Origin: Pseudomonas bubulae | Lineage (GTDB): Bacteria; Pseudomonadota; Gammaproteobacteria; Pseudomonadales; Pseudomonadaceae | DNA: 64,000 bases | Assembly (NCBI RefSeq): GCF_037023725.1 | Contig: NZ_CP146077.1 | Location: 1,959,001 to 2,023,000, forward strand | Direction: 5' to 3' | Shown here: one piece after another, positions 1-64,000 of the stretch | Position numbering within the stretch: position 1 is the stretch's first letter | Layout: each line of letters begins with the position of its first letter | The notes under the pieces: generated by a model | Told to the model about the DNA's origin: nothing | Seen by the model: only the letters and a program-made list of their open reading frames with translations | Databases searched by the model: none | Position numbers and translations under genes: made by a program

Positions 1-308
1 AGGCGAAGAGGCAACGAAGGCATCAAACGTCCAGATCAGCGAGCAAAATCGAGGGCGCAAAGTTTAGCAGGGAAGGGGAATTGAAATAAGAGGGATTAGC
101 GTTTGCTGTGACTTGGGGCAGACAAATGACCCTGTAGAAACTCTGTTGCCGATCAAGCCCGCCTGTTGTTCGCAAATCCCTCATCCATACCGGCCGCTCG
201 ACCGCCTCGGCCGCTTTTGATCTGGCTTTTGATTTTGATCTGCTGGCCCCATCGGCAGGCCGAGTGGAGGTTCTGCGCAGTGGGTCGACCGGCATGGATG
301 CCGGGAGA
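1..308. other. Gene-free left edge
   Basis: No gene is called here. A 90-codon minus-strand frame covers most of it, but it has no ribosome binding site, no recognisable domain and ends in low-complexity residues next to a dispersed repeat, so I treat it as chance. No promoter, RNA or attachment site is recognised. Confidence 0.5.
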
Positions 309-470
309 GCCGCGATGGGCCATGGATGGCCCGTGGCGGCGTGCCCACGGAGCGGGACCGGAGCGAGGGAACCTGAGCGCAGCGAAGGCCGTACGCCAGG
401 GGCAAGCCTTTTTGGTTACTTTTTCGGCGTCTGGAAAAAGTGACTCGCTGTAAGAGCGAAACCAATATCC
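309..470. repeat. Dispersed Pseudomonas intergenic repeat, copy 1
   Basis: The block opens with an imperfect palindrome centred on GGGCCATGGATGGCCC and continues through a stretch ending near GTGACTCGCTGTAAGAGCG. Its first part (about 309-373) reappears inverted at 559-625. I remember this sequence type as a recurrent intergenic element in fluorescent pseudomonads, often mis-annotated as a short hypothetical protein; that is memory, not a search. No transposase lies nearby. Confidence 0.6.
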
Positions 471-558
471 CAGTTAGACATGAATGCCGGATATGTACTC
501 AAAGTTCAAGTTAGAGCCACCAAGTACATATCCATTCGATGTGCCACGGCTCTCTACG

Positions 559-661
559 GGTTCCGCCCTCACTCCGGCACTGTTATGGGGGCACGCCGCG
601 ACGGGCCATCCATGGCCCATCGCGGTTGGCGCGGCGTCCTGCCGCGCCACCCCCATAACAG
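559..661. repeat. Dispersed repeat, inverted copy 2, with long hairpin
   Basis: This is the reverse complement of 309-373 with a few changes. It contains a large stem: 12-base arms CTGTTATGGGGG (580-591) and CCCCCATAACAG (650-661) pair perfectly. Inside them, CGCGACGGGCCAT and ATGGCCCATCGCG pair with one mismatch. The nested palindromes and absence of coding sequence suggest a non-autonomous repeat (MITE- or REP-like). Function is unknown. Confidence 0.65.
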
Positions 662-804
662 CACCTGCGTTCGGCCTTCTGTGAGGGGCATTCACGTCGC
701 TTGGCTAATCGAGTGGCCACAGCAAAAGCAAAGGCAAAGGCAAAACCTTGTCGTAGCGAGCAGGCTCGATGTTGAAGTTCTCTTGCTCGCGCCGAAGCGG
801 CCTA

Positions 805-829
805 CAAAAAAGGCGACCCGAAGGTCGCC
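805..829 (-). terminator. Intrinsic terminator of the imelysin gene
   Basis: Arms GGCGACC (812-818) and GGTCGCC (823-829) close a CGAA loop. On the minus strand the hairpin is followed by a run of T. It lies about 30 bases after the imelysin stop codon, so the gene ends its transcript here. Confidence 0.85.
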
Positions 830-858
830 TTATTGTTCATTCACTCAAACGTTGCAGA

Positions 859-2205
859 TCAGAAATCGTGATCGGCGTTGTCCGGGTTCAGGTCGCTGAT
901 GCCCAGCTTGCCAGCGGCTTGCTCGATGGCACCGGTCTGCTTGACCAGGGCAGCGATGGCATCACGCACAACCTGGTTGCCCGCAGCGTTGTCAGCTGCG
1001 ATCAACTGGTCGTAGTGCTCGCCCTTGTTGGCGCGGTCAACCATGACCTGGATCTTGGCTTCGGTGTCGGCCAGATCGGATTTGAGCGTGGCGTCGGTAG
1101 CCGGGTCAATGACCACCACCAGCGACGACAGGCTTGGGCCGGTCATTTTTGTGCCGTCAGCACGCACGTACTCACCCAGATACACGTTGCGAATGCCCTT
1201 GGCATCGTAGAAGTGCGAGTTGTGGGTGTTGTCGCTGAAGCAGTCCTGCTCATCTTCAGGGGAGTTGGCTTCCAGGGACACTTTCATCCGCTCGCCGGCC
1301 AGTTCGCCCAGCGACAGGCTGCCCATGCCGAACAGCATTTTGCGCAGGCCGTTTTGTACCGGCTCGGCTTCCAGCGTAGCGCGGTAGTTGTCAGCCACGT
1401 TTGGTGCCCAGTTGCCGACCATTTCGTTGAGGTCGTTGACCAGCAGTTGGGTCACGGCTTTCAGATAGGCGCGACGACGATCGTTATGACCACCGGTGGC
1501 GCCTTCGCCTTCCAGATAGTCCGAAGCAGGACGGTTGCCTGCACCCGGGCCCGTACCGTTGAGGTCCTGGCCCCACAGCAGGAATTCGATGGCGTGGTAG
1601 CCGGTGGCTACGTTGGCTTCGGAGCCGCCCAGCTCGTTGAGGCTGGCCAGGGTTTCCGGGGTGATTTCGGTTACGTCGACCTTGTCTTCACCAATCTGGA
1701 TCTGGGGGTTGGCGATGATGTTGGCGTTGGCACCCGGGTTGCCCAGTGCGCCGGCGTAGTTGGCGTCAACGTAGTCGATCAGGCCTTCGTCCAGGGGCCA
1801 GGCATTCACCTGGCCTTCCCAGTCATCGATGATGGTGTTACCGAAGCGGAACACTTCGCTCTGCAGGTAAGGCACGCGAGCTTCAACCCAGGCGGCACGG
1901 GCAGCTTTGAGGGTCTCGTCGTTGGGCTTGGCCAGGAATGCATCGATGGCGGTTTGCAGTTTCTTGGCAGTGCTTTCGGCATCGCTGTACACGGCGTGAA
2001 CCATGTCGGCGTAATGGGCAACGACGGCCTTGGCGGCAGCTTCGTCGACTTTTGCCGCCGTGATGTCAGTGGCAGGCGTCGCGGTACTGGTGGCGGCTGC
2101 TGGCGTAGGGGTTGCTGCGGTTTTTTCCTTGTCCTTGTCGCCACAGCCGGCGAGTGAGATAGCAATGGCCAGCAGACTGGCGGTAGCCAGAGGCATACGA
2201 ATCAT
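859..2205 (-). CDS. Imelysin family (peptidase M75 / IrpA-like) lipoprotein
   Basis: The product has 448 residues. I take the start at 2205 because the protein then opens with a lipoprotein signal (LAGC, Cys21) followed by a Thr/Ala/Pro linker. The family signature GYHAIEFLLWG is present with Gly202, His204 and Glu207 in the GxHxxE arrangement. Imelysins are periplasmic or outer-membrane proteins linked to iron uptake; P. aeruginosa IcmP (PA4370) is the likely counterpart, also next to bifA. Here the gene stands alone: it lies 161 bases after bifA and is followed by its own terminator, so the di-heme oxidase and second imelysin genes that often follow are missing. Direct proteolytic activity is doubtful for this family. 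Confidence 0.9.
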   Translation of the reverse strand: MIRMPLATASLLAIAISLAGCGDKDKEKTAATPTPAAATSTATPATDITAAKVDEAAAKAVVAHYADMVHAVYSDAESTAKKLQTAIDAFLAKPNDETLKAARAAWVEARVPYLQSEVFRFGNTIIDDWEGQVNAWPLDEGLIDYVDANYAGALGNPGANANIIANPQIQIGEDKVDVTEITPETLASLNELGGSEANVATGYHAIEFLLWGQDLNGTGPGAGNRPASDYLEGEGATGGHNDRRRAYLKAVTQLLVNDLNEMVGNWAPNVADNYRATLEAEPVQNGLRKMLFGMGSLSLGELAGERMKVSLEANSPEDEQDCFSDNTHNSHFYDAKGIRNVYLGEYVRADGTKMTGPSLSSLVVVIDPATDATLKSDLADTEAKIQVMVDRANKGEHYDQLIAADNAAGNQVVRDAIAALVKQTGAIEQAAGKLGISDLNPDNADHDF

Positions 2206-2366
2206 GGCGAAAATCCTGCTTCGAGAGGTGGGACAAGCGTGCGGCTGCACGCGAAACTGCCACATGATGCGAAAGATATGCATTTTCTGTAAAGGGCTAC
2301 TGTTGGAAATATTTCTTATTTACTTCAGCTCTGCCCCGGGTCTTTCGTGAATCTCGAAATAAGGAC

Positions 2367-4442
2367 TTACATAATGACGGCCTTGTTACGTCGGGCCTGC
2401 TTGAGATAAGCCACCAACTCCCGTGCCCCAAGGGGTTTGCTGTACAGGTAGCCCTGGCCTTCATGGCAGCCCTCGGCGATCACATAGGCTTCCTGTTCGA
2501 CCGTTTCGACACCTTCGGCGATGACCTGCATGCCAAGGCTTTTACCGAGCTGGATGATGGCGCGCACGATGGTGGCATCGTCACCGTCATCGATGAGGTC
2601 CTGCACAAAGCTTTTATCAATCTTGATTTTGTCCAGCGGCAGGCTTTTGAGGTAACTCAGGGATGAATAACCGGTACCGAAATCATCAATCGCAATCAAT
2701 GCACCGGAGCGTCGCAGGCTCAGCAGGTGCTGGGCGGCGGTGCTGATGTCTTTCATCAGGCTGGTTTCAGTCACTTCCAGCTCAAGGCTGCGCGGGGCCA
2801 GGCGGTGGCGTTGCAGCAGGTTGTTGACCACCCGGGGCAGGTCTATGTGGTGCAACTGCACGGTGGACAGGTTGACGGCCATGCGCAATTCACTGAAACC
2901 CAGGTCGTGCCATTCGCGCAGCTGGCCGCAGGCCTGGTCCAGCGCCCATTCGCCAATGGCAATGATGCTGCCGTTTTTCTCGGCCAGCGGAATAAACAGG
3001 TCGGGCGGCACCATGCCGTGCTCCGGATGTTGCCAGCGCAGCAGGGCTTCTACGCCGACCACGCGGTGATCGCTGTAGCGGATCTGCGGTTGATAGACCA
3101 GGTAAAGCTGGTTGCACAGCAGGGCTTCGCGCAGGTCTTTTTCCAGTTCGCGCATGCGTCGCATCTCGCGGTCGACGCTGGCGATATAAAACTGATAACG
3201 GCTGCGCGAATAGCTTTTGGCCAGGGTCATGGTCTGTTCGGCTTTTTGCAGCAACTGCTCAGTGGTATCGCCGTCTTCAGGGAACAGGGTGATGCCGATG
3301 GTGGCGCGCAGGCGGATATTTTGCTGGTCAAGGCTGAACGGCGATTCGAGGTCGTCGAGAATGCTCTGGGCCAGTTCGGCAGCCTCATAGGGCTGTTCGA
3401 TATGGGCCTGAACCAGGGCAAACTGATCGCCGCCCAGACGGCCAAGCGCACCGAGGCTGCCGCTGTGGGCGCGCAAACGGTCGGCCAGGGCCTGGAGCAA
3501 CTGGTCGCCGGTTTGATAACCAAACTGTTCGTTGATGCCCTTGAAGTCGTCCAGGCCCACGCACAGCACGGCGACGCGGCGTTGCAGGCGGCCTGCATCG
3601 GTGAGGATCTTGCCCAGTTGCCCCTGCAATTGCTGGCGGTTGGGCAGGCCGGTGAGAAAGTCGTACTGGGCCATGCGCAGCAACGAGCTTTCGGCTTCGT
3701 GGCGCAAACGGTTGTTGCGCTCGATCGAGGCCAGCAACTGGTTGGATGTATTGACCCACACCCCTAGCTCGTTGTGCTCGTGGCCCTTGAGCAGAGGGAT
3801 CACATGTTCGCTGGGGCGATCGGGATTGATGCTGGTGAGGTGCCCGATGATTTTTGACAGCGGCTTGGTCAGCAGCCAGTGATAGACCAGATACAACACC
3901 AGCCCCATGAGCAGAGCGCGCAACAGGCCGGAAAACAGCATCACCGCCGAATCGGTCAACAGGCCCAGACCGTAAGTTGCGGTGTCGAGGGTGATGCTCA
4001 GGTCGCCGTAGTACTCGCTGTATGGGCCTTGGCCAACTAACGGAATGCGGAACCTGTGCTCCTGACCCAGTATCAGGTCGGTCACCCAGCGGCTCGATGA
4101 GCTTTGCAACTCGCGGTTTTTTTCGGCCAGCGGCGCTTCATTGGGATGGCCGATGGCAGCCTTGCGCACCGCCGGATCCTGGAACAGACCTTCGATAACC
4201 TGCATGGCCATATCGCGATCCAGGCTGTAAAGCGCCTGGGTTGAGGGGTCGCGAAACATGTCGAGGATTCGTTCGGCATCTGCCGTAACGGCTTGTCGGA
4301 CTTTGTAGGCGTCGAACACGATCTGTGCGCAGCTCAGCACGCCTCCAACGACCACTGCTGAAAGCAGCACGATGCGGAGCAACTTGAGTGACAAGCTGTT
4401 TTTGAATTGCCGCTTCAAAGCGCTATTCCCTGTTCCTGCCAT
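2367..4442 (-). CDS. bifA: Cyclic-di-GMP phosphodiesterase BifA (degenerate GGDEF plus EAL)
   Basis: The protein has 691 residues counted from Met at 4442. Two membrane segments (about 21-42 and 164-190) enclose a periplasmic sensor region. A HAMP-like linker, a GGDEF-type domain with GGDQF (337-341) and an EAL domain (EALLRW, 465-470; DDFGTGYSSL later) follow. GGDQF is a non-synthesising variant, and BifA proteins are c-di-GMP phosphodiesterases that control biofilm formation and swarming. The neighbours sodB, argO/argP and imelysin match the P. aeruginosa PA4364-PA4370 order. An upstream start at 4496 would add 18 unconserved-looking residues. Confidence 0.93.
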   Translation of the reverse strand: MAGTGNSALKRQFKNSLSLKLLRIVLLSAVVVGGVLSCAQIVFDAYKVRQAVTADAERILDMFRDPSTQALYSLDRDMAMQVIEGLFQDPAVRKAAIGHPNEAPLAEKNRELQSSSSRWVTDLILGQEHRFRIPLVGQGPYSEYYGDLSITLDTATYGLGLLTDSAVMLFSGLLRALLMGLVLYLVYHWLLTKPLSKIIGHLTSINPDRPSEHVIPLLKGHEHNELGVWVNTSNQLLASIERNNRLRHEAESSLLRMAQYDFLTGLPNRQQLQGQLGKILTDAGRLQRRVAVLCVGLDDFKGINEQFGYQTGDQLLQALADRLRAHSGSLGALGRLGGDQFALVQAHIEQPYEAAELAQSILDDLESPFSLDQQNIRLRATIGITLFPEDGDTTEQLLQKAEQTMTLAKSYSRSRYQFYIASVDREMRRMRELEKDLREALLCNQLYLVYQPQIRYSDHRVVGVEALLRWQHPEHGMVPPDLFIPLAEKNGSIIAIGEWALDQACGQLREWHDLGFSELRMAVNLSTVQLHHIDLPRVVNNLLQRHRLAPRSLELEVTETSLMKDISTAAQHLLSLRRSGALIAIDDFGTGYSSLSYLKSLPLDKIKIDKSFVQDLIDDGDDATIVRAIIQLGKSLGMQVIAEGVETVEQEAYVIAEGCHEGQGYLYSKPLGARELVAYLKQARRNKAVIM

Positions 4443-4617
4443 TAATGCCTGTGGCCTTGTATGTGAACGATTTTTTGCCAGAGTGCAAGTGACCAATGTG
4501 CAGCGCTTGTAACGGCTACTGTGTCGGTATCTTCACCTTGAACTTGAGGCGCAGCCTGAAAAATTCCCGCCGCTTTCATACTAGCTGGCCCGGATTGGAT
4601 GGGCTTTTTAGCAAGCC

Positions 4618-4645
4618 AAAAAAAACCCGGCAATGCCGGGTTTTT
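4618..4645 (-). terminator. Terminator after sodB
   Basis: Arms ACCCGGC (4625-4631) and GCCGGGT (4635-4641) are flanked by A and T runs on the two sides, so the hairpin can work in both directions. It lies directly after the sodB stop codon on the minus strand. Confidence 0.88.
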
Positions 4646-4661
4646 TTATCTGGAGCGAGAC

Positions 4662-5258
4662 TTAGGCAGTGAAGGGTTTGCCTTCGAACTGCTCAGCAAC
4701 GAACTTCCAGTTAACGAGGTTCCAGAACGCTTCTACATACTTCGGACGCACGTTGCGGTAGTCGATGTAGTAGGCGTGTTCCCAAACGTCGCAGGTCAGC
4801 AGCGGGGTGTCGCCGCTGGTCAGCGGGTTGCCGGCGCCGATGGTGCTGGCCAGGGCCAGGGAACCGTCAGCTTTCTTCACCAGCCAGCCCCAGCCGGAGC
4901 CGAAGGTGCCGATGGAAGTCTTGCTGAATTCTTCTTTGAACTTGTCGAACGAACCGAAGGCAGCGTTGATGGCATCAGCCAGCGCGCCAGTCGGTTGGCC
5001 GCCGGCGTTTGGCGCCAGGCAGTTCCAGTAGAAGGTGTGGTTCCAGACCTGAGCGGCGTTGTTGAAGATACCGCCCGAAGAGGTTTTGACGATCTCTTCC
5101 AGGGTTTTGCCTTCGAACTCGGTGCCTGGCACCAGGTTGTTCAGGTTCACGACGTAGGTGTTGTGGTGCTTGTCGTGGTGAAACTCCAGGGTTTCTTTGG
5201 AGATGTGCGGCTGCAGGGCATCGTGTGCGTACGGCAGCGGCGGCAATTCGAAAGCCAT
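4662..5258 (-). CDS. sodB: Iron superoxide dismutase
   Basis: The protein has 198 residues and converts superoxide to peroxide and oxygen in the cytoplasm. The start at 5258 follows a good AGGAGAATC ribosome site and gives the classic [20 protein letters not shown] opening. Metal ligands are visible in HHDKHHNTY, in [14 protein letters not shown] and in [11 protein letters not shown]. The [16 protein letters not shown] stretch is typical of the iron form. It is a single-gene unit bounded by a terminator downstream and a 205-base gap upstream in which I see no clear regulator site. Confidence 0.97.
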
Positions 5259-5463
5259 GATGATTCTCCTAATCAGGTCAGTTGCGATGAGCGCAAGGCC
5301 GATCACGGGCGGCCAAACACGCGCCGATGAGTTTTTACTCTTTGCGGCGCAGGGTCAGGATCATAGCACCGGGGTGACGGCATAACCACGCGACAACTGT
5401 GTGGGATAGACGTTTCAGCACATGTGGGACTATTTTTTTTTGCCTGTGGGAACAGGGTTATGC

Positions 5464-6066
5464 TCAGCCCGAAACAATTAACTGCAGCGCCACTGCATAC
5501 ATCATCACCGCTACCAGCAAGTCCAGGATGCGCCAGGTGTTTGGCCGTGCCAGCCACGGTGCAAGCCAGGCAGCACCCAGCGCCAGGGTGAAAAACCACA
5601 TCAGCGAAGCACTGGCCGCGCCCACCACATAAGCGCCGGGCACGCTTTGCTGGGCGCCAAGGGAACCGATCAGCAACACTGTATCAAGGTAAACGTGGGG
5701 GTTGAGCAGGGTGACGGCCAGTGCGCTGAGCATCACTGCCTTGAGCGAGCGGGCAGTCTGGCTGGCAGAATGCTCAAGGCTCGATGTGGAAAACGCCCGG
5801 CGCAGCGCCTGGGTGCCGTACCAGAGTAAGAACACCGCCCCGCCCCAGCGCGCAACACTGAGTAATAGCGGGTTTTGCGCCAGAAGGGTCGCCAGGCCAA
5901 ACACCCCGGCCGCCACCAGCAGGGCATCGCACACTACGCAAAATGCCGCCACGGGCAGGTGGTGTTCACGGCGCAGGCTTTGCGCCAGCACAAAGGCATT
6001 CTGGGTGCCGATGGCCATAATCAGGCCGAACGCGACCAACAGGCCATTAAGGTAGCTTTGCCACAT
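5464..6066 (-). CDS. argO: LysE/ArgO-type amino acid exporter
   Basis: The 200-residue protein is strongly hydrophobic, with about six membrane segments. It carries the LysE-family opening in which GLIMAIGTQNAFVLAQSL follows the first helix. ArgO exports arginine and, in some relatives, lysine or toxic analogues such as canavanine. The divergent neighbour is an ArgP-like LysR regulator, which is the activator of argO in E. coli, so the pair is a self-consistent regulatory unit. Confidence 0.9.
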   Translation of the reverse strand: MWQSYLNGLLVAFGLIMAIGTQNAFVLAQSLRREHHLPVAAFCVVCDALLVAAGVFGLATLLAQNPLLLSVARWGGAVFLLWYGTQALRRAFSTSSLEHSASQTARSLKAVMLSALAVTLLNPHVYLDTVLLIGSLGAQQSVPGAYVVGAASASLMWFFTLALGAAWLAPWLARPNTWRILDLLVAVMMYAVALQLIVSG

Positions 6067-6169
6067 AAGGATTACTCGTTGTACTGCAGGCGGGGTTGCT
6101 GCTGGCTATTCTCCTGCCCTTGGATGTATAAGAAAAACCAATATTGCTGATCGCTCATTAGGAAAACTG

Positions 6170-7066
6170 ATGTTCGACTATAAGTTGCTCTCGGCCCTGG
6201 CCGCCGTTGTGGAACAGGCCGGTTTTGAACGGGCGGCGCAGGTGCTTGGGCTGTCCCAATCGGCCATCTCCCAACGCATCAAATTGCTTGAAGCCCGTAT
6301 CGGCCAGCCGGTGCTGGTACGCGCCACGCCGCCAAGCCCGACCGAAATCGGCCGGCGCCTGCTCAACCATGTACAGCAAGTGCGTTTGCTGGAGCGTGAC
6401 TTGCAAAGTGCGGTGCCGGCGCTGGACGATGAAGGTTTGCCCGAGCGCCTGCGCATCGCCTTGAATGCCGACAGCCTGGCCACCTGGTGGGCGCCGGCCG
6501 TGGGGGATTTTTGCGCCGAGCAGCACCTGTTGCTGGACCTTGTGGTTGAGGATCAGACCGTTGGCCTCAAGCGCATGCGCGCCGGTGAAGTGGCTGCCTG
6601 CCTGTGTGCCAGTGAACGGCCGGTCGCCGGGGCCCGCAGTGTGCTGCTGGGCGCCATGCGTTACCGCGCTCTGGCCAGCCCGGCGTTTATCGCCCGGCAT
6701 TTTCCGGGTGGCGTCAGCGCCGCGCAGTTGCCCAAGACCCCTGCGCTGGTGTTCGGCCCGGATGATTTTCTGCAACATCGTTACCTGGCGGCACTGGGGG
6801 TGGACGGCGGCTTCGAGCACCATTTGTGCCCATCCTCAGAAGGCTTCATTCGTTTGACCGAGGCCGGTCTTGGGTGGGGGCTGGTGCCTGAGCTGCAAGT
6901 GCGCGAACAATTGGAAAATGGCAGCCTGGTGGAGCTTTTGCCAGATAAGCCCATCGACGTGCCATTGTACTGGCATCATTGGCGCAATGGCGGACAACTG
7001 CTGGGGCAACTGACCGAACATTTATCGCGTTCGGCTAGTGCCTTTGGCCTGATAACCGGCGTTTAA
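6170..7066 (+). CDS. argP: LysR-family regulator ArgP (IciA)
   Basis: The protein has 298 residues. The N-terminal winged helix (GFERAAQVLGLSQSAISQRI) and the LysR effector-binding domain closely match ArgP. ArgP senses arginine and lysine and activates argO. The gene is transcribed away from argO with a 103-base shared control region, the usual layout for a LysR regulator and its target. I could not pick out a convincing binding site by eye. Confidence 0.92.
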   Translation: MFDYKLLSALAAVVEQAGFERAAQVLGLSQSAISQRIKLLEARIGQPVLVRATPPSPTEIGRRLLNHVQQVRLLERDLQSAVPALDDEGLPERLRIALNADSLATWWAPAVGDFCAEQHLLLDLVVEDQTVGLKRMRAGEVAACLCASERPVAGARSVLLGAMRYRALASPAFIARHFPGGVSAAQLPKTPALVFGPDDFLQHRYLAALGVDGGFEHHLCPSSEGFIRLTEAGLGWGLVPELQVREQLENGSLVELLPDKPIDVPLYWHHWRNGGQLLGQLTEHLSRSASAFGLITGV

Positions 7067-7104
7067 AGAGCAAGCAGCACGAATTACAGCATTTGGAGTG
7101 ATTG

Positions 7105-8103
7105 ATGAAGATTCTGGTCACCGGCGCAAGCGGCTTCATTGGCGGACGCTTTGCGCGTTTTGCCCTGGAGCAGGGCTTTGACGTACGGGTCAGCGGGCGT
7201 CGGGCCGAAGGTGTCGAACATCTGGTGCGACGCGGCGCTGAATTTATCCCGGGTGATTTGACCGATGGCCTGCTGGTGCGCGACTTGTGTGTGGATGTCG
7301 ATGCGGTGGTGCATTGTGCGGGGCACGTGGGTGCCTGGGGGCGTTATCAGGACTTCCACCGCGATAACGTGCTGGTGACTGAAAACGTAGTTGAAGCCTG
7401 TCTGAAACAGCGGGTGCGGCGCCTGGTGCATTTGTCATCGGCAGCGTTGTACTTCGATGGTCGCAACCACACCGACCTGACCGAAGAACAGTTGCCCAAG
7501 CGCTTCAGGCACCCTTTTGCCGCCACTAAAAACCTGGCGGAGCAGAAGGTGTTTGGTGCCCAGGAGTTTGGCCTTGAAGTGATTGCCCTGCGCCCGCGTT
7601 TTGTGACGGGGGCAGGGGACATGAGCCTCTTCCCGCGATTGATCAAACAGCAGCGCAAAGGTCGTCTGGCCATTGTTGGCAACGGTTTGAACAAGGTCGA
7701 TTTCACCAGTATGCAAAACCTCAACGAAGCGCTGATGAGCAGCTTGTTGAGCAGTGCAGCGGCGTTGGGCAGGGCCTACAACATCAGTAATGGCACGCCG
7801 ATACCGTATTGGGATGTGGTCAATTATGTGATGCGCCAGATGAACGTGCCCCAAGTGACCCGTTATCGTGGTTACGCCACGGCCTACAGCCGTGGCGCGC
7901 TTAACGAAGCTGCCTGCAAGTTATGGCCGGGGCAGCCCGAACCGTCACTCTCGCGTTTGGGGGTGCAGATCATGGATAAAGACTTTACCCTCGACATCAG
8001 CCGCGCCCGGCACTACCTCGACTACGATCCCAAGGTGAGTCTGTGGTCCGCGCTTGATGAATTCTGTGGTTGGTGGAAAGCTCAGGAATCCCCTTACCGC
8101 TAA
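7105..8103 (+). CDS. NAD-dependent epimerase/dehydratase (extended SDR, 3-beta-HSD-like)
   Basis: The protein has 332 residues. I prefer ATG at 7105 over TTG at 7102 because GGAG at 7095-7098 is then correctly spaced. The Rossmann motif TGASGFIGG opens the protein, and a substrate-domain C terminus with a conserved Trp-rich end follows. The Tyr-x-x-x-Lys pair is not in the classical form (HPFAATKNLAE occupies that place), so the activity is uncertain. The substrate is unknown. The next gene starts 29 bases on and may be co-transcribed. Confidence 0.85.
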   Translation: MKILVTGASGFIGGRFARFALEQGFDVRVSGRRAEGVEHLVRRGAEFIPGDLTDGLLVRDLCVDVDAVVHCAGHVGAWGRYQDFHRDNVLVTENVVEACLKQRVRRLVHLSSAALYFDGRNHTDLTEEQLPKRFRHPFAATKNLAEQKVFGAQEFGLEVIALRPRFVTGAGDMSLFPRLIKQQRKGRLAIVGNGLNKVDFTSMQNLNEALMSSLLSSAAALGRAYNISNGTPIPYWDVVNYVMRQMNVPQVTRYRGYATAYSRGALNEAACKLWPGQPEPSLSRLGVQIMDKDFTLDISRARHYLDYDPKVSLWSALDEFCGWWKAQESPYR

Positions 8104-8132
8104 CCACTTGCCGCCATTTTTAAAGGTTTACG

Positions 8133-8954
8133 ATGCGTAACGATGCCCGCGACGACTTTGACAATGTGCCGACCCTTCGCGCCGATACCGATGACCATGA
8201 CGAACCGGCGTCCAGCTTTGGTGCCCGTGAGCGCACTACGGTGTATTCGCGCAATACCCCGGTGATCAAGGTCAAGGGTCCGAGTACCGGGCCTTTGTGG
8301 GCCATGATCTGCGCCTTGCTGGTGGCCGTTGGCGGGCTGGGCTGGTGGAGCTTCCAGCAGATTTCGCTGATGGAGCAGCAGTTGGTGGCCACCCAGGAGA
8401 GCTTTGCCCGTATCAGCGAAGAGGCAGCCGGGCGCCTGCAGGCCATATCCGGCAAGGTGGTTGCCAGTGAATCGACAATCAACAATGGCAGCGAAGCCTT
8501 GAAGTTGCAGATCAAGCAGCTAGAAGAACAGCTGCTTGAGCAGAGCAAGCGTCAGCAAGGGCTGGTGGCGGGGCAGCAGGGGGATCTGGATCAGCGCTTT
8601 GAGCAAATCAATGCCGCGATGTTGATGCAAGTGACTGCCCAGAAAGAAAGCCAGGCCAGGCTCGAAGCCGATATCAAGAGTCTGGGTACTGAACTGGCCA
8701 CGCTCAAGGCAGGTGTCGCCCAACAGGCCACGGATGTGGCGGCCTTGAAGAAACAGGGCAACCCGGGCGCGGCGGTGGAGCGCCTGGAGCAGGATATGAT
8801 CGTGCTCAAAAGCGAACTTGAGAACCGTCCGGCACCAGCTCAAGGTGCCAATGCTGCCGAGTTCGATGTGTTCCGTGCCCAGATGACGCGCAACATCAAC
8901 ACCCTGCAAAGCCAGATGCAGAACCTGCAGAAGCAGATCAGCGCTCGACCTTGA
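8133..8954 (+). CDS. Single-pass membrane protein with long coiled coil, unknown function
   Basis: The 273-residue protein has a polar N-terminal tail of about 50 residues, one membrane helix (PLWAMICALLVAVGGLGWW, about 53-71), then a long heptad-like region rich in Gln, Glu, Ala and Leu to the end. That predicts a bitopic inner-membrane protein with a periplasmic coiled coil. Such proteins are sometimes labelled chromosome-segregation ATPase by chance similarity, but no Walker motif is present. It probably forms a unit with the preceding SDR gene. I do not recognise a function. Confidence 0.85.
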   Translation: MRNDARDDFDNVPTLRADTDDHDEPASSFGARERTTVYSRNTPVIKVKGPSTGPLWAMICALLVAVGGLGWWSFQQISLMEQQLVATQESFARISEEAAGRLQAISGKVVASESTINNGSEALKLQIKQLEEQLLEQSKRQQGLVAGQQGDLDQRFEQINAAMLMQVTAQKESQARLEADIKSLGTELATLKAGVAQQATDVAALKKQGNPGAAVERLEQDMIVLKSELENRPAPAQGANAAEFDVFRAQMTRNINTLQSQMQNLQKQISARP

Positions 8955-8971
8955 GCCTGTGCTGAGGGTTT

Positions 8972-9006
8972 GCCCCTCACCCCGGCCCTCTCCCGCAGGG
9001 AGAGGG
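8972..9006. repeat. CCCTCTCCC palindromic intergenic element
   Basis: CCCTCTCCC (8986-8994) and GGGAGAGGG (8998-9006) form a perfect 9-bp stem with a three-base loop. The upstream half, GCCCCTCACCCCGGCCCT, recurs with two changes at 59681-59698. The element could act as a weak terminator for the preceding gene, but there is no T run. Confidence 0.7.
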
Positions 9007-9046
9007 GGCTGATGTGTGGCGTCAGTCATACCTGCATGTGCCTGTC

Positions 9047-9093
9047 GGCGGATTTCCGCTTATTGCAACGCTGAAAATCAGCGGATTCCCGCC
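9047..9093 (+). promoter_or_regulatory. Paired palindromes upstream of kgtP, candidate activator sites
   Basis: Two copies of a 14-base near-palindrome are present: GGCGGATTTCCGCT (9047-9060) and AGCGGATTCCCGCC (9080-9093), 33 bases centre to centre, about three helical turns. Closely matching pairs lie upstream of dctA. The position, 43 bases before a -24/-12 promoter, is right for binding by a sigma-54 activator. The CGG-N4-CCG core resembles the pattern described for AauR of the same activator class. Binding by the 25312-26646 regulator is inference. Confidence 0.65.
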
Positions 9094-9135
9094 TACCCAT
9101 CTCCCGCAAGCCATGTAAACCGTGGTCTCAAGCGT

Positions 9136-9151
9136 TGGCACAAGTTCTGCT
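9136..9151 (+). promoter_or_regulatory. Sigma-54 (-24/-12) promoter of kgtP
   Basis: TGGCACA (9136-9142), four bases, then CTGC (9147-9150) place GG and GC exactly 12 bases apart as RpoN promoters require. The -24 half is a near-perfect match and the -12 half has C for the first T. Transcription would start near 9162, leaving a leader of about 50 bases. Confidence 0.75.
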
Positions 9152-9213
9152 ATAGCCCAGCAAGCTCGCGTTTTGACGCGCTATAAAAAAACAATGAAAG
9201 AAGGATCCATTCA

Positions 9214-10536
9214 ATGGATAACTCCAGCACCCTGCCTGCCGGGGCCGTGTCTGCGGCGCCTAAAGAAAAGACCACCTCCAGCCGTATCAAATCGATTTTC
9301 AGCGGTTCCGTCGGCAATATGGTCGAGTGGTACGACTGGTACGTTTACGCCGCGTTTTCGCTGTACTTCGCCAAGGCCTTCTTCCCCAAGGGCGACACCA
9401 CCGCACAACTGCTCAACACCGCCGCGATCTTCGCCGTGGGCTTTTTGATGCGCCCGATCGGCGGCTGGCTAATGGGCCTGTACGCGGATCGCAAAGGCCG
9501 CAAGGCCGCGCTGATGGCTTCGGTCCTGTTGATGTGCTTCGGTTCGCTGGTAATTGCCCTGTCGCCGGGATACGAAACCATCGGCGTGTGGGCGCCTGTC
9601 CTGCTGGTCTTCGCCCGCTTGCTGCAGGGCCTGTCGGTGGGTGGCGAATACGGTACCTCGGCCACTTACCTGAGTGAAATGGCGACCAAGGAACGTCGCG
9701 GTTTCTTCTCGAGCTTCCAGTATGTAACCCTGATCTCGGGGCAGCTTATCGCTTTGGGCGTGCTGATCGTGCTGCAACAGACCCTCACCGAAGAGCAACT
9801 GTACAGCTGGGGCTGGCGCGTACCGTTCGTGATCGGCGCCCTGTGTGCCGTGGTCGCGCTGTATCTGCGTCGAGGCATGGAAGAAACCGAGTCGTTCAAA
9901 AAAACCAGGGTCAAGCCTAAAGAAAGCGCCATGCGCACCCTGCTGCGCCACCCCAAAGAGCTGATGACCGTAGTTGGCCTGACCATGGGCGGCACGCTGG
10001 CGTTCTACACCTACACCACCTATATGCAGAAGTACCTGGTGAACACGGTGGGCATGAGCATCTCGGATTCCACCACCATCTCGGCCGCCACGCTGTTTCT
10101 GTTCATGTGCATTCAGCCGCTGGTGGGCGCGCTTTCCGACAAGATCGGCCGTCGTCCGATCCTGATCGCCTTCGGTGTACTGGGTACCCTGTTTACCGTA
10201 CCGATCCTGACCACTCTGCACACCATTACCACCTGGTGGGGTGCGTTCTTCCTGATCATGGCCGCGCTGATTATTGTCAGTGGCTACACCTCGATCAACG
10301 CCGTGGTGAAAGCGGAACTGTTTCCCACGGAAATTCGCGCACTGGGTGTTGGTTTGCCTTACGCACTGACCGTGTCGATCTTCGGCGGTACAGCTGAATA
10401 TATCGCTCTGTGGTTCAAGAGTGCAGGTATGGAAACCGGTTACTACTGGTACGTGACAGCTTGTATTGCCTGCTCGCTGGCGGTGTACGCCACCATGAAA
10501 GACACCCGCAAGCACTCGCGCATCGAGACTGACTGA
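9214..10536 (+). CDS. kgtP: Alpha-ketoglutarate/dicarboxylate permease (MFS, MHS family)
   Basis: The protein has 440 residues, the normal length for the metabolite:H+ symporter family, with twelve predicted membrane helices. It shares many identical stretches with E. coli KgtP, such as FLMRPIGGWL, MCFGSLVIA and QGLSVGGEYGTSATY. The MFS loop motif is GLYADRKGRK. It should import alpha-ketoglutarate with protons across the inner membrane; P. aeruginosa PcaT/PA5530 is the closest named relative I recall. ATG at 9214 follows AAGGA. A sigma-54 promoter and paired operator-like palindromes precede it. Confidence 0.9.
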   Translation: MDNSSTLPAGAVSAAPKEKTTSSRIKSIFSGSVGNMVEWYDWYVYAAFSLYFAKAFFPKGDTTAQLLNTAAIFAVGFLMRPIGGWLMGLYADRKGRKAALMASVLLMCFGSLVIALSPGYETIGVWAPVLLVFARLLQGLSVGGEYGTSATYLSEMATKERRGFFSSFQYVTLISGQLIALGVLIVLQQTLTEEQLYSWGWRVPFVIGALCAVVALYLRRGMEETESFKKTRVKPKESAMRTLLRHPKELMTVVGLTMGGTLAFYTYTTYMQKYLVNTVGMSISDSTTISAATLFLFMCIQPLVGALSDKIGRRPILIAFGVLGTLFTVPILTTLHTITTWWGAFFLIMAALIIVSGYTSINAVVKAELFPTEIRALGVGLPYALTVSIFGGTAEYIALWFKSAGMETGYYWYVTACIACSLAVYATMKDTRKHSRIETD

Positions 10537-10552
10537 TCGCGCAGTAACACTC

Positions 10553-10603
10553 GTGGGAGCGAGCCTGCTCGCGAATAAACTTCGCGAGCAGGCTCGCTCC
10601 CAC
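10553..10603. repeat. REP palindrome
   Basis: GTGGGAGCGAGCCTGCTCGCGAA and its exact complement flank a five-base loop. It lies between two convergent genes (kgtP and the membrane protein at 10619) and may serve as a shared transcript end. It is one of several REP copies in the window. Confidence 0.9.
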
Positions 10604-10618
10604 CATACCGGTTTACGG

Positions 10619-11374
10619 TCAGGACAGCTCAGCCACCCCAGGCTGGGTTTGTTTGTTTTTCAGATACGCCGCCCCGGCGATCATGGCCACCAATATCCCC
10701 GCCAATACCAGCGAAGAGCCGATGGTGCCGAAGTCCAGCCCACCCTTGTCCAGGGGTTTGGTCAGAAAGTCGCCCAGGGTTGCGCCAAACGGGCGTGTCA
10801 GCACGAATGCGATCCAGAACAGCAGCACCGACGAAATTTTGCTGAAGTAACGTGCCAGTACCACGACCCCGATGGTCGCCCCGATAAACAGTGCGCCGCC
10901 AGCAAAGCCCAGCCCCGAATCATCCGCCAGGTAGTCACCCAAGGCGGTTCCCAGGGTGTTGGAGAACAGAATCGCCATCCAGTAGAACATCTCGCCACGC
11001 CGGCTCTGCACCTGGCTGACATTGAGTGACTCGCCGCTCCATTTCCATAACGCGAATATCGCGATCAGCATCGACACCAGAATCAGCGAGCCAGTGGCAT
11101 AGCCCAGGCCCAGCGTGCGATCCATAAAGTCCGACAGGGTGGTGCCGGCCGTGCTGGTGGACAGAATAACCAGCCAATACAGCACGGGGTTGTAGGTTTT
11201 GGAGAACAGCTGAGTCAATAAGGTCAGCACGAACACGCTGATCAGGATCATCGAGCTGATGGCATAGCCCACATTGAGAGTCATCGACAGCAAGTCGCCG
11301 GCGGTTTCGCCCAAGGTTGTGGCGCAAATTTTCATCACCCAAAACGCCAGGGTGATCTGAGGAAGTTTGTTCAT
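10619..11374 (-). CDS. COG4705-type membrane protein built of four repeats
   Basis: The 251-residue protein has about eight membrane segments. Four times it shows a segment with Thr-x-Leu-Gly/Ser-Asp/Glu at a membrane face: TTLGETAGDLLS, TTLSDFMDRTLGLG, TALGDYLADDSGLG and ATLGDFLTKPLDKG. Each is followed by a hydrophobic hairpin. The acidic residue repeated in every unit suggests a pore or metal site formed by the four units; that is inference. The function is unknown. The gene is alone and ends against the REP element shared with kgtP. Confidence 0.85.
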   Translation of the reverse strand: MNKLPQITLAFWVMKICATTLGETAGDLLSMTLNVGYAISSMILISVFVLTLLTQLFSKTYNPVLYWLVILSTSTAGTTLSDFMDRTLGLGYATGSLILVSMLIAIFALWKWSGESLNVSQVQSRRGEMFYWMAILFSNTLGTALGDYLADDSGLGFAGGALFIGATIGVVVLARYFSKISSVLLFWIAFVLTRPFGATLGDFLTKPLDKGGLDFGTIGSSLVLAGILVAMIAGAAYLKNKQTQPGVAELS

Positions 11375-11753
11375 TCGGTCAAAGCTCCAGTTTTCGAGGG
11401 GTGCAAAGCCGTTTTGATATCGGCTTTTTTGCCGGCTGAAGACTGGTGCTCGCGCAGCAAAAAATGGGTAATGGACTGATGAAAGCCTGTCTGTGAGTGC
11501 GATTTATTTGAATTAATAGTCAGTTAATTCTGTTAGCCCACTATCAATCTCAGCAACACCTCTATGGCCGGCAGAACATGTGTGCCGCCCCACAGGGAGC
11601 CGGACAGCGTCAGAAGCCTGGCTTTGCGTCGGCGTACACATCGAATTAATCGATTCTTTAGCGCTATTTTTTGCGCTTTTTAATCGAATTAATCGGCGTA
11701 GTCTTAAACCCATACCCACTGAACACCCCAAACACGAAACAAGGAGCTTTATC
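11375..11753. other. 379-bp intergenic region with 12-bp direct repeats
   Basis: No gene is seen. The right part is AT-rich. TCGAATTAATCG occurs at 11641-11652 and again at 11684-11695. Between them AGCGC (11660-11664) and GCGCT (11673-11677) can pair, followed by a short T run. This lies just before the secreted repeat protein and probably contains its promoter and a control site; no sigma-70 boxes are clear. Confidence 0.5.
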
Positions 11754-12050
11754 ATGAAAACCAAACTTATCCTCGCTGCTGCTTTTTCTGCCCTGGCCTT
11801 CAACGCTTTTGCCGCCGATGGTTTCGATAAAACCCATTCGTCGAGCTTTGCTGAAGATGGCTACAGCCGTACAGGTTCTGCTGCAGTTGCTGCTGACGGT
11901 TATGACCGCACAGGTTCGGCTACGTTTGCAGAGGACGGCTACGACAAAACCGGCTCGGCCATCTTTGCAGAAGACGGTTTCAGCCGTACCAAATCGGACA
12001 CCTTCGCTGCTGATGGCTACGATCGCACTCACGGCGCCCATTTCAGCTAA
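11754..12050 (+). CDS. Secreted protein of six tandem 13-residue repeats, unknown function
   Basis: The 98-residue protein starts at ATG 11754 after AAGGAG. Residues 1-20 are a clean Sec signal ending AFA before ADG. The whole mature part is six units of about 13 residues following A-[AE]-D-G-[YF]-[DS]-[RK]-T-[GHK]-[SG]-x-x-[FV], for example AEDGYDKTGSAIF and AADGYDRTGSATF. Asp, Gly, aromatic, basic and Thr positions are almost fixed, while the third and second last positions vary. The regular pattern suggests a beta-solenoid, a surface- or metal-binding peptide, or a self-assembling polymer; none of these is shown. I recall similar repetitive small proteins in pseudomonads but no assigned function. 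It is monocistronic, with its own terminator. Confidence 0.85.
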   Translation: MKTKLILAAAFSALAFNAFAADGFDKTHSSSFAEDGYSRTGSAAVAADGYDRTGSATFAEDGYDKTGSAIFAEDGFSRTKSDTFAADGYDRTHGAHFS

Positions 12051-12069
12051 CACCTGAACCAGGCACTCC

Positions 12070-12090
12070 AGCCCGGCCTTGGCCGGGCTT
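12070..12090 (+). terminator. Terminator after the repeat-protein gene
   Basis: AGCCCGGCC (12070-12078) and GGCCGGGCT (12081-12089) form a strong GC stem 20 bases after the stop codon. A T run follows eight bases later (TTTTT at 12096-12100). Confidence 0.75.
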
Positions 12091-12238
12091 AGTCGTTTTT
12101 GGGGGTAAGACAGTGGAGATCCAATCCTTAGCAGCCTCGTTCCTACGGCAGTTGCTACAAAACCTCGCAAGCTTTTGTAATCCCGGCAAATGCCTTGCAC
12201 TATAGGCCCTCTATCTCAGCCGTTTGCGGACACTTCCC

Positions 12239-12859
12239 ATGCATGACGATATCCATTTCTATGAACCTTCCCAGGGCCACGGCCTGCCCCATGATCCGTT
12301 CAATGCCATAGTCGGCCCGCGACCTATCGGCTGGATTTCGTCACAGGATGCCCAGGGCCGTCTGAACCTTGCGCCTTACAGTTTTTTCAACGCGTTCAAC
12401 TACATCCCGCCGATCATCGGGTTTTGCAGTGTGGGCCGCAAAGACAGTCTCAATAACATTGAACAAACCGGCGAGTTTGTCTGGAACCTCGCCACCCGGC
12501 CGCTGGCCGAAGCCATGAACCAGAGCTGTGCCATGGTTGGGCCCGAGGTCAATGAGTTCGAGCTGGCCGGGCTGAGCACCGTACCGTCACGGGTGATCAG
12601 CGTGCCACGGGTGGCCGAGACGCCGGTGACGTTCGAATGCAAGGTCACCCAGATCATTCAGTTGCAACGGGCAGACAAGGAGCTGGTGCCGAGCTGGCTG
12701 ATTCTGGGGGAGGTGGTGGCGGTGCATATTGCCAGGCACCTGCTCAAGGACGGGATTTACGATACCGCGGCCGCCGAACCGATCCTGCGTGGTGGCGGCC
12801 CGGCGGACTACTTCCAGCTGGGCCCTGAAGCACTGTTCAAAATGCATCGCCCACGCTGA
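12239..12859 (+). CDS. Flavin reductase-like FMN-binding protein
   Basis: The 206-residue protein starts at ATG 12239. It has the split-barrel flavin reductase fold: ARP-type segment VGPRPIGWISSQDAQG, then NLAPYSFFNAFNYIPPIIGF, which binds FMN phosphate in relatives. This family supplies reduced flavin or acts directly on small substrates; the partner is unknown. The stop codon directly abuts the convergent gene at 12860, with no spacer. Confidence 0.88.
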   Translation: MHDDIHFYEPSQGHGLPHDPFNAIVGPRPIGWISSQDAQGRLNLAPYSFFNAFNYIPPIIGFCSVGRKDSLNNIEQTGEFVWNLATRPLAEAMNQSCAMVGPEVNEFELAGLSTVPSRVISVPRVAETPVTFECKVTQIIQLQRADKELVPSWLILGEVVAVHIARHLLKDGIYDTAAAEPILRGGGPADYFQLGPEALFKMHRPR

Positions 12860-13093
12860 TTACCAAACCAGTTCGGCGTCATCAGTGACGCCTTGCAGGG
12901 CTTCAAGTTGCTCGGCCGCGGCGGCATCGGCGGCGGTCGCAGTCTTGAAGGTGTGCTCGGTGAGAATTTTGTGAAAGCGCGGCGCTCCACCTTCGTACAA
13001 GGCTTTGACCGCAATCGCTGCGTGATAAACGCCGGGCTCAACCGGAACTACAGCTGATACCGCTTCAAACTGTGCAAATTCTTTACGCGCCAT
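12860..13093 (-). CDS. Small hypothetical protein (77 aa)
   Basis: The 77-residue product opens MARKEFAQFEAVSAVVPVEP, is rich in Ala and Glu, and shows no membrane segment or known motif. A GGAG-type site lies at good distance before the ATG. Its stop codon touches the stop of the flavin reductase gene. Codon use looks like that of its neighbours. I think it is a real gene on those grounds, with no function recognised. Confidence 0.65.
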   Translation of the reverse strand: MARKEFAQFEAVSAVVPVEPGVYHAAIAVKALYEGGAPRFHKILTEHTFKTATAADAAAAEQLEALQGVTDDAELVW

Positions 13094-13127
13094 GCTTCAA
13101 CTCCCGGCCTATGGAAAAACCGGCATT

Positions 13128-13442
13128 CTACCTGTTCAGCCCGCCCACATCGCTGAAGGTCTGAAAATCGAGACTGTCCACCACTTGCTGGTGCACCAGC
13201 GCGCCGTATATTTCCATAAGCGATGAATTGAAATACGCGAGCATCGAGGGTTCATCCTGCCAGTAGCCCGCCACCTGCCACAGCTGCGGGTCGTTATCAC
13301 AATGCTGCAAGGCAAAGTGCAGGCAGCCGGGGGTCTGGAGCGTCGGTTCGATCAACTGGCTCAGGCAAGCCTCGACCCGGGCCGAACACCCTGCGCGGGC
13401 GCGAACCAGTGTCAAATGACTGACGGCATTAAGCTGGGGCAT
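13128..13442 (-). CDS. Antibiotic biosynthesis monooxygenase (ABM) domain protein
   Basis: The 104-residue protein is one ABM/quinol-monooxygenase-type alpha-beta barrel, with the pattern LTLVRARAG..., CLHFALQHCDNDPQLW and a C-terminal aromatic helix. ATG at 13442 follows GGAGG, so a longer reading to 13484 is not needed. Such proteins oxidise quinols or other phenolics without cofactor, or serve as small stress proteins. It is transcribed away from the AraC regulator at 13762, which may control it. Confidence 0.82.
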   Translation of the reverse strand: MPQLNAVSHLTLVRARAGCSARVEACLSQLIEPTLQTPGCLHFALQHCDNDPQLWQVAGYWQDEPSMLAYFNSSLMEIYGALVHQQVVDSLDFQTFSDVGGLNR

Positions 13443-13761
13443 GCAGGCCTCCACAAAGCAAAGTGGTGTTGGGGGGAGGTTCAAAGCTTAGGGGCCGGCC
13501 CCTGTACGCCGTTAGTCGATTCCTGCCCCAGGCTTGCACGATTCTGCAAAAGCGCACCGAACCGCTGCCTCATGGCATCATCGGGCAAAGGGCCAGTTCA
13601 TCAGGGTTTCGAGCAAGGTCAAGCGTCTGTAACGGCTTGGGCAGGCCTGTTCCTTCAGGCAATGACAGGATCAGGCAAGACAACGACAGAAATCAGCTAC
13701 CCCTTGGCCTTGCACAAACTTAAGCTGTGCCTGCCCTGTTGCTTTGATGAGGATGCAACCC
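13443..13761. other. Divergent control region, no gene
   Basis: This 319-base gap separates the ABM gene from the AraC gene. I see no coding frame with a ribosome site and no clear hairpin. It should hold both promoters. Confidence 0.5.
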
Positions 13762-14691
13762 ATGTCACTGCTGGAACCGCCGCGACCCGCGCTCGAGCCC
13801 GCGCTTGAAAAACAGCGCGTGGAACTGGCTGACCTGATTTTTCGCCATGCCCCGCAAGACGGTTCGTTCACCACCGGTGTCGACGCGCTGTTTGTGTCGC
13901 GCCACAGTCATCCCAGCGATTTCGCTCCCAGCCTGCCAAAACCCGCGCTGTGCATCATGGCCCAGGGGCGCAAGGAGGTGCGTCTGGCGGACGAGTACTT
14001 TGCCTACGACCCGCTCAATTATCTGGTGGTGTCCGTGTCGATGCCGATCAGTGGCCGGGTGCTGGAAATCTCCCCCGAACACCCGGTACTGGCCTTGCGT
14101 CTGGATATCGATCCGGTGGAAATCACCACGTTGATCAGCGATGCCGGCCCCCTGGGCGTGCCGTCGCGACCCACCGGGCGCGGGCTGTATGTTGAGCCTA
14201 TAGACCAGCCAATGCTCGACGCAGTCTTGCGTCTGACACGTCTGCTCGACACACCCAAAGACATTGCCATGCTGGCGCCATTGATTCGCCGTGAGATTCT
14301 GTATCGGTTGTTGCGCAGCCCCCAGGGCTATCGCTTGTATGAAATCGCCAGCCAGAACAGCCAGAACCATCGCGTCAGCCGAGCTATTTCCTGGCTTAAC
14401 GGCAACTTTGAGCAGCCGCTTCGTATCGACAGCCTGGCGCGCGAAGCCAATCTCAGCGTGTCGACCTTGCACCACAGGTTCAAGGCCATGACCGCCATGA
14501 GCCCGTTGCAGTACCAAAAGCAGCTGCGTCTCAACGAAGCCCGGCGACTGATGCTCAGCGAGGGGCTCGATGCCTCGGCGGCGGGTTACCGTGTGGGTTA
14601 CGAAAGCCCGTCGCAGTTCAGCCGCGAGTACAGCCGCCAGTTTGGCGCGCCCCCGGTTCGAGACCTGGCGCGCCTGCGCATGAGCCTATAG
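13762..14691 (+). CDS. AraC-family transcriptional regulator
   Basis: The protein has 309 residues from ATG 13762, preferred over ATG 13747 and TTG 13744 because GAGG at 13749-13752 is then well spaced. An N-terminal AraC_N cupin-like domain (about 25-180) precedes two helix-turn-helix motifs (about 210-305: LRIDSLAREANLSVSTLHHR and then ASAAGYRVGYESPSQFSREY). The ligand is unknown. Its last six bases overlap the end of the convergent decarboxylase gene. The likely target is the divergent ABM gene or itself. Confidence 0.88.
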   Translation: MSLLEPPRPALEPALEKQRVELADLIFRHAPQDGSFTTGVDALFVSRHSHPSDFAPSLPKPALCIMAQGRKEVRLADEYFAYDPLNYLVVSVSMPISGRVLEISPEHPVLALRLDIDPVEITTLISDAGPLGVPSRPTGRGLYVEPIDQPMLDAVLRLTRLLDTPKDIAMLAPLIRREILYRLLRSPQGYRLYEIASQNSQNHRVSRAISWLNGNFEQPLRIDSLAREANLSVSTLHHRFKAMTAMSPLQYQKQLRLNEARRLMLSEGLDASAAGYRVGYESPSQFSREYSRQFGAPPVRDLARLRMSL

Positions 14692-16317
14692 CGCCAGCAA
14701 TTCTTGCCAGCGCGCCTCGTCGATTTCAATCACGCTTGGCCCCAGGCGGTCGGCGGCACTGGCCAGGGCGGCGCGCAATTGCGCCTCGCCCTCGACCACC
14801 TGCGCGGCGCAGCCCAGCGCCTTGGCCACAGCGATAAAGTCCGGGGTGTAGATATCGACCCCCACGGGTTCGATGGCGCGATTGAGCATGTATTTTTTGA
14901 TCTCACCATAGCCCTGGTTATTCCACAGCAGTACGATGATCGGGGTTTGCGCTTCCACTGCGCTGGCCAGTTCGGCGAGGGTAAATTGCAGTCCGCCATC
15001 ACCTATCAGGCACAGCACCGGGCCACCCGTTTTGCCATTGGCCCGCCGCCCCAGCCAGGCCCCCACTGCCGCGGGCAGGGCGTAGCCGAGGGTGCCGTAG
15101 CCGGTCGAGGAGTTAAACCAGCGCCGTGGCTGCTCGGGGTTAAACGTCAGGTTGCCGGTGTACACCGGCTGAGTCGAATCGCCGACGCACACGGCATCCG
15201 GTAGAACATCGAAAACCGCCTGCAAAAAACGCGTCTGGGCGCGGGTCGGGGCATCCCATTCGGTGGCCAACTGCGTCTGCAGACGGCTGACCCGCACAGC
15301 GCCCCACTGCGGATCCCGTGCTGGCAACTGCGCAAGACTTGCCACTAATGCCTCGCTCGCCAGGTTGGCATCGGCCACCAGCGCCAGGGTCGGCGGGTAA
15401 TTGCGTACGGTCTGGTCCGGGTCGATATCAATACGCAGCAACGCGCCCGGGATCTCGAAGCCGCCAGCAAAAGTCACATCGTAATCGGTCTCGGCCAACT
15501 CGGTGCCGATCGCCAGCACCACATCCGCTTCGGCCACCAGCGCGCGGGTGGCGACCAGGGTTTGGGTCGAGCCGATCAACAGCGGGTGAGAGGAGGGCAG
15601 TATGCCCTTGGCGTTGATGGTCAGGGCCACCGGCGCGCCCAGTCGCTCGGCCAGTTGCAACAGGGCTGGCGCTGCATCGATGGCGCCGCCACCCGCCAGA
15701 ATCAGCGGGTGTTTGGCCTGGGCCAGAAGCTGGCCCATCTGTTCAATGGCAGCAGGCGCGGCGCCGGGGCGGGCAATGCTCACCGGTTGGCTGGCGAGCA
15801 GGGCGTCGGCATTCTCCACCAGCACGTCCAGAGGTATTTCAATATGCACCGGCCGCGGTCGGCCGGCCTGAAACAGGGCAAAGGCCCGGGCCAGTACGCC
15901 TGGTAGTTCCGTCGCCGACATCAGCGTATGGGAAAACGCCGCCACCCCGGCCACCAGCGCGCTCTGGTTCGGTAGCTCGTGCAGCTTGCCGCGCCCGCCG
16001 CCCAGTTGGCTGCGCGACTGCACACTGGAAATCACCAGCATCGGGATCGAGTCGCCATAGGCCTGGCCCATTGCGGTGGTGATATTGGTCATTCCCGGCC
16101 CGGTGATGATAAAACACACCCCCGGTTTGCCGCTGGTGCGTGCATAGCCGTCGGCCATAAAGCCAGCACCCTGCTCATGACGCGGGGTGATGTGGTTGAT
16201 CGTCGAACCGGCCAGCCCTCGATACAGCTCAACGGTATGCACTCCCGGAATGCCGAACACCTGTTCGACCCCGTACGCCTCCAGCAACTTGACCAATACT
16301 TCGCCGCACGTCGCCAT
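14686..16317 (-). CDS. Thiamine-diphosphate-dependent decarboxylase, AruI-like
   Basis: The 543-residue protein starts at ATG 16317 after AAGGAACAG. It has the three-domain architecture of acetolactate-synthase-type enzymes: the N-terminal catalytic Glu in TPRHEQGAGFMADGYAR, the middle domain, and the ThDP/Mg site GDGGLQF...WNNQGYGEIK. The closest named relative I recall is AruI, which decarboxylates 5-guanidino-2-oxopentanoate (2-ketoarginine) in the arginine transaminase pathway. The aminotransferase AruH is not beside it, so the substrate is only a suggestion. A LysR gene diverges from it and probably regulates it. Confidence 0.82.
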   Translation of the reverse strand: MATCGEVLVKLLEAYGVEQVFGIPGVHTVELYRGLAGSTINHITPRHEQGAGFMADGYARTSGKPGVCFIITGPGMTNITTAMGQAYGDSIPMLVISSVQSRSQLGGGRGKLHELPNQSALVAGVAAFSHTLMSATELPGVLARAFALFQAGRPRPVHIEIPLDVLVENADALLASQPVSIARPGAAPAAIEQMGQLLAQAKHPLILAGGGAIDAAPALLQLAERLGAPVALTINAKGILPSSHPLLIGSTQTLVATRALVAEADVVLAIGTELAETDYDVTFAGGFEIPGALLRIDIDPDQTVRNYPPTLALVADANLASEALVASLAQLPARDPQWGAVRVSRLQTQLATEWDAPTRAQTRFLQAVFDVLPDAVCVGDSTQPVYTGNLTFNPEQPRRWFNSSTGYGTLGYALPAAVGAWLGRRANGKTGGPVLCLIGDGGLQFTLAELASAVEAQTPIIVLLWNNQGYGEIKKYMLNRAIEPVGVDIYTPDFIAVAKALGCAAQVVEGEAQLRAALASAADRLGPSVIEIDEARWQELLAL

Positions 16318-16428
16318 GTGTCCTGTTCCTTTTTTGTTCTGGAAAAGACCATTGAAACGGCCGGCTGTGGTACGCACAACGCAAACGTGCTCATACTAGC
16401 CATGTCCTGGACTCATGGCTGACCATTG

Positions 16429-17313
16429 ATGAAACGCCTTCCACCACTTCCTGCGCTGCATACGTTTTTGATCACGGCCCAGTGCTGCAACTTCACCCGT
16501 GCCGGCGAACAGTTGCATATCACCCAAGGGGCGGTGAGCCGACAAATTGCCGGGCTGGAAGAGCATCTGGGTTACCCGCTGTTCCACCGCCAGGCCCGTG
16601 GCCTGAGCCTGACCGAGCAGGGCCAGGCGCTGTACCCGCGTATCGAACAGGTATTCGACCTGATTGGCGAGGCCGTGGAATACGCCAGCATTCGCCGTAC
16701 CCCGCTGCAGATCAAGGCACCCACCTGCATGCTGCGCTGGCTGCTACCCAAATTGCTGCATTGGCAAACATTGCGCCCGGATGTGCCGGTGGAACTGACC
16801 AGTAGTGTGCAGCACGGTGTGGATTTTCGCCGTGAGGCGTTTGATGCGGCAGTGGTGTACAGCCCGCAGCCAGGGCCCAAGCGACAGGGCAGGCACCTGT
16901 TTGACGAACAACTGACCCCGGTGTGTGCCCCGCAGCTGCTGGAGGGTCGCGATGCCATCAACCAGCTGGGCGATCTGACGCAGCACACCCTGCTACATCC
17001 CAGCCGAGACCAGCAGGACTGGACCCAGTGGCTGAATGCGGCGGGGGGCGAGGTGTCGGCGATCCGCAAGAGCCAGTACTTCGACACCCTGGACCTGGCC
17101 ATGACCGTTGCCGCCCAGGGCAACGGTGTTGCGATAGGCGACTGGTCATTGATTGGCGACGACCTCAAGGCAGGCCGACTGGCCATGCCTTTCGATTTCA
17201 AAGTGCATACCGGCGCCGCCTACCTGCTGGTGTGCTCACCACGCCACGAGGCGTCGGCGCCGTTGCGCGAGTTGCTGGACTGGCTGGTGGAGCAGACGCG
17301 CTGCACGGATTAA
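16429..17313 (+). CDS. LysR-family regulator, GcvA-like
   Basis: The 294-residue protein starts at ATG 16429. The winged helix (NFTRAGEQLHITQGAVSRQI) is followed by an effector domain with the APTCMLRWLLPKL pattern of the GcvA/AmpR subgroup. The gene is divergent from the AruI-like decarboxylase with a 111-base gap, the typical arrangement for a LysR regulator of the neighbouring enzyme. The inducer would then be the 2-oxo acid substrate or a precursor; that is inference. Confidence 0.88.
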   Translation: MKRLPPLPALHTFLITAQCCNFTRAGEQLHITQGAVSRQIAGLEEHLGYPLFHRQARGLSLTEQGQALYPRIEQVFDLIGEAVEYASIRRTPLQIKAPTCMLRWLLPKLLHWQTLRPDVPVELTSSVQHGVDFRREAFDAAVVYSPQPGPKRQGRHLFDEQLTPVCAPQLLEGRDAINQLGDLTQHTLLHPSRDQQDWTQWLNAAGGEVSAIRKSQYFDTLDLAMTVAAQGNGVAIGDWSLIGDDLKAGRLAMPFDFKVHTGAAYLLVCSPRHEASAPLRELLDWLVEQTRCTD

Positions 17314-17388
17314 CCCTGTATCGATACAGCCCATTCTCCTGGTGCGGAAAAAATCGCTGTAACAGTTTAAAGGGGGTATTTCTTGAGT

Positions 17389-17422
17389 AAATGGGGTAAA
17401 AACAGTCAATAAAGCCCCATTT
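17389..17422. promoter_or_regulatory. Inverted repeat before the fic gene, candidate operator
   Basis: AAATGGGG (17389-17396) and CCCCATTT (17415-17422) form an 8-bp inverted repeat with an 18-base spacer, in an AT-rich stretch 33 bases before the Fic start codon. GGGGTA also occurs at 17374 and 17393, and TACCC occurs at 17436. The Fic protein has a C-terminal winged helix, so autoregulation is plausible but unproven. Confidence 0.45.
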
Positions 17423-17454
17423 AATCCTTTGGATTACCCTATTTAAGGACGTTT

Positions 17455-18507
17455 ATGCACTCGCTCACCGTCGAACATCTGACCCAACTTCGCTTTGACG
17501 GCCTGCAGCTTTCAACCCTGAGGGCGCTGGGCGAGTACAGGGGCAAGCAAAAGCTGTTTGTCGCCCAATCGGCAGAAGCGCTCGCAGATCTCAAGCAGCA
17601 GGCAGTAATTGAGTCCGCAGAATCATCCAGCCGTCTGGAGGGCGTAATCGTTTCGCCCAGCCGCCTGAAATCCTTGATGATCAAAAATGCCCAGCCTAAA
17701 AGTCGCTCCGAGCAGGAAGTTGCCGGCTATCGGGATGCGCTGTCGCTGATACACGAAGCCTGCGATGCCATGCCTTTCTCGGAAGGCACGGTACGCCAGT
17801 TACATACGATTCTTTATCGATACTTGCCACAAGAGGGAGGCAGCTGGAAATCAACCAACAACGACATCATCGAGCGTCATCCTGATGGCAGTCTCAGGGT
17901 GAGATTCACACCCACTCCCGCTCATCTGACGCCGATGGCCATGAGTGATCTGCTAAGCCGCTATTACAGCGCAAATCAGCAAAAACTTGCCGATCCACTG
18001 GTTTTGGTTCCGTTGTGTGTTTTGGACTTTTTGTGTATCCACCCCTTTGCAGATGGCAACGGTCGCGTTGCACGCCTGCTGACTCTCTTGCTGCTCTATC
18101 AGTTTGATTACGTCGTAGGCCGTTTCATCAGCCTTGAGCGGATTTTTGAAGACAGCAAGGAGAGCTATTACGAAACCCTGGAGGCCAGCTCTGTTAATTG
18201 GCATTCAGGCACTCACGATGCAGGGCCTTGGCTCAATTACTTTTGGGGCGCGCTGATCAAAGCCTATAAAGAGTTTGAAGCGCGGGTTGGAACCATCGAG
18301 AAAAAGTACGGTAACAAGAGCAGCCGCGTTCGCATAGCCGTACTGAACCGTTCACTGCCTTTTTCAATCAGCGAGATTGAGCAGGCATGCCCCGGTACGA
18401 GCCGAGACACGGTGCGCCTGGTGTTACGCGCTTTGAAATCCGAAGGTTTGATTGAGTCCACCGGCAAGGGGCGAAGCGCGAAATGGCGCAATCGCCCCGT
18501 ACCCTGA
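17455..18507 (+). CDS. Fic-domain AMP-transferase with inhibitory helix and winged helix
   Basis: The 350-residue protein has an N-terminal Fic_N region with the autoinhibitory motif S-S-R-L-E-G (58-63, Glu62 being the blocking residue). The Fic core carries HPFADGNGR with catalytic His196, and the C-terminal winged helix covers about 280-345. Fic proteins transfer AMP or related groups to target hydroxyls. The inhibitory motif ahead of the core marks class II. No antitoxin is needed for this class and none is nearby. The target is unknown. The upstream region is more AT-rich than the surroundings, which may point to acquisition. Confidence 0.92.
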   Translation: MHSLTVEHLTQLRFDGLQLSTLRALGEYRGKQKLFVAQSAEALADLKQQAVIESAESSSRLEGVIVSPSRLKSLMIKNAQPKSRSEQEVAGYRDALSLIHEACDAMPFSEGTVRQLHTILYRYLPQEGGSWKSTNNDIIERHPDGSLRVRFTPTPAHLTPMAMSDLLSRYYSANQQKLADPLVLVPLCVLDFLCIHPFADGNGRVARLLTLLLLYQFDYVVGRFISLERIFEDSKESYYETLEASSVNWHSGTHDAGPWLNYFWGALIKAYKEFEARVGTIEKKYGNKSSRVRIAVLNRSLPFSISEIEQACPGTSRDTVRLVLRALKSEGLIESTGKGRSAKWRNRPVP

Positions 18508-18510
18508 AAC

Positions 18511-19128
18511 TTAATACCCCACCGTAAAGCGCTGGCGGGAATGCTTGGGCTGTTCGACCTCATCGAGCATGGCGATGGCAAAGTCGGCGAAGCTGATCCA
18601 GCTTTTGCCTTCGCTGTTGATCAGCAGGCGGTCGCTGCCCAGACGGAACTTGCCCGTGCGTTCGCCTTCGACAAATTCGGCCGAGGGTGACAGGAAGCTC
18701 CAGTCCAGGTCTTTTTCGCCGCGCAAGGTGTCGAGGTAGACGCCGCCCGCCGTGGCTTCAGGCCGGTATTCGTCGGGGAAGCCCGGGCTGTCGATGACTT
18801 TGGTGTCACCCGGCAGCATCAGTGAGCCTGCACCGCCCACAAACAGCAGGCGTTTGACCCCGGCTTTTTTTACCGGCTCGATAATGGCCGAGGCCGGCAG
18901 GGTCGAGAAATGCGCGGCGCTGAGCACCGCATCATGGCCAGCAACGGCGTCCTGCAAGGCCTGGGCGTTGTTGACATCGACATCCTTGACCACCACCCCC
19001 GCACGCTCACCCAGTTTTTTCGAGGCATTGCGGGCAATGGCCGTGACGCTGTGACCACGACGCAGGGCTTCTTCCAGCAGTTGGCTGCCGGCACGACCGG
19101 TAGCCCCGATGATTGCGATTTTGCTCAT
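18511..19128 (-). CDS. NAD(P)-binding atypical SDR (NmrA/YwnB-like)
   Basis: The 205-residue protein starts at ATG 19128 after GGAGAATATC. The Rossmann motif IGATGRAGS is present at residues 6-14. There is no Tyr-x-x-x-Lys catalytic pair of classical SDRs. It probably acts as an oxidoreductase or redox sensor on an unknown substrate. It lies 29 bases downstream of the MBL-fold gene in the same direction, so the two form an operon. Its 3' end almost touches the convergent Fic gene (3 bases). Confidence 0.85.
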   Translation of the reverse strand: MSKIAIIGATGRAGSQLLEEALRRGHSVTAIARNASKKLGERAGVVVKDVDVNNAQALQDAVAGHDAVLSAAHFSTLPASAIIEPVKKAGVKRLLFVGGAGSLMLPGDTKVIDSPGFPDEYRPEATAGGVYLDTLRGEKDLDWSFLSPSAEFVEGERTGKFRLGSDRLLINSEGKSWISFADFAIAMLDEVEQPKHSRQRFTVGY

Positions 19129-19157
19129 GATATTCTCCAGTGAGTAGGTAGTAGCGT

Positions 19158-20042
19158 TCACCACTGCATTTCGCCTTTGGCCACCTTGGCACTCAGTTCC
19201 AGCGAAGATTCTTCGCCCAGGTCCGGGTAGCGTTTTTTCATGGCCGCTATCAATTCGCCCGAGTTGCGGGCCTTGAGCGCCTCTTCGTCAAACGCCTTGA
19301 TGTAGTCGCGGGTGAAGTACACCGCTTTCAACGAGCGGTCGCTGTCACCCAGGTAATGGCCCGGTACCACGATTTTCGGTTGCAGGCTGTCGATACGTTT
19401 AAGGGTGGCCAGCCATTGCTTGTGCGATTGCGGTGTCTGGGTGTCGGCCATCCATACGTGCAGGTTGTCGGCCACTACCACTCCGCCCACCACCGCCTTG
19501 ATGGAAGGGATCCATACAAAGGTGCGGTCCGGTTGACGTCCGCTCAGGCCGACGATATCCAGTTCACGCCCTTCAAGGTCCAGGGTGTTGCCCTTGAGCA
19601 CCTGCGGCACGATCAACTGTTGCGGCATATCGGCCCCCATCTGCGGGCCCCAGAACGCCAGCTTGGCGTCTTTGGTCTGGTTGATATGCTCAACCACCGG
19701 CCCCGGGGCCACCACCTTGGCGTCAGGGAACGCCTGGGTCAGGGTCTCCAGGCCGAAGTAGTAGTCCGGGTCGCCGTGGCTGATATAGATGGTGGTCAGG
19801 TGTTTGCCGCTGGCGCGAATCTTGTCGACCACCTGGCGGGCCTGGGCCTTGCCAAATTGGGCATCGACCAGGATGGCGTCCTTGTCACCACTGATCAGCA
19901 CCGAAGAAACCGGGAAAATCGCCGCTGCACCGGGGTTGTACACGTCAAGGGTCAAAGGCGCCGGGGCCGCCGCCGCATGGGCTGCAAAACCCAGCATTGC
20001 AGCGCTGAGGGCAAAACGGCGAAGGGTGGAAAATCCGCTCAT
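19158..20042 (-). CDS. Exported MBL-fold protein with altered metal motif
   Basis: The 294-residue protein has a Sec signal peptide (cleavage after about AHAAAA, residue 26) and a metallo-beta-lactamase fold. Where the family has H-x-H-x-D-H, this protein reads S-H-G-D-P-D-Y-Y (88-95): the first His and the Asp remain, but the second and third His are Asp and Tyr. A later PGH is kept. Zinc binding would therefore be altered or lost. It is first in an operon with an SDR gene and is divergent from a LysR gene that likely controls it. The substrate is unknown. Confidence 0.85.
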   Translation of the reverse strand: MSGFSTLRRFALSAAMLGFAAHAAAAPAPLTLDVYNPGAAAIFPVSSVLISGDKDAILVDAQFGKAQARQVVDKIRASGKHLTTIYISHGDPDYYFGLETLTQAFPDAKVVAPGPVVEHINQTKDAKLAFWGPQMGADMPQQLIVPQVLKGNTLDLEGRELDIVGLSGRQPDRTFVWIPSIKAVVGGVVVADNLHVWMADTQTPQSHKQWLATLKRIDSLQPKIVVPGHYLGDSDRSLKAVYFTRDYIKAFDEEALKARNSGELIAAMKKRYPDLGEESSLELSAKVAKGEMQW

Positions 20043-20154
20043 GGGTGATTCCTGAATCAGTGGCCAGGGTTGGCGATGGACAGAGCTTAGTTGCCCGATC
20101 GCGAACTAAAAATGCGATGCTTGAACATAGTTTGTTTCAGATATCGGGCAGATC

Positions 20155-21060
20155 ATGGATCGTCTTATTGCAATGCGGGTGTTTGTCACCGTCGTCGACC
20201 TCGGTAGCCAGTCTGCGGCAGCCGACCACCTGGATCTGTCGCGCCCCGTGGTGTCGCGTTACCTGGCCGAACTTGAAGAGTGGGTGGGCGCACGCCTGAT
20301 GCACCGCACCACGCGCAAGCTGAGTCTGACGGCAGCGGGCAATGAAACCCTGCCGCGCTGCCGGCAGTTGCTGGAACTGGCCGACGACATGCAGGCCGCG
20401 GTGGATGTGCCCAGTGATGCGCCGCGGGGGCTGTTGCGGATCAGCGTCAGCACCTCGTTCGGCCAGGCGCAATTGGCGGCGGCAGTCACCGACTACGTAC
20501 GGCTTTACCCCCAGGTCAGCATCGACCTGCAGATGCTCGATCGTACCGTGAACCTGGTGGATGAACGCATCGACCTGGCAATTCGTACCAGCAATGACCT
20601 GGATCCGAGCCTGATTGCCCGCAAGCTGACCGTTTGTCGCTCGGTGCTGTGCGCATCCCCGGCCTATTTACGCCAACACTCGGCGCCGCAGCAGGTCGAT
20701 GACCTTAGTGGGCACAACTGCCTGACCCATTCCTACTACGGCAAGAGCATGTGGCATTTCACCTGCGAGGGTGAGGAGGTGTCGGTACCGGTGCAGGGCA
20801 ATATCAGCGCCAATGAAGCCAGCACCCTGTTGAGTGCCACACTGGCTGGCGCGGGAATTTCGCTGCTGCCCAGCTATCAGGCCGGGGTGTTTGTACAGCG
20901 CGGTGAGCTGGTGCGTCTGTTGCCCGAAGCAGAACCGCGCCTGATGAACATCTACGCGGTGTACGCCTCACGTAAACATATGCCGGCCACGCTGCGCAGC
21001 ATGCTCGACTTCCTCGCCGAGCGCTTTACCGACGAACCGGTGTGGGATAAATATCTATAG
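20155..21060 (+). CDS. LysR-family regulator next to the MBL/SDR operon
   Basis: The 301-residue protein opens MDRLIAMRVFVTVVDLGS, with the winged helix covering residues 1-60 (SQSAAADHLDLSRPVVSRYL) and a type 2 periplasmic-binding-like effector domain after it. It belongs to the group with DRTVNLVDERIDLAIR. A 112-base gap separates it from the divergent MBL-fold gene; regulation of that operon is inferred from layout. A short REP follows. Confidence 0.88.
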   Translation: MDRLIAMRVFVTVVDLGSQSAAADHLDLSRPVVSRYLAELEEWVGARLMHRTTRKLSLTAAGNETLPRCRQLLELADDMQAAVDVPSDAPRGLLRISVSTSFGQAQLAAAVTDYVRLYPQVSIDLQMLDRTVNLVDERIDLAIRTSNDLDPSLIARKLTVCRSVLCASPAYLRQHSAPQQVDDLSGHNCLTHSYYGKSMWHFTCEGEEVSVPVQGNISANEASTLLSATLAGAGISLLPSYQAGVFVQRGELVRLLPEAEPRLMNIYAVYASRKHMPATLRSMLDFLAERFTDEPVWDKYL

Positions 21061-21086
21061 ATACGCTGTTGCAGATCAAGCCCTAT

Positions 21087-21114
21087 TGTGGGAACGAGCC
21101 TGCTCGCTCCCACA
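21087..21114. repeat. Short REP palindrome
   Basis: TGTGGGAACGAGCC and TGCTCGCTCCCACA pair except for one base. It sits 27 bases after the LysR stop codon. It is the shortest copy of the REP family in the window. Confidence 0.8.
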
Positions 21115-21265
21115 AGTGCAGTTTTCCCTCGCTGCAGCGGCTACAGGAATTATATGTCTAGTCCATTTGAAGGATGAAATCGGGCACGACCACTCGTACA
21201 ACTGGCATGGCAAGAACCTGTGTCTGAACTAGCCTCAAAGCTGTGACGTCAAGGGAGCCAATGCC

Positions 21266-21433
21266 ATGACTACCAAAACAAAAACAACATGTATGACTGT
21301 TTTTATCGTTTTCGCTGCCGCTGTCCTGTTTGCAAGCGCTTGCTACCGCGCCGAGCAAACCCGCCAGGCAGCCGGATTGATCGCCAGTTGCAATGGCGCG
21401 CACTGCAATGCCATGTTCAGCGCTCTGAGGTAG
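21266..21433 (+). CDS. Small secreted or membrane peptide (55 aa), hypothetical
   Basis: ATG at 21266 is preceded by AAGGGAG at suitable distance and the frame stays open to TAG at 21433. The peptide has a basic Thr/Lys N terminus, a hydrophobic core (TVFIVFAAAVLFASA, about 11-25) and a polar tail with three Cys (residues 26, 44 and 49). That layout is a signal peptide or anchor with a disulfide-capable tail. No homologue is recalled. Evidence is limited to frame, ribosome site and signal-like profile. Confidence 0.5.
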   Translation: MTTKTKTTCMTVFIVFAAAVLFASACYRAEQTRQAAGLIASCNGAHCNAMFSALR

Positions 21434-21447
21434 GATGCCCCGGAGTG

Positions 21448-22329
21448 TCAGGGCGGGCTGATTATGTCAGTCCGCCCGGTTCGAAAAGTACTGGGTGATG
21501 TCCCACTCAGGCGTCGGAAAAACCGCGCAAAGTACGCCGGATCTGCAAAACCCAGTCTATCAGCCACTTCGCTGATGGTCATCGGTGTATAAATCAAATG
21601 ACGCTTGGCCTCCAATAACAACCGCTGGTGAATGATCTGCAACGCCGACTGTTCCGCCAGCTCGCGGCAGATGCTGTTCAAGTGCGCCACTGAAATCCCC
21701 ACCTGATGTGCCAACTGCTCAACACTGGGCTGCTGGCGAAACTGCGCCTCGACCCGTTGATTGAACAGGCCCAGATACTCGTGCCCCCGTGGTAGCAACT
21801 GTCGCGCCTCACGCCGCTGGAGCACCTGGCGTGCCACCCACACCAACAGCACGCTGACCAGCGACTGCAGCAGCATTTCGCGGGCAGGGCGTACGCTGTC
21901 GTATTCGCTTTGCAGCTCACTGAACAGGTTGTTGAGGTAATCACTGTCCTTGCCTGCGGGGTAACTGGCGACCCGCTGCAACAGACTGATGTTGTCGCCC
22001 AGCTGGGCTTGCAACTGCGCCACCAACGGCGCGGCCAGGGTCAGGACAAAGCCTTCTACGTTGGGCGAAAACTCAAACCCGTGCACGCACAAAGGCGGGA
22101 TAACCTGAACCGCCGATTGCTCCAGGATATGGCGCTGCCCCTCGACCTCAACCTGCGCCCGACCCTGGTGGACATAGAGCAACTGGCACAGGTCGGCGTG
22201 CCTGTGCGGGCGGATCTCCCAATCGTGGACGCGGCTGCGCAGCGATATGGTTTCGCAGTGCAGCAGATCGGGGCCAAGTCGGTCTTGCTGCTCGCCATAA
22301 AGCTTGAACACCGGGACTGAAGGAATCAT
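21448..22329 (-). CDS. pobR: AraC-family activator PobR
   Basis: The 293-residue protein starts at ATG 22329. A cupin-like N-terminal domain with HDWEIRPHRHADLCQLLYV binds the aromatic ligand in relatives, and a C-terminal pair of helix-turn-helix motifs (from about 190) ends in FADPAYFARFFRRLSG. The divergent gene is pobA, the expected target: PobR activates pobA when 4-hydroxybenzoate is present. The final bases form a GGGCGG/CCGCCC hairpin over the stop region (about 21451-21476). Confidence 0.9.
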   Translation of the reverse strand: MIPSVPVFKLYGEQQDRLGPDLLHCETISLRSRVHDWEIRPHRHADLCQLLYVHQGRAQVEVEGQRHILEQSAVQVIPPLCVHGFEFSPNVEGFVLTLAAPLVAQLQAQLGDNISLLQRVASYPAGKDSDYLNNLFSELQSEYDSVRPAREMLLQSLVSVLLVWVARQVLQRREARQLLPRGHEYLGLFNQRVEAQFRQQPSVEQLAHQVGISVAHLNSICRELAEQSALQIIHQRLLLEAKRHLIYTPMTISEVADRLGFADPAYFARFFRRLSGTSPSTFRTGRTDIISPP

Positions 22330-22457
22330 TGGCGTCGTACCTGTTGTCGTATCGTCGGCCGATAATCGCACTGATTGGCGAAAAGTACCGGTAATCCCAG
22401 GGTTATCACCTTCAATTGCTGCTCTCGCAAGCGAAAAATACAGGCACTAACCTATAA

Positions 22458-23687
<1,230 letters not shown>

Positions 23688-23744
23688 GATCCTATCGAGT
23701 ACACTGAGGGCCATCCGATACAAGCTTCGCCTACAGGTGTTCAC

Positions 23745-25262
23745 GTGACCAGTCTGAACCAGCCTCCCCAGGCCAAACCGGCCATTCGCAGCATTTTGAT
23801 TGCCCTGATGCTGGCGATTTTTCTGGGGGCGCTGGATCAGACCATCGTCGCCGTCTCCATGCCCGCCATTTCCGCCCAGTTCAAGGATGTCAGCCAGCTG
23901 GCGTGGGTGATTTCCGGCTATATGGTGGCCATGACCGTGGCGGTGCCGATCTACGGCAAGCTCGGTGACCTGTACGGGCGCCGCCGCCTGATGCTGTTCG
24001 GCATGGGCCTGTTTACCCTGGCTTCGCTGTTTTGCGGGCTGGCACAGAACATGGAGCAGTTGGTGCTGGCGCGGATCATTCAGGGCATTGGCGCCGGCGG
24101 GATGATTTCTGTCAGCCAGGCGATCATCGGCGATATCGTCCCGCCCCGTGAACGCGGCCGCTACCAGGGGTACTTCAGCAGCATGTATGCCCTGGCCAGC
24201 GTTGCCGGGCCGGTGCTGGGCGGTTATATGACCGAGTACCTGTCATGGCGCTGGGTATTCCTGATCAACCTGCCGCTGGGGCTGGCGGCCTGGTGGATCT
24301 CTCACCGTACCCTGGTCGGCCTGCCGGTGCCGCAGCGCAAACCCGTGATTGACTACCTGGGCACTATGTTGATGATCCTGGGCCTGACTTCACTGCTGCT
24401 GAGCATCACCTTTATCGGTCAGGGCCAAAGCTGGCGTGACCAGCAGGTGGCAGGCTTTCTAGGGGTGGCGCTGATTGCCCTGGCGCTGTTTGTCTGGCAT
24501 GAACGACGCACGCCAGAGCCGCTGCTGCCCATGCACCTGTTTGCCAACCGCAATGCAGTGCTGTGCTGGTGCACGGTATTTTTCACCAGTTTTCAGGCTA
24601 TTTCGCTGATTGTGCTGATGCCGCTGCGCTATCAGAGCATCACTGGCGCCGGTGCCGACAGCGCGGCCCTGCACCTGTTGCCGCTGGCCATCGGGTTGCC
24701 GATGGGGGCTTATTTTGCCGGTCGCATGACTTCGGTAACCGGGCGCTACAAACCGATGATCTTGAGCGGGGCGGCGCTGATGCCCCTGTCCATTTTGGGC
24801 ATGGCATTCAGCCCGCCAGGCGCCGAGTTGTTGAGCGGGGTGTTTATGCTGTTCAGCGGGATAGCTTCCGGCATGCAGTTCCCGACGTCACTGGTGGGCG
24901 CGCAGAACTCGGTGCAACAGCATGATATTGGCGTGGCGACCAGCACCACCAACCTGTTTCGTGCCCTGGGCGGGGCGATGGGGGTGGCCTTGATGTCGGC
25001 CCTGCTGCTGGCATTGCTGCATGACTCGTTACCGGTACCGGTCATGGGCCAGCCGCTGATTGGCGAAGGCAGCTCGGGCAATGTACTGCTCGACAGTCTG
25101 AGCGCGGTTCAGGGGCCGGCGCTGCAAAGCCTGAGAGCAGAACTGCTGCTGACCTTCCGTCATCTGTTGAGCATCAGTGCGGCAGTGTCATTGCTGGGGC
25201 TGGCGGCGGCGCTGGCGATGCCCGACCAGGTACTGCGCGGGCGTGAGGACAAGGCGCGCTAG
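23745..25262 (+). CDS. DHA2-family MFS exporter (14 TM, EmrB/QacA type)
   Basis: The 505-residue protein starts with GTG at 23745. It has about fourteen membrane helices, the motif GKLGDLYGRRRLMLFG in loop 2-3 and the drug-exporter motif SVAGPVLGGYM. It is 57 bases downstream of pobA and may be co-transcribed. A 4-hydroxybenzoate importer such as PcaK would belong to another MFS group, so export of an aromatic acid or of a toxic product is more likely than import. The substrate is unknown. Confidence 0.87.
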   Translation: MTSLNQPPQAKPAIRSILIALMLAIFLGALDQTIVAVSMPAISAQFKDVSQLAWVISGYMVAMTVAVPIYGKLGDLYGRRRLMLFGMGLFTLASLFCGLAQNMEQLVLARIIQGIGAGGMISVSQAIIGDIVPPRERGRYQGYFSSMYALASVAGPVLGGYMTEYLSWRWVFLINLPLGLAAWWISHRTLVGLPVPQRKPVIDYLGTMLMILGLTSLLLSITFIGQGQSWRDQQVAGFLGVALIALALFVWHERRTPEPLLPMHLFANRNAVLCWCTVFFTSFQAISLIVLMPLRYQSITGAGADSAALHLLPLAIGLPMGAYFAGRMTSVTGRYKPMILSGAALMPLSILGMAFSPPGAELLSGVFMLFSGIASGMQFPTSLVGAQNSVQQHDIGVATSTTNLFRALGGAMGVALMSALLLALLHDSLPVPVMGQPLIGEGSSGNVLLDSLSAVQGPALQSLRAELLLTFRHLLSISAAVSLLGLAAALAMPDQVLRGREDKAR

Positions 25263-25311
25263 GGCTGAACAAAAGCCCCGCGTCCCTCTCCCGAAAGGCC
25301 AGGGGGGTGGT

Positions 25312-26646
25312 TTATTCGGCACTTAAAAATGCTTCACGCGCCAACCCGTGGCGTTGCATTTTCTCATTCAGGGTACGTCGCGGCAGCTGCAGCTCATTGA
25401 GCACTGCCTTGATATCACCTTTATGCCGGGTCAGCGCCGCGCGCAGGCACTGCGCCTCGAAGGCTTCCTGTTGCGCCACCAGTGATTGCCCCGCGTCGGT
25501 GTCGGGCAATTGCGGCTCGCCCAAACCCAGCACATCCCGCTCGGCTACGTTGGCCAGCTCGCGCACATTGCCTGGCCAGGCATGGCTGAGCAGACGCGAC
25601 AGCTGCGGGCCGCTCAGCACTTGTGCACTGCGCCCCAGGCGTTCAGCGGCATTGCGTGAAAAGGCGTCGTACAACAAGGGAATATCCTCGCGCCGCTCAC
25701 GCAGCGGCGCCAGGCGTAATTCGGCCACGGTCAGGCGATAGGCCAGGTCTTCACGAAAGCGTCCGGCGCGAGCTTCGTCGAGCAGGTCGGGTTTGGTGGC
25801 GGCAACCACCCGCAAGTTCACGTTGATGCTCTGGTTGGAGCCCAGACGCTCGAGTTTTTGCTCCTGCAGCACTCGCAGCAGTTTGGCTTGCTGGGCCAGT
25901 GGCATGCTTTCGATTTCATCCAGAAACAAGGTGCCACCATCGGCGTACTCCAGCTTGCCGATGCGCTTGCCCTGGGCGCCGGTAAAGGCGCCGCTTTCAT
26001 GGCCGAACAATTCGGCTTCAAACAGTTGCTCGGGGATTGCCGAGCAGTTGAGGGCCACAAAGGGCTTGTCGGCACGTGGGCCAAAATCATGCAGGCAGCG
26101 GGCGACCAGCTCCTTGCCGCTGCCGGTCTCGCCGCGAATCAACACATTGACGGGCAGAGGCGCCAGTTCCAGGACCTGACGGCGCAAGGTCTGCAAGCTG
26201 CGCGATACCCCAAGCAGGCGCCCGTCGATCTGCTCACGCAGGTCTGCCTGCTCATGCAAGCGGCGGTTTTCCAGTACCAGTTGGCGCTTTTCCAGCGCGC
26301 GGCGCAGGCTGCTGAGCAGGGCTTCGGGGCTGAAGGGCTTTTCCAGAAAGTCGTAGGCGCCATCACGCATGGCTTCTACTGCCATGGGTACATCGCCATG
26401 GCCGGTCAGCAAGATCACCGGCAAATCCGCGTCCAGTTGCTGCAACCGGGTCAGCAGGGCCAGGCCGCCCATACCCGGCATGCGCACATCGCTGACAATC
26501 ACTCCGGCAAAATGCGCAGGCAACCGGTGCAGACAGTCTTCGGCGTTGTTGAAAAGCTGCACGTCAAAGCCGCTCAAGCTCAACCACTGTTCGACGGCAT
26601 TGCGAATACTGGCCTCATCATCGACCACGATCACCGAGTTGAGCAT
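25312..26646 (-). CDS. Sigma-54-dependent response regulator, DctD/MifR type
   Basis: The 444-residue protein has a receiver domain with Asp53 (VIVSDVRMPGMGG), an AAA+ domain with Walker A GETGSGKE (172-179) and the sigma-54 contact loop GAFTGA (219-224), and a Fis-type helix-turn-helix at the C terminus. This is the architecture of DctD and of MifR, regulators of C4-dicarboxylate and alpha-ketoglutarate uptake. It starts 3 bases after the kinase gene. Sigma-54 promoters with shared palindromes precede kgtP and dctA in this window and are natural targets. Whether it is DctD or MifR cannot be settled by eye. Confidence 0.9.
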   Translation of the reverse strand: MLNSVIVVDDEASIRNAVEQWLSLSGFDVQLFNNAEDCLHRLPAHFAGVIVSDVRMPGMGGLALLTRLQQLDADLPVILLTGHGDVPMAVEAMRDGAYDFLEKPFSPEALLSSLRRALEKRQLVLENRRLHEQADLREQIDGRLLGVSRSLQTLRRQVLELAPLPVNVLIRGETGSGKELVARCLHDFGPRADKPFVALNCSAIPEQLFEAELFGHESGAFTGAQGKRIGKLEYADGGTLFLDEIESMPLAQQAKLLRVLQEQKLERLGSNQSINVNLRVVAATKPDLLDEARAGRFREDLAYRLTVAELRLAPLRERREDIPLLYDAFSRNAAERLGRSAQVLSGPQLSRLLSHAWPGNVRELANVAERDVLGLGEPQLPDTDAGQSLVAQQEAFEAQCLRAALTRHKGDIKAVLNELQLPRRTLNEKMQRHGLAREAFLSAE

Positions 26647-26649
26647 GTC

Positions 26650-28404
26650 TCAAGATTCCTGTGCGATGGGCAGTGTCAGCGTGAATTGCGCGCCATCAAC
26701 GTGATTGCAAGCAGTCAGGCGACCACCGATTTCATGAACAATGGCGTATGACACCGCCAGGCCCAAGCCTAATCCATCGCCCACGGGTTTGGTGGTGAAG
26801 AACGGGTCGAAAATTTTACCCAAATATTCATCGGCAATTCCGCCGCCGCTGTCAGTGACGGTCAGGCGCCACAGTTGCTGGTCGGCTTCGATACGGATCT
26901 CAAGGTGTTTACGCGGTTTGTCGCCCATGGCGTCCAGGGCATTGCGCAGCAGGTTGATCAGTACCTGCTCCAGGCGAATTGCGTCGCCACGCACCCAGGC
27001 CGGACGCTGCAGATTGACGCGCAAGTCGATCTGTTCGTCCTTCAGGCGCGGCTCCAGCAGTTGCAGGGACTGATCCACCACATTAGCCAGATCCAGTTTT
27101 TCACGCAGGCCGCTGGGGCTTTGCCTGGCGTAGGTTTTCAGGTGGCCGGTGAGGGCGGCCATACGTGTGAGCATCTGCTCCAGGGGTTCCAGGGCTTTGT
27201 AGGCGTCATCGATACGACCGTGATCGAGCAACAGGCGCAAGGTCGCCAGCTGCATGCGCTGGGCGGTGAGGGGCTGGTTGATTTCATGGGCCAGCGCCGC
27301 TGACATTTGCCCCAGCGCCGCCAGTTTGGCGGATTGCACCAGGCCATCCTGGGCGGTGCGCAGATCCCGGGTACGGGCCTCGACCAGTTGTTCAAGTTCT
27401 GCCCGATTGCGCTGGCGCAAACGGGCGAGCCGCCAGCGCTGGAGTAAAAACAGCCCCAGAAATACCAGCGTCAGCCACAGGCCGATTGCCGCCAGGGCGG
27501 CATTGCGGCTGTCTTCGGCCGGTATTGCCGGGCGACGCAGCAAGTGCAGCGTCCAGCCCTCGATGTTCAGGGGTTGCGAGCCCCACAGGTAGTCAGCCTG
27601 GCCCTGCGGGCCATTGACGCGGCTCATGTAGCTGTTGTCACCAAAACTGTGCAAGGTCTGCGAGGTCATCAGCGTTAGCGGTTGCTTGTCGTATTGTCGC
27701 GTCACGCTGATGGCGCTGCGGTCGCGGTCGTTCAGCTCGCGCAGGTGGCGATAGCGCCAGCCGGGCTGATTGGCAATAAATACAATGTCCCGGTTGTCAC
27801 TGACCAGCAGCGTGTCGCTGCCGTGGCTCCACTCGCGCTCCAGTTCCGGAAACTCCAGTTTGACCACCATGGCGCCCAGAAACCGGCCGTCAGCACCCTG
27901 TACCGCGCTGGACATAAAGTAACCCGGTATGCCGCTGGTTACGCCCACGGCATAAAAGCTGCCGGTACCCTGGCTGCGTGTCTGGCTGAAATACGGGCGG
28001 AACGCGTAGTTGTGACCGACGTAACTATTGGACGTGTTCCAGTTGCTGGCGGCTACTGCCAGGCCGGTGCTGTCGAGCAACTCCAGTGTCGAAGATTGTG
28101 CTGCACCGTTGATACGTTCCAGCTTGCGGTTGAGCAGCGCCTGCACCTGCGGCGTCATGGGGTGCGCCAGTGCGTCCGACAACTCCGGGTCCAGTGCCAG
28201 TACGGCTGGCAGGGCGCGATAGCGTTCGATCACCGTGTACAGCGAATTGGCATACAGGCTCAATTGTTCAGGCCCGCGCCTGGCGCTCTCTTCCAGTGCG
28301 TGCTGTTTGGCCTGACGCATCGCCCAGCCGCCAGCCAGAATGGCTCCGGCCAGGATCAACAGGCAATACAGCGCCAGACGCAGGGCGCGAGACGTCACAG
28401 GCAT
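26650..28404 (-). CDS. DctB/MifS-type sensor histidine kinase
   Basis: The 584-residue protein starts at ATG 28404. Two membrane helices (about 8-30 and 301-323) flank a periplasmic double-PDC sensor of some 270 residues. A coiled coil, the phospho-accepting His373 in [16 protein letters not shown] and an ATPase domain ending [17 protein letters not shown] follow. DctB-type kinases sense dicarboxylates in the periplasm. It forms an operon with the sigma-54 response regulator just downstream. Confidence 0.9.
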
Positions 28405-28477
28405 GGTGGCAAACCGTTTGAACAGGGGCGCGCACGATAGCATGGCGGGCGTATCCCGCGGCCACAGGGCAACGGGG

Positions 28478-29203
28478 TCAGGCTTTTATCGCCACCACGC
28501 TGAGCAGTTGCCCGTCCAGCAGGCAAAACTGCGCATCCAGCTCACTGCCATGTTGCCACTCAGGTGACAAGTCGGTGAGCAGACGCAGGCGTACATGCCC
28601 TTGGGGGGTCCAGTTCAACACTTCGGCGTGTTCAAAGTAGAAGCGTTTTTGCACCAGCGGGTATAGCGCCTTGAACAGGCTTTCCTTGACCGAAAACGTC
28701 AAGGTGACCAGCAGCGCAATCTGATCTGCAGGCCCGGCGGCCATACGCACAAGCTCATCGGGAGTAAGGATTTCCTTGGCCAGGCGCCTGGCGCGTTCGA
28801 GACTGAGCAGGGTTTCCAGGTCGATACCCAGGGCCTGCCAGTCACGTTTAAAGGCTACCAGTGCCCCGGCGCGGCCGTTGCTGTGGGTGATGGCGCCGCT
28901 GATATGGTCTGGCCACACGGGCGCGCGGTCTTCACCCAGGCCGGGAGCCACGCAAGTGCCATCCAGTTGCCGCAGCGCTGCGCGGGCGCACAGGCGCCCG
29001 GCCAGAAATTCGGCTTGGCGTTTGGCCACTGAGCGTTGAATACTCGCAGGCATATCGATTGCACTGCGGGCAAAGTCGTCGTCTTCAAGCTGTGCCGGGA
29101 TAAAGTCTGTGCTCAGCCACACACTGGCGGGCAGGACCTCTGGCAAGGGCCAGTCGTCACGCAATGGCGTGCAGCAGGCAGGCAGGGCGGGGAGTCGGTT
29201 CAT
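28478..29203 (-). CDS. pcpS: 4'-phosphopantetheinyl transferase (Sfp type)
   Basis: The 241-residue protein starts at ATG 29203. The two Sfp signatures GIDLE (126-130) and FSVKESLFKA (170-179) bind Mg and CoA. PcpS is the only phosphopantetheinyl transferase of P. aeruginosa and activates both fatty-acid acyl carrier protein and siderophore synthetases. It is transcribed away from phoP, with 132 bases between them that carry a PhoP-box-like repeat. Confidence 0.93.
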   Translation of the reverse strand: MNRLPALPACCTPLRDDWPLPEVLPASVWLSTDFIPAQLEDDDFARSAIDMPASIQRSVAKRQAEFLAGRLCARAALRQLDGTCVAPGLGEDRAPVWPDHISGAITHSNGRAGALVAFKRDWQALGIDLETLLSLERARRLAKEILTPDELVRMAAGPADQIALLVTLTFSVKESLFKALYPLVQKRFYFEHAEVLNWTPQGHVRLRLLTDLSPEWQHGSELDAQFCLLDGQLLSVVAIKA

Positions 29204-29241
29204 GCCGGGCATTGTGCCGGGGCTTGGCCCGGCTGTGCAAT

Positions 29242-29258
29242 TGTTCAGAGTATGTTCA
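29242..29258 (+). promoter_or_regulatory. PhoP-box-like direct repeat upstream of phoP
   Basis: TGTTCA, five bases, TGTTCA gives an 11-base period. It matches the known PhoP box layout of two hexamers, (T/G)GTTTA-N5-(T/G)GTTTA, with C for the fourth T in each. It lies 77 bases before the phoP start codon and suggests autoregulation. Confidence 0.7.
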
Positions 29259-29335
29259 GGGCACACAACTTACTGTGTGGCTAGGCTGTATGGGACACAC
29301 GTCCTTCGAGACGCGGATTGGCTTGGGAGAGCGCG

Positions 29336-30013
29336 ATGAAATTGCTGGTGGTTGAAGATGAGGCGTTGCTGCGCCATCACTTGCAAACCCGTCTGACAGA
29401 AAGTGGCCATGTGGTCGAAGCGGTGGCCAATGCCGAAGAGGCGCTGTACCAGACCGAACAGTTCAATCATGACCTGGCGATGATTGACCTGGGTTTGCCG
29501 GGGCTCGGTGGCCTGGAACTGATTCGCCAGTTGCGTGCCCGGGGCAAGACGTTTCCGATCCTGATTCTCACCGCCCGTGGCAATTGGCAGGACAAGGTCG
29601 AAGGGCTGGCAGCGGGCGCTGACGACTATGTGGTCAAGCCCTTTCAGTTCGAAGAGCTGGATGCGCGGCTCAATGCCTTGCTGCGCCGCTCCAGTGGCTT
29701 TACCCAGCCGACGATAGTGGCGGGGGCGCTGGTGCTGGACATCAACCGCAAGCAGGCGGTGCTCGACGGCGAGCCGCTGGCGCTGACCGCTTATGAATAC
29801 CGGATTCTTGAATACCTGATGCGCCATCACCAGCAAGTGGTGGCCAAGGACCGACTGATGGAACAGCTGTACCCGGATGACGAGGAGCGTGATCCGAATG
29901 TGATCGAGGTGCTGGTCGGGCGCCTGCGACGCAAGCTGGAGGGGGCAAACGGCTTTAAGCCAATCGATACGGTGCGCGGCCTGGGGTACTTGTTTACTGA
30001 GCGCTGCCGATGA
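29336..30013 (+). CDS. phoP: Response regulator PhoP
   Basis: The 225-residue protein has an OmpR-type receiver plus winged helix. It opens MKLLVVEDEALLRHH and contains ILTARGNWQDKVEGLAAGAD and VEVLVGRLRRKLE-like text (IEVLVGRLRRKLEGANG), which I recall as matching P. aeruginosa PhoP. PhoP controls the response to low Mg2+ and cationic peptides. Its stop overlaps the phoQ start by four bases (ATGA). In P. aeruginosa phoP follows oprH; here pcpS is divergent and oprH is absent. Confidence 0.95.
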   Translation: MKLLVVEDEALLRHHLQTRLTESGHVVEAVANAEEALYQTEQFNHDLAMIDLGLPGLGGLELIRQLRARGKTFPILILTARGNWQDKVEGLAAGADDYVVKPFQFEELDARLNALLRRSSGFTQPTIVAGALVLDINRKQAVLDGEPLALTAYEYRILEYLMRHHQQVVAKDRLMEQLYPDDEERDPNVIEVLVGRLRRKLEGANGFKPIDTVRGLGYLFTERCR

Positions 30014-31356
30014 TTCGTTCGCTTCGCGTTCGATTGATGCTGGCGGCAACCCTGTTGGCCGTGTTGTTTATGCTGGCGCTGTTGCCGGCGATGCAGGGAG
30101 CGTTCAGTCTGGCGCTCAAGGACGCCATAGAGCAGCGCCTGGCGTCAGATGTCACCACGCTGATTTCAGCGGCAAAGATGGAAAAGAACCGCCTCAAGAT
30201 GCCGGCGTTGCTGCCCGATGAGCAGTTCGATCTGCCGGACAGTCGCCTGCTGGGTTATATCTATGACCGCGACGGGCACCTGGTGTGGCGCTCGCGGGCC
30301 ACTCAGGAAGAAACCATCAATTACCGGCCGCGCTATGACGGGCGCGGCAACGAGTTTGCAAGTATTCGCGAAGATAACGGCGAAGAGTTTTTTGTCTACG
30401 ACGTTGAGGTCAAGTTGCTCGGTGGCAAAAGTGCTGCCTTCAGCTTTGTCGCCCTGCAACCGATGCGCGAATACAACCGCACACTGGAAGGCCTGCGGGA
30501 AAATCTTTATCTGGGGTTCGGCGCAGCTTTGATTGTGCTGCTGGCATTGCTATGGATTGGTCTGACGTGGGGGTTACGTGCCTTGCGACGTTTGAGTCAG
30601 GAACTGGATGAAATCGAAACCGGCGAGCGCGACAGCCTCAGCGAGCAGCACCCGCGTGAGCTGCTGCGCCTGACCGGCTCGTTGAACCGCTTGCTGCAAA
30701 GCGAGCGCGAACAGCGTTCGCGTTATCGCGATTCCCTTGATGATCTGGCCCACAGCCTGAAAACCCCGCTGGCAGTTTTGCAGGGTGTGAGCGAAAGCAT
30801 GGCCCAGCGCCCAGCCGACCGTGAGCAGGCCTGGGTCCTGCAAAGCCAGATCGAGCGCATGAACCAGCAAATCGGCTATCAGTTGCAGCGTGCCAGCTTG
30901 CGCAAGAGTGGTCTGGTACGTCACCAGGTCGAACTGCTGCCGGTGGTACAGAGCTTGTGCAATACGCTGGACAAGGTCTATCGCGACAAGGGGGTCAAGG
31001 TCAGCTATGACATCCCTGAGCTGAGCCATGTGCCGATTGAGCAGAATGCCTTGTTGGAATTACTGGGCAACTTGCTGGAAAACGCCTACAGGCTGTGCTT
31101 GAGCCAGGTACGTATCAGTCTGCACCGTAACGTTCACGGCATTGAGGTCTGCGTCGAAGATGACGGTCCTGGAGTGCCGCCGGATCAGCGTGCGCGCATC
31201 CTGCAGCGCGGCGAACGGCTTGACCGCCAGCATCCGGGGCAGGGCATTGGTCTGGCGGTGGTCAAGGACATCATTGAAAGCTATGACGCCACCTTGACCC
31301 TGGAAGATTCCTCGTTGGGCGGCGCGGCGTTCAGGATTTATTTCCCGGCGGGCTAA
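30010..31356 (+). CDS. phoQ: Sensor histidine kinase PhoQ
   Basis: The 448-residue protein has membrane helices at about 9-29 and 166-189 around a periplasmic sensor. It has a HAMP-like linker, the His box LAHSLKTPLAVLQG and an ATPase domain with ENAYRLCL and GQGIGLAV. PhoQ senses Mg2+ and cationic peptides and phosphorylates PhoP. NYRPRYDGRGNEF and ASLRKSGLVRH agree with P. aeruginosa PhoQ as I remember it. It is translationally coupled to phoP. Confidence 0.95.
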   Translation: MIRSLRVRLMLAATLLAVLFMLALLPAMQGAFSLALKDAIEQRLASDVTTLISAAKMEKNRLKMPALLPDEQFDLPDSRLLGYIYDRDGHLVWRSRATQEETINYRPRYDGRGNEFASIREDNGEEFFVYDVEVKLLGGKSAAFSFVALQPMREYNRTLEGLRENLYLGFGAALIVLLALLWIGLTWGLRALRRLSQELDEIETGERDSLSEQHPRELLRLTGSLNRLLQSEREQRSRYRDSLDDLAHSLKTPLAVLQGVSESMAQRPADREQAWVLQSQIERMNQQIGYQLQRASLRKSGLVRHQVELLPVVQSLCNTLDKVYRDKGVKVSYDIPELSHVPIEQNALLELLGNLLENAYRLCLSQVRISLHRNVHGIEVCVEDDGPGVPPDQRARILQRGERLDRQHPGQGIGLAVVKDIIESYDATLTLEDSSLGGAAFRIYFPAG

Positions 31357-31398
31357 TCGACGAACCCTGGTAGCTGCTACGGGAGTACGTGGGGTTCA

Positions 31399-31453
31399 GG
31401 CGGATATCCGCCACCTTCTGCGTTTCAACACGCCCAATGGGCGGAATCCCGCC
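31399..31453 (+). promoter_or_regulatory. Paired palindromes upstream of dctA, candidate activator sites
   Basis: GGCGGATATCCGCC (31399-31412) is a perfect palindrome and GGCGGAATCCCGCC (31440-31453) is a close match; their centres are 41 bases apart, about four helical turns. They match the pair before kgtP and lie 80 bases before the -24 element. Binding by the DctD/MifR-type regulator is inferred. Confidence 0.68.
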
Positions 31454-31532
31454 AAACCCTGACCTGCAAAATATATAAGAATTTTCCTTCAAACTCAGGC
31501 GCCATGGGCTATTGCGCGGCATTTGCGCAATG

Positions 31533-31548
31533 TGGCCCACGGCTTGCA
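31533..31548 (+). promoter_or_regulatory. Sigma-54 (-24/-12) promoter of dctA
   Basis: TGGCCCA (31533-31539), four bases, TTGCA (31544-31548): GG and GC are exactly 12 bases apart. Transcription would start near 31559. An exact inverted repeat, ATTGCGC and GCGCAAT, lies immediately before it (31511-31531). Confidence 0.8.
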
Positions 31549-31679
31549 TTAAGTGCGAGAGGGCTGCCGTAAGAGCAGCCCCAAAAACAAATCCCTCCAA
31601 GTACAGGAGGGTTCGCGCTTTAGGTGTCACCAGTCTCAGACGGAATGATGATTGAGTGATGCACTTGAGGAACTTTGCA

Positions 31680-33014
31680 ATGACGACTCGTCAGCCACTG
31701 TACAAATCCCTGTATGTGCAAGTAATCGTAGCGATCGCTATCGGTATCTTGTTGGGCCATTACTACCCGGAAACCGGTGTTGCCCTCAAGCCGTTGGGTG
31801 ATGGCTTTATCAAACTGATCAAGATGGTCATCGCGCCCATTATTTTCTGTACGGTGGTGAGCGGTATTGCCGGCATGCAGAGCATGAAATCGGTCGGCAA
31901 GACCGGCGGCTATGCCTTGCTCTACTTCGAAGTCGTGTCGACTATCGCGCTGTTGATCGGCCTGGTCGTGGTTAACGTGGTTCAGCCTGGCGCAGGCATG
32001 CATATTGACGTGTCGACCCTGGATGCCAGCAAAATTGCCGGTTACGTGTCGGCAGGTGCAGACCAGAGCATCGTAGGCTTTATCCTCAACGTGATCCCGT
32101 CGACCATTGTTGGCGCCTTCGCCAATGGCGATATCCTGCAAGTGCTGATGTTCTCGGTGATTTTCGGTTTCGCCCTGCATCGCCTGGGTGCCTACGGCAA
32201 GCCGGTACTGGACTTTATCGATCGCTTCGCTCACGTGATGTTCAATATCATCAACATGATCATGAAGCTGGCGCCCCTCGGTGCGCTGGGCGCAATGGCC
32301 TTCACCATCGGCGCTTACGGCGTAGGCTCGCTGGTTCAGCTGGGTCAGTTGATGATCTGCTTCTACATCACTTGCGTGCTGTTCGTGCTGATCGTGCTGG
32401 GCGGTATTGCCCGCGCTCACGGTTTCAGCGTTTTGAAGCTGATCCGCTACATCCGTGAAGAGCTGCTGATCGTACTGGGTACGTCCTCGTCGGAATCGGC
32501 CCTGCCACGCATGCTGGTGAAAATGGAGCGCCTGGGCGCGAAGAAATCGGTAGTGGGTCTGGTGATCCCGACCGGTTACTCGTTCAACCTCGACGGTACT
32601 TCGATCTACCTGACCATGGCGGCCGTGTTTATCGCCCAGGCGACTGACACCCATATGGATATCACGCATCAGATCACTCTGTTGCTGGTGCTGTTGCTGT
32701 CGTCCAAAGGTGCTGCTGGCGTCACCGGTAGTGGTTTTATCGTACTGGCGGCAACCCTGTCGGCTGTAGGGCACTTGCCGGTAGCCGGTCTGGCGCTGAT
32801 CCTGGGTATCGACCGCTTCATGTCCGAAGCCCGCGCCCTGACCAACCTGATCGGTAACGCGGTAGCAACCCTGGTGGTGGCCAAGTGGGTCAAGGAACTG
32901 GACACCGACACCCTGCAAACCGAGCTGAACTCTGGCGGCCGTCCGCTGGAGGATACCCGTCCGCAAGATGATCTGGGTGTGGCTGAAGGCCCGGCCCCGG
33001 TGTTGCTCAAGTAA
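31680..33014 (+). CDS. dctA: C4-dicarboxylate transporter DctA
   Basis: The 444-residue protein starts at ATG 31680. It belongs to the glutamate transporter fold, with signatures [10 protein letters not shown] (re-entrant loop 1), [12 protein letters not shown] and the second loop [15 protein letters not shown]. DctA imports succinate, fumarate and malate with H+ or Na+. It is preceded by a sigma-54 promoter and followed by an intrinsic terminator, so it is monocistronic. DctB/DctD control of dctA is well established in other bacteria. Confidence 0.97.
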
Positions 33015-33032
33015 GTTTGAGTGCATAAAAAA

Positions 33033-33056
33033 ACCCGTCTTCGGACGGGTTTTTTT
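33033..33056 (+). terminator. Terminator after dctA
   Basis: ACCCGTC (33033-33039), TTCG loop, GACGGGT (33044-33050), then a T run; an A run on the other side lets it also end sprT transcription coming from the right. Confidence 0.92.
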
Positions 33057-33064
33057 ATGCCTGC

Positions 33065-33559
33065 TCATTCGACCCGGGTCAGGCCGCTGAACACCAGGGG
33101 GTTACGGCAGCGTCGACACAGGTAGCCGCGGCCTTGTTTGACCAAAGCGTGACGCTGGGCCGAGAACGGGAAGTCGCTGTCAGGGCAGGGGCAACGGTAG
33201 ATATAGCGGGTGGCGCTGCGACGCTTGATGGCGTAGGTATGACAGCGATTGGGCGGCAGTTCGTACACCCCGCGCATGATTAATTGCCATTCTTCGCCGT
33301 GGGGCGAGATGCGCTCGCCAAACAGTTGATGGGCAACCAGGTGCGCCACTTCATGGGGGACGGTCTGCTTGAGGAAGTCTTCGCTGTTTTCACGGTACAG
33401 CTGCGGGTTGAAGCGCAGCAGGTTTTCATGCAAATGGGCGACCCCGGCTTTTTGCCCGCGCAGTTTGAAACTGACGACGGGGCGTTTGAAGGGGCGTTTG
33501 AAAAACACTTCGGCCTGTTGGAAACAGTCTTCGACGCGGGTATTGAGCAGCTCGGGCAT
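33065..33559 (-). CDS. sprT: SprT family zinc protease-like protein
   Basis: The 164-residue protein starts at Met 33559 (MPELLNTRVEDCFQQ), the length of E. coli SprT. It carries the zinc motif HEVAH (69-73) and a C-terminal pair of Cys pairs (CPCP and CRRC) likely to form a zinc ribbon. The group is related to SPRTN metalloproteases, but the bacterial role is unclear. A longer reading to 33694 would run back into the REP element, so I reject it. Confidence 0.9.
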   Translation of the reverse strand: MPELLNTRVEDCFQQAEVFFKRPFKRPVVSFKLRGQKAGVAHLHENLLRFNPQLYRENSEDFLKQTVPHEVAHLVAHQLFGERISPHGEEWQLIMRGVYELPPNRCHTYAIKRRSATRYIYRCPCPDSDFPFSAQRHALVKQGRGYLCRRCRNPLVFSGLTRVE

Positions 33560-33640
33560 GCGGTTCGGTTCTCCAGAGCCGGCGATTATGCCGCAAGCGC
33601 TGGGGTTGCGAACCTGTTGGCGCCCAATGGTCTTCATGAG

Positions 33641-33697
33641 CCCGTGGAAGCGAGCCTGATCGCGAACAGCAATCACGAGCAGGTTCGCTTCCACGGG
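33641..33697. repeat. REP palindrome, diverged copy
   Basis: CCCGTGGAAGCGAGCCTG and its near complement at the right end pair across a loop. It differs from the common form (GTGGAAGC for GTGGGAGC). It sits between the 5' end of sprT and the 3' end of the Yip1-domain gene. Confidence 0.75.
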
Positions 33698-33704
33698 TTG
33701 TGGC

Positions 33705-34307
33705 CTAGTTGGTGTAGATCGGCCCGACGCCCAGGCCCCAGACGATCACGGTGAATGCCATGATCGCCACCAGCACCACCAGGCCCACCGCCAGCACCGA
33801 GCTGGAAAACAGGAAGCCTTCGTCCGGGTCGATGCTCATAAAGGTAGGCAGGCCCACGTACAGCAGGTACACCGTGTAGCAAATGGCAGCGGTGCCCACC
33901 ATCATGCCCAGCCACATATGCGGATACAGCGCCGCCAGCCCGCCGATAAACAGCGGGGTGGCCGTGTAGGTGGCAAAGGCCACGCATCGCGGCAGGCTGG
34001 GTTGTGCATCGTAGGTACGGGCCATCCAGTGAATGAATGCGCCCATCACGGCCACGCCCACCAGCATGGCGGCGTAGGACAGCAGGGTCATCCACAGGGC
34101 GCTGTCCAGAGTCAGCATCACCGGCGCGCGGTTACCGATTACCCAGCCCACCTGGGTAGTGCCAATAAATGCAGAAATGGCTGGAATCGCTGCCAGAATT
34201 AACGTGTGCGTGAAATACATATGGCCGATGCTTTCTTCGGCATCACCACGGATTTCGCGCCACTCTTTATCGGGGTGGGTGAAAAGGCCCACAACGTGAT
34301 GGATCAT
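33705..34307 (-). CDS. Yip1-domain inner-membrane protein
   Basis: The 200-residue protein starts at ATG 34307. It opens MIHHVVGLFTHPDKEWREIR, a common start for bacterial YIP1-domain proteins, and then has five membrane helices. The function is unknown in bacteria. It is a single-gene unit; the 268-base gap to ttcA contains both promoters and nothing else I recognise. Confidence 0.87.
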   Translation of the reverse strand: MIHHVVGLFTHPDKEWREIRGDAEESIGHMYFTHTLILAAIPAISAFIGTTQVGWVIGNRAPVMLTLDSALWMTLLSYAAMLVGVAVMGAFIHWMARTYDAQPSLPRCVAFATYTATPLFIGGLAALYPHMWLGMMVGTAAICYTVYLLYVGLPTFMSIDPDEGFLFSSSVLAVGLVVLVAIMAFTVIVWGLGVGPIYTN

Positions 34308-34575
34308 GGCTGTCGCTCCTGTATAAGACGCATCGCCCCCAGTGGGACGCGTGCCGGTCGCGCAGCCAGAACGTATTGAGAAGCAGACAGGCGTGCGGCC
34401 TTGATGACAAGTATAGGAAACCTGCCGCCCCATAACCTCGGCTCCTTAGAGCTTATTGTGCTGTCAGAGGCGGTCTTATCGCATTGGCGTCTTTAGGCAG
34501 GCAAGGGGTTCGTTGACCGGGTATTTTTCGGTAAAATCCCCGGCTTTTGGTCTTAACTCGCGGAATTGAAGCGCT

Positions 34576-35400
34576 ATGGGCACTCACTCGGTCTCTCAAA
34601 TCAAACTCCAGAAACGCCTGCGTCGATTGACCGGTGAGGCAATTGCCGATTTCAACATGATCGAGCATGGCGACAAGGTGATGGTCTGCCTGTCGGGCGG
34701 CAAGGACAGCTACACCCTGCTTGATGTGTTGCTGCACCTGCAGAAAGTCGCGCCGATCCAGTTCGAGATCGTGGCCGTGAACATGGACCAGAAGCAGCCG
34801 GGTTTCCCCGAGGACGTGCTGCCGGCTTATCTAAAGTCGCTGGGTGTGGAATACCACATCGTTGAAAAAGACACTTACTCGGTGGTCAAGGAGCTGATCC
34901 CCGAAGGCAAGACCACCTGCTCGCTGTGTTCGCGCCTGCGTCGCGGCACCCTGTACACCTTTGCCGATGAAATCGGTGCGACCAAGATGGCACTTGGGCA
35001 TCATCGCGATGATATCGTCGAAACCTTCTTCCTCAACATGTTCTTCAATGGCAGCCTCAAGGCGATGCCGCCCAAGCTGCGCTCAGATGACGGGCGCAAT
35101 GTGGTGATTCGTCCGCTGGCGTACTGCAACGAGAAGGATATCCAGGCCTATTCCGACTGGCAGCAGTTCCCGATCATCCCGTGCAACCTCTGTGGCTCCC
35201 AGGAGAACCTGCAGCGCCAGGTGGTCAAGGACATGCTCCAGGAGTGGGACCGCAAGACGCCGGGCCGCACCGAGAGTATCTTTCGCAGCCTGCAGAACGT
35301 GATCCCGTCTCAGTTGGCGGACCGTAACCTGTTTGATTTCGCGAGCCTGAAGATCGACGAAAGCGCAACGCCGCGTTTCGTCAACCTGCTCAATCTGTAA
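34576..35400 (+). CDS. ttcA: tRNA 2-thiocytidine biosynthesis protein TtcA
   Basis: The 274-residue protein has the PP-loop SGGKDS (40-45) and conserved Cys115, Cys118 (CSLC) and Cys203 (with Cys206, CNLC) that hold the iron-sulfur cluster. TtcA thiolates cytidine 32 of some tRNAs using ATP. The Tag-like gene begins 20 bases downstream and is probably co-transcribed. Confidence 0.97.
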
Positions 35401-35419
35401 ATTGCCGAGAGGAGAGGGC

Positions 35420-36091
35420 ATGCGCGACTACAAATGGCTGCACGAATACTGTCTGAACCGCTTTGGTTCGTCAGCCGCACTTGAAGCCCAATTGCCTGTC
35501 CCGAGAACTGCGGAACAGTTGCGCCATATCAGCGATGATCGCTACCTGTCGACCCTGGCCCTGCGGGTGTTCCGTGCCGGGCTCAAACACAGTGTGGTTG
35601 ATGTCAAGTGGCCGGTATTTGAAGAGGTTTTTTTCGGTTTCGACCCGGAGAAAGTCGTGCTGATGGGCGCCGAGCATCTGGAGCGGTTGATGCAGGATGC
35701 GCGGATCATTCGCCATCTGGGCAAGCTTAAAAGCGTGCCACGCAATGCCCAGATGGTGCTCGACATTGCCCACGAGTACGGCAGTTTTGGCGCGTTTATC
35801 GCCCAGTGGCCAGTGACTGATATCGTCGGTTTGTGGAAGTACCTGGCCAAGCATGGGCATCAGTTGGGTGGTTTGTCGGCTCCACGCTTTTTACGCATGG
35901 TTGGCAAGGACACCTTTGTGCCAAGTTATGACGTGGTGGCCGCGCTGAACGCGCAGAAGCTGGTGGACAAGGCACCCACCAGCCTGCGTGACCTGGCGAT
36001 TGTGCAGAACGCCTTCAACCAGTGGCACGCCGAAAGTGGCCGGCCGATGTGCCAGCTGTCACAGATGCTGGCGTTTACGGTGAATCACTAA
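35420..36091 (+). CDS. Tag-family (3-methyladenine glycosylase I-like) protein with divergent active site
   Basis: The 223-residue protein starts at ATG 35420 after GAGGAGAGGG. The central region (FEEVFFGFDPEKVVLMGAEH..., IIRHLGKLKSVPRNAQ) follows the Tag fold closely. In E. coli Tag the adenine-reading Glu38 lies in LEGQQAGLSW; here the aligned stretch is LRVFRAGLKH, with Arg49 in that place. The N-terminal Cys and His and the C-terminal Cys and His of the zinc site are not evident. The protein may have another base specificity or may not be a glycosylase. It forms a unit with ttcA. Confidence 0.8.
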   Translation: MRDYKWLHEYCLNRFGSSAALEAQLPVPRTAEQLRHISDDRYLSTLALRVFRAGLKHSVVDVKWPVFEEVFFGFDPEKVVLMGAEHLERLMQDARIIRHLGKLKSVPRNAQMVLDIAHEYGSFGAFIAQWPVTDIVGLWKYLAKHGHQLGGLSAPRFLRMVGKDTFVPSYDVVAALNAQKLVDKAPTSLRDLAIVQNAFNQWHAESGRPMCQLSQMLAFTVNH

Positions 36092-36110
36092 GCCGCCGAG
36101 CAACTTCAAT

Positions 36111-36163
36111 TGTGGGAGCGAGCCTGCTCGCGAAGGCCGTTCGCGAGCAAGCCCGCTCCCACA
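36111..36163. repeat. REP palindrome
   Basis: TGTGGGAGCGAGCCTGCTCG at the left and CGAGCAAGCCCGCTCCCACA at the right form a hairpin between two convergent genes, so it marks their shared 3' region. Confidence 0.88.
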
Positions 36164-36172
36164 ACAGCTGCA

Positions 36173-37528
<1,356 letters not shown>

Positions 37529-37654
37529 GTGCGGGTCGCATCTTGCGTAAGGTGGCGGCTATTCTACCTGCCTGACGGGCGCGCCTGAACCGTATGCGGT
37601 AAATGGCCGCTCGCTGATGTATTTTTGTATGTATTTACCGGGAAGGATCAACGC

Positions 37655-38119
37655 ATGTTTAAGCGACTCATGGCAGCAGTTACCGTCTGCGCCACATTAT
37701 TGCTGGCCGGCTGCGGAAATGATTATGGGGTCGATCAGCACGGACAGAAGATCGCCTCGGAGCGTCTGGACAAGCAATGGAAGGTCATCAACTACTGGGC
37801 CGAGTGGTGTGGCCCGTGTCGTATCGAGATTCCTGAACTCAACTCGCTGGAAAAACAGCTGCAGGGGCAGTCGGTGGGAGTGTTCGGGGTCAACTACGAT
37901 GGTTTGCAGGGCAAGGAGCTGAGCGACGCGAGTACCGCGCTGGGCATCACCTTTACCGTGCTGGCGCAGGATCCGGCGGAGGTGTTCGATTTGCCACGCA
38001 GCGAAGCCTTGCCGGTGACTTATATCCTGGATGAGAAAGGCAAGGTGCGGGCAACGTTGATGGGCGAGCAGACCGCGGCCGGTGTGTTGGCGAAGATCAA
38101 GGAATTGAGAGGGGCCTGA
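37655..38119 (+). CDS. Thioredoxin-like (TlpA/ResA type) lipoprotein
   Basis: The 154-residue protein starts at ATG 37655 after GGAAGG. It has a lipoprotein signal (LLLAGC, Cys20) and a thioredoxin fold with WCGPC (51-55) and the cis-Pro of LPVTYILDEKG. It should be a membrane-anchored thiol reductase in the periplasm. Asn at lipoprotein position +3 gives no clear inner-membrane retention signal. The gene runs convergent to the META-domain lipoprotein gene. Confidence 0.9.
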   Translation: MFKRLMAAVTVCATLLLAGCGNDYGVDQHGQKIASERLDKQWKVINYWAEWCGPCRIEIPELNSLEKQLQGQSVGVFGVNYDGLQGKELSDASTALGITFTVLAQDPAEVFDLPRSEALPVTYILDEKGKVRATLMGEQTAAGVLAKIKELRGA

Positions 38120-38128
38120 GTCGAAGCC

Positions 38129-38190
38129 ATCGCGAACAAACCCGCTCCCACAGGCTGGCACCAGTCTGTGGGAGCGGGCTTGCTCGTGAT
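38129..38190. repeat. REP doublet, tail-to-tail orientation
   Basis: ATCGCGAACAAACCCGCTCC at the left and TGTGGGAGCGGGCTTGCTCG (38167) at the right are inverted relative to each other with the outward arms reversed compared with the other doublets. It lies between the thioredoxin-like and META-domain genes, which are convergent. Confidence 0.8.
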
Positions 38191-38205
38191 TCAAGCGCCG
38201 CGGTA

Positions 38206-38610
38206 TCAGCCTTCTTCAGGCCAAAGCCGCAGCGGCTTGCCCTGTTCAGGCCAGAATCGCACCTGCTCGATCGGCGATATGTCCCAGCGCTGTACGGTCT
38301 GCAAGGCCTCGAAGAATCGCTGCTCCTGCTCCATCAACGCCGGCGCACAGGCCTTGCGGGTACTGCCTACGCCACCAAAGGTCAGCTTGTCGCCGTCGAG
38401 GGTGTAAGGTGCGAACCAATGGTTGCAACCGCCACTGCCATAGGCCCGGCCAGCATCGTCCAGGGTGACGGTCAGGTGGCTGTTGTCGATCAGCGGTCGT
38501 TCGCCGATCCACTCCAGCACGTAGGTGTGGTTTTGCTGCAACTTCACCGGATCACCCGCACACCCCGTCAGGCTTGCGCCCAGCACGGCCAGCAGGATCA
38601 AGCGTTTCAT
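38206..38610 (-). CDS. META-domain (HslJ-like) lipoprotein
   Basis: The 134-residue protein starts at ATG 38610, has the lipobox LTGC (Cys17), and carries a META/HslJ fold: SGGCNHWFAPYTLDGDKLTF followed by TRKACAP. HslJ is linked to heat shock and novobiocin resistance in E. coli. The start overlaps the stop of the upstream gene by four bases, so the two are coupled. Confidence 0.85.
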   Translation of the reverse strand: MKRLILLAVLGASLTGCAGDPVKLQQNHTYVLEWIGERPLIDNSHLTVTLDDAGRAYGSGGCNHWFAPYTLDGDKLTFGGVGSTRKACAPALMEQEQRFFEALQTVQRWDISPIEQVRFWPEQGKPLRLWPEEG

Positions 38611-39044
38611 TGCGCGGCCTTTTGGCATTGCGGGCACAGGTGCTTGCTGCCTTCAGTGCTCCAGCCCAGCTCGGCAATCCGCGCCGTGGCTGCGGGCTTT
38701 TGCGCCTTGGTGCCGAGTTTGGCGTCGACTGCGAACTCGAACTTCAGCTCTTTGGCGCAAGCATCGCAGTTGACCTGCCATTCATGAATCGCCAATTCGC
38801 CGAACACCGGCCCTTTGGTGACTGCAACCCACTGGCCACGCGGGTTGATCAGGTGGCGCACCTTGTCGACGCTCAAACGCATGGACAAGGTCTTGCTGCC
38901 CTTGAGGGACACAATCAGCACGTCACCGGCTTGAATCGAGCCGCCGTTGCCGGTGACTTGATACAGGCCCGGCGCCAGAGCGCGGCATTCAATCAGGGTG
39001 TGCTGCGGGTTAAGCAGGCTGTAGCGGAAATCGTGTTCGACCAT
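38607..39044 (-). CDS. Conserved hypothetical protein with two CxxC pairs
   Basis: The 145-residue protein has a good GGAGG site before ATG 39044. There is no signal peptide. CDAC (about 93-96) and CPQC (about 138-141) are spaced like a zinc ribbon with a long insert. The N-terminal part is beta-rich. It is upstream of, and coupled to, the META-domain lipoprotein gene. I do not recognise its function. Confidence 0.82.
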   Translation of the reverse strand: MVEHDFRYSLLNPQHTLIECRALAPGLYQVTGNGGSIQAGDVLIVSLKGSKTLSMRLSVDKVRHLINPRGQWVAVTKGPVFGELAIHEWQVNCDACAKELKFEFAVDAKLGTKAQKPAATARIAELGWSTEGSKHLCPQCQKAAQ

Positions 39045-39095
39045 GGGTCCTCCAAGTAAGTCGCTATGCTAGCACGCAGGCATCAAAGTCCAGAC

Positions 39096-40085
39096 TCAAC
39101 CTTCGATCAGGTTTTGCGCCGTACCGTTTCTCCAGGCTGCGATATTGCTCAGGGTCGTGCTGGCAATTGCATTCAACGCCTCGCGGGTCAGAAACGCCTG
39201 ATGGGCCGTGATGATCACATTGGGGAAAGTCAGCAGCCGGGCCAGCACGTCATCCTGCAAGGGCAGGTCGGAGCGGTCCTCGAAGAACAGTTGGGCCTCT
39301 TCTTCGTACACATCCAGCCCAAGATAGCCCAATTGGCCACTTTTCAGCGCCTCAATCAGCGCCGGCGTGTCGACCAGCGCCCCCCGTCCGGTGTTGATCA
39401 GCATGGCGCCGTGCATGAGGGTGGCCAGGCTGGTGGCGTTGATCAGGTGCTTGTTGTCTGCGGTCAACGGGCAGTGCAGGGAAATGATATGCGAACCGGC
39501 CAGCAGTTCGGGCAGGCTGACGTAGCGAGCGCCCAGCGCCAGCAGTTCGGCGTTTGGATAAGGGTCGAAGCACAGCAGCTTGCAGCCGAAACCGGCCATG
39601 ATCTTGCCGAACGTGGCGCCGATCTGGCCGGTGCCCACCACGCCCACGGTCTTGCCCACCAGATCGAAACCGGTCAGCCCGTGCAGAGTGAAGTCGCCTT
39701 CGCGGGTGCGGTTGTAGGCGCGGTGCAAGCGGCGGTTGAGCGCCAGGATAAGGGCCACGGCATGTTCGGCGACGGCGTGGGGGGAGTACGCGGGGACGCG
39801 CACCACACTCAGGCCCAGGCGTTTGGCGGCGGGCAGATCCACATGGTTGTAGCCGGCCGAGCGCAGGGCGATCAGGCGGGTGCGGCCAGCAGCCAGTTGC
39901 TCCAGCACCGGGGCGCTGAGGTCGTCGTTGATAAACGGACAGATCACTTCGTAGTCATGGGCCAGTGCTACGGTGTCCAGGGTCAGGCGCGCGGGCTGGA
40001 AATGCAGCTCGTTACCGTCGTCTTGTGCGGCCGCGATGAAACTGTCGCGGTCGTAGGTCTGGCTGCTGAAAAGAATCGTGCGCAT
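39096..40085 (-). CDS. ldhA: D-2-hydroxyacid dehydrogenase (D-lactate dehydrogenase type)
   Basis: The 329-residue protein has the Rossmann GVVGTGQIG (about 151-159) and the catalytic Arg, Glu and His set (ALRSAGYNH, DVYEEEAQ, ITAHQAFLT). It reduces pyruvate to D-lactate with NADH in fermentative relatives. It lies just downstream of gacS on the same strand, as in P. aeruginosa (PA0927), with a REPIN between the two. Confidence 0.93.
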   Translation of the reverse strand: MRTILFSSQTYDRDSFIAAAQDDGNELHFQPARLTLDTVALAHDYEVICPFINDDLSAPVLEQLAAGRTRLIALRSAGYNHVDLPAAKRLGLSVVRVPAYSPHAVAEHAVALILALNRRLHRAYNRTREGDFTLHGLTGFDLVGKTVGVVGTGQIGATFGKIMAGFGCKLLCFDPYPNAELLALGARYVSLPELLAGSHIISLHCPLTADNKHLINATSLATLMHGAMLINTGRGALVDTPALIEALKSGQLGYLGLDVYEEEAQLFFEDRSDLPLQDDVLARLLTFPNVIITAHQAFLTREALNAIASTTLSNIAAWRNGTAQNLIEG

Positions 40086-40121
40086 GGGGTCTTCCTTGGT
40101 CTGTAACTACAAATCGGCTTT

Positions 40122-40208
40122 TGTGGGAGCGGGCTTGCTCGCGATGGCATCACGGCGGTTTACCTGACATACCGCGCCGCCCGAATCGCGAGCAAGCCCG
40201 CTCCCACA
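40122..40208. repeat. REPIN (REP doublet), 87 bp
   Basis: Outer arms TGTGGGAGCGGGCTTGCTCG and CGAGCAAGCCCGCTCCCACA are exact complements, with about 46 bases between that include GTTTACCTGACA. The same centre occurs at 45298-45385. It lies after gacS and before ldhA. Confidence 0.92.
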
Positions 40209-40219
40209 CCATGATTTTG

Positions 40220-42985
40220 CTATGCCGTACTCCGTGCCTCTTTGGCCAGACGGGTGATGGCCAGGTCCAGTTCGTCGAGGGCGGCATCGGCGTTGGGGCT
40301 GGTTTGCTTGAGCAGGGTCTCGCTGCGCTGGCAGGCCGCACGCAATTGCGGTACGCCGCAGTAACGGGTTGCGCCGTGCAAGCGGTGGACGCGCTCGATC
40401 AACGCGTTGTTGTCTCTGGCCTCACGGGCCTGGCGGATAGCGTCGCGGTCGGCTTCCAGCGAAGCCAGCAGCATGGCCAGCATGTCGATGGCCAGGTCCG
40501 CCTTGCCTGCCGCCAGTCGCAGCCCCTCATCGTGGTCGAGGACGAGCAGTTGCGTGGTGTGACGGGCCGGTTCGTGCGAGTTGTCGCTGGCCTGATTGCG
40601 CAAGGCCAAGCCCGTCCACTTCAACACCACTTGGGCCAACTGCCGTTCGCTGATCGGTTTGGTCAGGTAGTCGTCCATGCCGCTTTGCAGCAAGGCGCGT
40701 TTTTCGTTGGCCATGGCGTGGGCTGTGAGTGCAACGATCGGCAGCGGCGTACAGTGGCGCTCGCTTTCCCACTGGCGCAGGACTTCGGTGGTCTCGCGCC
40801 CGTCCATGCCGGGCATTTGCACATCCATCAGCACCAGATCGAAATCGTGTGCCTTGACCGCATCAATGGCGGCATAACCGCTGTCCGCTGCAGTCACCTT
40901 GGCGCCCATGCCTTCAAGCAGGGTTTGCACCAGCAGCAGATTGGCCGGGTTGTCATCCACACACAGAATGCGCGGCGCGCGGCTGGCCAGCGGTTCGCCG
41001 GGCTCGCTGCGGGTTTGTCGCGGGCTGACCAGGTCGGCCAGGGCCCGACGCAGTTTGCGGGTGCAGGCGGGTTTGGCCTGGAGCTGGCTGTGGGGGTTGT
41101 CCACCACCGCGTTGAACAGGCCCTGCTCGGTGGTCGGGCACAGAACCAGTACCTTGCAACCCAGGTGCTCGAGATCCCAGATGTGCTGGTTGAGACGCTC
41201 TGGCGGGGTGTCATTGGCCGTTACGCCCAGAACTGCCAGATCAATAGCCTGGGCGGTCTGGTGAGCGCCGGTCACACAATTGGTGAGGTTTTCCAGAGTA
41301 GTGCAGGGCGTGACTTCCAGGCCGCAGTCTTCCAGTTGATGGTGCAGGGCCTGGCGGGCCAGGTCGTGTTTTTCCAGGATGGCTACGCGCCGGCCCAGCA
41401 GCGGCGCGCCGGGCAAGTCTTCGACATCATCGCGAGCCTTGGGCAGCCTGACGCTGATCCAGAACACCGAGCCTTCGCCAGGGGTGCTTTCAACGCCGAT
41501 TTCGCCGCCCATCTGTTCGACCAGTCGCTTGGAAATCACCAGCCCCAACCCGGTGCCGCCGGGCTGGCGAGACAGTGAGTTGTCAGCCTGGCTGAAAGCC
41601 TGGAACAGGGCGCGGATATCCTGGGCGGTCAGGCCGATGCCGGTGTCCTGCACGCTGATGCGCAGTTGCACACTGCCGTCGGTTTCATTTTCGTCCTGGT
41701 CTTCAAGCATGGCCCGCACCGCGATGGTGCCCTCGCGGGTGAACTTGATGGCGTTGTTGATCAGGTTGGTGAGGATTTGCTTGAGCCGCAGCGGGTCGCC
41801 GATCAGCGACAGCGGGGTGTCGCGATACACCAGGCTGACCAGTTCCAGGCCTTTGTCGTGGGCCGAAGGGGCGAGGATGGTCAGGGTGTCCTGCAGCAGG
41901 TCGCGCAAATTGAACGGAATGCTGTCGAGCACCAGCTTGCCGGCTTCGATTTTCGAAAAATCGAGAATCTCGTTGATGATGCCCAGCAGGTTGTCGGCCG
42001 ATTTTTCGATGGTGTTCAGGTAGTCGAACTGGCGCGGGGTCAACTCGCTTTTTTGCAGCAGGTGGGTAAAACCGAGGATACCGTTGAGCGGGGTGCGGAT
42101 TTCGTGGCTCATGTTGGCCAGAAACTCGGACTTTATACGGCTGGCCTCCAGGGCTTCCTTGCGGGCCAGATCGAGTTCAAGGTTCTGGATTTCGATGGTT
42201 TCGAGATTCTGGCGCACGTCTTCGGTGGCCTGGTCGACGCTGTGCTGCAGTTCTTCCTGGGCATTGTGCAGGGTTTCGGCCATGCGGTTGATGCCCGAGG
42301 CCAGTTCGTCAAGTTCGTGGCTGCCCAGTGGCGGCAGGCGGGTTTCCAGATGCCCGTCCTTGAGCTGGGCCACGGCTTGTTTGATTTGCCCCAGCGGTGC
42401 GTTGATGGTGCGGCTCATGCGCAAGGCCAGCAGGGTGGTCAGCACCAGCCCGGTGACGATCAGCAACAGGCTGGCAAACAGGTTGCGATAGCTGCGCAGC
42501 AGCATGCCGTTATGGGACAGCTCCAGTTCGACCCAGCCCAGCAGGCGATGGGCTTCGTTAGGGATCACATCCCCGGCCAGGTTGCGATGGCGGCCAAATA
42601 CCGGCAATAAATAGCGCGTGGCATCGTTGTCGGTACGCTGTTGCAGATGGGTACTGCTGCCCAGTGGAGCCTGATTGAGCATGATCGGCCCGGCATGGGC
42701 CAGCGGTTCGTGGTTGGCGTTGAGGAACGCCACGGCGCGCACATCCTGTTGTTCCAGAGATTCGGTGGCGATACGGGCCAGCAATGCGGTGTCGTGGCGC
42801 CCCATGGCGGGGGCGACCAGGGGGGCGAGTTGTTCGGCGATCATTTCCCCGCGCTGCAACAGTTGCGATTGCAGTTCGGACTGTTGCAGCCAGGTGAAAT
42901 AGCCGCCGAGCACGCTTGCCATCAAACTGACGGGCAATAGCGTTAACAGCAATACGCGGCCTTTGATACCGAGGTTTTTAAGCAC
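40220..42985 (-). CDS. gacS: Hybrid sensor kinase GacS (BarA)
   Basis: The 921-residue protein has two membrane helices (about 10-30 and 169-190) around a periplasmic sensor, then HAMP, a His-kinase domain with His294 (MSHEIRTPLNGILG) and an ATPase domain to about 515. A receiver-like region without the phospho-Asp (about 530-650), a true receiver with Asp721 (LVLMDVQMPGMDG) and a C-terminal Hpt domain with His867 (VHRLHG) complete it. GacS activates GacA and the Rsm small RNAs that control secondary metabolism, biofilm and virulence. ldhA and the two-component pair beside it match P. aeruginosa PA0927-PA0930. Confidence 0.97.
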   Translation of the reverse strand: MLKNLGIKGRVLLLTLLPVSLMASVLGGYFTWLQQSELQSQLLQRGEMIAEQLAPLVAPAMGRHDTALLARIATESLEQQDVRAVAFLNANHEPLAHAGPIMLNQAPLGSSTHLQQRTDNDATRYLLPVFGRHRNLAGDVIPNEAHRLLGWVELELSHNGMLLRSYRNLFASLLLIVTGLVLTTLLALRMSRTINAPLGQIKQAVAQLKDGHLETRLPPLGSHELDELASGINRMAETLHNAQEELQHSVDQATEDVRQNLETIEIQNLELDLARKEALEASRIKSEFLANMSHEIRTPLNGILGFTHLLQKSELTPRQFDYLNTIEKSADNLLGIINEILDFSKIEAGKLVLDSIPFNLRDLLQDTLTILAPSAHDKGLELVSLVYRDTPLSLIGDPLRLKQILTNLINNAIKFTREGTIAVRAMLEDQDENETDGSVQLRISVQDTGIGLTAQDIRALFQAFSQADNSLSRQPGGTGLGLVISKRLVEQMGGEIGVESTPGEGSVFWISVRLPKARDDVEDLPGAPLLGRRVAILEKHDLARQALHHQLEDCGLEVTPCTTLENLTNCVTGAHQTAQAIDLAVLGVTANDTPPERLNQHIWDLEHLGCKVLVLCPTTEQGLFNAVVDNPHSQLQAKPACTRKLRRALADLVSPRQTRSEPGEPLASRAPRILCVDDNPANLLLVQTLLEGMGAKVTAADSGYAAIDAVKAHDFDLVLMDVQMPGMDGRETTEVLRQWESERHCTPLPIVALTAHAMANEKRALLQSGMDDYLTKPISERQLAQVVLKWTGLALRNQASDNSHEPARHTTQLLVLDHDEGLRLAAGKADLAIDMLAMLLASLEADRDAIRQAREARDNNALIERVHRLHGATRYCGVPQLRAACQRSETLLKQTSPNADAALDELDLAITRLAKEARSTA

Positions 42986-43187
42986 ACAACTCTCCAGCCC
43001 TGCATTCTTTTAAGAGTGATCCGGGCTTCCCGCCCGGATCAGGTGGCAGTGTAGCCATATGGTGCCCGGCAAATCTTTGAAAATTTGCCATCAATTTCGG
43101 TTTATCAGACGGGGTAAAGCCCGTGCCGGTTGCCCGCAGGGGCTCAATCTTGAATAATCGCCGATTGAGAATTACTTGCAGACGCTA

Positions 43188-43916
43188 ATGAATCCCGTAG
43201 CTGTTAGCCCCTCGCGCCTACTGACCATTGAAGACGACCCCGTTCTGGGCGCCTATCTGCACGAGCAACTGGGGCGTTGCGGGTTTGACGTTATCTGGTG
43301 CCAGAATGGCCTGGAAGGTCTGGCCCGTGCCCGCCAGGAGCACTTTGACGTGGTGCTGATGGATATCCTGCTGCCCGGCATGAATGGCTTGCAGGTGCTG
43401 ACGCAACTGCGTCAGACCCACGCTTTGCCGGTGATCCTGATGTCGGCGCTGGGTGCCGAGGCCGACCGTATCAGCGGTTTCCAGCTGGGCGCCGATGATT
43501 ATTTGCCCAAGCCGTTCAGCATGGCCGAACTGCGGGTGCGCATTCAGGCCATCCTGCGTCGCGTGGCCCTGGATCGCATGCCTGGCGCCCCAACGGTGCA
43601 GGAACTGCCACCGGCCGAGAGCGGTTTGCTGTTCGACGACGAGGCGTGCGATGTGCGCCGGGGCGAGCAATGGGCCGGGTTGACCCGCAGCGAGTTCCGT
43701 CTGCTCGATACCCTGCAGCGCAATGCCGACGAAGTGTTGAGCAAGGCCTTTCTCTATCAGCAGGTCTTGCAGCGCGGCTATGCAGCCCATGACCGCAGCC
43801 TGGACATGCATATCAGCCAGATCCGGCGAAAGCTCAAAACTATCGGCTATTACCAGCATGAAGTACGCACGGTGTGGGGCAAGGGCTATGTCCTTAGTGC
43901 CAGCGATGCCCCGTAA
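43188..43916 (+). CDS. OmpR-family response regulator
   Basis: The 242-residue protein starts at ATG 43188; TTG at 43176 is possible but less likely. It has a receiver domain with Asp60 region VVLMDILLPGMNG and a winged helix (VLSKAFLYQQVLQRGYAAHDRSLD; SQIRRKLK). It is transcribed away from gacS and is the counterpart of P. aeruginosa PA0929. The kinase start lies inside its 3' end. The regulon is unknown to me. Confidence 0.9.
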   Translation: MNPVAVSPSRLLTIEDDPVLGAYLHEQLGRCGFDVIWCQNGLEGLARARQEHFDVVLMDILLPGMNGLQVLTQLRQTHALPVILMSALGAEADRISGFQLGADDYLPKPFSMAELRVRIQAILRRVALDRMPGAPTVQELPPAESGLLFDDEACDVRRGEQWAGLTRSEFRLLDTLQRNADEVLSKAFLYQQVLQRGYAAHDRSLDMHISQIRRKLKTIGYYQHEVRTVWGKGYVLSASDAP

Positions 43917-45267
43917 GGTGCCCGGCAAGAATTCGGTGTTCTGGAAGCTGGCGTGTTTGCTGGTGGTTTTCTGCTTGCTGATGATCTGGCTCAGTTGGTC
44001 CTGGGGTCGCTATATGGACAAGCGCACCGGCTTTTTGTCCGAGCAGGCCCACGGCACCCTGGTGCGCTATGCCGGTGAGGCCGAGCGCGCCTGGGAGAGC
44101 GCTCAGCAAGCCGGCGTCGACCAGTGGTTGCAGGGCATTGGGCACAGGGAGCCGGGCTGGGTCGGGGTGATTGGTCAGGACCTGCAGTCGCTGAGCAGCT
44201 ACCCGCTGAGTGATCGAGAAAGTGAGCGGCTGACCTTTTTGCGCGGCCTGGACTGGCCCATCAGCCATATCAAGACGGCGCGGCCATGGATAAAGGTGCC
44301 CTTTCCCCGCGACCCGTCGGCGGGCAGCCTGGTGATCGAGTTGCCGCAACGCTTTATGCCCGGGCGCTCCCAGGTGATCTGGCGGATTGTCACCAACGGC
44401 GTAATTCCTGGCTTGTTGACCCTGTTGCTGTGCGTGGGCCTGTACCGCGTGCTGATCGTGCCGCTTAACCATCTTCGCGAACAGGCCAATGCCTGGCGGG
44501 CTGATCAACTGGGGGCGCGGCTATCGAGCCAGATCACCAGCCGCCAGGACGAACTGGGTGAGCTGGCGCGGGCGTTCGATCAGATGTCCGAGCGCTTGCA
44601 GAGTACGGTCTCGCAACAGCAGCAATTGCTCCGCGACTTGTCCCATGAGCTGCGCACGCCCTTGAGCCGTTTGCGGGTAGCCTGTGACAGCGAGCAGGGG
44701 GGCGAGGCCTTGCGTGAGCGCCTGGGCCGTGAAGTCGACGGCATGCAACGGCTGGTCGAAGACACCTTGCAACTGGCCTGGCTGGATGCCGAGCGCGGGC
44801 CGCTGCCGGTGGAAGACATTCAGGTGCAGGCGCTGTGGGAGATGCTCACCGAAAACGCCCGCTTTGAAAGTGGCTGGCCGCAATCGCGACTGCCTTGTCT
44901 GGTGGATGAGCATTGCTGGGTGCGCGGGCATCTCAACAGCCTGGCTCAAGCCATGGAAAATATCCTGCGCAATGCCATTCGCCATTCACCACCCGAGGGT
45001 ATCGTCAGCCTTGATGGCCGGCGCGAAGGCAATATGTGGCACCTGTGGCTCGATGACCAGGGCGCAGGTGTGGCACCTGAAGAACTGGAGCGGATCTTTG
45101 CGCCTTTTACCCGCCTTGATGGCTCGCGTCCCGGCGATGGCGGCTTTGGTCTGGGCCTGAGTATTGCGCGCAATGCCCTGCGGCTGCAGGGTGGCAGTTT
45201 GTGGGCAGAGAACCACGGCGGCGGGTTGCGGGTGCATGTTCGTTTGCTTGCCGGACATGCCGCGTAA
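43888..45267 (+). CDS. Sensor histidine kinase, partner of 43188 regulator
   Basis: The protein has 459 residues from ATG 43888 with AAGGG just before it; ATG 43906 would be six residues shorter. It has two membrane helices (about 18-39 and 161-183), HAMP, the His box DLSHELRTPLSRLRVACDS and an ATPase domain with DGGFGLGLSIAR. It overlaps the response-regulator gene by 29 bases, so translation is coupled. Counterpart: P. aeruginosa PA0930. Confidence 0.9.
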   Translation: MSLVPAMPRKVPGKNSVFWKLACLLVVFCLLMIWLSWSWGRYMDKRTGFLSEQAHGTLVRYAGEAERAWESAQQAGVDQWLQGIGHREPGWVGVIGQDLQSLSSYPLSDRESERLTFLRGLDWPISHIKTARPWIKVPFPRDPSAGSLVIELPQRFMPGRSQVIWRIVTNGVIPGLLTLLLCVGLYRVLIVPLNHLREQANAWRADQLGARLSSQITSRQDELGELARAFDQMSERLQSTVSQQQQLLRDLSHELRTPLSRLRVACDSEQGGEALRERLGREVDGMQRLVEDTLQLAWLDAERGPLPVEDIQVQALWEMLTENARFESGWPQSRLPCLVDEHCWVRGHLNSLAQAMENILRNAIRHSPPEGIVSLDGRREGNMWHLWLDDQGAGVAPEELERIFAPFTRLDGSRPGDGGFGLGLSIARNALRLQGGSLWAENHGGGLRVHVRLLAGHAA

Positions 45268-45297
45268 ACGCTCAGGCCGCGGCTGTATAGACATCCC

Positions 45298-45385
45298 TGT
45301 GGGAGCGGGCTTGCCCGCGATGGTATCAGTCCGTTTTACCTGACAGACCGCGGCGTCAGAATCGCGGGCAAGCCCGGCTCCCACA
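45298..45385. repeat. REPIN (REP doublet), 88 bp
   Basis: TGTGGGAGCGGGCTTGCCCG and CGGGCAAGCCCGGCTCCCAC form the arms (one base inserted at the right), with the same central GTTTTACCTGACA type of sequence as the copy at 40122. It lies after the kinase gene. Confidence 0.9.
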
Positions 45386-45511
45386 GGAATTATTGTGATG
45401 GGCTTGCGGCGCTTATAGCCTTTAACCATAAGCACCGTACTTTGCGTGATATGGGCTGTCGGCGTTTGTCGGTATGATGTGCGACCCCGCGGTCTGGATT
45501 GCGAATACGCC

Positions 45512-46414
45512 ATGACATTGCAGTACCCAACTATCGCCGATTGCGTCGGCAACACTCCACTGGTGCGCTTGCAGCGCCTGGCTGGAAACACTACCAACAC
45601 CTTGTTGCTCAAGCTCGAAGGGAACAACCCTGCAGGCTCGGTCAAGGACCGTCCGGCTCTGTCGATGATTGCCCGCGCCGAAGCGCGCGGCCAGATCCAG
45701 GCTGGCGATACCCTGATTGAAGCCACCTCGGGCAATACCGGGATTGCCCTGGCCATGGCCGCGGCGATCAAGGGCTACAAGATGATCCTGATCATGCCCG
45801 ACAATTCCAGCGCCGAGCGCAAGGCTGCCATGACCGCCTACGGTGCCGAGCTGATCCTGGTCAGTCAGGAAGAGGGCATGGAAGGCGCCCGCGACCTGGC
45901 CGACAAGATGCAGGCCCAGGGCCTGGGCAAGGTGCTCGACCAGTTTGCCAACGGTGACAACCCCGAGGCTCACTACACCGGTACGGGCCCGGAAATCTGG
46001 CGTCAGACCAACGGTACCATCACCCACTTCATCAGTTCGATGGGTACTACCGGTACCATCATGGGCGTGTCGCGCTACCTCAAGGAGCAAAACCCGGGCG
46101 TGCAGATCGTCGGTTTGCAGCCGATGGAAGGCGCTGCCATTCCGGGCATCCGCCGCTGGCCGACCGAGTACTTGCCCAAGATCTACCAGGCCGACCGCGT
46201 AGACCGCATCGTCGACATGGCCCAGCGCGAAGCCGAAGACGTCACCCGCCGACTGGCCCGTGAAGAAGGCATTTTCTGTGGTGTGTCCTCGGGCGGGGCG
46301 GTGGCAGCGATGCTGCGCCTGAACCAGGAAGTCGAAAACGCGGTGATGGTCGCGATCATTTGTGACCGAGGCGACCGTTATCTGTCGACCGGCATTTACG
46401 ATGCGCCCAACTGA
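45512..46414 (+). CDS. cysM: Cysteine synthase B
   Basis: The 300-residue protein starts at ATG 45512. It uses pyridoxal phosphate: Lys45 in [12 protein letters not shown] forms the Schiff base, SGNTGIAL binds the cofactor phosphate side, and [11 protein letters not shown] follows. It makes cysteine from O-acetylserine (and thiosulfate). Its stop codon overlaps the rlmD start by one base (TGATG). The upstream 126 bases after the REPIN hold its promoter. Confidence 0.96.
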
Positions 46415-47766
46415 TGGCCAAGCAAGAGAGAGGCCTGCGCTTCCAGCCTGCTGGCGGCACCAAGGCTGCGCAAGTGCCTGCGGGCAAGAAACAGCGTTTG
46501 AATATCGAGCGCCTGGCCAACGACGGCCGCGGTATTGCCTTTATTGAAGGGCGTACCTGGTTTGTTTCGGGGGCTCTGGCCGGTGAAGAAGTCGAAGCCC
46601 GGGTGCTGGGTGCCCATGGCAAGGTCGTTGAAGCCCGTACCGAGCGTGTTTTCAAGGCCAGCGAGATCCGTCGCCAGGCACCCTGTGCCCATGCGGGCAA
46701 GTGCGGCGGCTGCAGCGTGCAGCATTTGCCCCATGAAGAGCAGCTTGCACTGAAACAGCGCATGCTCGCCGAGCAACTGTCCCGCGTGGCCGGTGTCGAA
46801 CCTCAAGAGTGGGCAGCGCCGCTGACCGGTCCCGAGTTTGGCTACCGCCGCCGGGCACGTATCGCCGTGCGCTGGGATGCGCGGGCCAAGCACCTGGACG
46901 TGGGTTTCCGTGCTGCTGGCAGCCAGGACATCGTCGCCATCGATCACTGTTTGGTTCTGGTACAGGCTTTGCAACCTATCATGACCGGGCTGCCCGCCAT
47001 GTTGCGTCAACTGGGCAACCCCAAGGCACTGGGCCACGTGGAGTTGTTCAGTGGTTCGGCGATTGCGGTTTTGCTGCGCCATATGGCGCCGCTGAGCGCT
47101 GCCGACATGCAGGTCCTTGAGGCATTTTGCATTACCCATAACGCCCAATTGTGGCTGCATGGCGAAGGCGAGCCACAGCCGGTCGATTTGACCCGGGCCT
47201 TGGGCTATCGTCTGGAAACATGGGATTTGCAGCTGGCGTATCGCCCCGGGGATTTTGTCCAGGTCAATGCCGGCGTCAACGAAGCCATGGTGGCTCAAGC
47301 CATAAAGTGGCTTGCGCCACAAGCTGACGAACGGATTCTTGACTTGTTCTGTGGGCTGGGTAACTTCGCATTACCACTGGCACAAAAAGCGCGTGAAGTC
47401 GTGGCTGTTGAAGGTGTTGCGACCATGGTCGAACGCGCCGCGCAAAACGCGGTCAGTAACAGCCTGCATAATGCAGTGTTTTTTCAGGCCGACCTGTCAC
47501 AGCCGCTGGTGGATGCAACCTGGGCCAAAGCCGGCTTCAGTGCCGTACTGCTTGATCCGCCTCGCGACGGCGCTTATGAAGTGGTACGAAAGTTGTCTGG
47601 CCTGGGTGCCAAACGTTTGGTGTATGTGTCGTGCAACCCGGCCACTCTGGCGCGCGACACGGTTGAACTGATTAAACAGGGTTACCGGTTAAAACGTGCC
47701 GCAATCCTCGACATGTTCCCGCAAACAGCGCATGTCGAGGCGATGGCGTTATTTGAAGCAGACTAG
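46414..47766 (+). CDS. rlmD: 23S rRNA (uracil-1939-C5)-methyltransferase RlmD
   Basis: The 450-residue protein has an N-terminal TRAM domain, a 4Fe-4S site (Cys91, Cys97, Cys100 and Cys179: [10 protein letters not shown] and IDHC) and the SAM domain ending in the catalytic [12 protein letters not shown]. It methylates U1939 of 23S rRNA. Coupled to cysM and 118 bases before relA, an order also seen in P. aeruginosa. Confidence 0.97.
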
Positions 47767-47884
47767 GATGTCTGTCTATTTCAACGGGCCCGCAACCCGC
47801 GACGCTATGCCCTGTAGCGCGCGGTTGGGATCAGGGCCTGTGATTTCGGCGCATTGAACCTGCGCTGTAGGGAAGGTAAGCAAG

Positions 47885-50140
47885 ATGGTACAGGTCAGAG
47901 CACACCAGCCGATCAACACCGACGGCAGTCTCAACCTCGAGGCATGGCTGGATCATGCGGTGAGTGTCGATGTGGCGCTGGACCGTGAAGCCTTGAAAGA
48001 AGCGTGTGAGTTTGCACGCGAGGCCGAGCAGCAAGCCAATGCGGCGAAAAACCTGTGGGCCGAGGGCACCTCAAGCTTTCGTACCGGGTTGGAAATCGCC
48101 GAGATATTGGCCGATCTGAAACTGGATCAGGATTCCCTGGTTGCCGCGATTCTCTATCGTTGCGTGCGCGAAGGGCAGGTGCTGTTGCCTGCCGTCAGCC
48201 AGCGCTTCGGTCCGGTGGTGGCCAAACTGATTGATGGTGTACTGCGCATGGCGGCCATCAGTGCCAGCCTCAGCCCCCGTCAATCGATGGTGCTGGGCAC
48301 CCAGGGCCAGGTCGAAAACCTGCGCAAGATGCTGGTTGCCATGGTTGATGACGTGCGCGTGGCACTGATCAAGCTGGCTGAACGTACCTGCGCGATTCGC
48401 GCAGTCAAAAATGCCCCGGACGAGAAGCGCAACCGCGTCGCCCGCGAGGTGTTCGATATTTATGCGCCATTGGCGCACCGCCTGGGCATCGGCCACATCA
48501 AGTGGGAGCTGGAGGACCTGTCCTTCCGCTATCTGGAGCCCGAGCAGTACAAGCAAATCGCCACCTTGCTGCATGAGCGCCGCCTCGATCGAGAGCGCTT
48601 TATCAGCGATGTGATGAACCAGTTGCGTACCGAGCTGGAAGCCACCGGCGTGACCGACGCCGACATCAGCGGCCGGGCCAAGCACATCTACTCGATCTGG
48701 CGCAAAATGCAGCGCAAGGGCCTGGCCTTCAGCCAGATCTATGACGTGCGTGCCGTACGGGTACTGGTGCCGGAAATGCGCGACTGCTATACCGCGCTGG
48801 GCATCGTCCACACCCTGTGGCGACATATTCCCAAGGAGTTTGACGACTATATCGCCAACCCCAAGGAGAACGGCTACCGCTCGCTGCATACTGCCGTGAT
48901 CGGGCCTGAAGGCAAGGTCCTGGAAGTGCAGATTCGCACCCATGCCATGCACGAAGAGGCCGAGCTGGGGGTTTGCGCGCACTGGCGCTACAAGGGCACT
49001 GACGTCAAGGCCGGGTCCAACCAGTACGAAGAGAAAATCTCGTGGCTGCGCCAGGTGCTGGAGTGGCACGAAGAACTGGGCGATATCGGTGGCCTGGCCG
49101 ATCAGCTGCGCGTCGATATCGAGCCGGACCGGGTGTATATCTTCACCCCTGACGGGCATGCCATCGACCTGCCCAAGGGGGCGACGCCGCTGGACTTTGC
49201 CTACCGGGTTCACACCGAGATCGGCCACAACTGCCGTGGTGCCAAGATCAACGGGCGCATCGTGCCGCTCAACTACAGCCTGCAGACCGGTGAGCAGGTC
49301 GAGATCATCACCAGCAAGCATGGCACACCGAGCCGCGACTGGCTGAACCCGAACCTGGGCTATGTCACCACCTCGCGGGCGCGGGCGAAAATCGTCCACT
49401 GGTTCAAGTTGCAGGCGCGCGATCAGAACGTCGCAGCCGGCAAAACCATGCTCGAGCGCGAACTCGGCCGTTTGGGCCTGCCGGCGGTGGATTACGAGAA
49501 GCTCGCCGACAAGGCCAACATGCGAACCGCCGAGGACATGTACGCGGCGCTCGGGGCTGGCGACTTGCGCCTGGCGCAGTTGATCAACCTGGCCCAGCAA
49601 CAGGTCGAGCCTGAGCGCGGCAGCGAGCAGATGGAGCTGATCCCGCGTAAGGCCACGGGCTACAAGCCGGGCAAGCGTGGAGACATCCAGATCGAAGGCG
49701 TCGGCAACCTGCTGACCCAGATGGCCGGGTGCTGTCAGCCGCTGCCGGGGGATGCGATTGTCGGTTACATCACCCAGGGCCGTGGCGTCAGCATTCACCG
49801 CCAGGACTGCGCCTCGGTGCTGCAACTGGGCAGTCGTGAGCCGGAGCGGATGATTCAGGTCAACTGGGGGCCGATCCCGGTCTCGACCTATCCGGTGGAT
49901 ATCGAAATCCGCGCCTACGATCGTTCGGGCTTGTTGCGTGATGTGTCGCAGGTGTTGCTCAACGAACGGATCAACGTGCTGGCGGTCAACACCCGCTCGA
50001 ACAAGGAAAACAACACCGCGTTGATGACCTTGACCATCGAGATCCCGGGGCTGGATGCGCTGGGGCGTTTACTGGGGCGGATCTCGCAACTGCCGAACAT
50101 CATCGAAACCCGTCGGATCGGGCGTAGTGAGCCGCGCTGA
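47885..50140 (+). CDS. relA: GTP pyrophosphokinase RelA
   Basis: The 751-residue protein has an HD hydrolase-like domain without the HDxxED residues (AILYRCVREG instead), a synthetase domain (DVRAVRVLVPEMRDCYTALG, NGYRSLHTAV), TGS (VYIFTPDGHAIDLPKGATPL), and zinc-finger/ACT regions at the C terminus. RelA makes (p)ppGpp on stalled ribosomes; the changed HD site fits its lack of hydrolase. ATG 47885 follows GGGAAGG. A REPIN lies 6 bases after the stop. Confidence 0.97.
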   Translation: MVQVRAHQPINTDGSLNLEAWLDHAVSVDVALDREALKEACEFAREAEQQANAAKNLWAEGTSSFRTGLEIAEILADLKLDQDSLVAAILYRCVREGQVLLPAVSQRFGPVVAKLIDGVLRMAAISASLSPRQSMVLGTQGQVENLRKMLVAMVDDVRVALIKLAERTCAIRAVKNAPDEKRNRVAREVFDIYAPLAHRLGIGHIKWELEDLSFRYLEPEQYKQIATLLHERRLDRERFISDVMNQLRTELEATGVTDADISGRAKHIYSIWRKMQRKGLAFSQIYDVRAVRVLVPEMRDCYTALGIVHTLWRHIPKEFDDYIANPKENGYRSLHTAVIGPEGKVLEVQIRTHAMHEEAELGVCAHWRYKGTDVKAGSNQYEEKISWLRQVLEWHEELGDIGGLADQLRVDIEPDRVYIFTPDGHAIDLPKGATPLDFAYRVHTEIGHNCRGAKINGRIVPLNYSLQTGEQVEIITSKHGTPSRDWLNPNLGYVTTSRARAKIVHWFKLQARDQNVAAGKTMLERELGRLGLPAVDYEKLADKANMRTAEDMYAALGAGDLRLAQLINLAQQQVEPERGSEQMELIPRKATGYKPGKRGDIQIEGVGNLLTQMAGCCQPLPGDAIVGYITQGRGVSIHRQDCASVLQLGSREPERMIQVNWGPIPVSTYPVDIEIRAYDRSGLLRDVSQVLLNERINVLAVNTRSNKENNTALMTLTIEIPGLDALGRLLGRISQLPNIIETRRIGRSEPR

Positions 50141-50145
50141 TCCTT

Positions 50146-50231
50146 TGTGGTAGCGGGCTTGCTCGCGATTGCATCTCCTCGGTGAGTCAGCTGTACCGGG
50201 GTGTTCATATCGCGAGCAAGCCGCTCCCACA
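50146..50231. repeat. REPIN (REP doublet), diverged, 86 bp
   Basis: TGTGGTAGCGGGCTTGCTCG and CGAGCAAGCCGCTCCCACA form the arms with one change and one deletion, around a different centre from the copies at 40122 and 45298. It lies between relA and mazG. Confidence 0.85.
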
Positions 50232-50263
50232 GGGTGTGGTTAGCGTGTGCCAAAGGATTACAG

Positions 50264-51097
50264 ATGTACAACCTCGACGACCTGCTGCACCTCATGGCCC
50301 GCCTGCGTGACCCGCAGTACGGCTGCCCGTGGGATATCAAGCAAACGTACGCCACTATCGTGCCTTATACCCTCGAAGAGGCCTACGAGGTCGCTGACGC
50401 CATTGAGCAGGGTGACTTCGAGCACCTGCAGGGCGAACTCGGCGATTTGCTGTTTCAAGTGGTGTATTACAGCCAGCTGGCTCGGGAAGAAGGCCGTTTC
50501 GAGTTTGCCGGGGTGATCGACAGCATTACCCGCAAGCTGATCCGCCGTCACCCCCATGTCTTTCCCACCGGTGACCTGTATGCGCCGCTGGATGTGCCGC
50601 GCTTGAGCGAAGAACAGGTCAAGGTACGCTGGGATGAGATCAAGGCCGAGGAGCGCGCAGAAAAGTCTACCGCCCCCGAGCAGTTGTCCTTGCTTGACGA
50701 TGTGCCCGTCGCCTTGCCTGCCCTGTCCCGCGCCGCCAAGCTGCAAAAGCGCGCCGCCCAGGTCGGTTTTGACTGGCCAGCGGCATTGCCGGTGCTGGAC
50801 AAGGTGCGTGAAGAGCTGGATGAAGTGCTGGAGGCCATGGCCGACAACGATTCGGCGGCCATTCATGACGAAATCGGCGACCTGCTGTTTTCCGTGGTCA
50901 ACCTGGCCCGTCATCTTAAAGTGGACCCGGAAACCGCCTTGCGTGGTGCCAATGCAAAATTTGATCGACGTTTCCGGTTTATCGAGCAGGCATTGCGCGA
51001 TACCCTGCGTCCCATTGAAAGTTGCACCCTTGAAGACCTGGACGCCCTGTGGGGTGAAGCCAAGCGCCAGGAAAAGAATTTGCCCAGCTGCGGCTGA
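50264..51097 (+). CDS. mazG: Nucleoside triphosphate pyrophosphohydrolase MazG
   Basis: The 277-residue protein starts at ATG 50264 after AAAGGA. It has two MazG domains, each with an E-x-x-E plus E-x-x-D pattern: EEAYEVADAIE...ELGDLLFQ and KVREELDEVLE...EIGDLLFS. It breaks down NTPs and dNTPs to monophosphates and, in E. coli, modulates (p)ppGpp levels; the place after relA fits. A longer reading upstream enters the REPIN and is rejected. Confidence 0.95.
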   Translation: MYNLDDLLHLMARLRDPQYGCPWDIKQTYATIVPYTLEEAYEVADAIEQGDFEHLQGELGDLLFQVVYYSQLAREEGRFEFAGVIDSITRKLIRRHPHVFPTGDLYAPLDVPRLSEEQVKVRWDEIKAEERAEKSTAPEQLSLLDDVPVALPALSRAAKLQKRAAQVGFDWPAALPVLDKVREELDEVLEAMADNDSAAIHDEIGDLLFSVVNLARHLKVDPETALRGANAKFDRRFRFIEQALRDTLRPIESCTLEDLDALWGEAKRQEKNLPSCG

Positions 51098-51119
51098 GTT
51101 TGCCTAAGTGAGTAAGTAG

Positions 51120-51665
51120 ATGAGCATTTCCCTACGCGACCAGTTGCTCAAAGCCGGACTGGTCAACGAGAAGCAGGCCAAGCAGGCCGGCAAAGAAAAA
51201 CAGAAACAACAGCGTCTGGCCCACAAAGGCCAGATCGAACTGGACGACACCCAGCAGCGTCTGGCTGCCGAAGCCAAGGCCGAGAAGGTCAAGCGCGACC
51301 AGGAACTGAACCGCCAGCAGCAGGAGAAGGTCGAGCAAAAAGCCCGTGCTGCGCAGATCAAGCAATTGATCGAAGTATCACGTCTGCCCAAGCTGACCAC
51401 TGAGGACTACTACAACTTCGTTGATGACAAAAAGGTCAAGCGCCTGTCGGTCAACACCCTGATGCGCAACAAGCTGGCCAATGGCTCGCTGGCGATCGTG
51501 CAGCACCAGGGCGGCTACGAAGTCATCCCCCGTGAAGCTGCACTGAAGATCCAGGAGCGCGATCCGCGCCGGATCGTGCAGCTGAATATCCTGGTTGAGC
51601 CGAAAACCCCGGAAGAAGACGATCCGTACGCGGCCTATCAGATCCCTGATGACCTGATGTGGTAG
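51120..51665 (+). CDS. DUF2058 (YaiL-like) nucleoprotein
   Basis: The 181-residue protein opens MSISLRDQLLKAGLVNEKQA, followed by a long basic and Gln-rich coiled coil (about 15-85) and a C-terminal compact region with VDDKKVKRLSVN. It matches the E. coli YaiL group. The function is not established. It follows mazG by 22 bases and is likely co-transcribed; REP and terminator elements come after it. Confidence 0.88.
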   Translation: MSISLRDQLLKAGLVNEKQAKQAGKEKQKQQRLAHKGQIELDDTQQRLAAEAKAEKVKRDQELNRQQQEKVEQKARAAQIKQLIEVSRLPKLTTEDYYNFVDDKKVKRLSVNTLMRNKLANGSLAIVQHQGGYEVIPREAALKIQERDPRRIVQLNILVEPKTPEEDDPYAAYQIPDDLMW

Positions 51666-51678
51666 TGCTGGCATAACC

Positions 51679-51740
51679 TGTGGGAGCGAGCCTGCTCGCG
51701 AAAGCGTTCGCTGCTCTTCGCGAGCAGGCTCGCTCCCACA
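51679..51740. repeat. REP palindrome
   Basis: TGTGGGAGCGAGCCTGCTCG and CGAGCAGGCTCGCTCCCACA are exact complements flanking about 22 bases that again contain TTCGC-type repeats. It lies just after the DUF2058 gene and before a terminator. Confidence 0.9.
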
Positions 51741-51765
51741 GAGTGTTGCGTTGGCGCATAACAAA

Positions 51766-51796
51766 ACAAACCCCGCTTCGGCGGGGTTTGTGTTTT
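51766..51796 (+). terminator. Terminator after the DUF2058 gene
   Basis: ACAAACCCCGC (51766-51776), TTCG loop, GCGGGGTTTGT (51781-51791), then a T run at 51793-51797. Its A-rich left side lets it act for the minus-strand gene at 51819 as well. Confidence 0.92.
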
Positions 51797-51818
51797 TCAA
51801 GACAGTAGTTTCTTCTGC

Positions 51819-52001
51819 TCAGGCCTGGCGTTTCTGCGCTTCCAGCTTTTCCAGCTCAGCCTTGTAGCTGTGAGCGTCGCTTTCGCGGTGGAACATGCCT
51901 ACCAGTATGTCTTCTTGATGCACATCCCATAGGTGTACACCGTGGGCTACCAGTTGGTGGAACATACGTGAATCGTCGCGCTCAGTTACTTTGATAGTCA
52001 T
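51819..52001 (-). CDS. Small hypothetical protein (60 aa)
   Basis: The 60-residue product opens MTIKVTERDDSRMFHQLVAH, has a GGAGC site before ATG 52001 and no signal or membrane segment. The sequence is charged, with a helical C terminus (SDAHSYKAELEKLEAQKRQA). It has the look of a conserved pseudomonad small protein. It lies between two terminators and so is its own unit. No function is known to me. Confidence 0.72.
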   Translation of the reverse strand: MTIKVTERDDSRMFHQLVAHGVHLWDVHQEDILVGMFHRESDAHSYKAELEKLEAQKRQA

Positions 52002-52211
52002 CTGCTTGCTCCAAATTCTGATGAGGGCCTGCGGCAAGGCGTCGCAGGACTTCTTTATAGAATCTGTTAGCTTCCTAAGTAAATAGCTGATTGTCGCGCT
52101 GTCATCTTGCAGAAAATCCTTAAACCCTGCAGCCCTTTAAGCACGGGGTGTTTACGGATTTGTTTAATAGTTTTATGAAAAATGTTTCATGTTTTTGGTG
52201 TGTTACAGACC

Positions 52212-52241
52212 AAAAAAACCTCGCCGAAGCGAGGTTTTTTT
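52212..52241 (-). terminator. Terminator after the DUF3108 gene
   Basis: CCTCGC (52219-52224), CGAA loop, GCGAGG (52229-52234) with A and T runs on the two sides; it ends the minus-strand purM - purN - DUF3108 transcript. Confidence 0.92.
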
Positions 52242-52267
52242 GAGGCTTGCAGCTAAAGGCTTGTCGC

Positions 52268-52981
52268 TTAGTTGCCCTTGACCGTTTTGCCATCCACCGT
52301 GCCGTCCAGCAGCATGATGTTGTATTCCTTGCCGTCTTTTTCGACCTGGCGCAGTTTGACCAGCAGCGAACCCCAGTTCTTGGCGAACCACATTTCAGTG
52401 ATGCGCTTGTTCTGTGTCGGGTCGCGTACGCGCTCAACCTTGATTGCGTCGACCTTGCCAGCCTTGGTTTCAACCACTTCAGGGCCGATCACGCGAAAGT
52501 CATAGGTGTCGACGTCATTGCCATCAACCACCTGGTAGCTCATGGACTTTTTGCCGGCTTCTACGTCACGCTGCAGTGCCAGCTGGTAGGTGGACTTGTC
52601 GAGCATGCCGCTGAGCAAGGGTACTTTGACAGCGTCGCCCTGATCGGTGCCGGTGACCATCTTGGCCGCCCAGTCGAAATCCAGATCGATCTTCTTGGCT
52701 TTTCCCAGGCCGCCACGTTCAAAGTGGTAGGTCAGCGGGATCAGCGTGTTTTTCTCGATTTTGAGGGTGCTTTCTTCGTTCAGGCTGGCTACCAGCATTG
52801 AAGCCTTGAAATTCAAGGTCCAGATACCATTGTCACCCTTGGTCAGGCTGCGCTCGGCAGAACCGCTCATGGGCAGCTGTTTCCAGTCTGCGGTGTAGCT
52901 GGCCTTGAAAGGCTGAAGATCGGCCGCTTGGACTGCTGGAATAGCCAGCAGGCTAAGGGCGAGAAGCAGGGCACGACGCAT
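52268..52981 (-). CDS. DUF3108 periplasmic protein
   Basis: The 237-residue protein has a Sec signal peptide (cleavage after AVQA, about residue 19) and a DUF3108 beta-rich body starting FKASYTADW. No lipobox is seen. Such proteins are thought to be outer-membrane-associated carriers but no role is proven. It lies 8 bases after purN and is the last gene of the purine operon, as I recall for P. aeruginosa PA0943. Confidence 0.87.
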   Translation of the reverse strand: MRRALLLALSLLAIPAVQAADLQPFKASYTADWKQLPMSGSAERSLTKGDNGIWTLNFKASMLVASLNEESTLKIEKNTLIPLTYHFERGGLGKAKKIDLDFDWAAKMVTGTDQGDAVKVPLLSGMLDKSTYQLALQRDVEAGKKSMSYQVVDGNDVDTYDFRVIGPEVVETKAGKVDAIKVERVRDPTQNKRITEMWFAKNWGSLLVKLRQVEKDGKEYNIMLLDGTVDGKTVKGN

Positions 52982-52989
52982 AAGTTCTC

Positions 52990-53640
52990 CTAGGTTCGTA
53001 TCAAGTGGCCGCTGGCCGCAAGTAATTGACCGTCCAATAATGCGCCTCGCTCGTCAAGTGACAAGCGACCTTCGGCAAACCAGCGCACTGCAAGCGGATA
53101 AATCCGGTGTTCCTGGGCGTGAACCCGTTGCGCCAGGCTATGTGGCGAGTCATCGGACTCTACCGGTATCACTGCCTGTACGACCAGAGGTCCGCCGTCG
53201 AGTTCCTCGGTCACAAAGTGCACGCTGCAGCCGTGCTCACCGTCTCCTGCTTCCAGCGCCCGCTGGTGCGTGTGCAAGCCCTTGTATTTGGGGAGCAGGG
53301 AAGGGTGGATATTCAGCAGGCGACCCTGATAGTGACGCACGAATTCTGCGCTGAGAATGCGCATGAACCCGGCCAGAACCACCAGTTTCGGTTTGAATTC
53401 GTCGATGACTTTGATCAATGCAGCATCGAAGGCCTCGCGGCCCTCGAATGCCTTGTGATCCAGTACGCGGGTATCGATACCCGCGTCTTTGGCGCGTTGC
53501 AGGCCGTAGGCATCTGCGCGGTTGGAGATCACCGCGCGGATTGATGCCGGGCTGGCCTTGACGTCATCGCTGTCGATCAAGGCCTGCAAGTTGCTGCCGG
53601 TGCCGGAAAGCAGCACCACTACATCACAGGTATCAGGCAT
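52990..53640 (-). CDS. purN: Phosphoribosylglycinamide formyltransferase
   Basis: The 216-residue protein has the catalytic text LSGTGSNLQAL, LAGFMRILS, the Asn/His/Asp set of NIHPSLLPKYKGLHTHQRALE and ELDGGPL. It transfers a formyl group from 10-formyl-tetrahydrofolate to GAR in purine synthesis. Its start codon shares one base with the purM stop codon, so the genes are coupled. Confidence 0.96.
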   Translation of the reverse strand: MPDTCDVVVLLSGTGSNLQALIDSDDVKASPASIRAVISNRADAYGLQRAKDAGIDTRVLDHKAFEGREAFDAALIKVIDEFKPKLVVLAGFMRILSAEFVRHYQGRLLNIHPSLLPKYKGLHTHQRALEAGDGEHGCSVHFVTEELDGGPLVVQAVIPVESDDSPHSLAQRVHAQEHRIYPLAVRWFAEGRLSLDERGALLDGQLLAASGHLIRT

Positions 53641-54698
53641 TAGTGCGCCTTGATGTTTTGCAGCTCAACTTGCGCAGCGCCTTCAGCGGCGGTTGCGATC
53701 TGACCGATGACCCAAGGCTGCTCGCCCGCTTCACGCAGTACGTTCAGCGCAGTTTCAACGTCAGCCTGAGCTACGCAGATGACCATGCCAACGCCGCAGT
53801 TCAGCACGCGGTGCATTTCGTGCTCGTCCACGTTGCCTTTTTCCTGCAGCCAGTCGAAGACGGCAGGGCGCTGCCAGCTGGCAACGTCAACCACCGCTTG
53901 TGCACCTTTTGGCAGTACGCGCGGGATGTTGTCGAGCAGGCCGCCACCGGTGATGTGGGCCATGGCCTTGACTACGCCGGTTTCCTTGATCAGCTTGAGC
54001 AGCGGCTTGACGTAGATGCGGGTCGGCGCCATCAGCAGGTCGGTCAGTGGCTTGCCGTCGAGCTGGATGTTTTCGATGTCGGCACCCGACACTTCGATGA
54101 TCTTGCGGATCAGCGAGTAGCCGTTGGAGTGCGGGCCCGAGGACGGCAAGGCGAGCAGGGCGTCGCCGGCAGCGACCTTGGAACCGTCGATGATCTCGGA
54201 TTTTTCTACAACGCCAACGCAGAAGCCGGCCAGGTCGTAGTCTTCGCCTTCGTACATGCCTGGCATTTCAGCGGTTTCGCCGCCAACCAGCGAGCAACCG
54301 GACAGTTCGCAGCCAGCGCCGATACCGGTCACCACCTGGGTCGCGGTTTCAACGTTGAGCTTGCCGGTGGCGTAGTAGTCAAGGAAGAACAGAGGCTCGG
54401 CGCCGCATACGATCAGGTCGTTGACGCACATGGCAACCAGGTCGATACCGATGCTGTCGTGCTTGTTCAGGTTCAGGGCCAGGCGCAGCTTGGTGCCGAC
54501 GCCGTCAGTGCCGGAAACCAGAACAGGCTGCTTGTAGCCAGCCGGAATTTCGCAGAGGGCGCCAAAACCGCCGAGGCCGCCCATCACTTCCGGGCGTGCA
54601 GTGCGCTTGGCCACGCTCTTGATGCGTTCGACCAATGCTTCACCGGCGTCGATGTCTACACCGGCGTCTTTGTAGCTCAGGGATGGTTGCTTGCTCAT
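53640..54698 (-). CDS. purM: Phosphoribosylformylglycinamidine cyclo-ligase
   Basis: The 352-residue protein starts at ATG 54698 ([20 protein letters not shown]). The ATP-binding [15 protein letters not shown] and [13 protein letters not shown] regions are intact. It closes the imidazole ring to form AIR. It heads the purM-purN-DUF3108 operon. Confidence 0.97.
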
Positions 54699-55069
54699 AA
54701 TCCAGGCCTTTAGGGGGGATTCGGGGGTATCGACCGAGTTCAGGGGGCAGGCTTGCAAGTGCTCAAGGATTGCACCAGAGCATTTGCAGGGTGCCCGGCT
54801 GTTGGCGGTCTGCGAAGGCGCGCGATTTTATCAGGCTTGAAGGGCAGCGGCCATCCTCGGGCCGACAGGCAGGGTTATATCTGGCGAAAAAAACCTTTTT
54901 TAGTCGTACTTGGGTCTGCGAACAGGCCTGTATAAGGTATAGAGAGGTTGTGTGACCGCGTGAAAACGCGAAACGGGCGTGAATGATTTGGCCGTGGCCG
55001 TGTCAGAAGTCTGTTCGAGTGTTTTTATGGCGTCCTTAATAGGCTGCTTTTTGTCATCGGGAATCTTTC
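54699..55069. other. 371-bp divergent control region of purM and DUF2066 genes
   Basis: No gene and no terminator are seen. AAAAAA and TTTTTT separated by two bases (about 54889-54901) form a small inverted repeat of unknown meaning. Promoters for both directions must lie here but none is convincing by eye. Confidence 0.45.
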
Positions 55070-56104
55070 ATGCGTTTTAGCCAATTTTTAGCCGTGGGCT
55101 GTCTGTCTTTTTTCAGCCTGGCCAGTCATGCCGAAATCCTCACCGGTCTTTATCAGGTGCTCGAGCCAGTCACCACCCAGTCACCTGATGAGCGCACCCA
55201 GGCTACGCAAAAGGCCCTGGAAACCCTGGTGTTGCGTCTGACCGGAGATGCCGCGGCGATTAAGAGTCCGGCGCTGGAGGCGATTCGCAAAGATCCGCAG
55301 CAAATCATCAGTCGCTACGGCTATGACGCCGGCCCGCCGCAAAGCCTGCAAGTGGACTTCGATCCGGTGAGTACCGATCGTGCGTTGCATCAGGCCGGGC
55401 TGTCGCTGTGGGGCAGTAATCGCCCTGCGCTGCTGGGCTGGTGGCTGAATGACTCGGTCGAAGGTTCGAGCCTGGTGGGGGACGGTCAGTCAGTGGCCGA
55501 GCCGTTGCGTCGTGCCGCGCAGCATCGGGGTTTGCCATTGCGCTTGCCGTTGGCAGATTTGAGTGAACAGCTTGTGGGTACGGCTGAAAATCTTGAGGGC
55601 AGCAATCCTGCGCCTTTAAAAGACGCTTCCGAGCGTTATGGTGCGGACGCATTGCTGGCGGTGCATGCTCGTGAAGATGACGGGCAGTGGAGCGCCAAAT
55701 GGCGTTTGTGGGTAGGTGATCAGCAGGAGCAGGGCAGCGCTCAGGCTCCTGATCAGGCAGCGCTGGCCGATGCCGTGATGCTTGCGGTCAGCCAGCGTCT
55801 GGCGCCGCGCTATGCGGTCAAGCCCGGGGTTTCTTCCGAGCAGTTGCTCGAAGTGCAAGGCATGACGTTGCAGCGATATGCGCAGCTGGGGCATTTGCTT
55901 GAGCCTTTTGGTGCGCAACTCAAGAGCGTTGACGGTGATCGTGTTGTGTACCTGGTAAACGGCAGCGCCGAGCAGTTGCGTTCGCAATTGGGGCTGGCGC
56001 AGTTGCAGGAAGTACCGGCGGGGCAAGTGCCTGTTGCGGCTGATGGGGGGCAGGCGTCAAGTGTTGCCTCAGGCCCTGCGGCGCAGTTGCGGTTTCGCTG
56101 GTAG
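55070..56104 (+). CDS. DUF2066 exported protein
   Basis: The 344-residue protein has a Sec signal (cleavage after SLASHA, about residue 21) and a DUF2066 body that starts EILTGLYQVLEPV. The function is unknown, but it is consistently upstream of the AI-2E-family gene and hda in pseudomonads. It ends 35 bases before the next gene. Confidence 0.85.
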   Translation: MRFSQFLAVGCLSFFSLASHAEILTGLYQVLEPVTTQSPDERTQATQKALETLVLRLTGDAAAIKSPALEAIRKDPQQIISRYGYDAGPPQSLQVDFDPVSTDRALHQAGLSLWGSNRPALLGWWLNDSVEGSSLVGDGQSVAEPLRRAAQHRGLPLRLPLADLSEQLVGTAENLEGSNPAPLKDASERYGADALLAVHAREDDGQWSAKWRLWVGDQQEQGSAQAPDQAALADAVMLAVSQRLAPRYAVKPGVSSEQLLEVQGMTLQRYAQLGHLLEPFGAQLKSVDGDRVVYLVNGSAEQLRSQLGLAQLQEVPAGQVPVAADGGQASSVASGPAAQLRFRW

Positions 56105-56139
56105 GTTGATGTCTTCTTTATATAAGGATGGGGTGGCTC

Positions 56140-57213
56140 ATGGCTGATTCGCGACGGTGGGTGTGGTGGGGCGTGGCGTTGGGATTCGCCCTGTTCGTGT
56201 ATTTCCTGCATCCGATACTCACGCCTTTTCTGGTCGCCATCGTCCTGGCCTATATGTTCGACCCGGTGGTCGATCGACTGGAAAGGTTCGGACTTTCAAG
56301 AACCTGGGGTGTGGTTGCGGTCTTTACCGTGTTCACTGTCATTTTGATGACATTGCTGCTGGTACTGGTGCCGCTGCTGGCCAAGCAACTGTTGAAGCTC
56401 TATCAGTTGGCACCGCAGATCCTCGACTGGCTGCAGCACACGGCTATGCCGTGGGTGCAAGCCAAGTTCGGCTTGAGTGATAGTTTCTGGAAGTTCGACA
56501 AGATCAAGGCGGCGATCACCGAGCATATGGGGCAGGCCACTGACATTGTCGGAATCGTCCTGTCCAAGGCCACGGCTTCCAGTCTGGCGCTGATCGGCTT
56601 TTTGGCCAATCTGGTGTTGATTCCGGTGGTGGCGTTCTACCTGTTGCGTGATTGGAACATCATGATGGCCAAGATTCGCGGTCTGTTGCCGCGGGCTCGG
56701 GCAGATCAGATCGTATCACTGGCCAAAGAGTGCCACGACGTGCTCGGCGCGTTTGTGCGCGGTCAGTTGCTGGTGATGCTGGCGCTGGGGGTGATCTACT
56801 CGGCGGGCCTGATGCTGGTCGGCCTCGAGCTGGGGTTGTTGATCGGCTTGATGGCGGGTATAGCGGCCATCGTGCCGTATATGGGCTTTATTGTCGGCAT
56901 CGGTGCGGCGTTGGTTGCCGGGTTATTCCAGTTTGGCGGGGATCTGTACCCGATGCTCGGCATCGTGGCGGTGTTTATGATCGGCCAAGCCCTGGAGGGC
57001 ACCGTGCTTACCCCGCTGCTGGTGGGTGACAAAATCGGTATGCACCCGGTGGCGGTGATCTTTGCGATTCTGGCTGGCGGTGAGCTGTTCGGTTTTACCG
57101 GTGTATTGCTGGCCTTGCCGGTAGCGGCCGTGATCATGGTGCTGGTGCGCCATGTGCAGGATTTGTATAAGGATTCCCAGGTCTATAAAGGCAGTGAGGA
57201 TCCGCAGTTGTAG
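56140..57213 (+). CDS. AI-2E/PerM family transporter
   Basis: The 357-residue protein starts at ATG 56140 (MADSRRWVWWG); GGATGGGG upstream supports this over ATG 56128. It has seven or eight membrane helices and the conserved GALVAGLFQFGGDLYPMLG and EGTVLTPLLVGDKIGMHPV stretches. Family members export AI-2 or act in Na+/H+ exchange; the role here is not fixed. Part of the DUF2066 - AI-2E - hda block. Confidence 0.87.
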   Translation: MADSRRWVWWGVALGFALFVYFLHPILTPFLVAIVLAYMFDPVVDRLERFGLSRTWGVVAVFTVFTVILMTLLLVLVPLLAKQLLKLYQLAPQILDWLQHTAMPWVQAKFGLSDSFWKFDKIKAAITEHMGQATDIVGIVLSKATASSLALIGFLANLVLIPVVAFYLLRDWNIMMAKIRGLLPRARADQIVSLAKECHDVLGAFVRGQLLVMLALGVIYSAGLMLVGLELGLLIGLMAGIAAIVPYMGFIVGIGAALVAGLFQFGGDLYPMLGIVAVFMIGQALEGTVLTPLLVGDKIGMHPVAVIFAILAGGELFGFTGVLLALPVAAVIMVLVRHVQDLYKDSQVYKGSEDPQL

Positions 57214-57437
57214 AGGGTGGGTTGTGAAGCGGCGGGGTTGTCGCGAGGCGGCCCGGCCTTCTTTGTGCGTTCGAGGCGGCTCGCAGGCGCCAGAAAAAGC
57301 CCAATCAATCCAAGACCTTAACGCAAACCTTTGATTTTGCTCGTGGTCTGTTACATTGTGTGCCCGGCGACACGGGTATAAACTTTTCAAACCTTACACA
57401 GAGGCCACTAACGGTTCGCTTGAACTGTTCAGTCAGC

Positions 57438-58142
57438 ATGAAACCGATTCAGCTGCCCCTAGGTGTGCGTCTGCGTGATGACGCTACCTTCATAAACTAC
57501 TATCCAGGCGCCAATGCCGCTGCACTCGGCTATGTCGAACGTCTGTGCGAAGCCGACGCCGGCTGGACAGAAAGCCTGATTTACCTGTGGGGCAAACATG
57601 GCGTAGGGCGTACGCACCTGCTGCAGGCCGCTTGCCTGCGCTTTGAGCAGATGGGCGAACCGGCGGTTTACCTGCCGCTGGCCGAGTTGCTGGATCGCGG
57701 CATAGAAATCCTCGATAACCTTGAGCAGTACGAGCTGGTTTGCCTGGATGACCTGCAGGCGGTGGCCGGGCGTGCTGATTGGGAAGAGGCGCTGTTCCAT
57801 CTGTTCAACCGGCTGCGTGACAGCGGCCGGCGCCTGTTGATTGCAGCCTCCACCTCGCCTCGAGAATTGCCGATCAAACTGGCAGACCTCAAGTCCCGCC
57901 TGACCATGGCGCTGGTTTTCCAGATGCGCCCCCTGTCCGATGAGGACAAGCTGCGGGCTTTGCAGTTGCGTGCTTCACGCCGTGGCCTGCACCTGACTGA
58001 CGAAGTCGGGCATTTCATTCTCACGCGCGGTACCCGCAGCATGAGTGCCTTGTTTGATTTGCTCGAGCGGCTCGATCAAGCGTCCTTGCAGGCGCAGCGC
58101 AAGCTGACCATTCCCTTCCTGAAAGAAACCCTTGGCTGGTAG
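57438..58142 (+). CDS. hda: DnaA regulatory inactivator Hda
   Basis: The 234-residue protein starts at ATG 57438. The N-terminal clamp-binding motif QLPLGV (5-10) is followed by a DnaA-type AAA+ domain with Walker A GKHGVGRTHLL and Walker B VCLDDLQAV. With the DNA sliding clamp it stimulates hydrolysis of DnaA-ATP and so limits initiation. The 224 bases upstream after the AI-2E gene hold its promoter. Confidence 0.95.
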   Translation: MKPIQLPLGVRLRDDATFINYYPGANAAALGYVERLCEADAGWTESLIYLWGKHGVGRTHLLQAACLRFEQMGEPAVYLPLAELLDRGIEILDNLEQYELVCLDDLQAVAGRADWEEALFHLFNRLRDSGRRLLIAASTSPRELPIKLADLKSRLTMALVFQMRPLSDEDKLRALQLRASRRGLHLTDEVGHFILTRGTRSMSALFDLLERLDQASLQAQRKLTIPFLKETLGW

Positions 58143-58367
58143 CTCAGCCCTTCAAAAATAAGGGTTGTAGCCGGTTTTGACAGTTTCCAGGCGCCAAAAA
58201 TCCTGCGCGGCCAAAGGGCTGTGGGCGCAAAATCTGTCGTCAGGGGTGTAAAGCCTTAGATGTCACGACAAAACCATCAAGTCACATTTAGATCGATTGA
58301 ATTTGCAAATGAGGATCATAGAAGGCATAGTCGCGGCTACTTTTTCTAATAAGCCACGGTCGTGCCC

Positions 58368-58994
58368 ATGCTAAAGCGCTTCGCACCCCTCGTGCCCCTC
58401 GCACTCGTTACCCTGTTGTTTGGTTGTGCTGCTCACACGCCAGTGTCGCAGCAAGTCGTCCAGGCTCAGGTTCAAAAGTCATCTTCGGTCTCGCAAACTT
58501 CCGCTCTTTATCAGGAAGAACTGGCAACCGAAAAAGAACTGGCTGAGTTTTCTGCCAACAGCAAGCCTTATGAATTGCCAGCTCTGGCTGACAGCATTCT
58601 AGAGCGCGGTATGTCCTTGATCGGTACCCGTTACCGTTTTGGTGGCACCTCCGAGGCAGGCTTCGATTGCAGCGGCTTTATCGGTTATCTGTTCAAGGAA
58701 GAGGCGGGCATGCAATTGCCGCGCTCAACCCGCGAAATGATCAACGTAAAAGCACCGCTGGTCGCACGGAATAATTTGAAACCGGGTGATTTGCTGTTCT
58801 TCAGCACCAATGGTCGTGGCCGTGTGAGCCATGCCGGGATTTACCTGGGTGATGACCAGTTTATTCACTCCAGCAGCCGCCGCAGCGGTGGTGTGCGGAT
58901 TGATAACCTGGGTGACAGCTACTGGAGCAAGACCTTTATTGAGGCCAAACGCGCCCTGGCGATGGCCCCTGCGAGCGTCGTAGCCCGCAAGTAA
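58368..58994 (+). CDS. NlpC/P60 (C40) peptidoglycan endopeptidase lipoprotein
   Basis: The 208-residue protein starts at ATG 58368 (GTG 58362 is possible). Lipobox LFGC (Cys20); catalytic Cys101 in FDCSGF, His155 in VSHAGIYL and His167 in FIHSS. It should cut peptide cross-links of murein at the outer membrane, like Spr/MepS. A second related gene follows 145 bases later. Counterpart: the P. aeruginosa PA1198-PA1199 type pair. Confidence 0.92.
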   Translation: MLKRFAPLVPLALVTLLFGCAAHTPVSQQVVQAQVQKSSSVSQTSALYQEELATEKELAEFSANSKPYELPALADSILERGMSLIGTRYRFGGTSEAGFDCSGFIGYLFKEEAGMQLPRSTREMINVKAPLVARNNLKPGDLLFFSTNGRGRVSHAGIYLGDDQFIHSSSRRSGGVRIDNLGDSYWSKTFIEAKRALAMAPASVVARK

Positions 58995-59060
58995 AGTTAA
59001 TGTGTTACTTGAAGTTCTGCAGCTAAGAGCTAGAATTAAGTCGCAATGTTAAATTTCTGA

Positions 59061-59088
59061 AGCCGCGAAGGTGCCCCCTCTCGCGGCT
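59061..59088 (+). terminator. Hairpin between the two NlpC/P60 genes
   Basis: AGCCGCGA (59061-59068) and TCGCGGCT (59081-59088) form a perfect 8-bp stem. Only three T follow, so it may attenuate rather than fully stop transcription into the second gene. Confidence 0.55.
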
Positions 59089-59139
59089 TTGGGGTTCGCG
59101 GCCTGAGTTGCCGTATCCAGAATCAGGAACATTCTGTTT

Positions 59140-59679
59140 ATGTCGATCATGGCCCGCGTTGCTCTCCTCACTTTAGCAGCACTGCTCAGTGCCTGCGCCA
59201 GCCGCACCCCGCCAGCCCCCGTGGCACAAAAGCCGGTTGTGTTTATCACTCATCCCGAAGAAACCTCGCCGGTTGCCGCAGATGTGCTTTTTCGCGCCCT
59301 TGGTCTGGTAGGTACGCCTTATCGCTGGGGCGGCAATACCCCGGATTCGGGGTTTGATTGCAGTGGCCTGATCAAGTACGTGTACAACGACGCCGCGGGT
59401 ATTTCGTTGCCGCGCACTACGCGCGAGATGATCGTGATGCGTGCGCAGAGCATCGGCCAGGACAAGCTGCAAACCGGTGACCTGCTGTTCTTTGCAACCA
59501 ATGGTGGCTCCCAGGTCAGTCACGCCGGGATCTACGTAGGCGAAGGGCGCTTTGTCCATGCGCCGGCCACGGGCGGTACGGTCAAGCTGGACAGCCTGAA
59601 CAAGGCCTACTGGCAGAGGGCTTATCTGAATGCCAAGCGCGTGTTGCCGACCGAGCAGCATTTGGCACGTTTGCCCTAG
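59140..59679 (+). CDS. Second NlpC/P60 (C40) endopeptidase lipoprotein
   Basis: The 179-residue protein has lipobox LSAC (Cys19), catalytic Cys74 in FDCSGL, His128 in VSHAGIYV and His140 in FVHAP. It is shorter than its neighbour by about 30 residues between lipid anchor and catalytic domain. The two share the TREMI segment and probably arose by duplication. ATG 59140 or 59149 could start it; the lipobox fits both. Confidence 0.9.
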   Translation: MSIMARVALLTLAALLSACASRTPPAPVAQKPVVFITHPEETSPVAADVLFRALGLVGTPYRWGGNTPDSGFDCSGLIKYVYNDAAGISLPRTTREMIVMRAQSIGQDKLQTGDLLFFATNGGSQVSHAGIYVGEGRFVHAPATGGTVKLDSLNKAYWQRAYLNAKRVLPTEQHLARLP

Positions 59680-59680
59680 A

Positions 59681-59727
59681 GCCCCTCAGCCCAGCCCTCT
59701 CCCTCCGGGGAGGGCTAGGGTGAGGGC
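59681..59727. repeat. CCCTCTCCC palindromic intergenic element, second copy
   Basis: AGCCCTCTCC and GGGGAGGGCT pair with one mismatch, extended by CCTCAGCCC and AGGGTGAGG. The left half is nearly identical to 8972-8994. It lies between convergent genes and could end both transcripts. Confidence 0.7.
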
Positions 59728-59745
59728 GGCTCTTGATTAGAAAGC

Positions 59746-61053
59746 CTATTTTCCCGACACCCGCCAAACCTTGTTGCCTACATCATCGGCCACCAACAAG
59801 TCACCTTGCTTGTCGATCACCACGCCCACTGGCCGGCCCATGGCTTTTTCGTCGGCGTTAAGAAAGCCGGTCAGCACATCGATCGGCATGCCCTCCGGTT
59901 TGCCGCCGGCAAAAGGCACGAAAATCACTTTGTAACCACTGTGGGGTTTGCGGTTCCAGGAGCCGTGCTGGCCGATAAATGCACCCTGGGTAAAGCCGGG
60001 TAAATGGCTGCCTTCGGCAAACGTCAGCCCCAAAGACGCCGTGTGTGGCCCAACGGCGTAATCCGGGGCAATGGCCTTGGCCACCAGTTCAGGGTTTTGC
60101 GGGTTGACCCGCACATCCACATGCTGGCCGTAGTAGCTGTAGGGCCAGCCATAGAAGCCGCCATCCTGGACTGATGTGATGTAGTCGGGCACCAGGTCAC
60201 TGCCGATTTCGTCACGCTCATTAACTGCTGTCCAGAGTTTGCCGGAGGTGGGCTCCCAGTCCATGCCATTAGGGTTGCGCAGGCCCGACGCAAAAATGCG
60301 GTGGCTGCCGGTGGCCGGGTCGACTTCCCAGATCGCGGCGCGACCTTGCTCCTTGTCCATGCCATTTTCGCCCACATTGCTGTTGGATCCGACGGTCACA
60401 TATAACTTGGTGCCGTCCTTGCTGGCGATCACGTTTTTGGTCCAATGGTGGTTCAGAGGCCCGCCGGGTAAGTCCACCACCTTGACCGGTTTGGCGCTGA
60501 TGCTGTTTTCACCGGCTTGATAGGGGAAGCGCAACAGCTTGTCGGCATCTGCCACATACAGATCGTTACCCACCAGCGTCATGCCAAAGGGAGAGTTCAG
60601 GTTCTCGATAAACACGGTGCGGGTTTCGGCGACGCCATCGTGGTCCGCGTCGCGCAGCAGGGTAATCCGGTTTGCACTTGGCACTCCGGCCCCGGCGCGG
60701 GACATGACCTTGTCTGCGATCCAGCCCTTGATGCCCTTGCTGTCATCCGGCTTGGGCGGCGAATTGGATTCGGCCACCAGCACGTCGCCGTTGGGCAGTA
60801 CATAGAGCCAGCGCGGGTGGTCGAGGTTCTGGGCGAAAGCGGCGACGTGCAAGCCGTGGGCAGCCACTGGGGTGGCATTATCGGGCCAGCCGATGGCGGG
60901 GGCGATATTGACCGTTGGAATCAGGGTTTTATTGGGTTCGGGAAGCTTGGGTGATGGGCCGGTTCCCTCACTGACTTGCAGGGTCGAGCTTTCGCCGCAA
61001 GCGACCAATCCTGCGGCAAGAACAATAACAACGGCGTGCTGGCGCTTGAGCAT
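59746..61053 (-). CDS. PQQ-type sugar dehydrogenase (L-sorbosone dehydrogenase-like) lipoprotein
   Basis: The 435-residue protein starts at ATG 61053, preferred over 61065 because GGAG between them is correctly spaced. Lipobox LVAC (Cys19). The body is a six-bladed beta-propeller of the GdhB/YliI class ([31 protein letters not shown]). Relatives oxidise aldoses with PQQ in the periplasm; others have no activity shown. It is a single-gene unit that diverges from the cobalamin leader. Confidence 0.87.
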
Positions 61054-61189
61054 GTGGTTCTCCATAAGATCTTGTCTGATAGTAGAGAAGCGTAGCTGTT
61101 TAAAGGTTCAGCCCGGGCGCCGGATAAAGCCTTTAGGCGCCGGCTTTAATTGACGCTCCACCCCCAACCCTCTAACCTTCGCGGCTTGT

Positions 61190-61412
61190 TTCAGGTGCTC
61201 TGTGGCCATGGGTCGACAGAGTGAAACAGGGAAGCCGGTGAGGGCGTGTTGGACCTACACAACCGCCACGATCCCGGCGCTGCCCCCGCAACGGTAAACG
61301 AGTCAAAGCCACGCTCAGTGCCACTGTGTTTTTTGCACGGGAAGGCGCGTGGACAAGGGTGCACCCTACAGGTGCCGCCCGCTTGTGAGCCCGGAGACCG
61401 GCCTGATCCATC
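61190..61412 (+). ncRNA. Cobalamin riboswitch
   Basis: The leader carries the class hallmarks in order: CAGGTGCTC near 61192, GGGAAGCCGGTGAGGGCG (61229-61246), GGCGCTGCCCCCGCAACGG (61276-61294), GGGAAGGCG (61340) and the B12 box GAGCCCGGAGACCGGCCTGA (61387-61406). Adenosylcobalamin binding would shut down cobO-cobB-bluB. A seven-T run at 61442-61448 lies between it and cobO and could belong to the expression platform, but I see no clear terminator stem. Confidence 0.95.
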
Positions 61413-61498
61413 CACCACTCTCGCGGCGGGCGATGCAGTGTGTTTTTTTAATTTCCCCCGCCTCCCGTTTGCATCATCGAACCCAACGGAGAGTTGCC

Positions 61499-62110
61499 AT
61501 GAATGAATCCCCCGAACGCGACGAACGCCATCAGGCGCGCATGCTGCGCAAAAAAGCGGTTATGGACGAGCGCATTGCCAGCTCGCCCAATGAATGCGGA
61601 CTGCTGCTGGTATTGACCGGCAATGGCAAAGGCAAGAGCAGTTCTGCGTTTGGCATGCTGGCCCGCGCCATGGGCCACGGCATGCAGTGCGGCGTGGTGC
61701 AGTTCATCAAGGGTCGCAACAGCACCGGTGAGGAGATTTTCTTCCGCCGTTTTCCCGAGCAGGTGCGCTACCACGTGATGGGTGAAGGCTTTACCTGGGA
61801 AACCCAGGACCGCCAGCGCGATATCGCCGCCGCCGAAGCCGCGTGGGAAGTGTCCCGCGAGATGCTGCGCGATCCGTCCATTGGACTGGTGGTGCTCGAT
61901 GAGCTGAATATCGCGCTCAAGCACGGCTACCTCGATCTGGAACAGGTGCTCGCCGACCTGCAAGCCCGTCCGCCCATGCAGCATGTGCTGGTCACCGGCC
62001 GTGGCGCCAAACCTGAATTGATTGATCTGGCTGATACCGTGACTGAGATGGCGGTGGTCAAACACGCTTTCCAGGCCGGGATCAAAGCCCAGAAAGGCAT
62101 CGAATTGTGA
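61499..62110 (+). CDS. cobO: Cob(I)yrinic acid a,c-diamide adenosyltransferase
   Basis: The 203-residue protein starts at ATG 61499 after GGAGAG. The P-loop GNGKGKSS (41-48) is that of the BtuR/CobO family, and VVLDELNIALKHGYLD follows. It transfers adenosyl from ATP to cobalt. First gene under the cobalamin riboswitch, 10 bases before cobB. Confidence 0.97.
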   Translation: MNESPERDERHQARMLRKKAVMDERIASSPNECGLLLVLTGNGKGKSSSAFGMLARAMGHGMQCGVVQFIKGRNSTGEEIFFRRFPEQVRYHVMGEGFTWETQDRQRDIAAAEAAWEVSREMLRDPSIGLVVLDELNIALKHGYLDLEQVLADLQARPPMQHVLVTGRGAKPELIDLADTVTEMAVVKHAFQAGIKAQKGIEL

Positions 62111-62120
62111 GTGTTGAAGT

Positions 62121-63434
62121 ATGAGAGCGTCACGTCATTGCCCGGCGGTGCTGATCGCCGCGCCGGCTTCCGGTCAGGGCAAGACCACGGTTACAGCGGC
62201 TTTGGCCCGGTTGCATCGCAATCAGGGGCGCAAGGTGCGGGTATTCAAGTGCGGCCCGGATTTTCTCGACCCCATGATCCTGGAGCGCGCCAGCGGTGCG
62301 CCGGTGTATCAGGTGGATTTGTGGATGGTGGGCGCCGAGGAAAGCCGTCGCCTGCTGTGGGAAGCCGCCGGTGAGGCGGACCTGATTTTGATTGAAGGTG
62401 TGATGGGGCTGTTTGACGGCACGCCTTCCAGCGCCGATCTGGCACGGCATTTTGGCGTGCCGGTGTTGGGGGTGATTGATGGCACTGCCATGGCCCAAAC
62501 CTTTGGTGCGCTGGCCCTTGGTTTGGCGCGATATCAGCCGGATCTGCCGTTTGCCGGGGTGCTGGCCAATCGAGTTGGCACCGTACGCCATGCACAGTTG
62601 CTCGAAGGCAGCCTGACCGAAGGCTTGCGCTGGTACGGCGCGCTGTCCCGCGAAACCGGCATCGAACTGCCAAGCCGTCATCTGGGACTGGTGCAGGCCA
62701 GCGAGCTGAATGATCTGGATGCGCGCCTGGATGCGGCGGCCAATGCCCTGGCCAGCACCTGTGAGGTAGCGCTGCCACCGCCGGTTGAATTCGCTGCGCC
62801 TGAGCCGGTGGCCGTCGAGCCGCTGCTGGCAGGTGTGCGAATTGCCGTGGCCCGCGACGAAGCCTTTGCCTTCACTTATGGCGCCAGCCTCGCGTTAATA
62901 CGTGATATGGGCGCCGAACTGCTGTTTTTCTCACCGATCCGTGACAGTCAGCTGCCTGAAGCAGACAGCCTGTATTTGCCCGGTGGTTACCCTGAACTGC
63001 ATCACCTTGAGCTGTCGCGCAACGTGCCGATGCTCATGGCGATTCGCGCACACCACAGGGCCGGTAAACCGCTGCTGGCCGAGTGCGGTGGCATGCTTTA
63101 CCTGCTCGATGCCCTGACCGATGTCGAGGGCCAGCGCGCCGAACTGGTTGGCTTGCTGGCAGGGGAGGCGACGATGCAAAAGCGCCTGGCTGCCCTGGCG
63201 CTGCAAGCTGTGGACATGCCTGAAGGGCTGTTGCGCGGCCACACCTACCACCACTCGCTGACCAGTACCGAACTTGAGCCTGTTGCTCGCGGCCTGAGCC
63301 CCAATGGCGGGCGCGGCGCCGAAGCGGTGTATCGCGAAGGGCGAATGACCGCTTCTTATGTACACTTTTACTTCCCGTCCAATCCTCAGGCCATTGCCGC
63401 GTTGTTTGCGCCATGTGCCGTGAAGGTGCCATGA
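62121..63434 (+). CDS. cobB: Hydrogenobyrinate a,c-diamide synthase
   Basis: The 437-residue protein has an N-terminal ATPase (APASGQGKTTVTAAL, 11-25) and a C-terminal glutamine amidotransferase domain with the nucleophile in AECGGMLYLLD. In the aerobic B12 pathway it amidates the a and c side chains using glutamine and ATP. It overlaps bluB by four bases. Confidence 0.95.
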   Translation: MRASRHCPAVLIAAPASGQGKTTVTAALARLHRNQGRKVRVFKCGPDFLDPMILERASGAPVYQVDLWMVGAEESRRLLWEAAGEADLILIEGVMGLFDGTPSSADLARHFGVPVLGVIDGTAMAQTFGALALGLARYQPDLPFAGVLANRVGTVRHAQLLEGSLTEGLRWYGALSRETGIELPSRHLGLVQASELNDLDARLDAAANALASTCEVALPPPVEFAAPEPVAVEPLLAGVRIAVARDEAFAFTYGASLALIRDMGAELLFFSPIRDSQLPEADSLYLPGGYPELHHLELSRNVPMLMAIRAHHRAGKPLLAECGGMLYLLDALTDVEGQRAELVGLLAGEATMQKRLAALALQAVDMPEGLLRGHTYHHSLTSTELEPVARGLSPNGGRGAEAVYREGRMTASYVHFYFPSNPQAIAALFAPCAVKVP

Positions 63435-64000
63435 GCGATAACGCATTCAGCCCGCAAGAACGCGCCGCCGTGTACCGCGCCATCGCCGAGCGTCGTGATA
63501 TGCGCCACTTCAGTGGTGGCACTGTGGCACCCGAGTTGTTGTCGCGTTTGCTGGAAGCGGCGCATCAAGCCCCGAGCGTGGGCTTGATGCAGCCGTGGCG
63601 GTTTATCCGCATCACTGACCGCGAGCTGCGCGGCAAGATCCAGGGTCTGGTGGAAGAAGAGCGGGTACGCACCGCGGATGCCCTGGGCCAGCGCTCCGAT
63701 GAATTCATGACGCTCAAGGTCGAAGGTATCAACGATTGCGCTGAGGTGCTGGTGGCTGCGTTGATGGATGACCGCGAAAAGCACATTTTTGGTCGACGTA
63801 CGCTGCCGGAAATGGACATGGCGTCCTTGTCCTGTGCCATTCAAAATCTGTGGCTGGCGGCCCGGGTCGAAGGGCTGGGCATGGGCTGGGTGTCATTGTT
63901 CGAACCGCAGGCACTGGCTGATCTGCTGGGGTTGCCTGCCGGCGCCAAGCCGCTCGCTGTACTGTGCCTGGGCCCGGTCGAGGCGTTTTATCCGGCGCCG
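63431..64000 (+). CDS. bluB: 5,6-dimethylbenzimidazole synthase BluB (partial, runs off the right edge)
   Basis: ATG at 63431 overlaps the cobB stop (ATGA) and the frame is open for 190 codons to the window end without a stop. The nitroreductase-like fold begins ERRDMRHFSGG, with APSVGLMQPWRF and LGMGWVSLF further on, as in BluB. It cleaves reduced FMN with O2 to form the lower ligand of B12. Full length is about 215 residues, so roughly 25 are missing. Confidence 0.93.
   Translation, partial: MSDNAFSPQERAAVYRAIAERRDMRHFSGGTVAPELLSRLLEAAHQAPSVGLMQPWRFIRITDRELRGKIQGLVEEERVRTADALGQRSDEFMTLKVEGINDCAEVLVAALMDDREKHIFGRRTLPEMDMASLSCAIQNLWLAARVEGLGMGWVSLFEPQALADLLGLPAGAKPLAVLCLGPVEAFYPAP

Follow-up and report, generated by a model that had tools for sequence, protein, structure and literature searches.

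Several described groups of exported or glycine-rich proteins carry short repeats rich in aspartate and glycine, among them proteins with RTX nonapeptide repeats, proteins with curli-type repeats, and the hydrophilins, which are defined by a glycine content above 6% and a mean hydrophilicity greater than 1. The exported PtrA (PA2808), whose expression is linked to copper, has an N-terminal domain (NF041599) in which a signal peptide directly precedes an AE-G-G-x-D-R-[TL]-type motif. At the level of transcription, the targets of LysR-type activators are laid out with an ATC-N9-GAT / T-N11-A box near -65 and a weak, activator-dependent -35 element. Here we describe a gene in the window (the whole stretch of 64,000 nucleotides that was analyzed) that recalls each of these systems in part.

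As judged from its Sec signal, the 98-residue gene product is an exported protein (Table 1). The signal peptide comprises 20 residues, with the AFA|AD cleavage site assigned by eye, and the 13-residue units start at residues 20, 33, 46, 59, 72, and 85. With this assignment the alanine of unit 1 is the final residue of the signal peptide, and a single serine follows unit 6. The lag-13 self-identity of the protein is 0.56, a value reached in 0 of 100,000 composition shuffles (shuffle maximum 0.27). ORF analysis, unit parsing, and the lag-13 shuffles confirm the preliminary description of a secreted protein consisting of a signal peptide and six 13-residue repeats. The description of the gene as a self-contained unit with its own ribosome site and terminator is also borne out, with the caveat that the hairpin scan gave two sites against a shuffle mean of 1.2 and on its own is weak evidence for a terminator. 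A 178-residue ORF overlaps the repeat gene on the opposite strand (11664-12200, minus strand), and a similar ORF occurs at seven loci; such ORFs are expected from the common repeats of the sense strand, and we take this one to be spurious.

Table 1. Features of the repeat gene and its upstream region in the window.
Feature	Position	Strand	Basis or remark
Operator-like box ATC-N9-GAT (ATCGAATTAATCGAT), LysR-type spacing	11640..11654	+	Some 64 bp upstream of the inferred transcription start; promoter alignment
Subfamily-specific conserved block TTTGCGCTTTTTAATC	11670..11685	+	Pattern search, alignment
GCG and inferred -10 hexamer TAGTCT	11696..11704	+	Exactly 44 bp from the GAT of the box to the hexamer
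Shine-Dalgarno AAGGAG	11741..11746	+	Read directly
Gene for 98-residue exported repeat protein	11754..12050	+	ORF and homologue searches
Signal peptide MKTKLILAAAFSALAFNAFA, then ADGFDKT...	11754..11813	+	Sequence; AlphaFold2 helix 3-24
Six 13-residue units A-[AE]-D-G-[YF]-[DS]-[RK]-T-x-[SG]-x-x-[FV]	11811..12044	+	Unit parsing, lag-13 test
Terminator-like hairpin, 8 bp stem (7 G-C pairs), T-rich tail	12070..12089	+	Hairpin scan

The resemblance of the protein to the described short-repeat groups is limited. It differs from RTX proteins in lacking the GGxGxDxUx register: no tandem nonapeptides of this form and no HemolysinCabind match were found in it. Unlike curli-type repeats it has no predicted strands in an AlphaFold2 monomer model, and unlike hydrophilins it is too low in hydrophilicity, since its glycine content of 12.8% exceeds the hydrophilin threshold but its hydropathy of -0.76 falls short. 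Pfam-A contained nothing above its gathering cut-off for the window protein (the best entry, Phage_zn_bind_6, scored 16.2 bits against 27), NCBIfam gave no match above cut-off, and solved structures gave none at E <= 10. Ten paralogues searched against Pfam likewise exceeded no cut-off.

Homologues are numerous, and they keep the same conserved positions, contrary to the absence of such homologues that the preliminary description set as its refutation. A database protein search returned 164 proteins at E <= 1e-3; among the best 120 of these, every name that bears an organism is Pseudomonas except for one compost metagenome. A sequence search of 57 genomes placed the family in 28 of the 36 from the window's genus and 0 of the 21 others, and a profile search of the same genomes in 32 of 36 and 0 of 21, respectively. 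Among the genomes searched, the superfamily to which the family belongs was thus found only in Pseudomonas. The 109 loci that have the promoter element described below, or lie near it, yielded 98 complete proteins, 92 of them distinct, with 3–11 units each. Across these 92 proteins the conserved unit positions are Ala1 (99%), Asp3 (0.99), Gly4 (1.00), Asp6 (0.93), Arg/His/Lys7 (0.98), and Thr8 (0.93); position 5 is Tyr or Phe in 90% of units and position 13 is Phe, Val, Leu, Ile, or Ala. Their 7,962 mature residues include no cysteine, no tryptophan, and one methionine, and 91 of the 92 mature proteins carry a net negative charge.

The repeat gene is real and under strong purifying selection. 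The window lies in a genome of 5.26 Mb, and the nearest named record is Pseudomonas bubulae (L032, 99% identity), followed by two P. fragi genomes (L033, 98%; L034, 96%). Comparison of the mature part with L033 and L034 gave pS values of 0.31 and 0.37, respectively, with a pN of 0.02 and a dN/dS of 0.04 for each; the L032 comparison contains one synonymous and one non-synonymous change, too few for dN/dS. For distant relatives of equal length, in which repeat units need not be one-to-one orthologous, synonymous change is near saturation and dN/dS is 0.05 to 0.14 where computable. Between repeats of the window gene, same-residue pairs use different codons in 67 of 108 comparisons. These values agree with earlier claims that the DNA repeats differ in their codons and that selection acts on the residues rather than the array being a product of simple slippage. 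DNA-level identity between units of one gene ranges from 0.61 to 0.96 among family proteins from promoter-element loci, and thus some species have homogenized arrays and other species old ones. The window array is among the old ones.

The DNA upstream of the repeat gene, previously described as unusual, is conserved across relatives far beyond what is expected of a spacer. Within 140 bp upstream, 75 of the 80 loci have the block TTTGCGCTTTTTAATC with at most three mismatches; the exceptions are five loci, all at locus B (see below). Used as a pattern, it is found in 70 of 149 genus genomes, with one site each but two in G108, and the reversed control gave 0. All 30 loci picked by this pattern, the window's own included, have an ORF encoding a signal peptide plus repeats 75–86 bp downstream, although a contig end truncates two of the ORFs and masked sequence interrupts another two. 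An alignment of 98 distinct promoters has ATC-N9-GAT at a single position in 96 of them; the row for L085 is a chance match to another part of that locus. Eleven promoter clusters also agree at bases outside the search pattern (A22 0.96, T32 0.91, T37 1.0, T38 0.91, and T40 0.97). Some loci in the alignment and cluster counts were retrieved through protein similarity, and these counts are not protein-independent, whereas the 30-locus tests of this pattern and of the pattern described next are independent.

In a paralogue elsewhere in the window's own genome (L113), which lacks the TTTGCGCTTTTTAATC core, ATC-N9-GAT is followed after exactly 44 bp by TAGCAT. The same skeleton lies upstream of 14 of 29 parsed paralogue ORFs, 13 of them at exactly 44 bp. 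The 15 ORFs without it include one cut by a contig end, four of the VASDGADHVGAGA type with other upstream DNA, and several that depart, as judged by eye, by one base. Searched in DNA alone, the bare skeleton ATC-N9-GAT-N41-GnGTA[AG]CAT is present in 85 of 99 genus genomes (reversed control, 0), and 29 of 30 sites examined have a superfamily ORF 41–50 bp downstream, L213 being the exception. Outside the genus it was found in 14 of 285 genomes, with unlike interiors, against 3 in the control, and none of the four outside-genus loci examined has a family ORF. A slightly relaxed form matches the window's own genome at exactly two sites, both upstream of family genes. Together these searches show that the predicted promoter skeleton, ATC-N9-GAT, 44 bp, TA[GA]NNT, is close to exclusive to the superfamily and common to most of the subfamilies examined. 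The earlier proposal of an undescribed system therefore stands in part: the family is apparently undescribed, but the gene does not stand alone and belongs to a multi-gene superfamily that has a common promoter skeleton.

Two other readings of the upstream region were rejected. The distance from the block to the ATG (75–86 bp) varies in all three phases, which argues that the region is not coding. The promoter is nevertheless open in frame with the gene (11580-11753), both here and in related genomes, and several database entries (e.g. P0001, P0002, and P0008) start within it, their first 18–80 residues being translated promoter. An RNA element was likewise rejected, as Rfam gave only a sub-threshold mir-192 match (11464-11548, E 0.38).

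The layout of the promoter resembles that of LysR-activated genes. The dyad stands at one place in nearly all aligned promoters, the window box is centered about 64 bp before a transcription start inferred from sequence, and we found no sigma-70-like site and no good -35 element in the window promoter. The 44 bp spacing between the box and the -10 hexamer, kept almost without exception, is a difference from LysR-type promoters. Unlike LysR-type systems, the repeat gene also has no LysR gene as a conserved neighbor. With three LysR proteins of the window as queries, a scan of 104 loci gave LysR-like ORFs in only 22, and not one is a recurring neighbor at both chromosomal positions occupied by the family; we therefore rejected a local LysR gene as the regulator. 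The simplest reading of the skeleton would be one activator acting on one ancestral promoter. Co-regulation of the paralogues is a strong inference and, in our judgment, highly probable, and the whole looks like a dedicated LysR-type regulon.

The survey of chromosomal context covered 80 loci kept out of 129, with neighbors named by Pfam. At 50 of the 80 (locus A, the arrangement seen in the window) the gene adjoins an MFS transporter gene and/or a flavin-reductase-like gene. The other 30 (locus B) have an acetyl-CoA-synthetase-like ORF upstream (30/30) and an ORF for a ribonucleotide-reductase small chain downstream (29/30). The conserved neighbors indicate that the position of the gene is fixed, and they give no clear functional link. 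The window's upstream neighbor is a DUF347 membrane-protein gene, found in 23 of the 80 loci. Between it and the promoter lies a near-perfect palindrome, GAATTAA-tagtcag-TTAATTC (11510-11530), which is possibly an operator of the DUF347 gene.

Related units, among them VAEGGSDRLIENR, VAQDGSDRTMNR, VASDGADHVGAGA, and VAEDGADRVGANR, occur in exported proteins encoded by eighteen further regions. The units of this superfamily are approximately 12–16 residues long and share the core [AE]-x-[DG]-G-x-[DE]-[RKH]-[TLV]. Several Pseudomonas genomes carry a set of these genes, with up to 18 profile-matched stretches per genome, several of which fall inside one gene. Some of the genes form tandem arrays. 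In L179, five tandem genes (5430-9906) differ in unit number and have near-identical upstream DNA, each with the skeleton; this array looks like the result of recent duplication of promoter and gene. The VASDGADHVGAGA-type subfamily (L186, L187, L188, and L191) has at least 12 units, a C-terminal tail GSDxVAS...SYSDQFN, and other upstream DNA, and it probably has a different regulation or role.

We tentatively explain the family as a group of co-induced, disordered, multivalent envelope polypeptides under one LysR-type activator. In this scheme the activator, acting through the box near -64 in the absence of a good -35, would turn the paralogues on together. Going solely by the names of genes in published transcriptomes, aromatic or electrophilic compounds are a possible inducing cue. 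Whether periplasmic or extracellular, the repeat chains would be disordered and would serve as multivalent binders or buffers in envelope stress. Each unit would be a weak binding module, with the number of units setting the capacity through dose or avidity. The disorder of the mature chain is predicted with moderate confidence. AlphaFold2, run as a monomer with a 38-row alignment, gave a mean pLDDT of 46.7 and a pTM of 0.20, with 76 of 98 residues below 50. The only helix spans residues 3-24, corresponding to the signal peptide, there is no strand, and the mature chain has a pLDDT of 40-46. A charge-hydropathy test was borderline, placing 55 of the 92 family proteins on the disordered side.

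The same model bears on a structural role, in which the units would form a β-solenoid, a cross-β fiber, or a surface coat and the repeat number would set its length. The regular 13-residue period, the fixed aromatic and hydrophobic positions 5 and 13, and the homogenization of arrays in many species speak for such an assembly. However, the aromatic residue is not kept superfamily-wide, position 5 being Ser or Ala in several subfamilies, no solved structure was matched, and the model contains no secondary structure past the signal-peptide helix. The regular fold suggested in the preliminary description is therefore not supported, fibers lying beyond what a monomer model addresses. We regard a structural role as unlikely.

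A periplasmic sponge for metals (or protons or other cations), comparable to small metal-induced periplasmic proteins, is suggested by the nearly universal negative charge and by a link to PtrA through the AE-G-G-x-D-R motif. In whole-protein score, part of the superfamily, with units such as VAEGGSDRLIENR, does exceed the NF041599 cut-off of 31 bits: L179 scores 71.7 bits and L182 76.8 bits, while the other members tested remain below it. PtrA-type proteins, like the superfamily, are multi-copy, with four of five matches in this genome above the cut-off. These four belong to a cluster of PtrA-type exported proteins (L204 and L205, approximately C2:1423000-1442500) that is likely part of a metal island. 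In PtrA-type proteins, however, the motif occurs once and is followed by other sequence, whereas the window protein repeats a different unit. NF041599 gave no match to the window protein at E <= 1, nor to its mature part alone at E <= 5. With no cysteine and a single methionine, the family is without classical copper or silver ligands, metal-resistance genes are absent from among the neighbors, and, unlike the window gene, the PtrA cluster was not found to have the promoter skeleton. Considering this balance, a metal sponge seems improbable.

The repeats could instead be a multi-copy peptide precursor, cut at [FV]-A|[AE]-D-G to release 13-mers serving as signals or bioactive peptides. The junction between units, TFA|ADG, resembles the end of the signal peptide, AFA|ADG, the alanine at position 1 is almost invariant, and homogenized arrays of variable copy number would suit such a role. 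Yet the alanine may be conserved simply as part of the unit, and residue -3 is Lys or Arg in approximately 27% of units, which is poor for signal peptidase I. In addition, the neighbors at the 80 loci include no recurring protease, transporter, or modifying enzyme, and we consider a precursor of this kind distinctly unlikely. A RiPP precursor was rejected for the same lack of a recurring modifying enzyme, the only likeness being a weak YhhA match (E 2).

A further reading retains the single unlinked LysR-type regulator and the disordered exported chains but views them as a genus-wide polymer regulon, in which each strain has its own set of homogenized paralogues. Repeated duplication of the promoter-plus-repeat-gene unit would have made these sets, and unit sequence, copy number, and gene number would differ fast between species. 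Sets diverging this fast could act as a strain-specific code rather than a generic buffer, one that would serve recognition, decoy, or interference with a competitor, phage, or host compound; we think this quite doubtful. Finally, lineage-specific filler kept by chance, or a mis-called ORF, might account for the rapid change in repeat number and the lack of a Pfam or NCBIfam family, but is highly improbable given the low dN/dS and a promoter kept across the genus.

Existing database labels offer little guidance. Close homologues among the matches listed (P0001, P0066, and others) are labeled 'heme utilization protein', and a sister subfamily is labeled 'phage infection protein' (P0129, P0170, P0191, and others, among the best 120 of 528 matches, with 8,000 candidates scored). 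Sequence supports neither name, and no heme-uptake gene was found among the Pfam-named neighbors. In our judgment both labels were passed on by automatic annotation and should not be trusted at face value.

The labels nevertheless lead to published expression data. P. fluorescens In5 facing Rhizoctonia raises a 'phage infection protein' 32-fold, along with azoreductases, a glutathionyl-hydroquinone reductase, and pirin-type enzymes; small hypothetical proteins are also up, several in number and almost all of predicted secretion (PMC5557065). In P. fluorescens 2P24, a regulon includes a 'phage infection protein' that bears a Sec signal (PMC8490769). Membership of the In5 and 2P24 proteins in the family is guessed from the names alone. 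In P. fragi 1793, the 'heme utilization protein' PAA32411.1 decreases in biofilm maturation (PMC7921472). By accession number PAA32411.1 seems to adjoin an L-lactate dehydrogenase gene; none was seen at the window locus, and we therefore do not claim it as the window gene.

A text search of the literature found no paper printing the repeat unit, and this is apparently an undescribed Pseudomonas superfamily with a highly specific common predicted promoter. Exported short-repeat proteins under a common regulator are known in kind. The skeleton predicts a regulon from DNA alone and makes its regulator findable. Should its members prove to be induced together, the family would account for a class of 'small secreted hypothetical proteins' strongly induced in transcriptomes, such as those of In5 with Rhizoctonia (PMC5557065).

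The window's own genome also has a locus-B paralogue (L112, 6430-6693 and 6832-7092), at which the promoter skeleton was not found, directly after a DUF2790 gene. A second ORF that resembles DUF2790 by eye lies near the PtrA cluster (L148).
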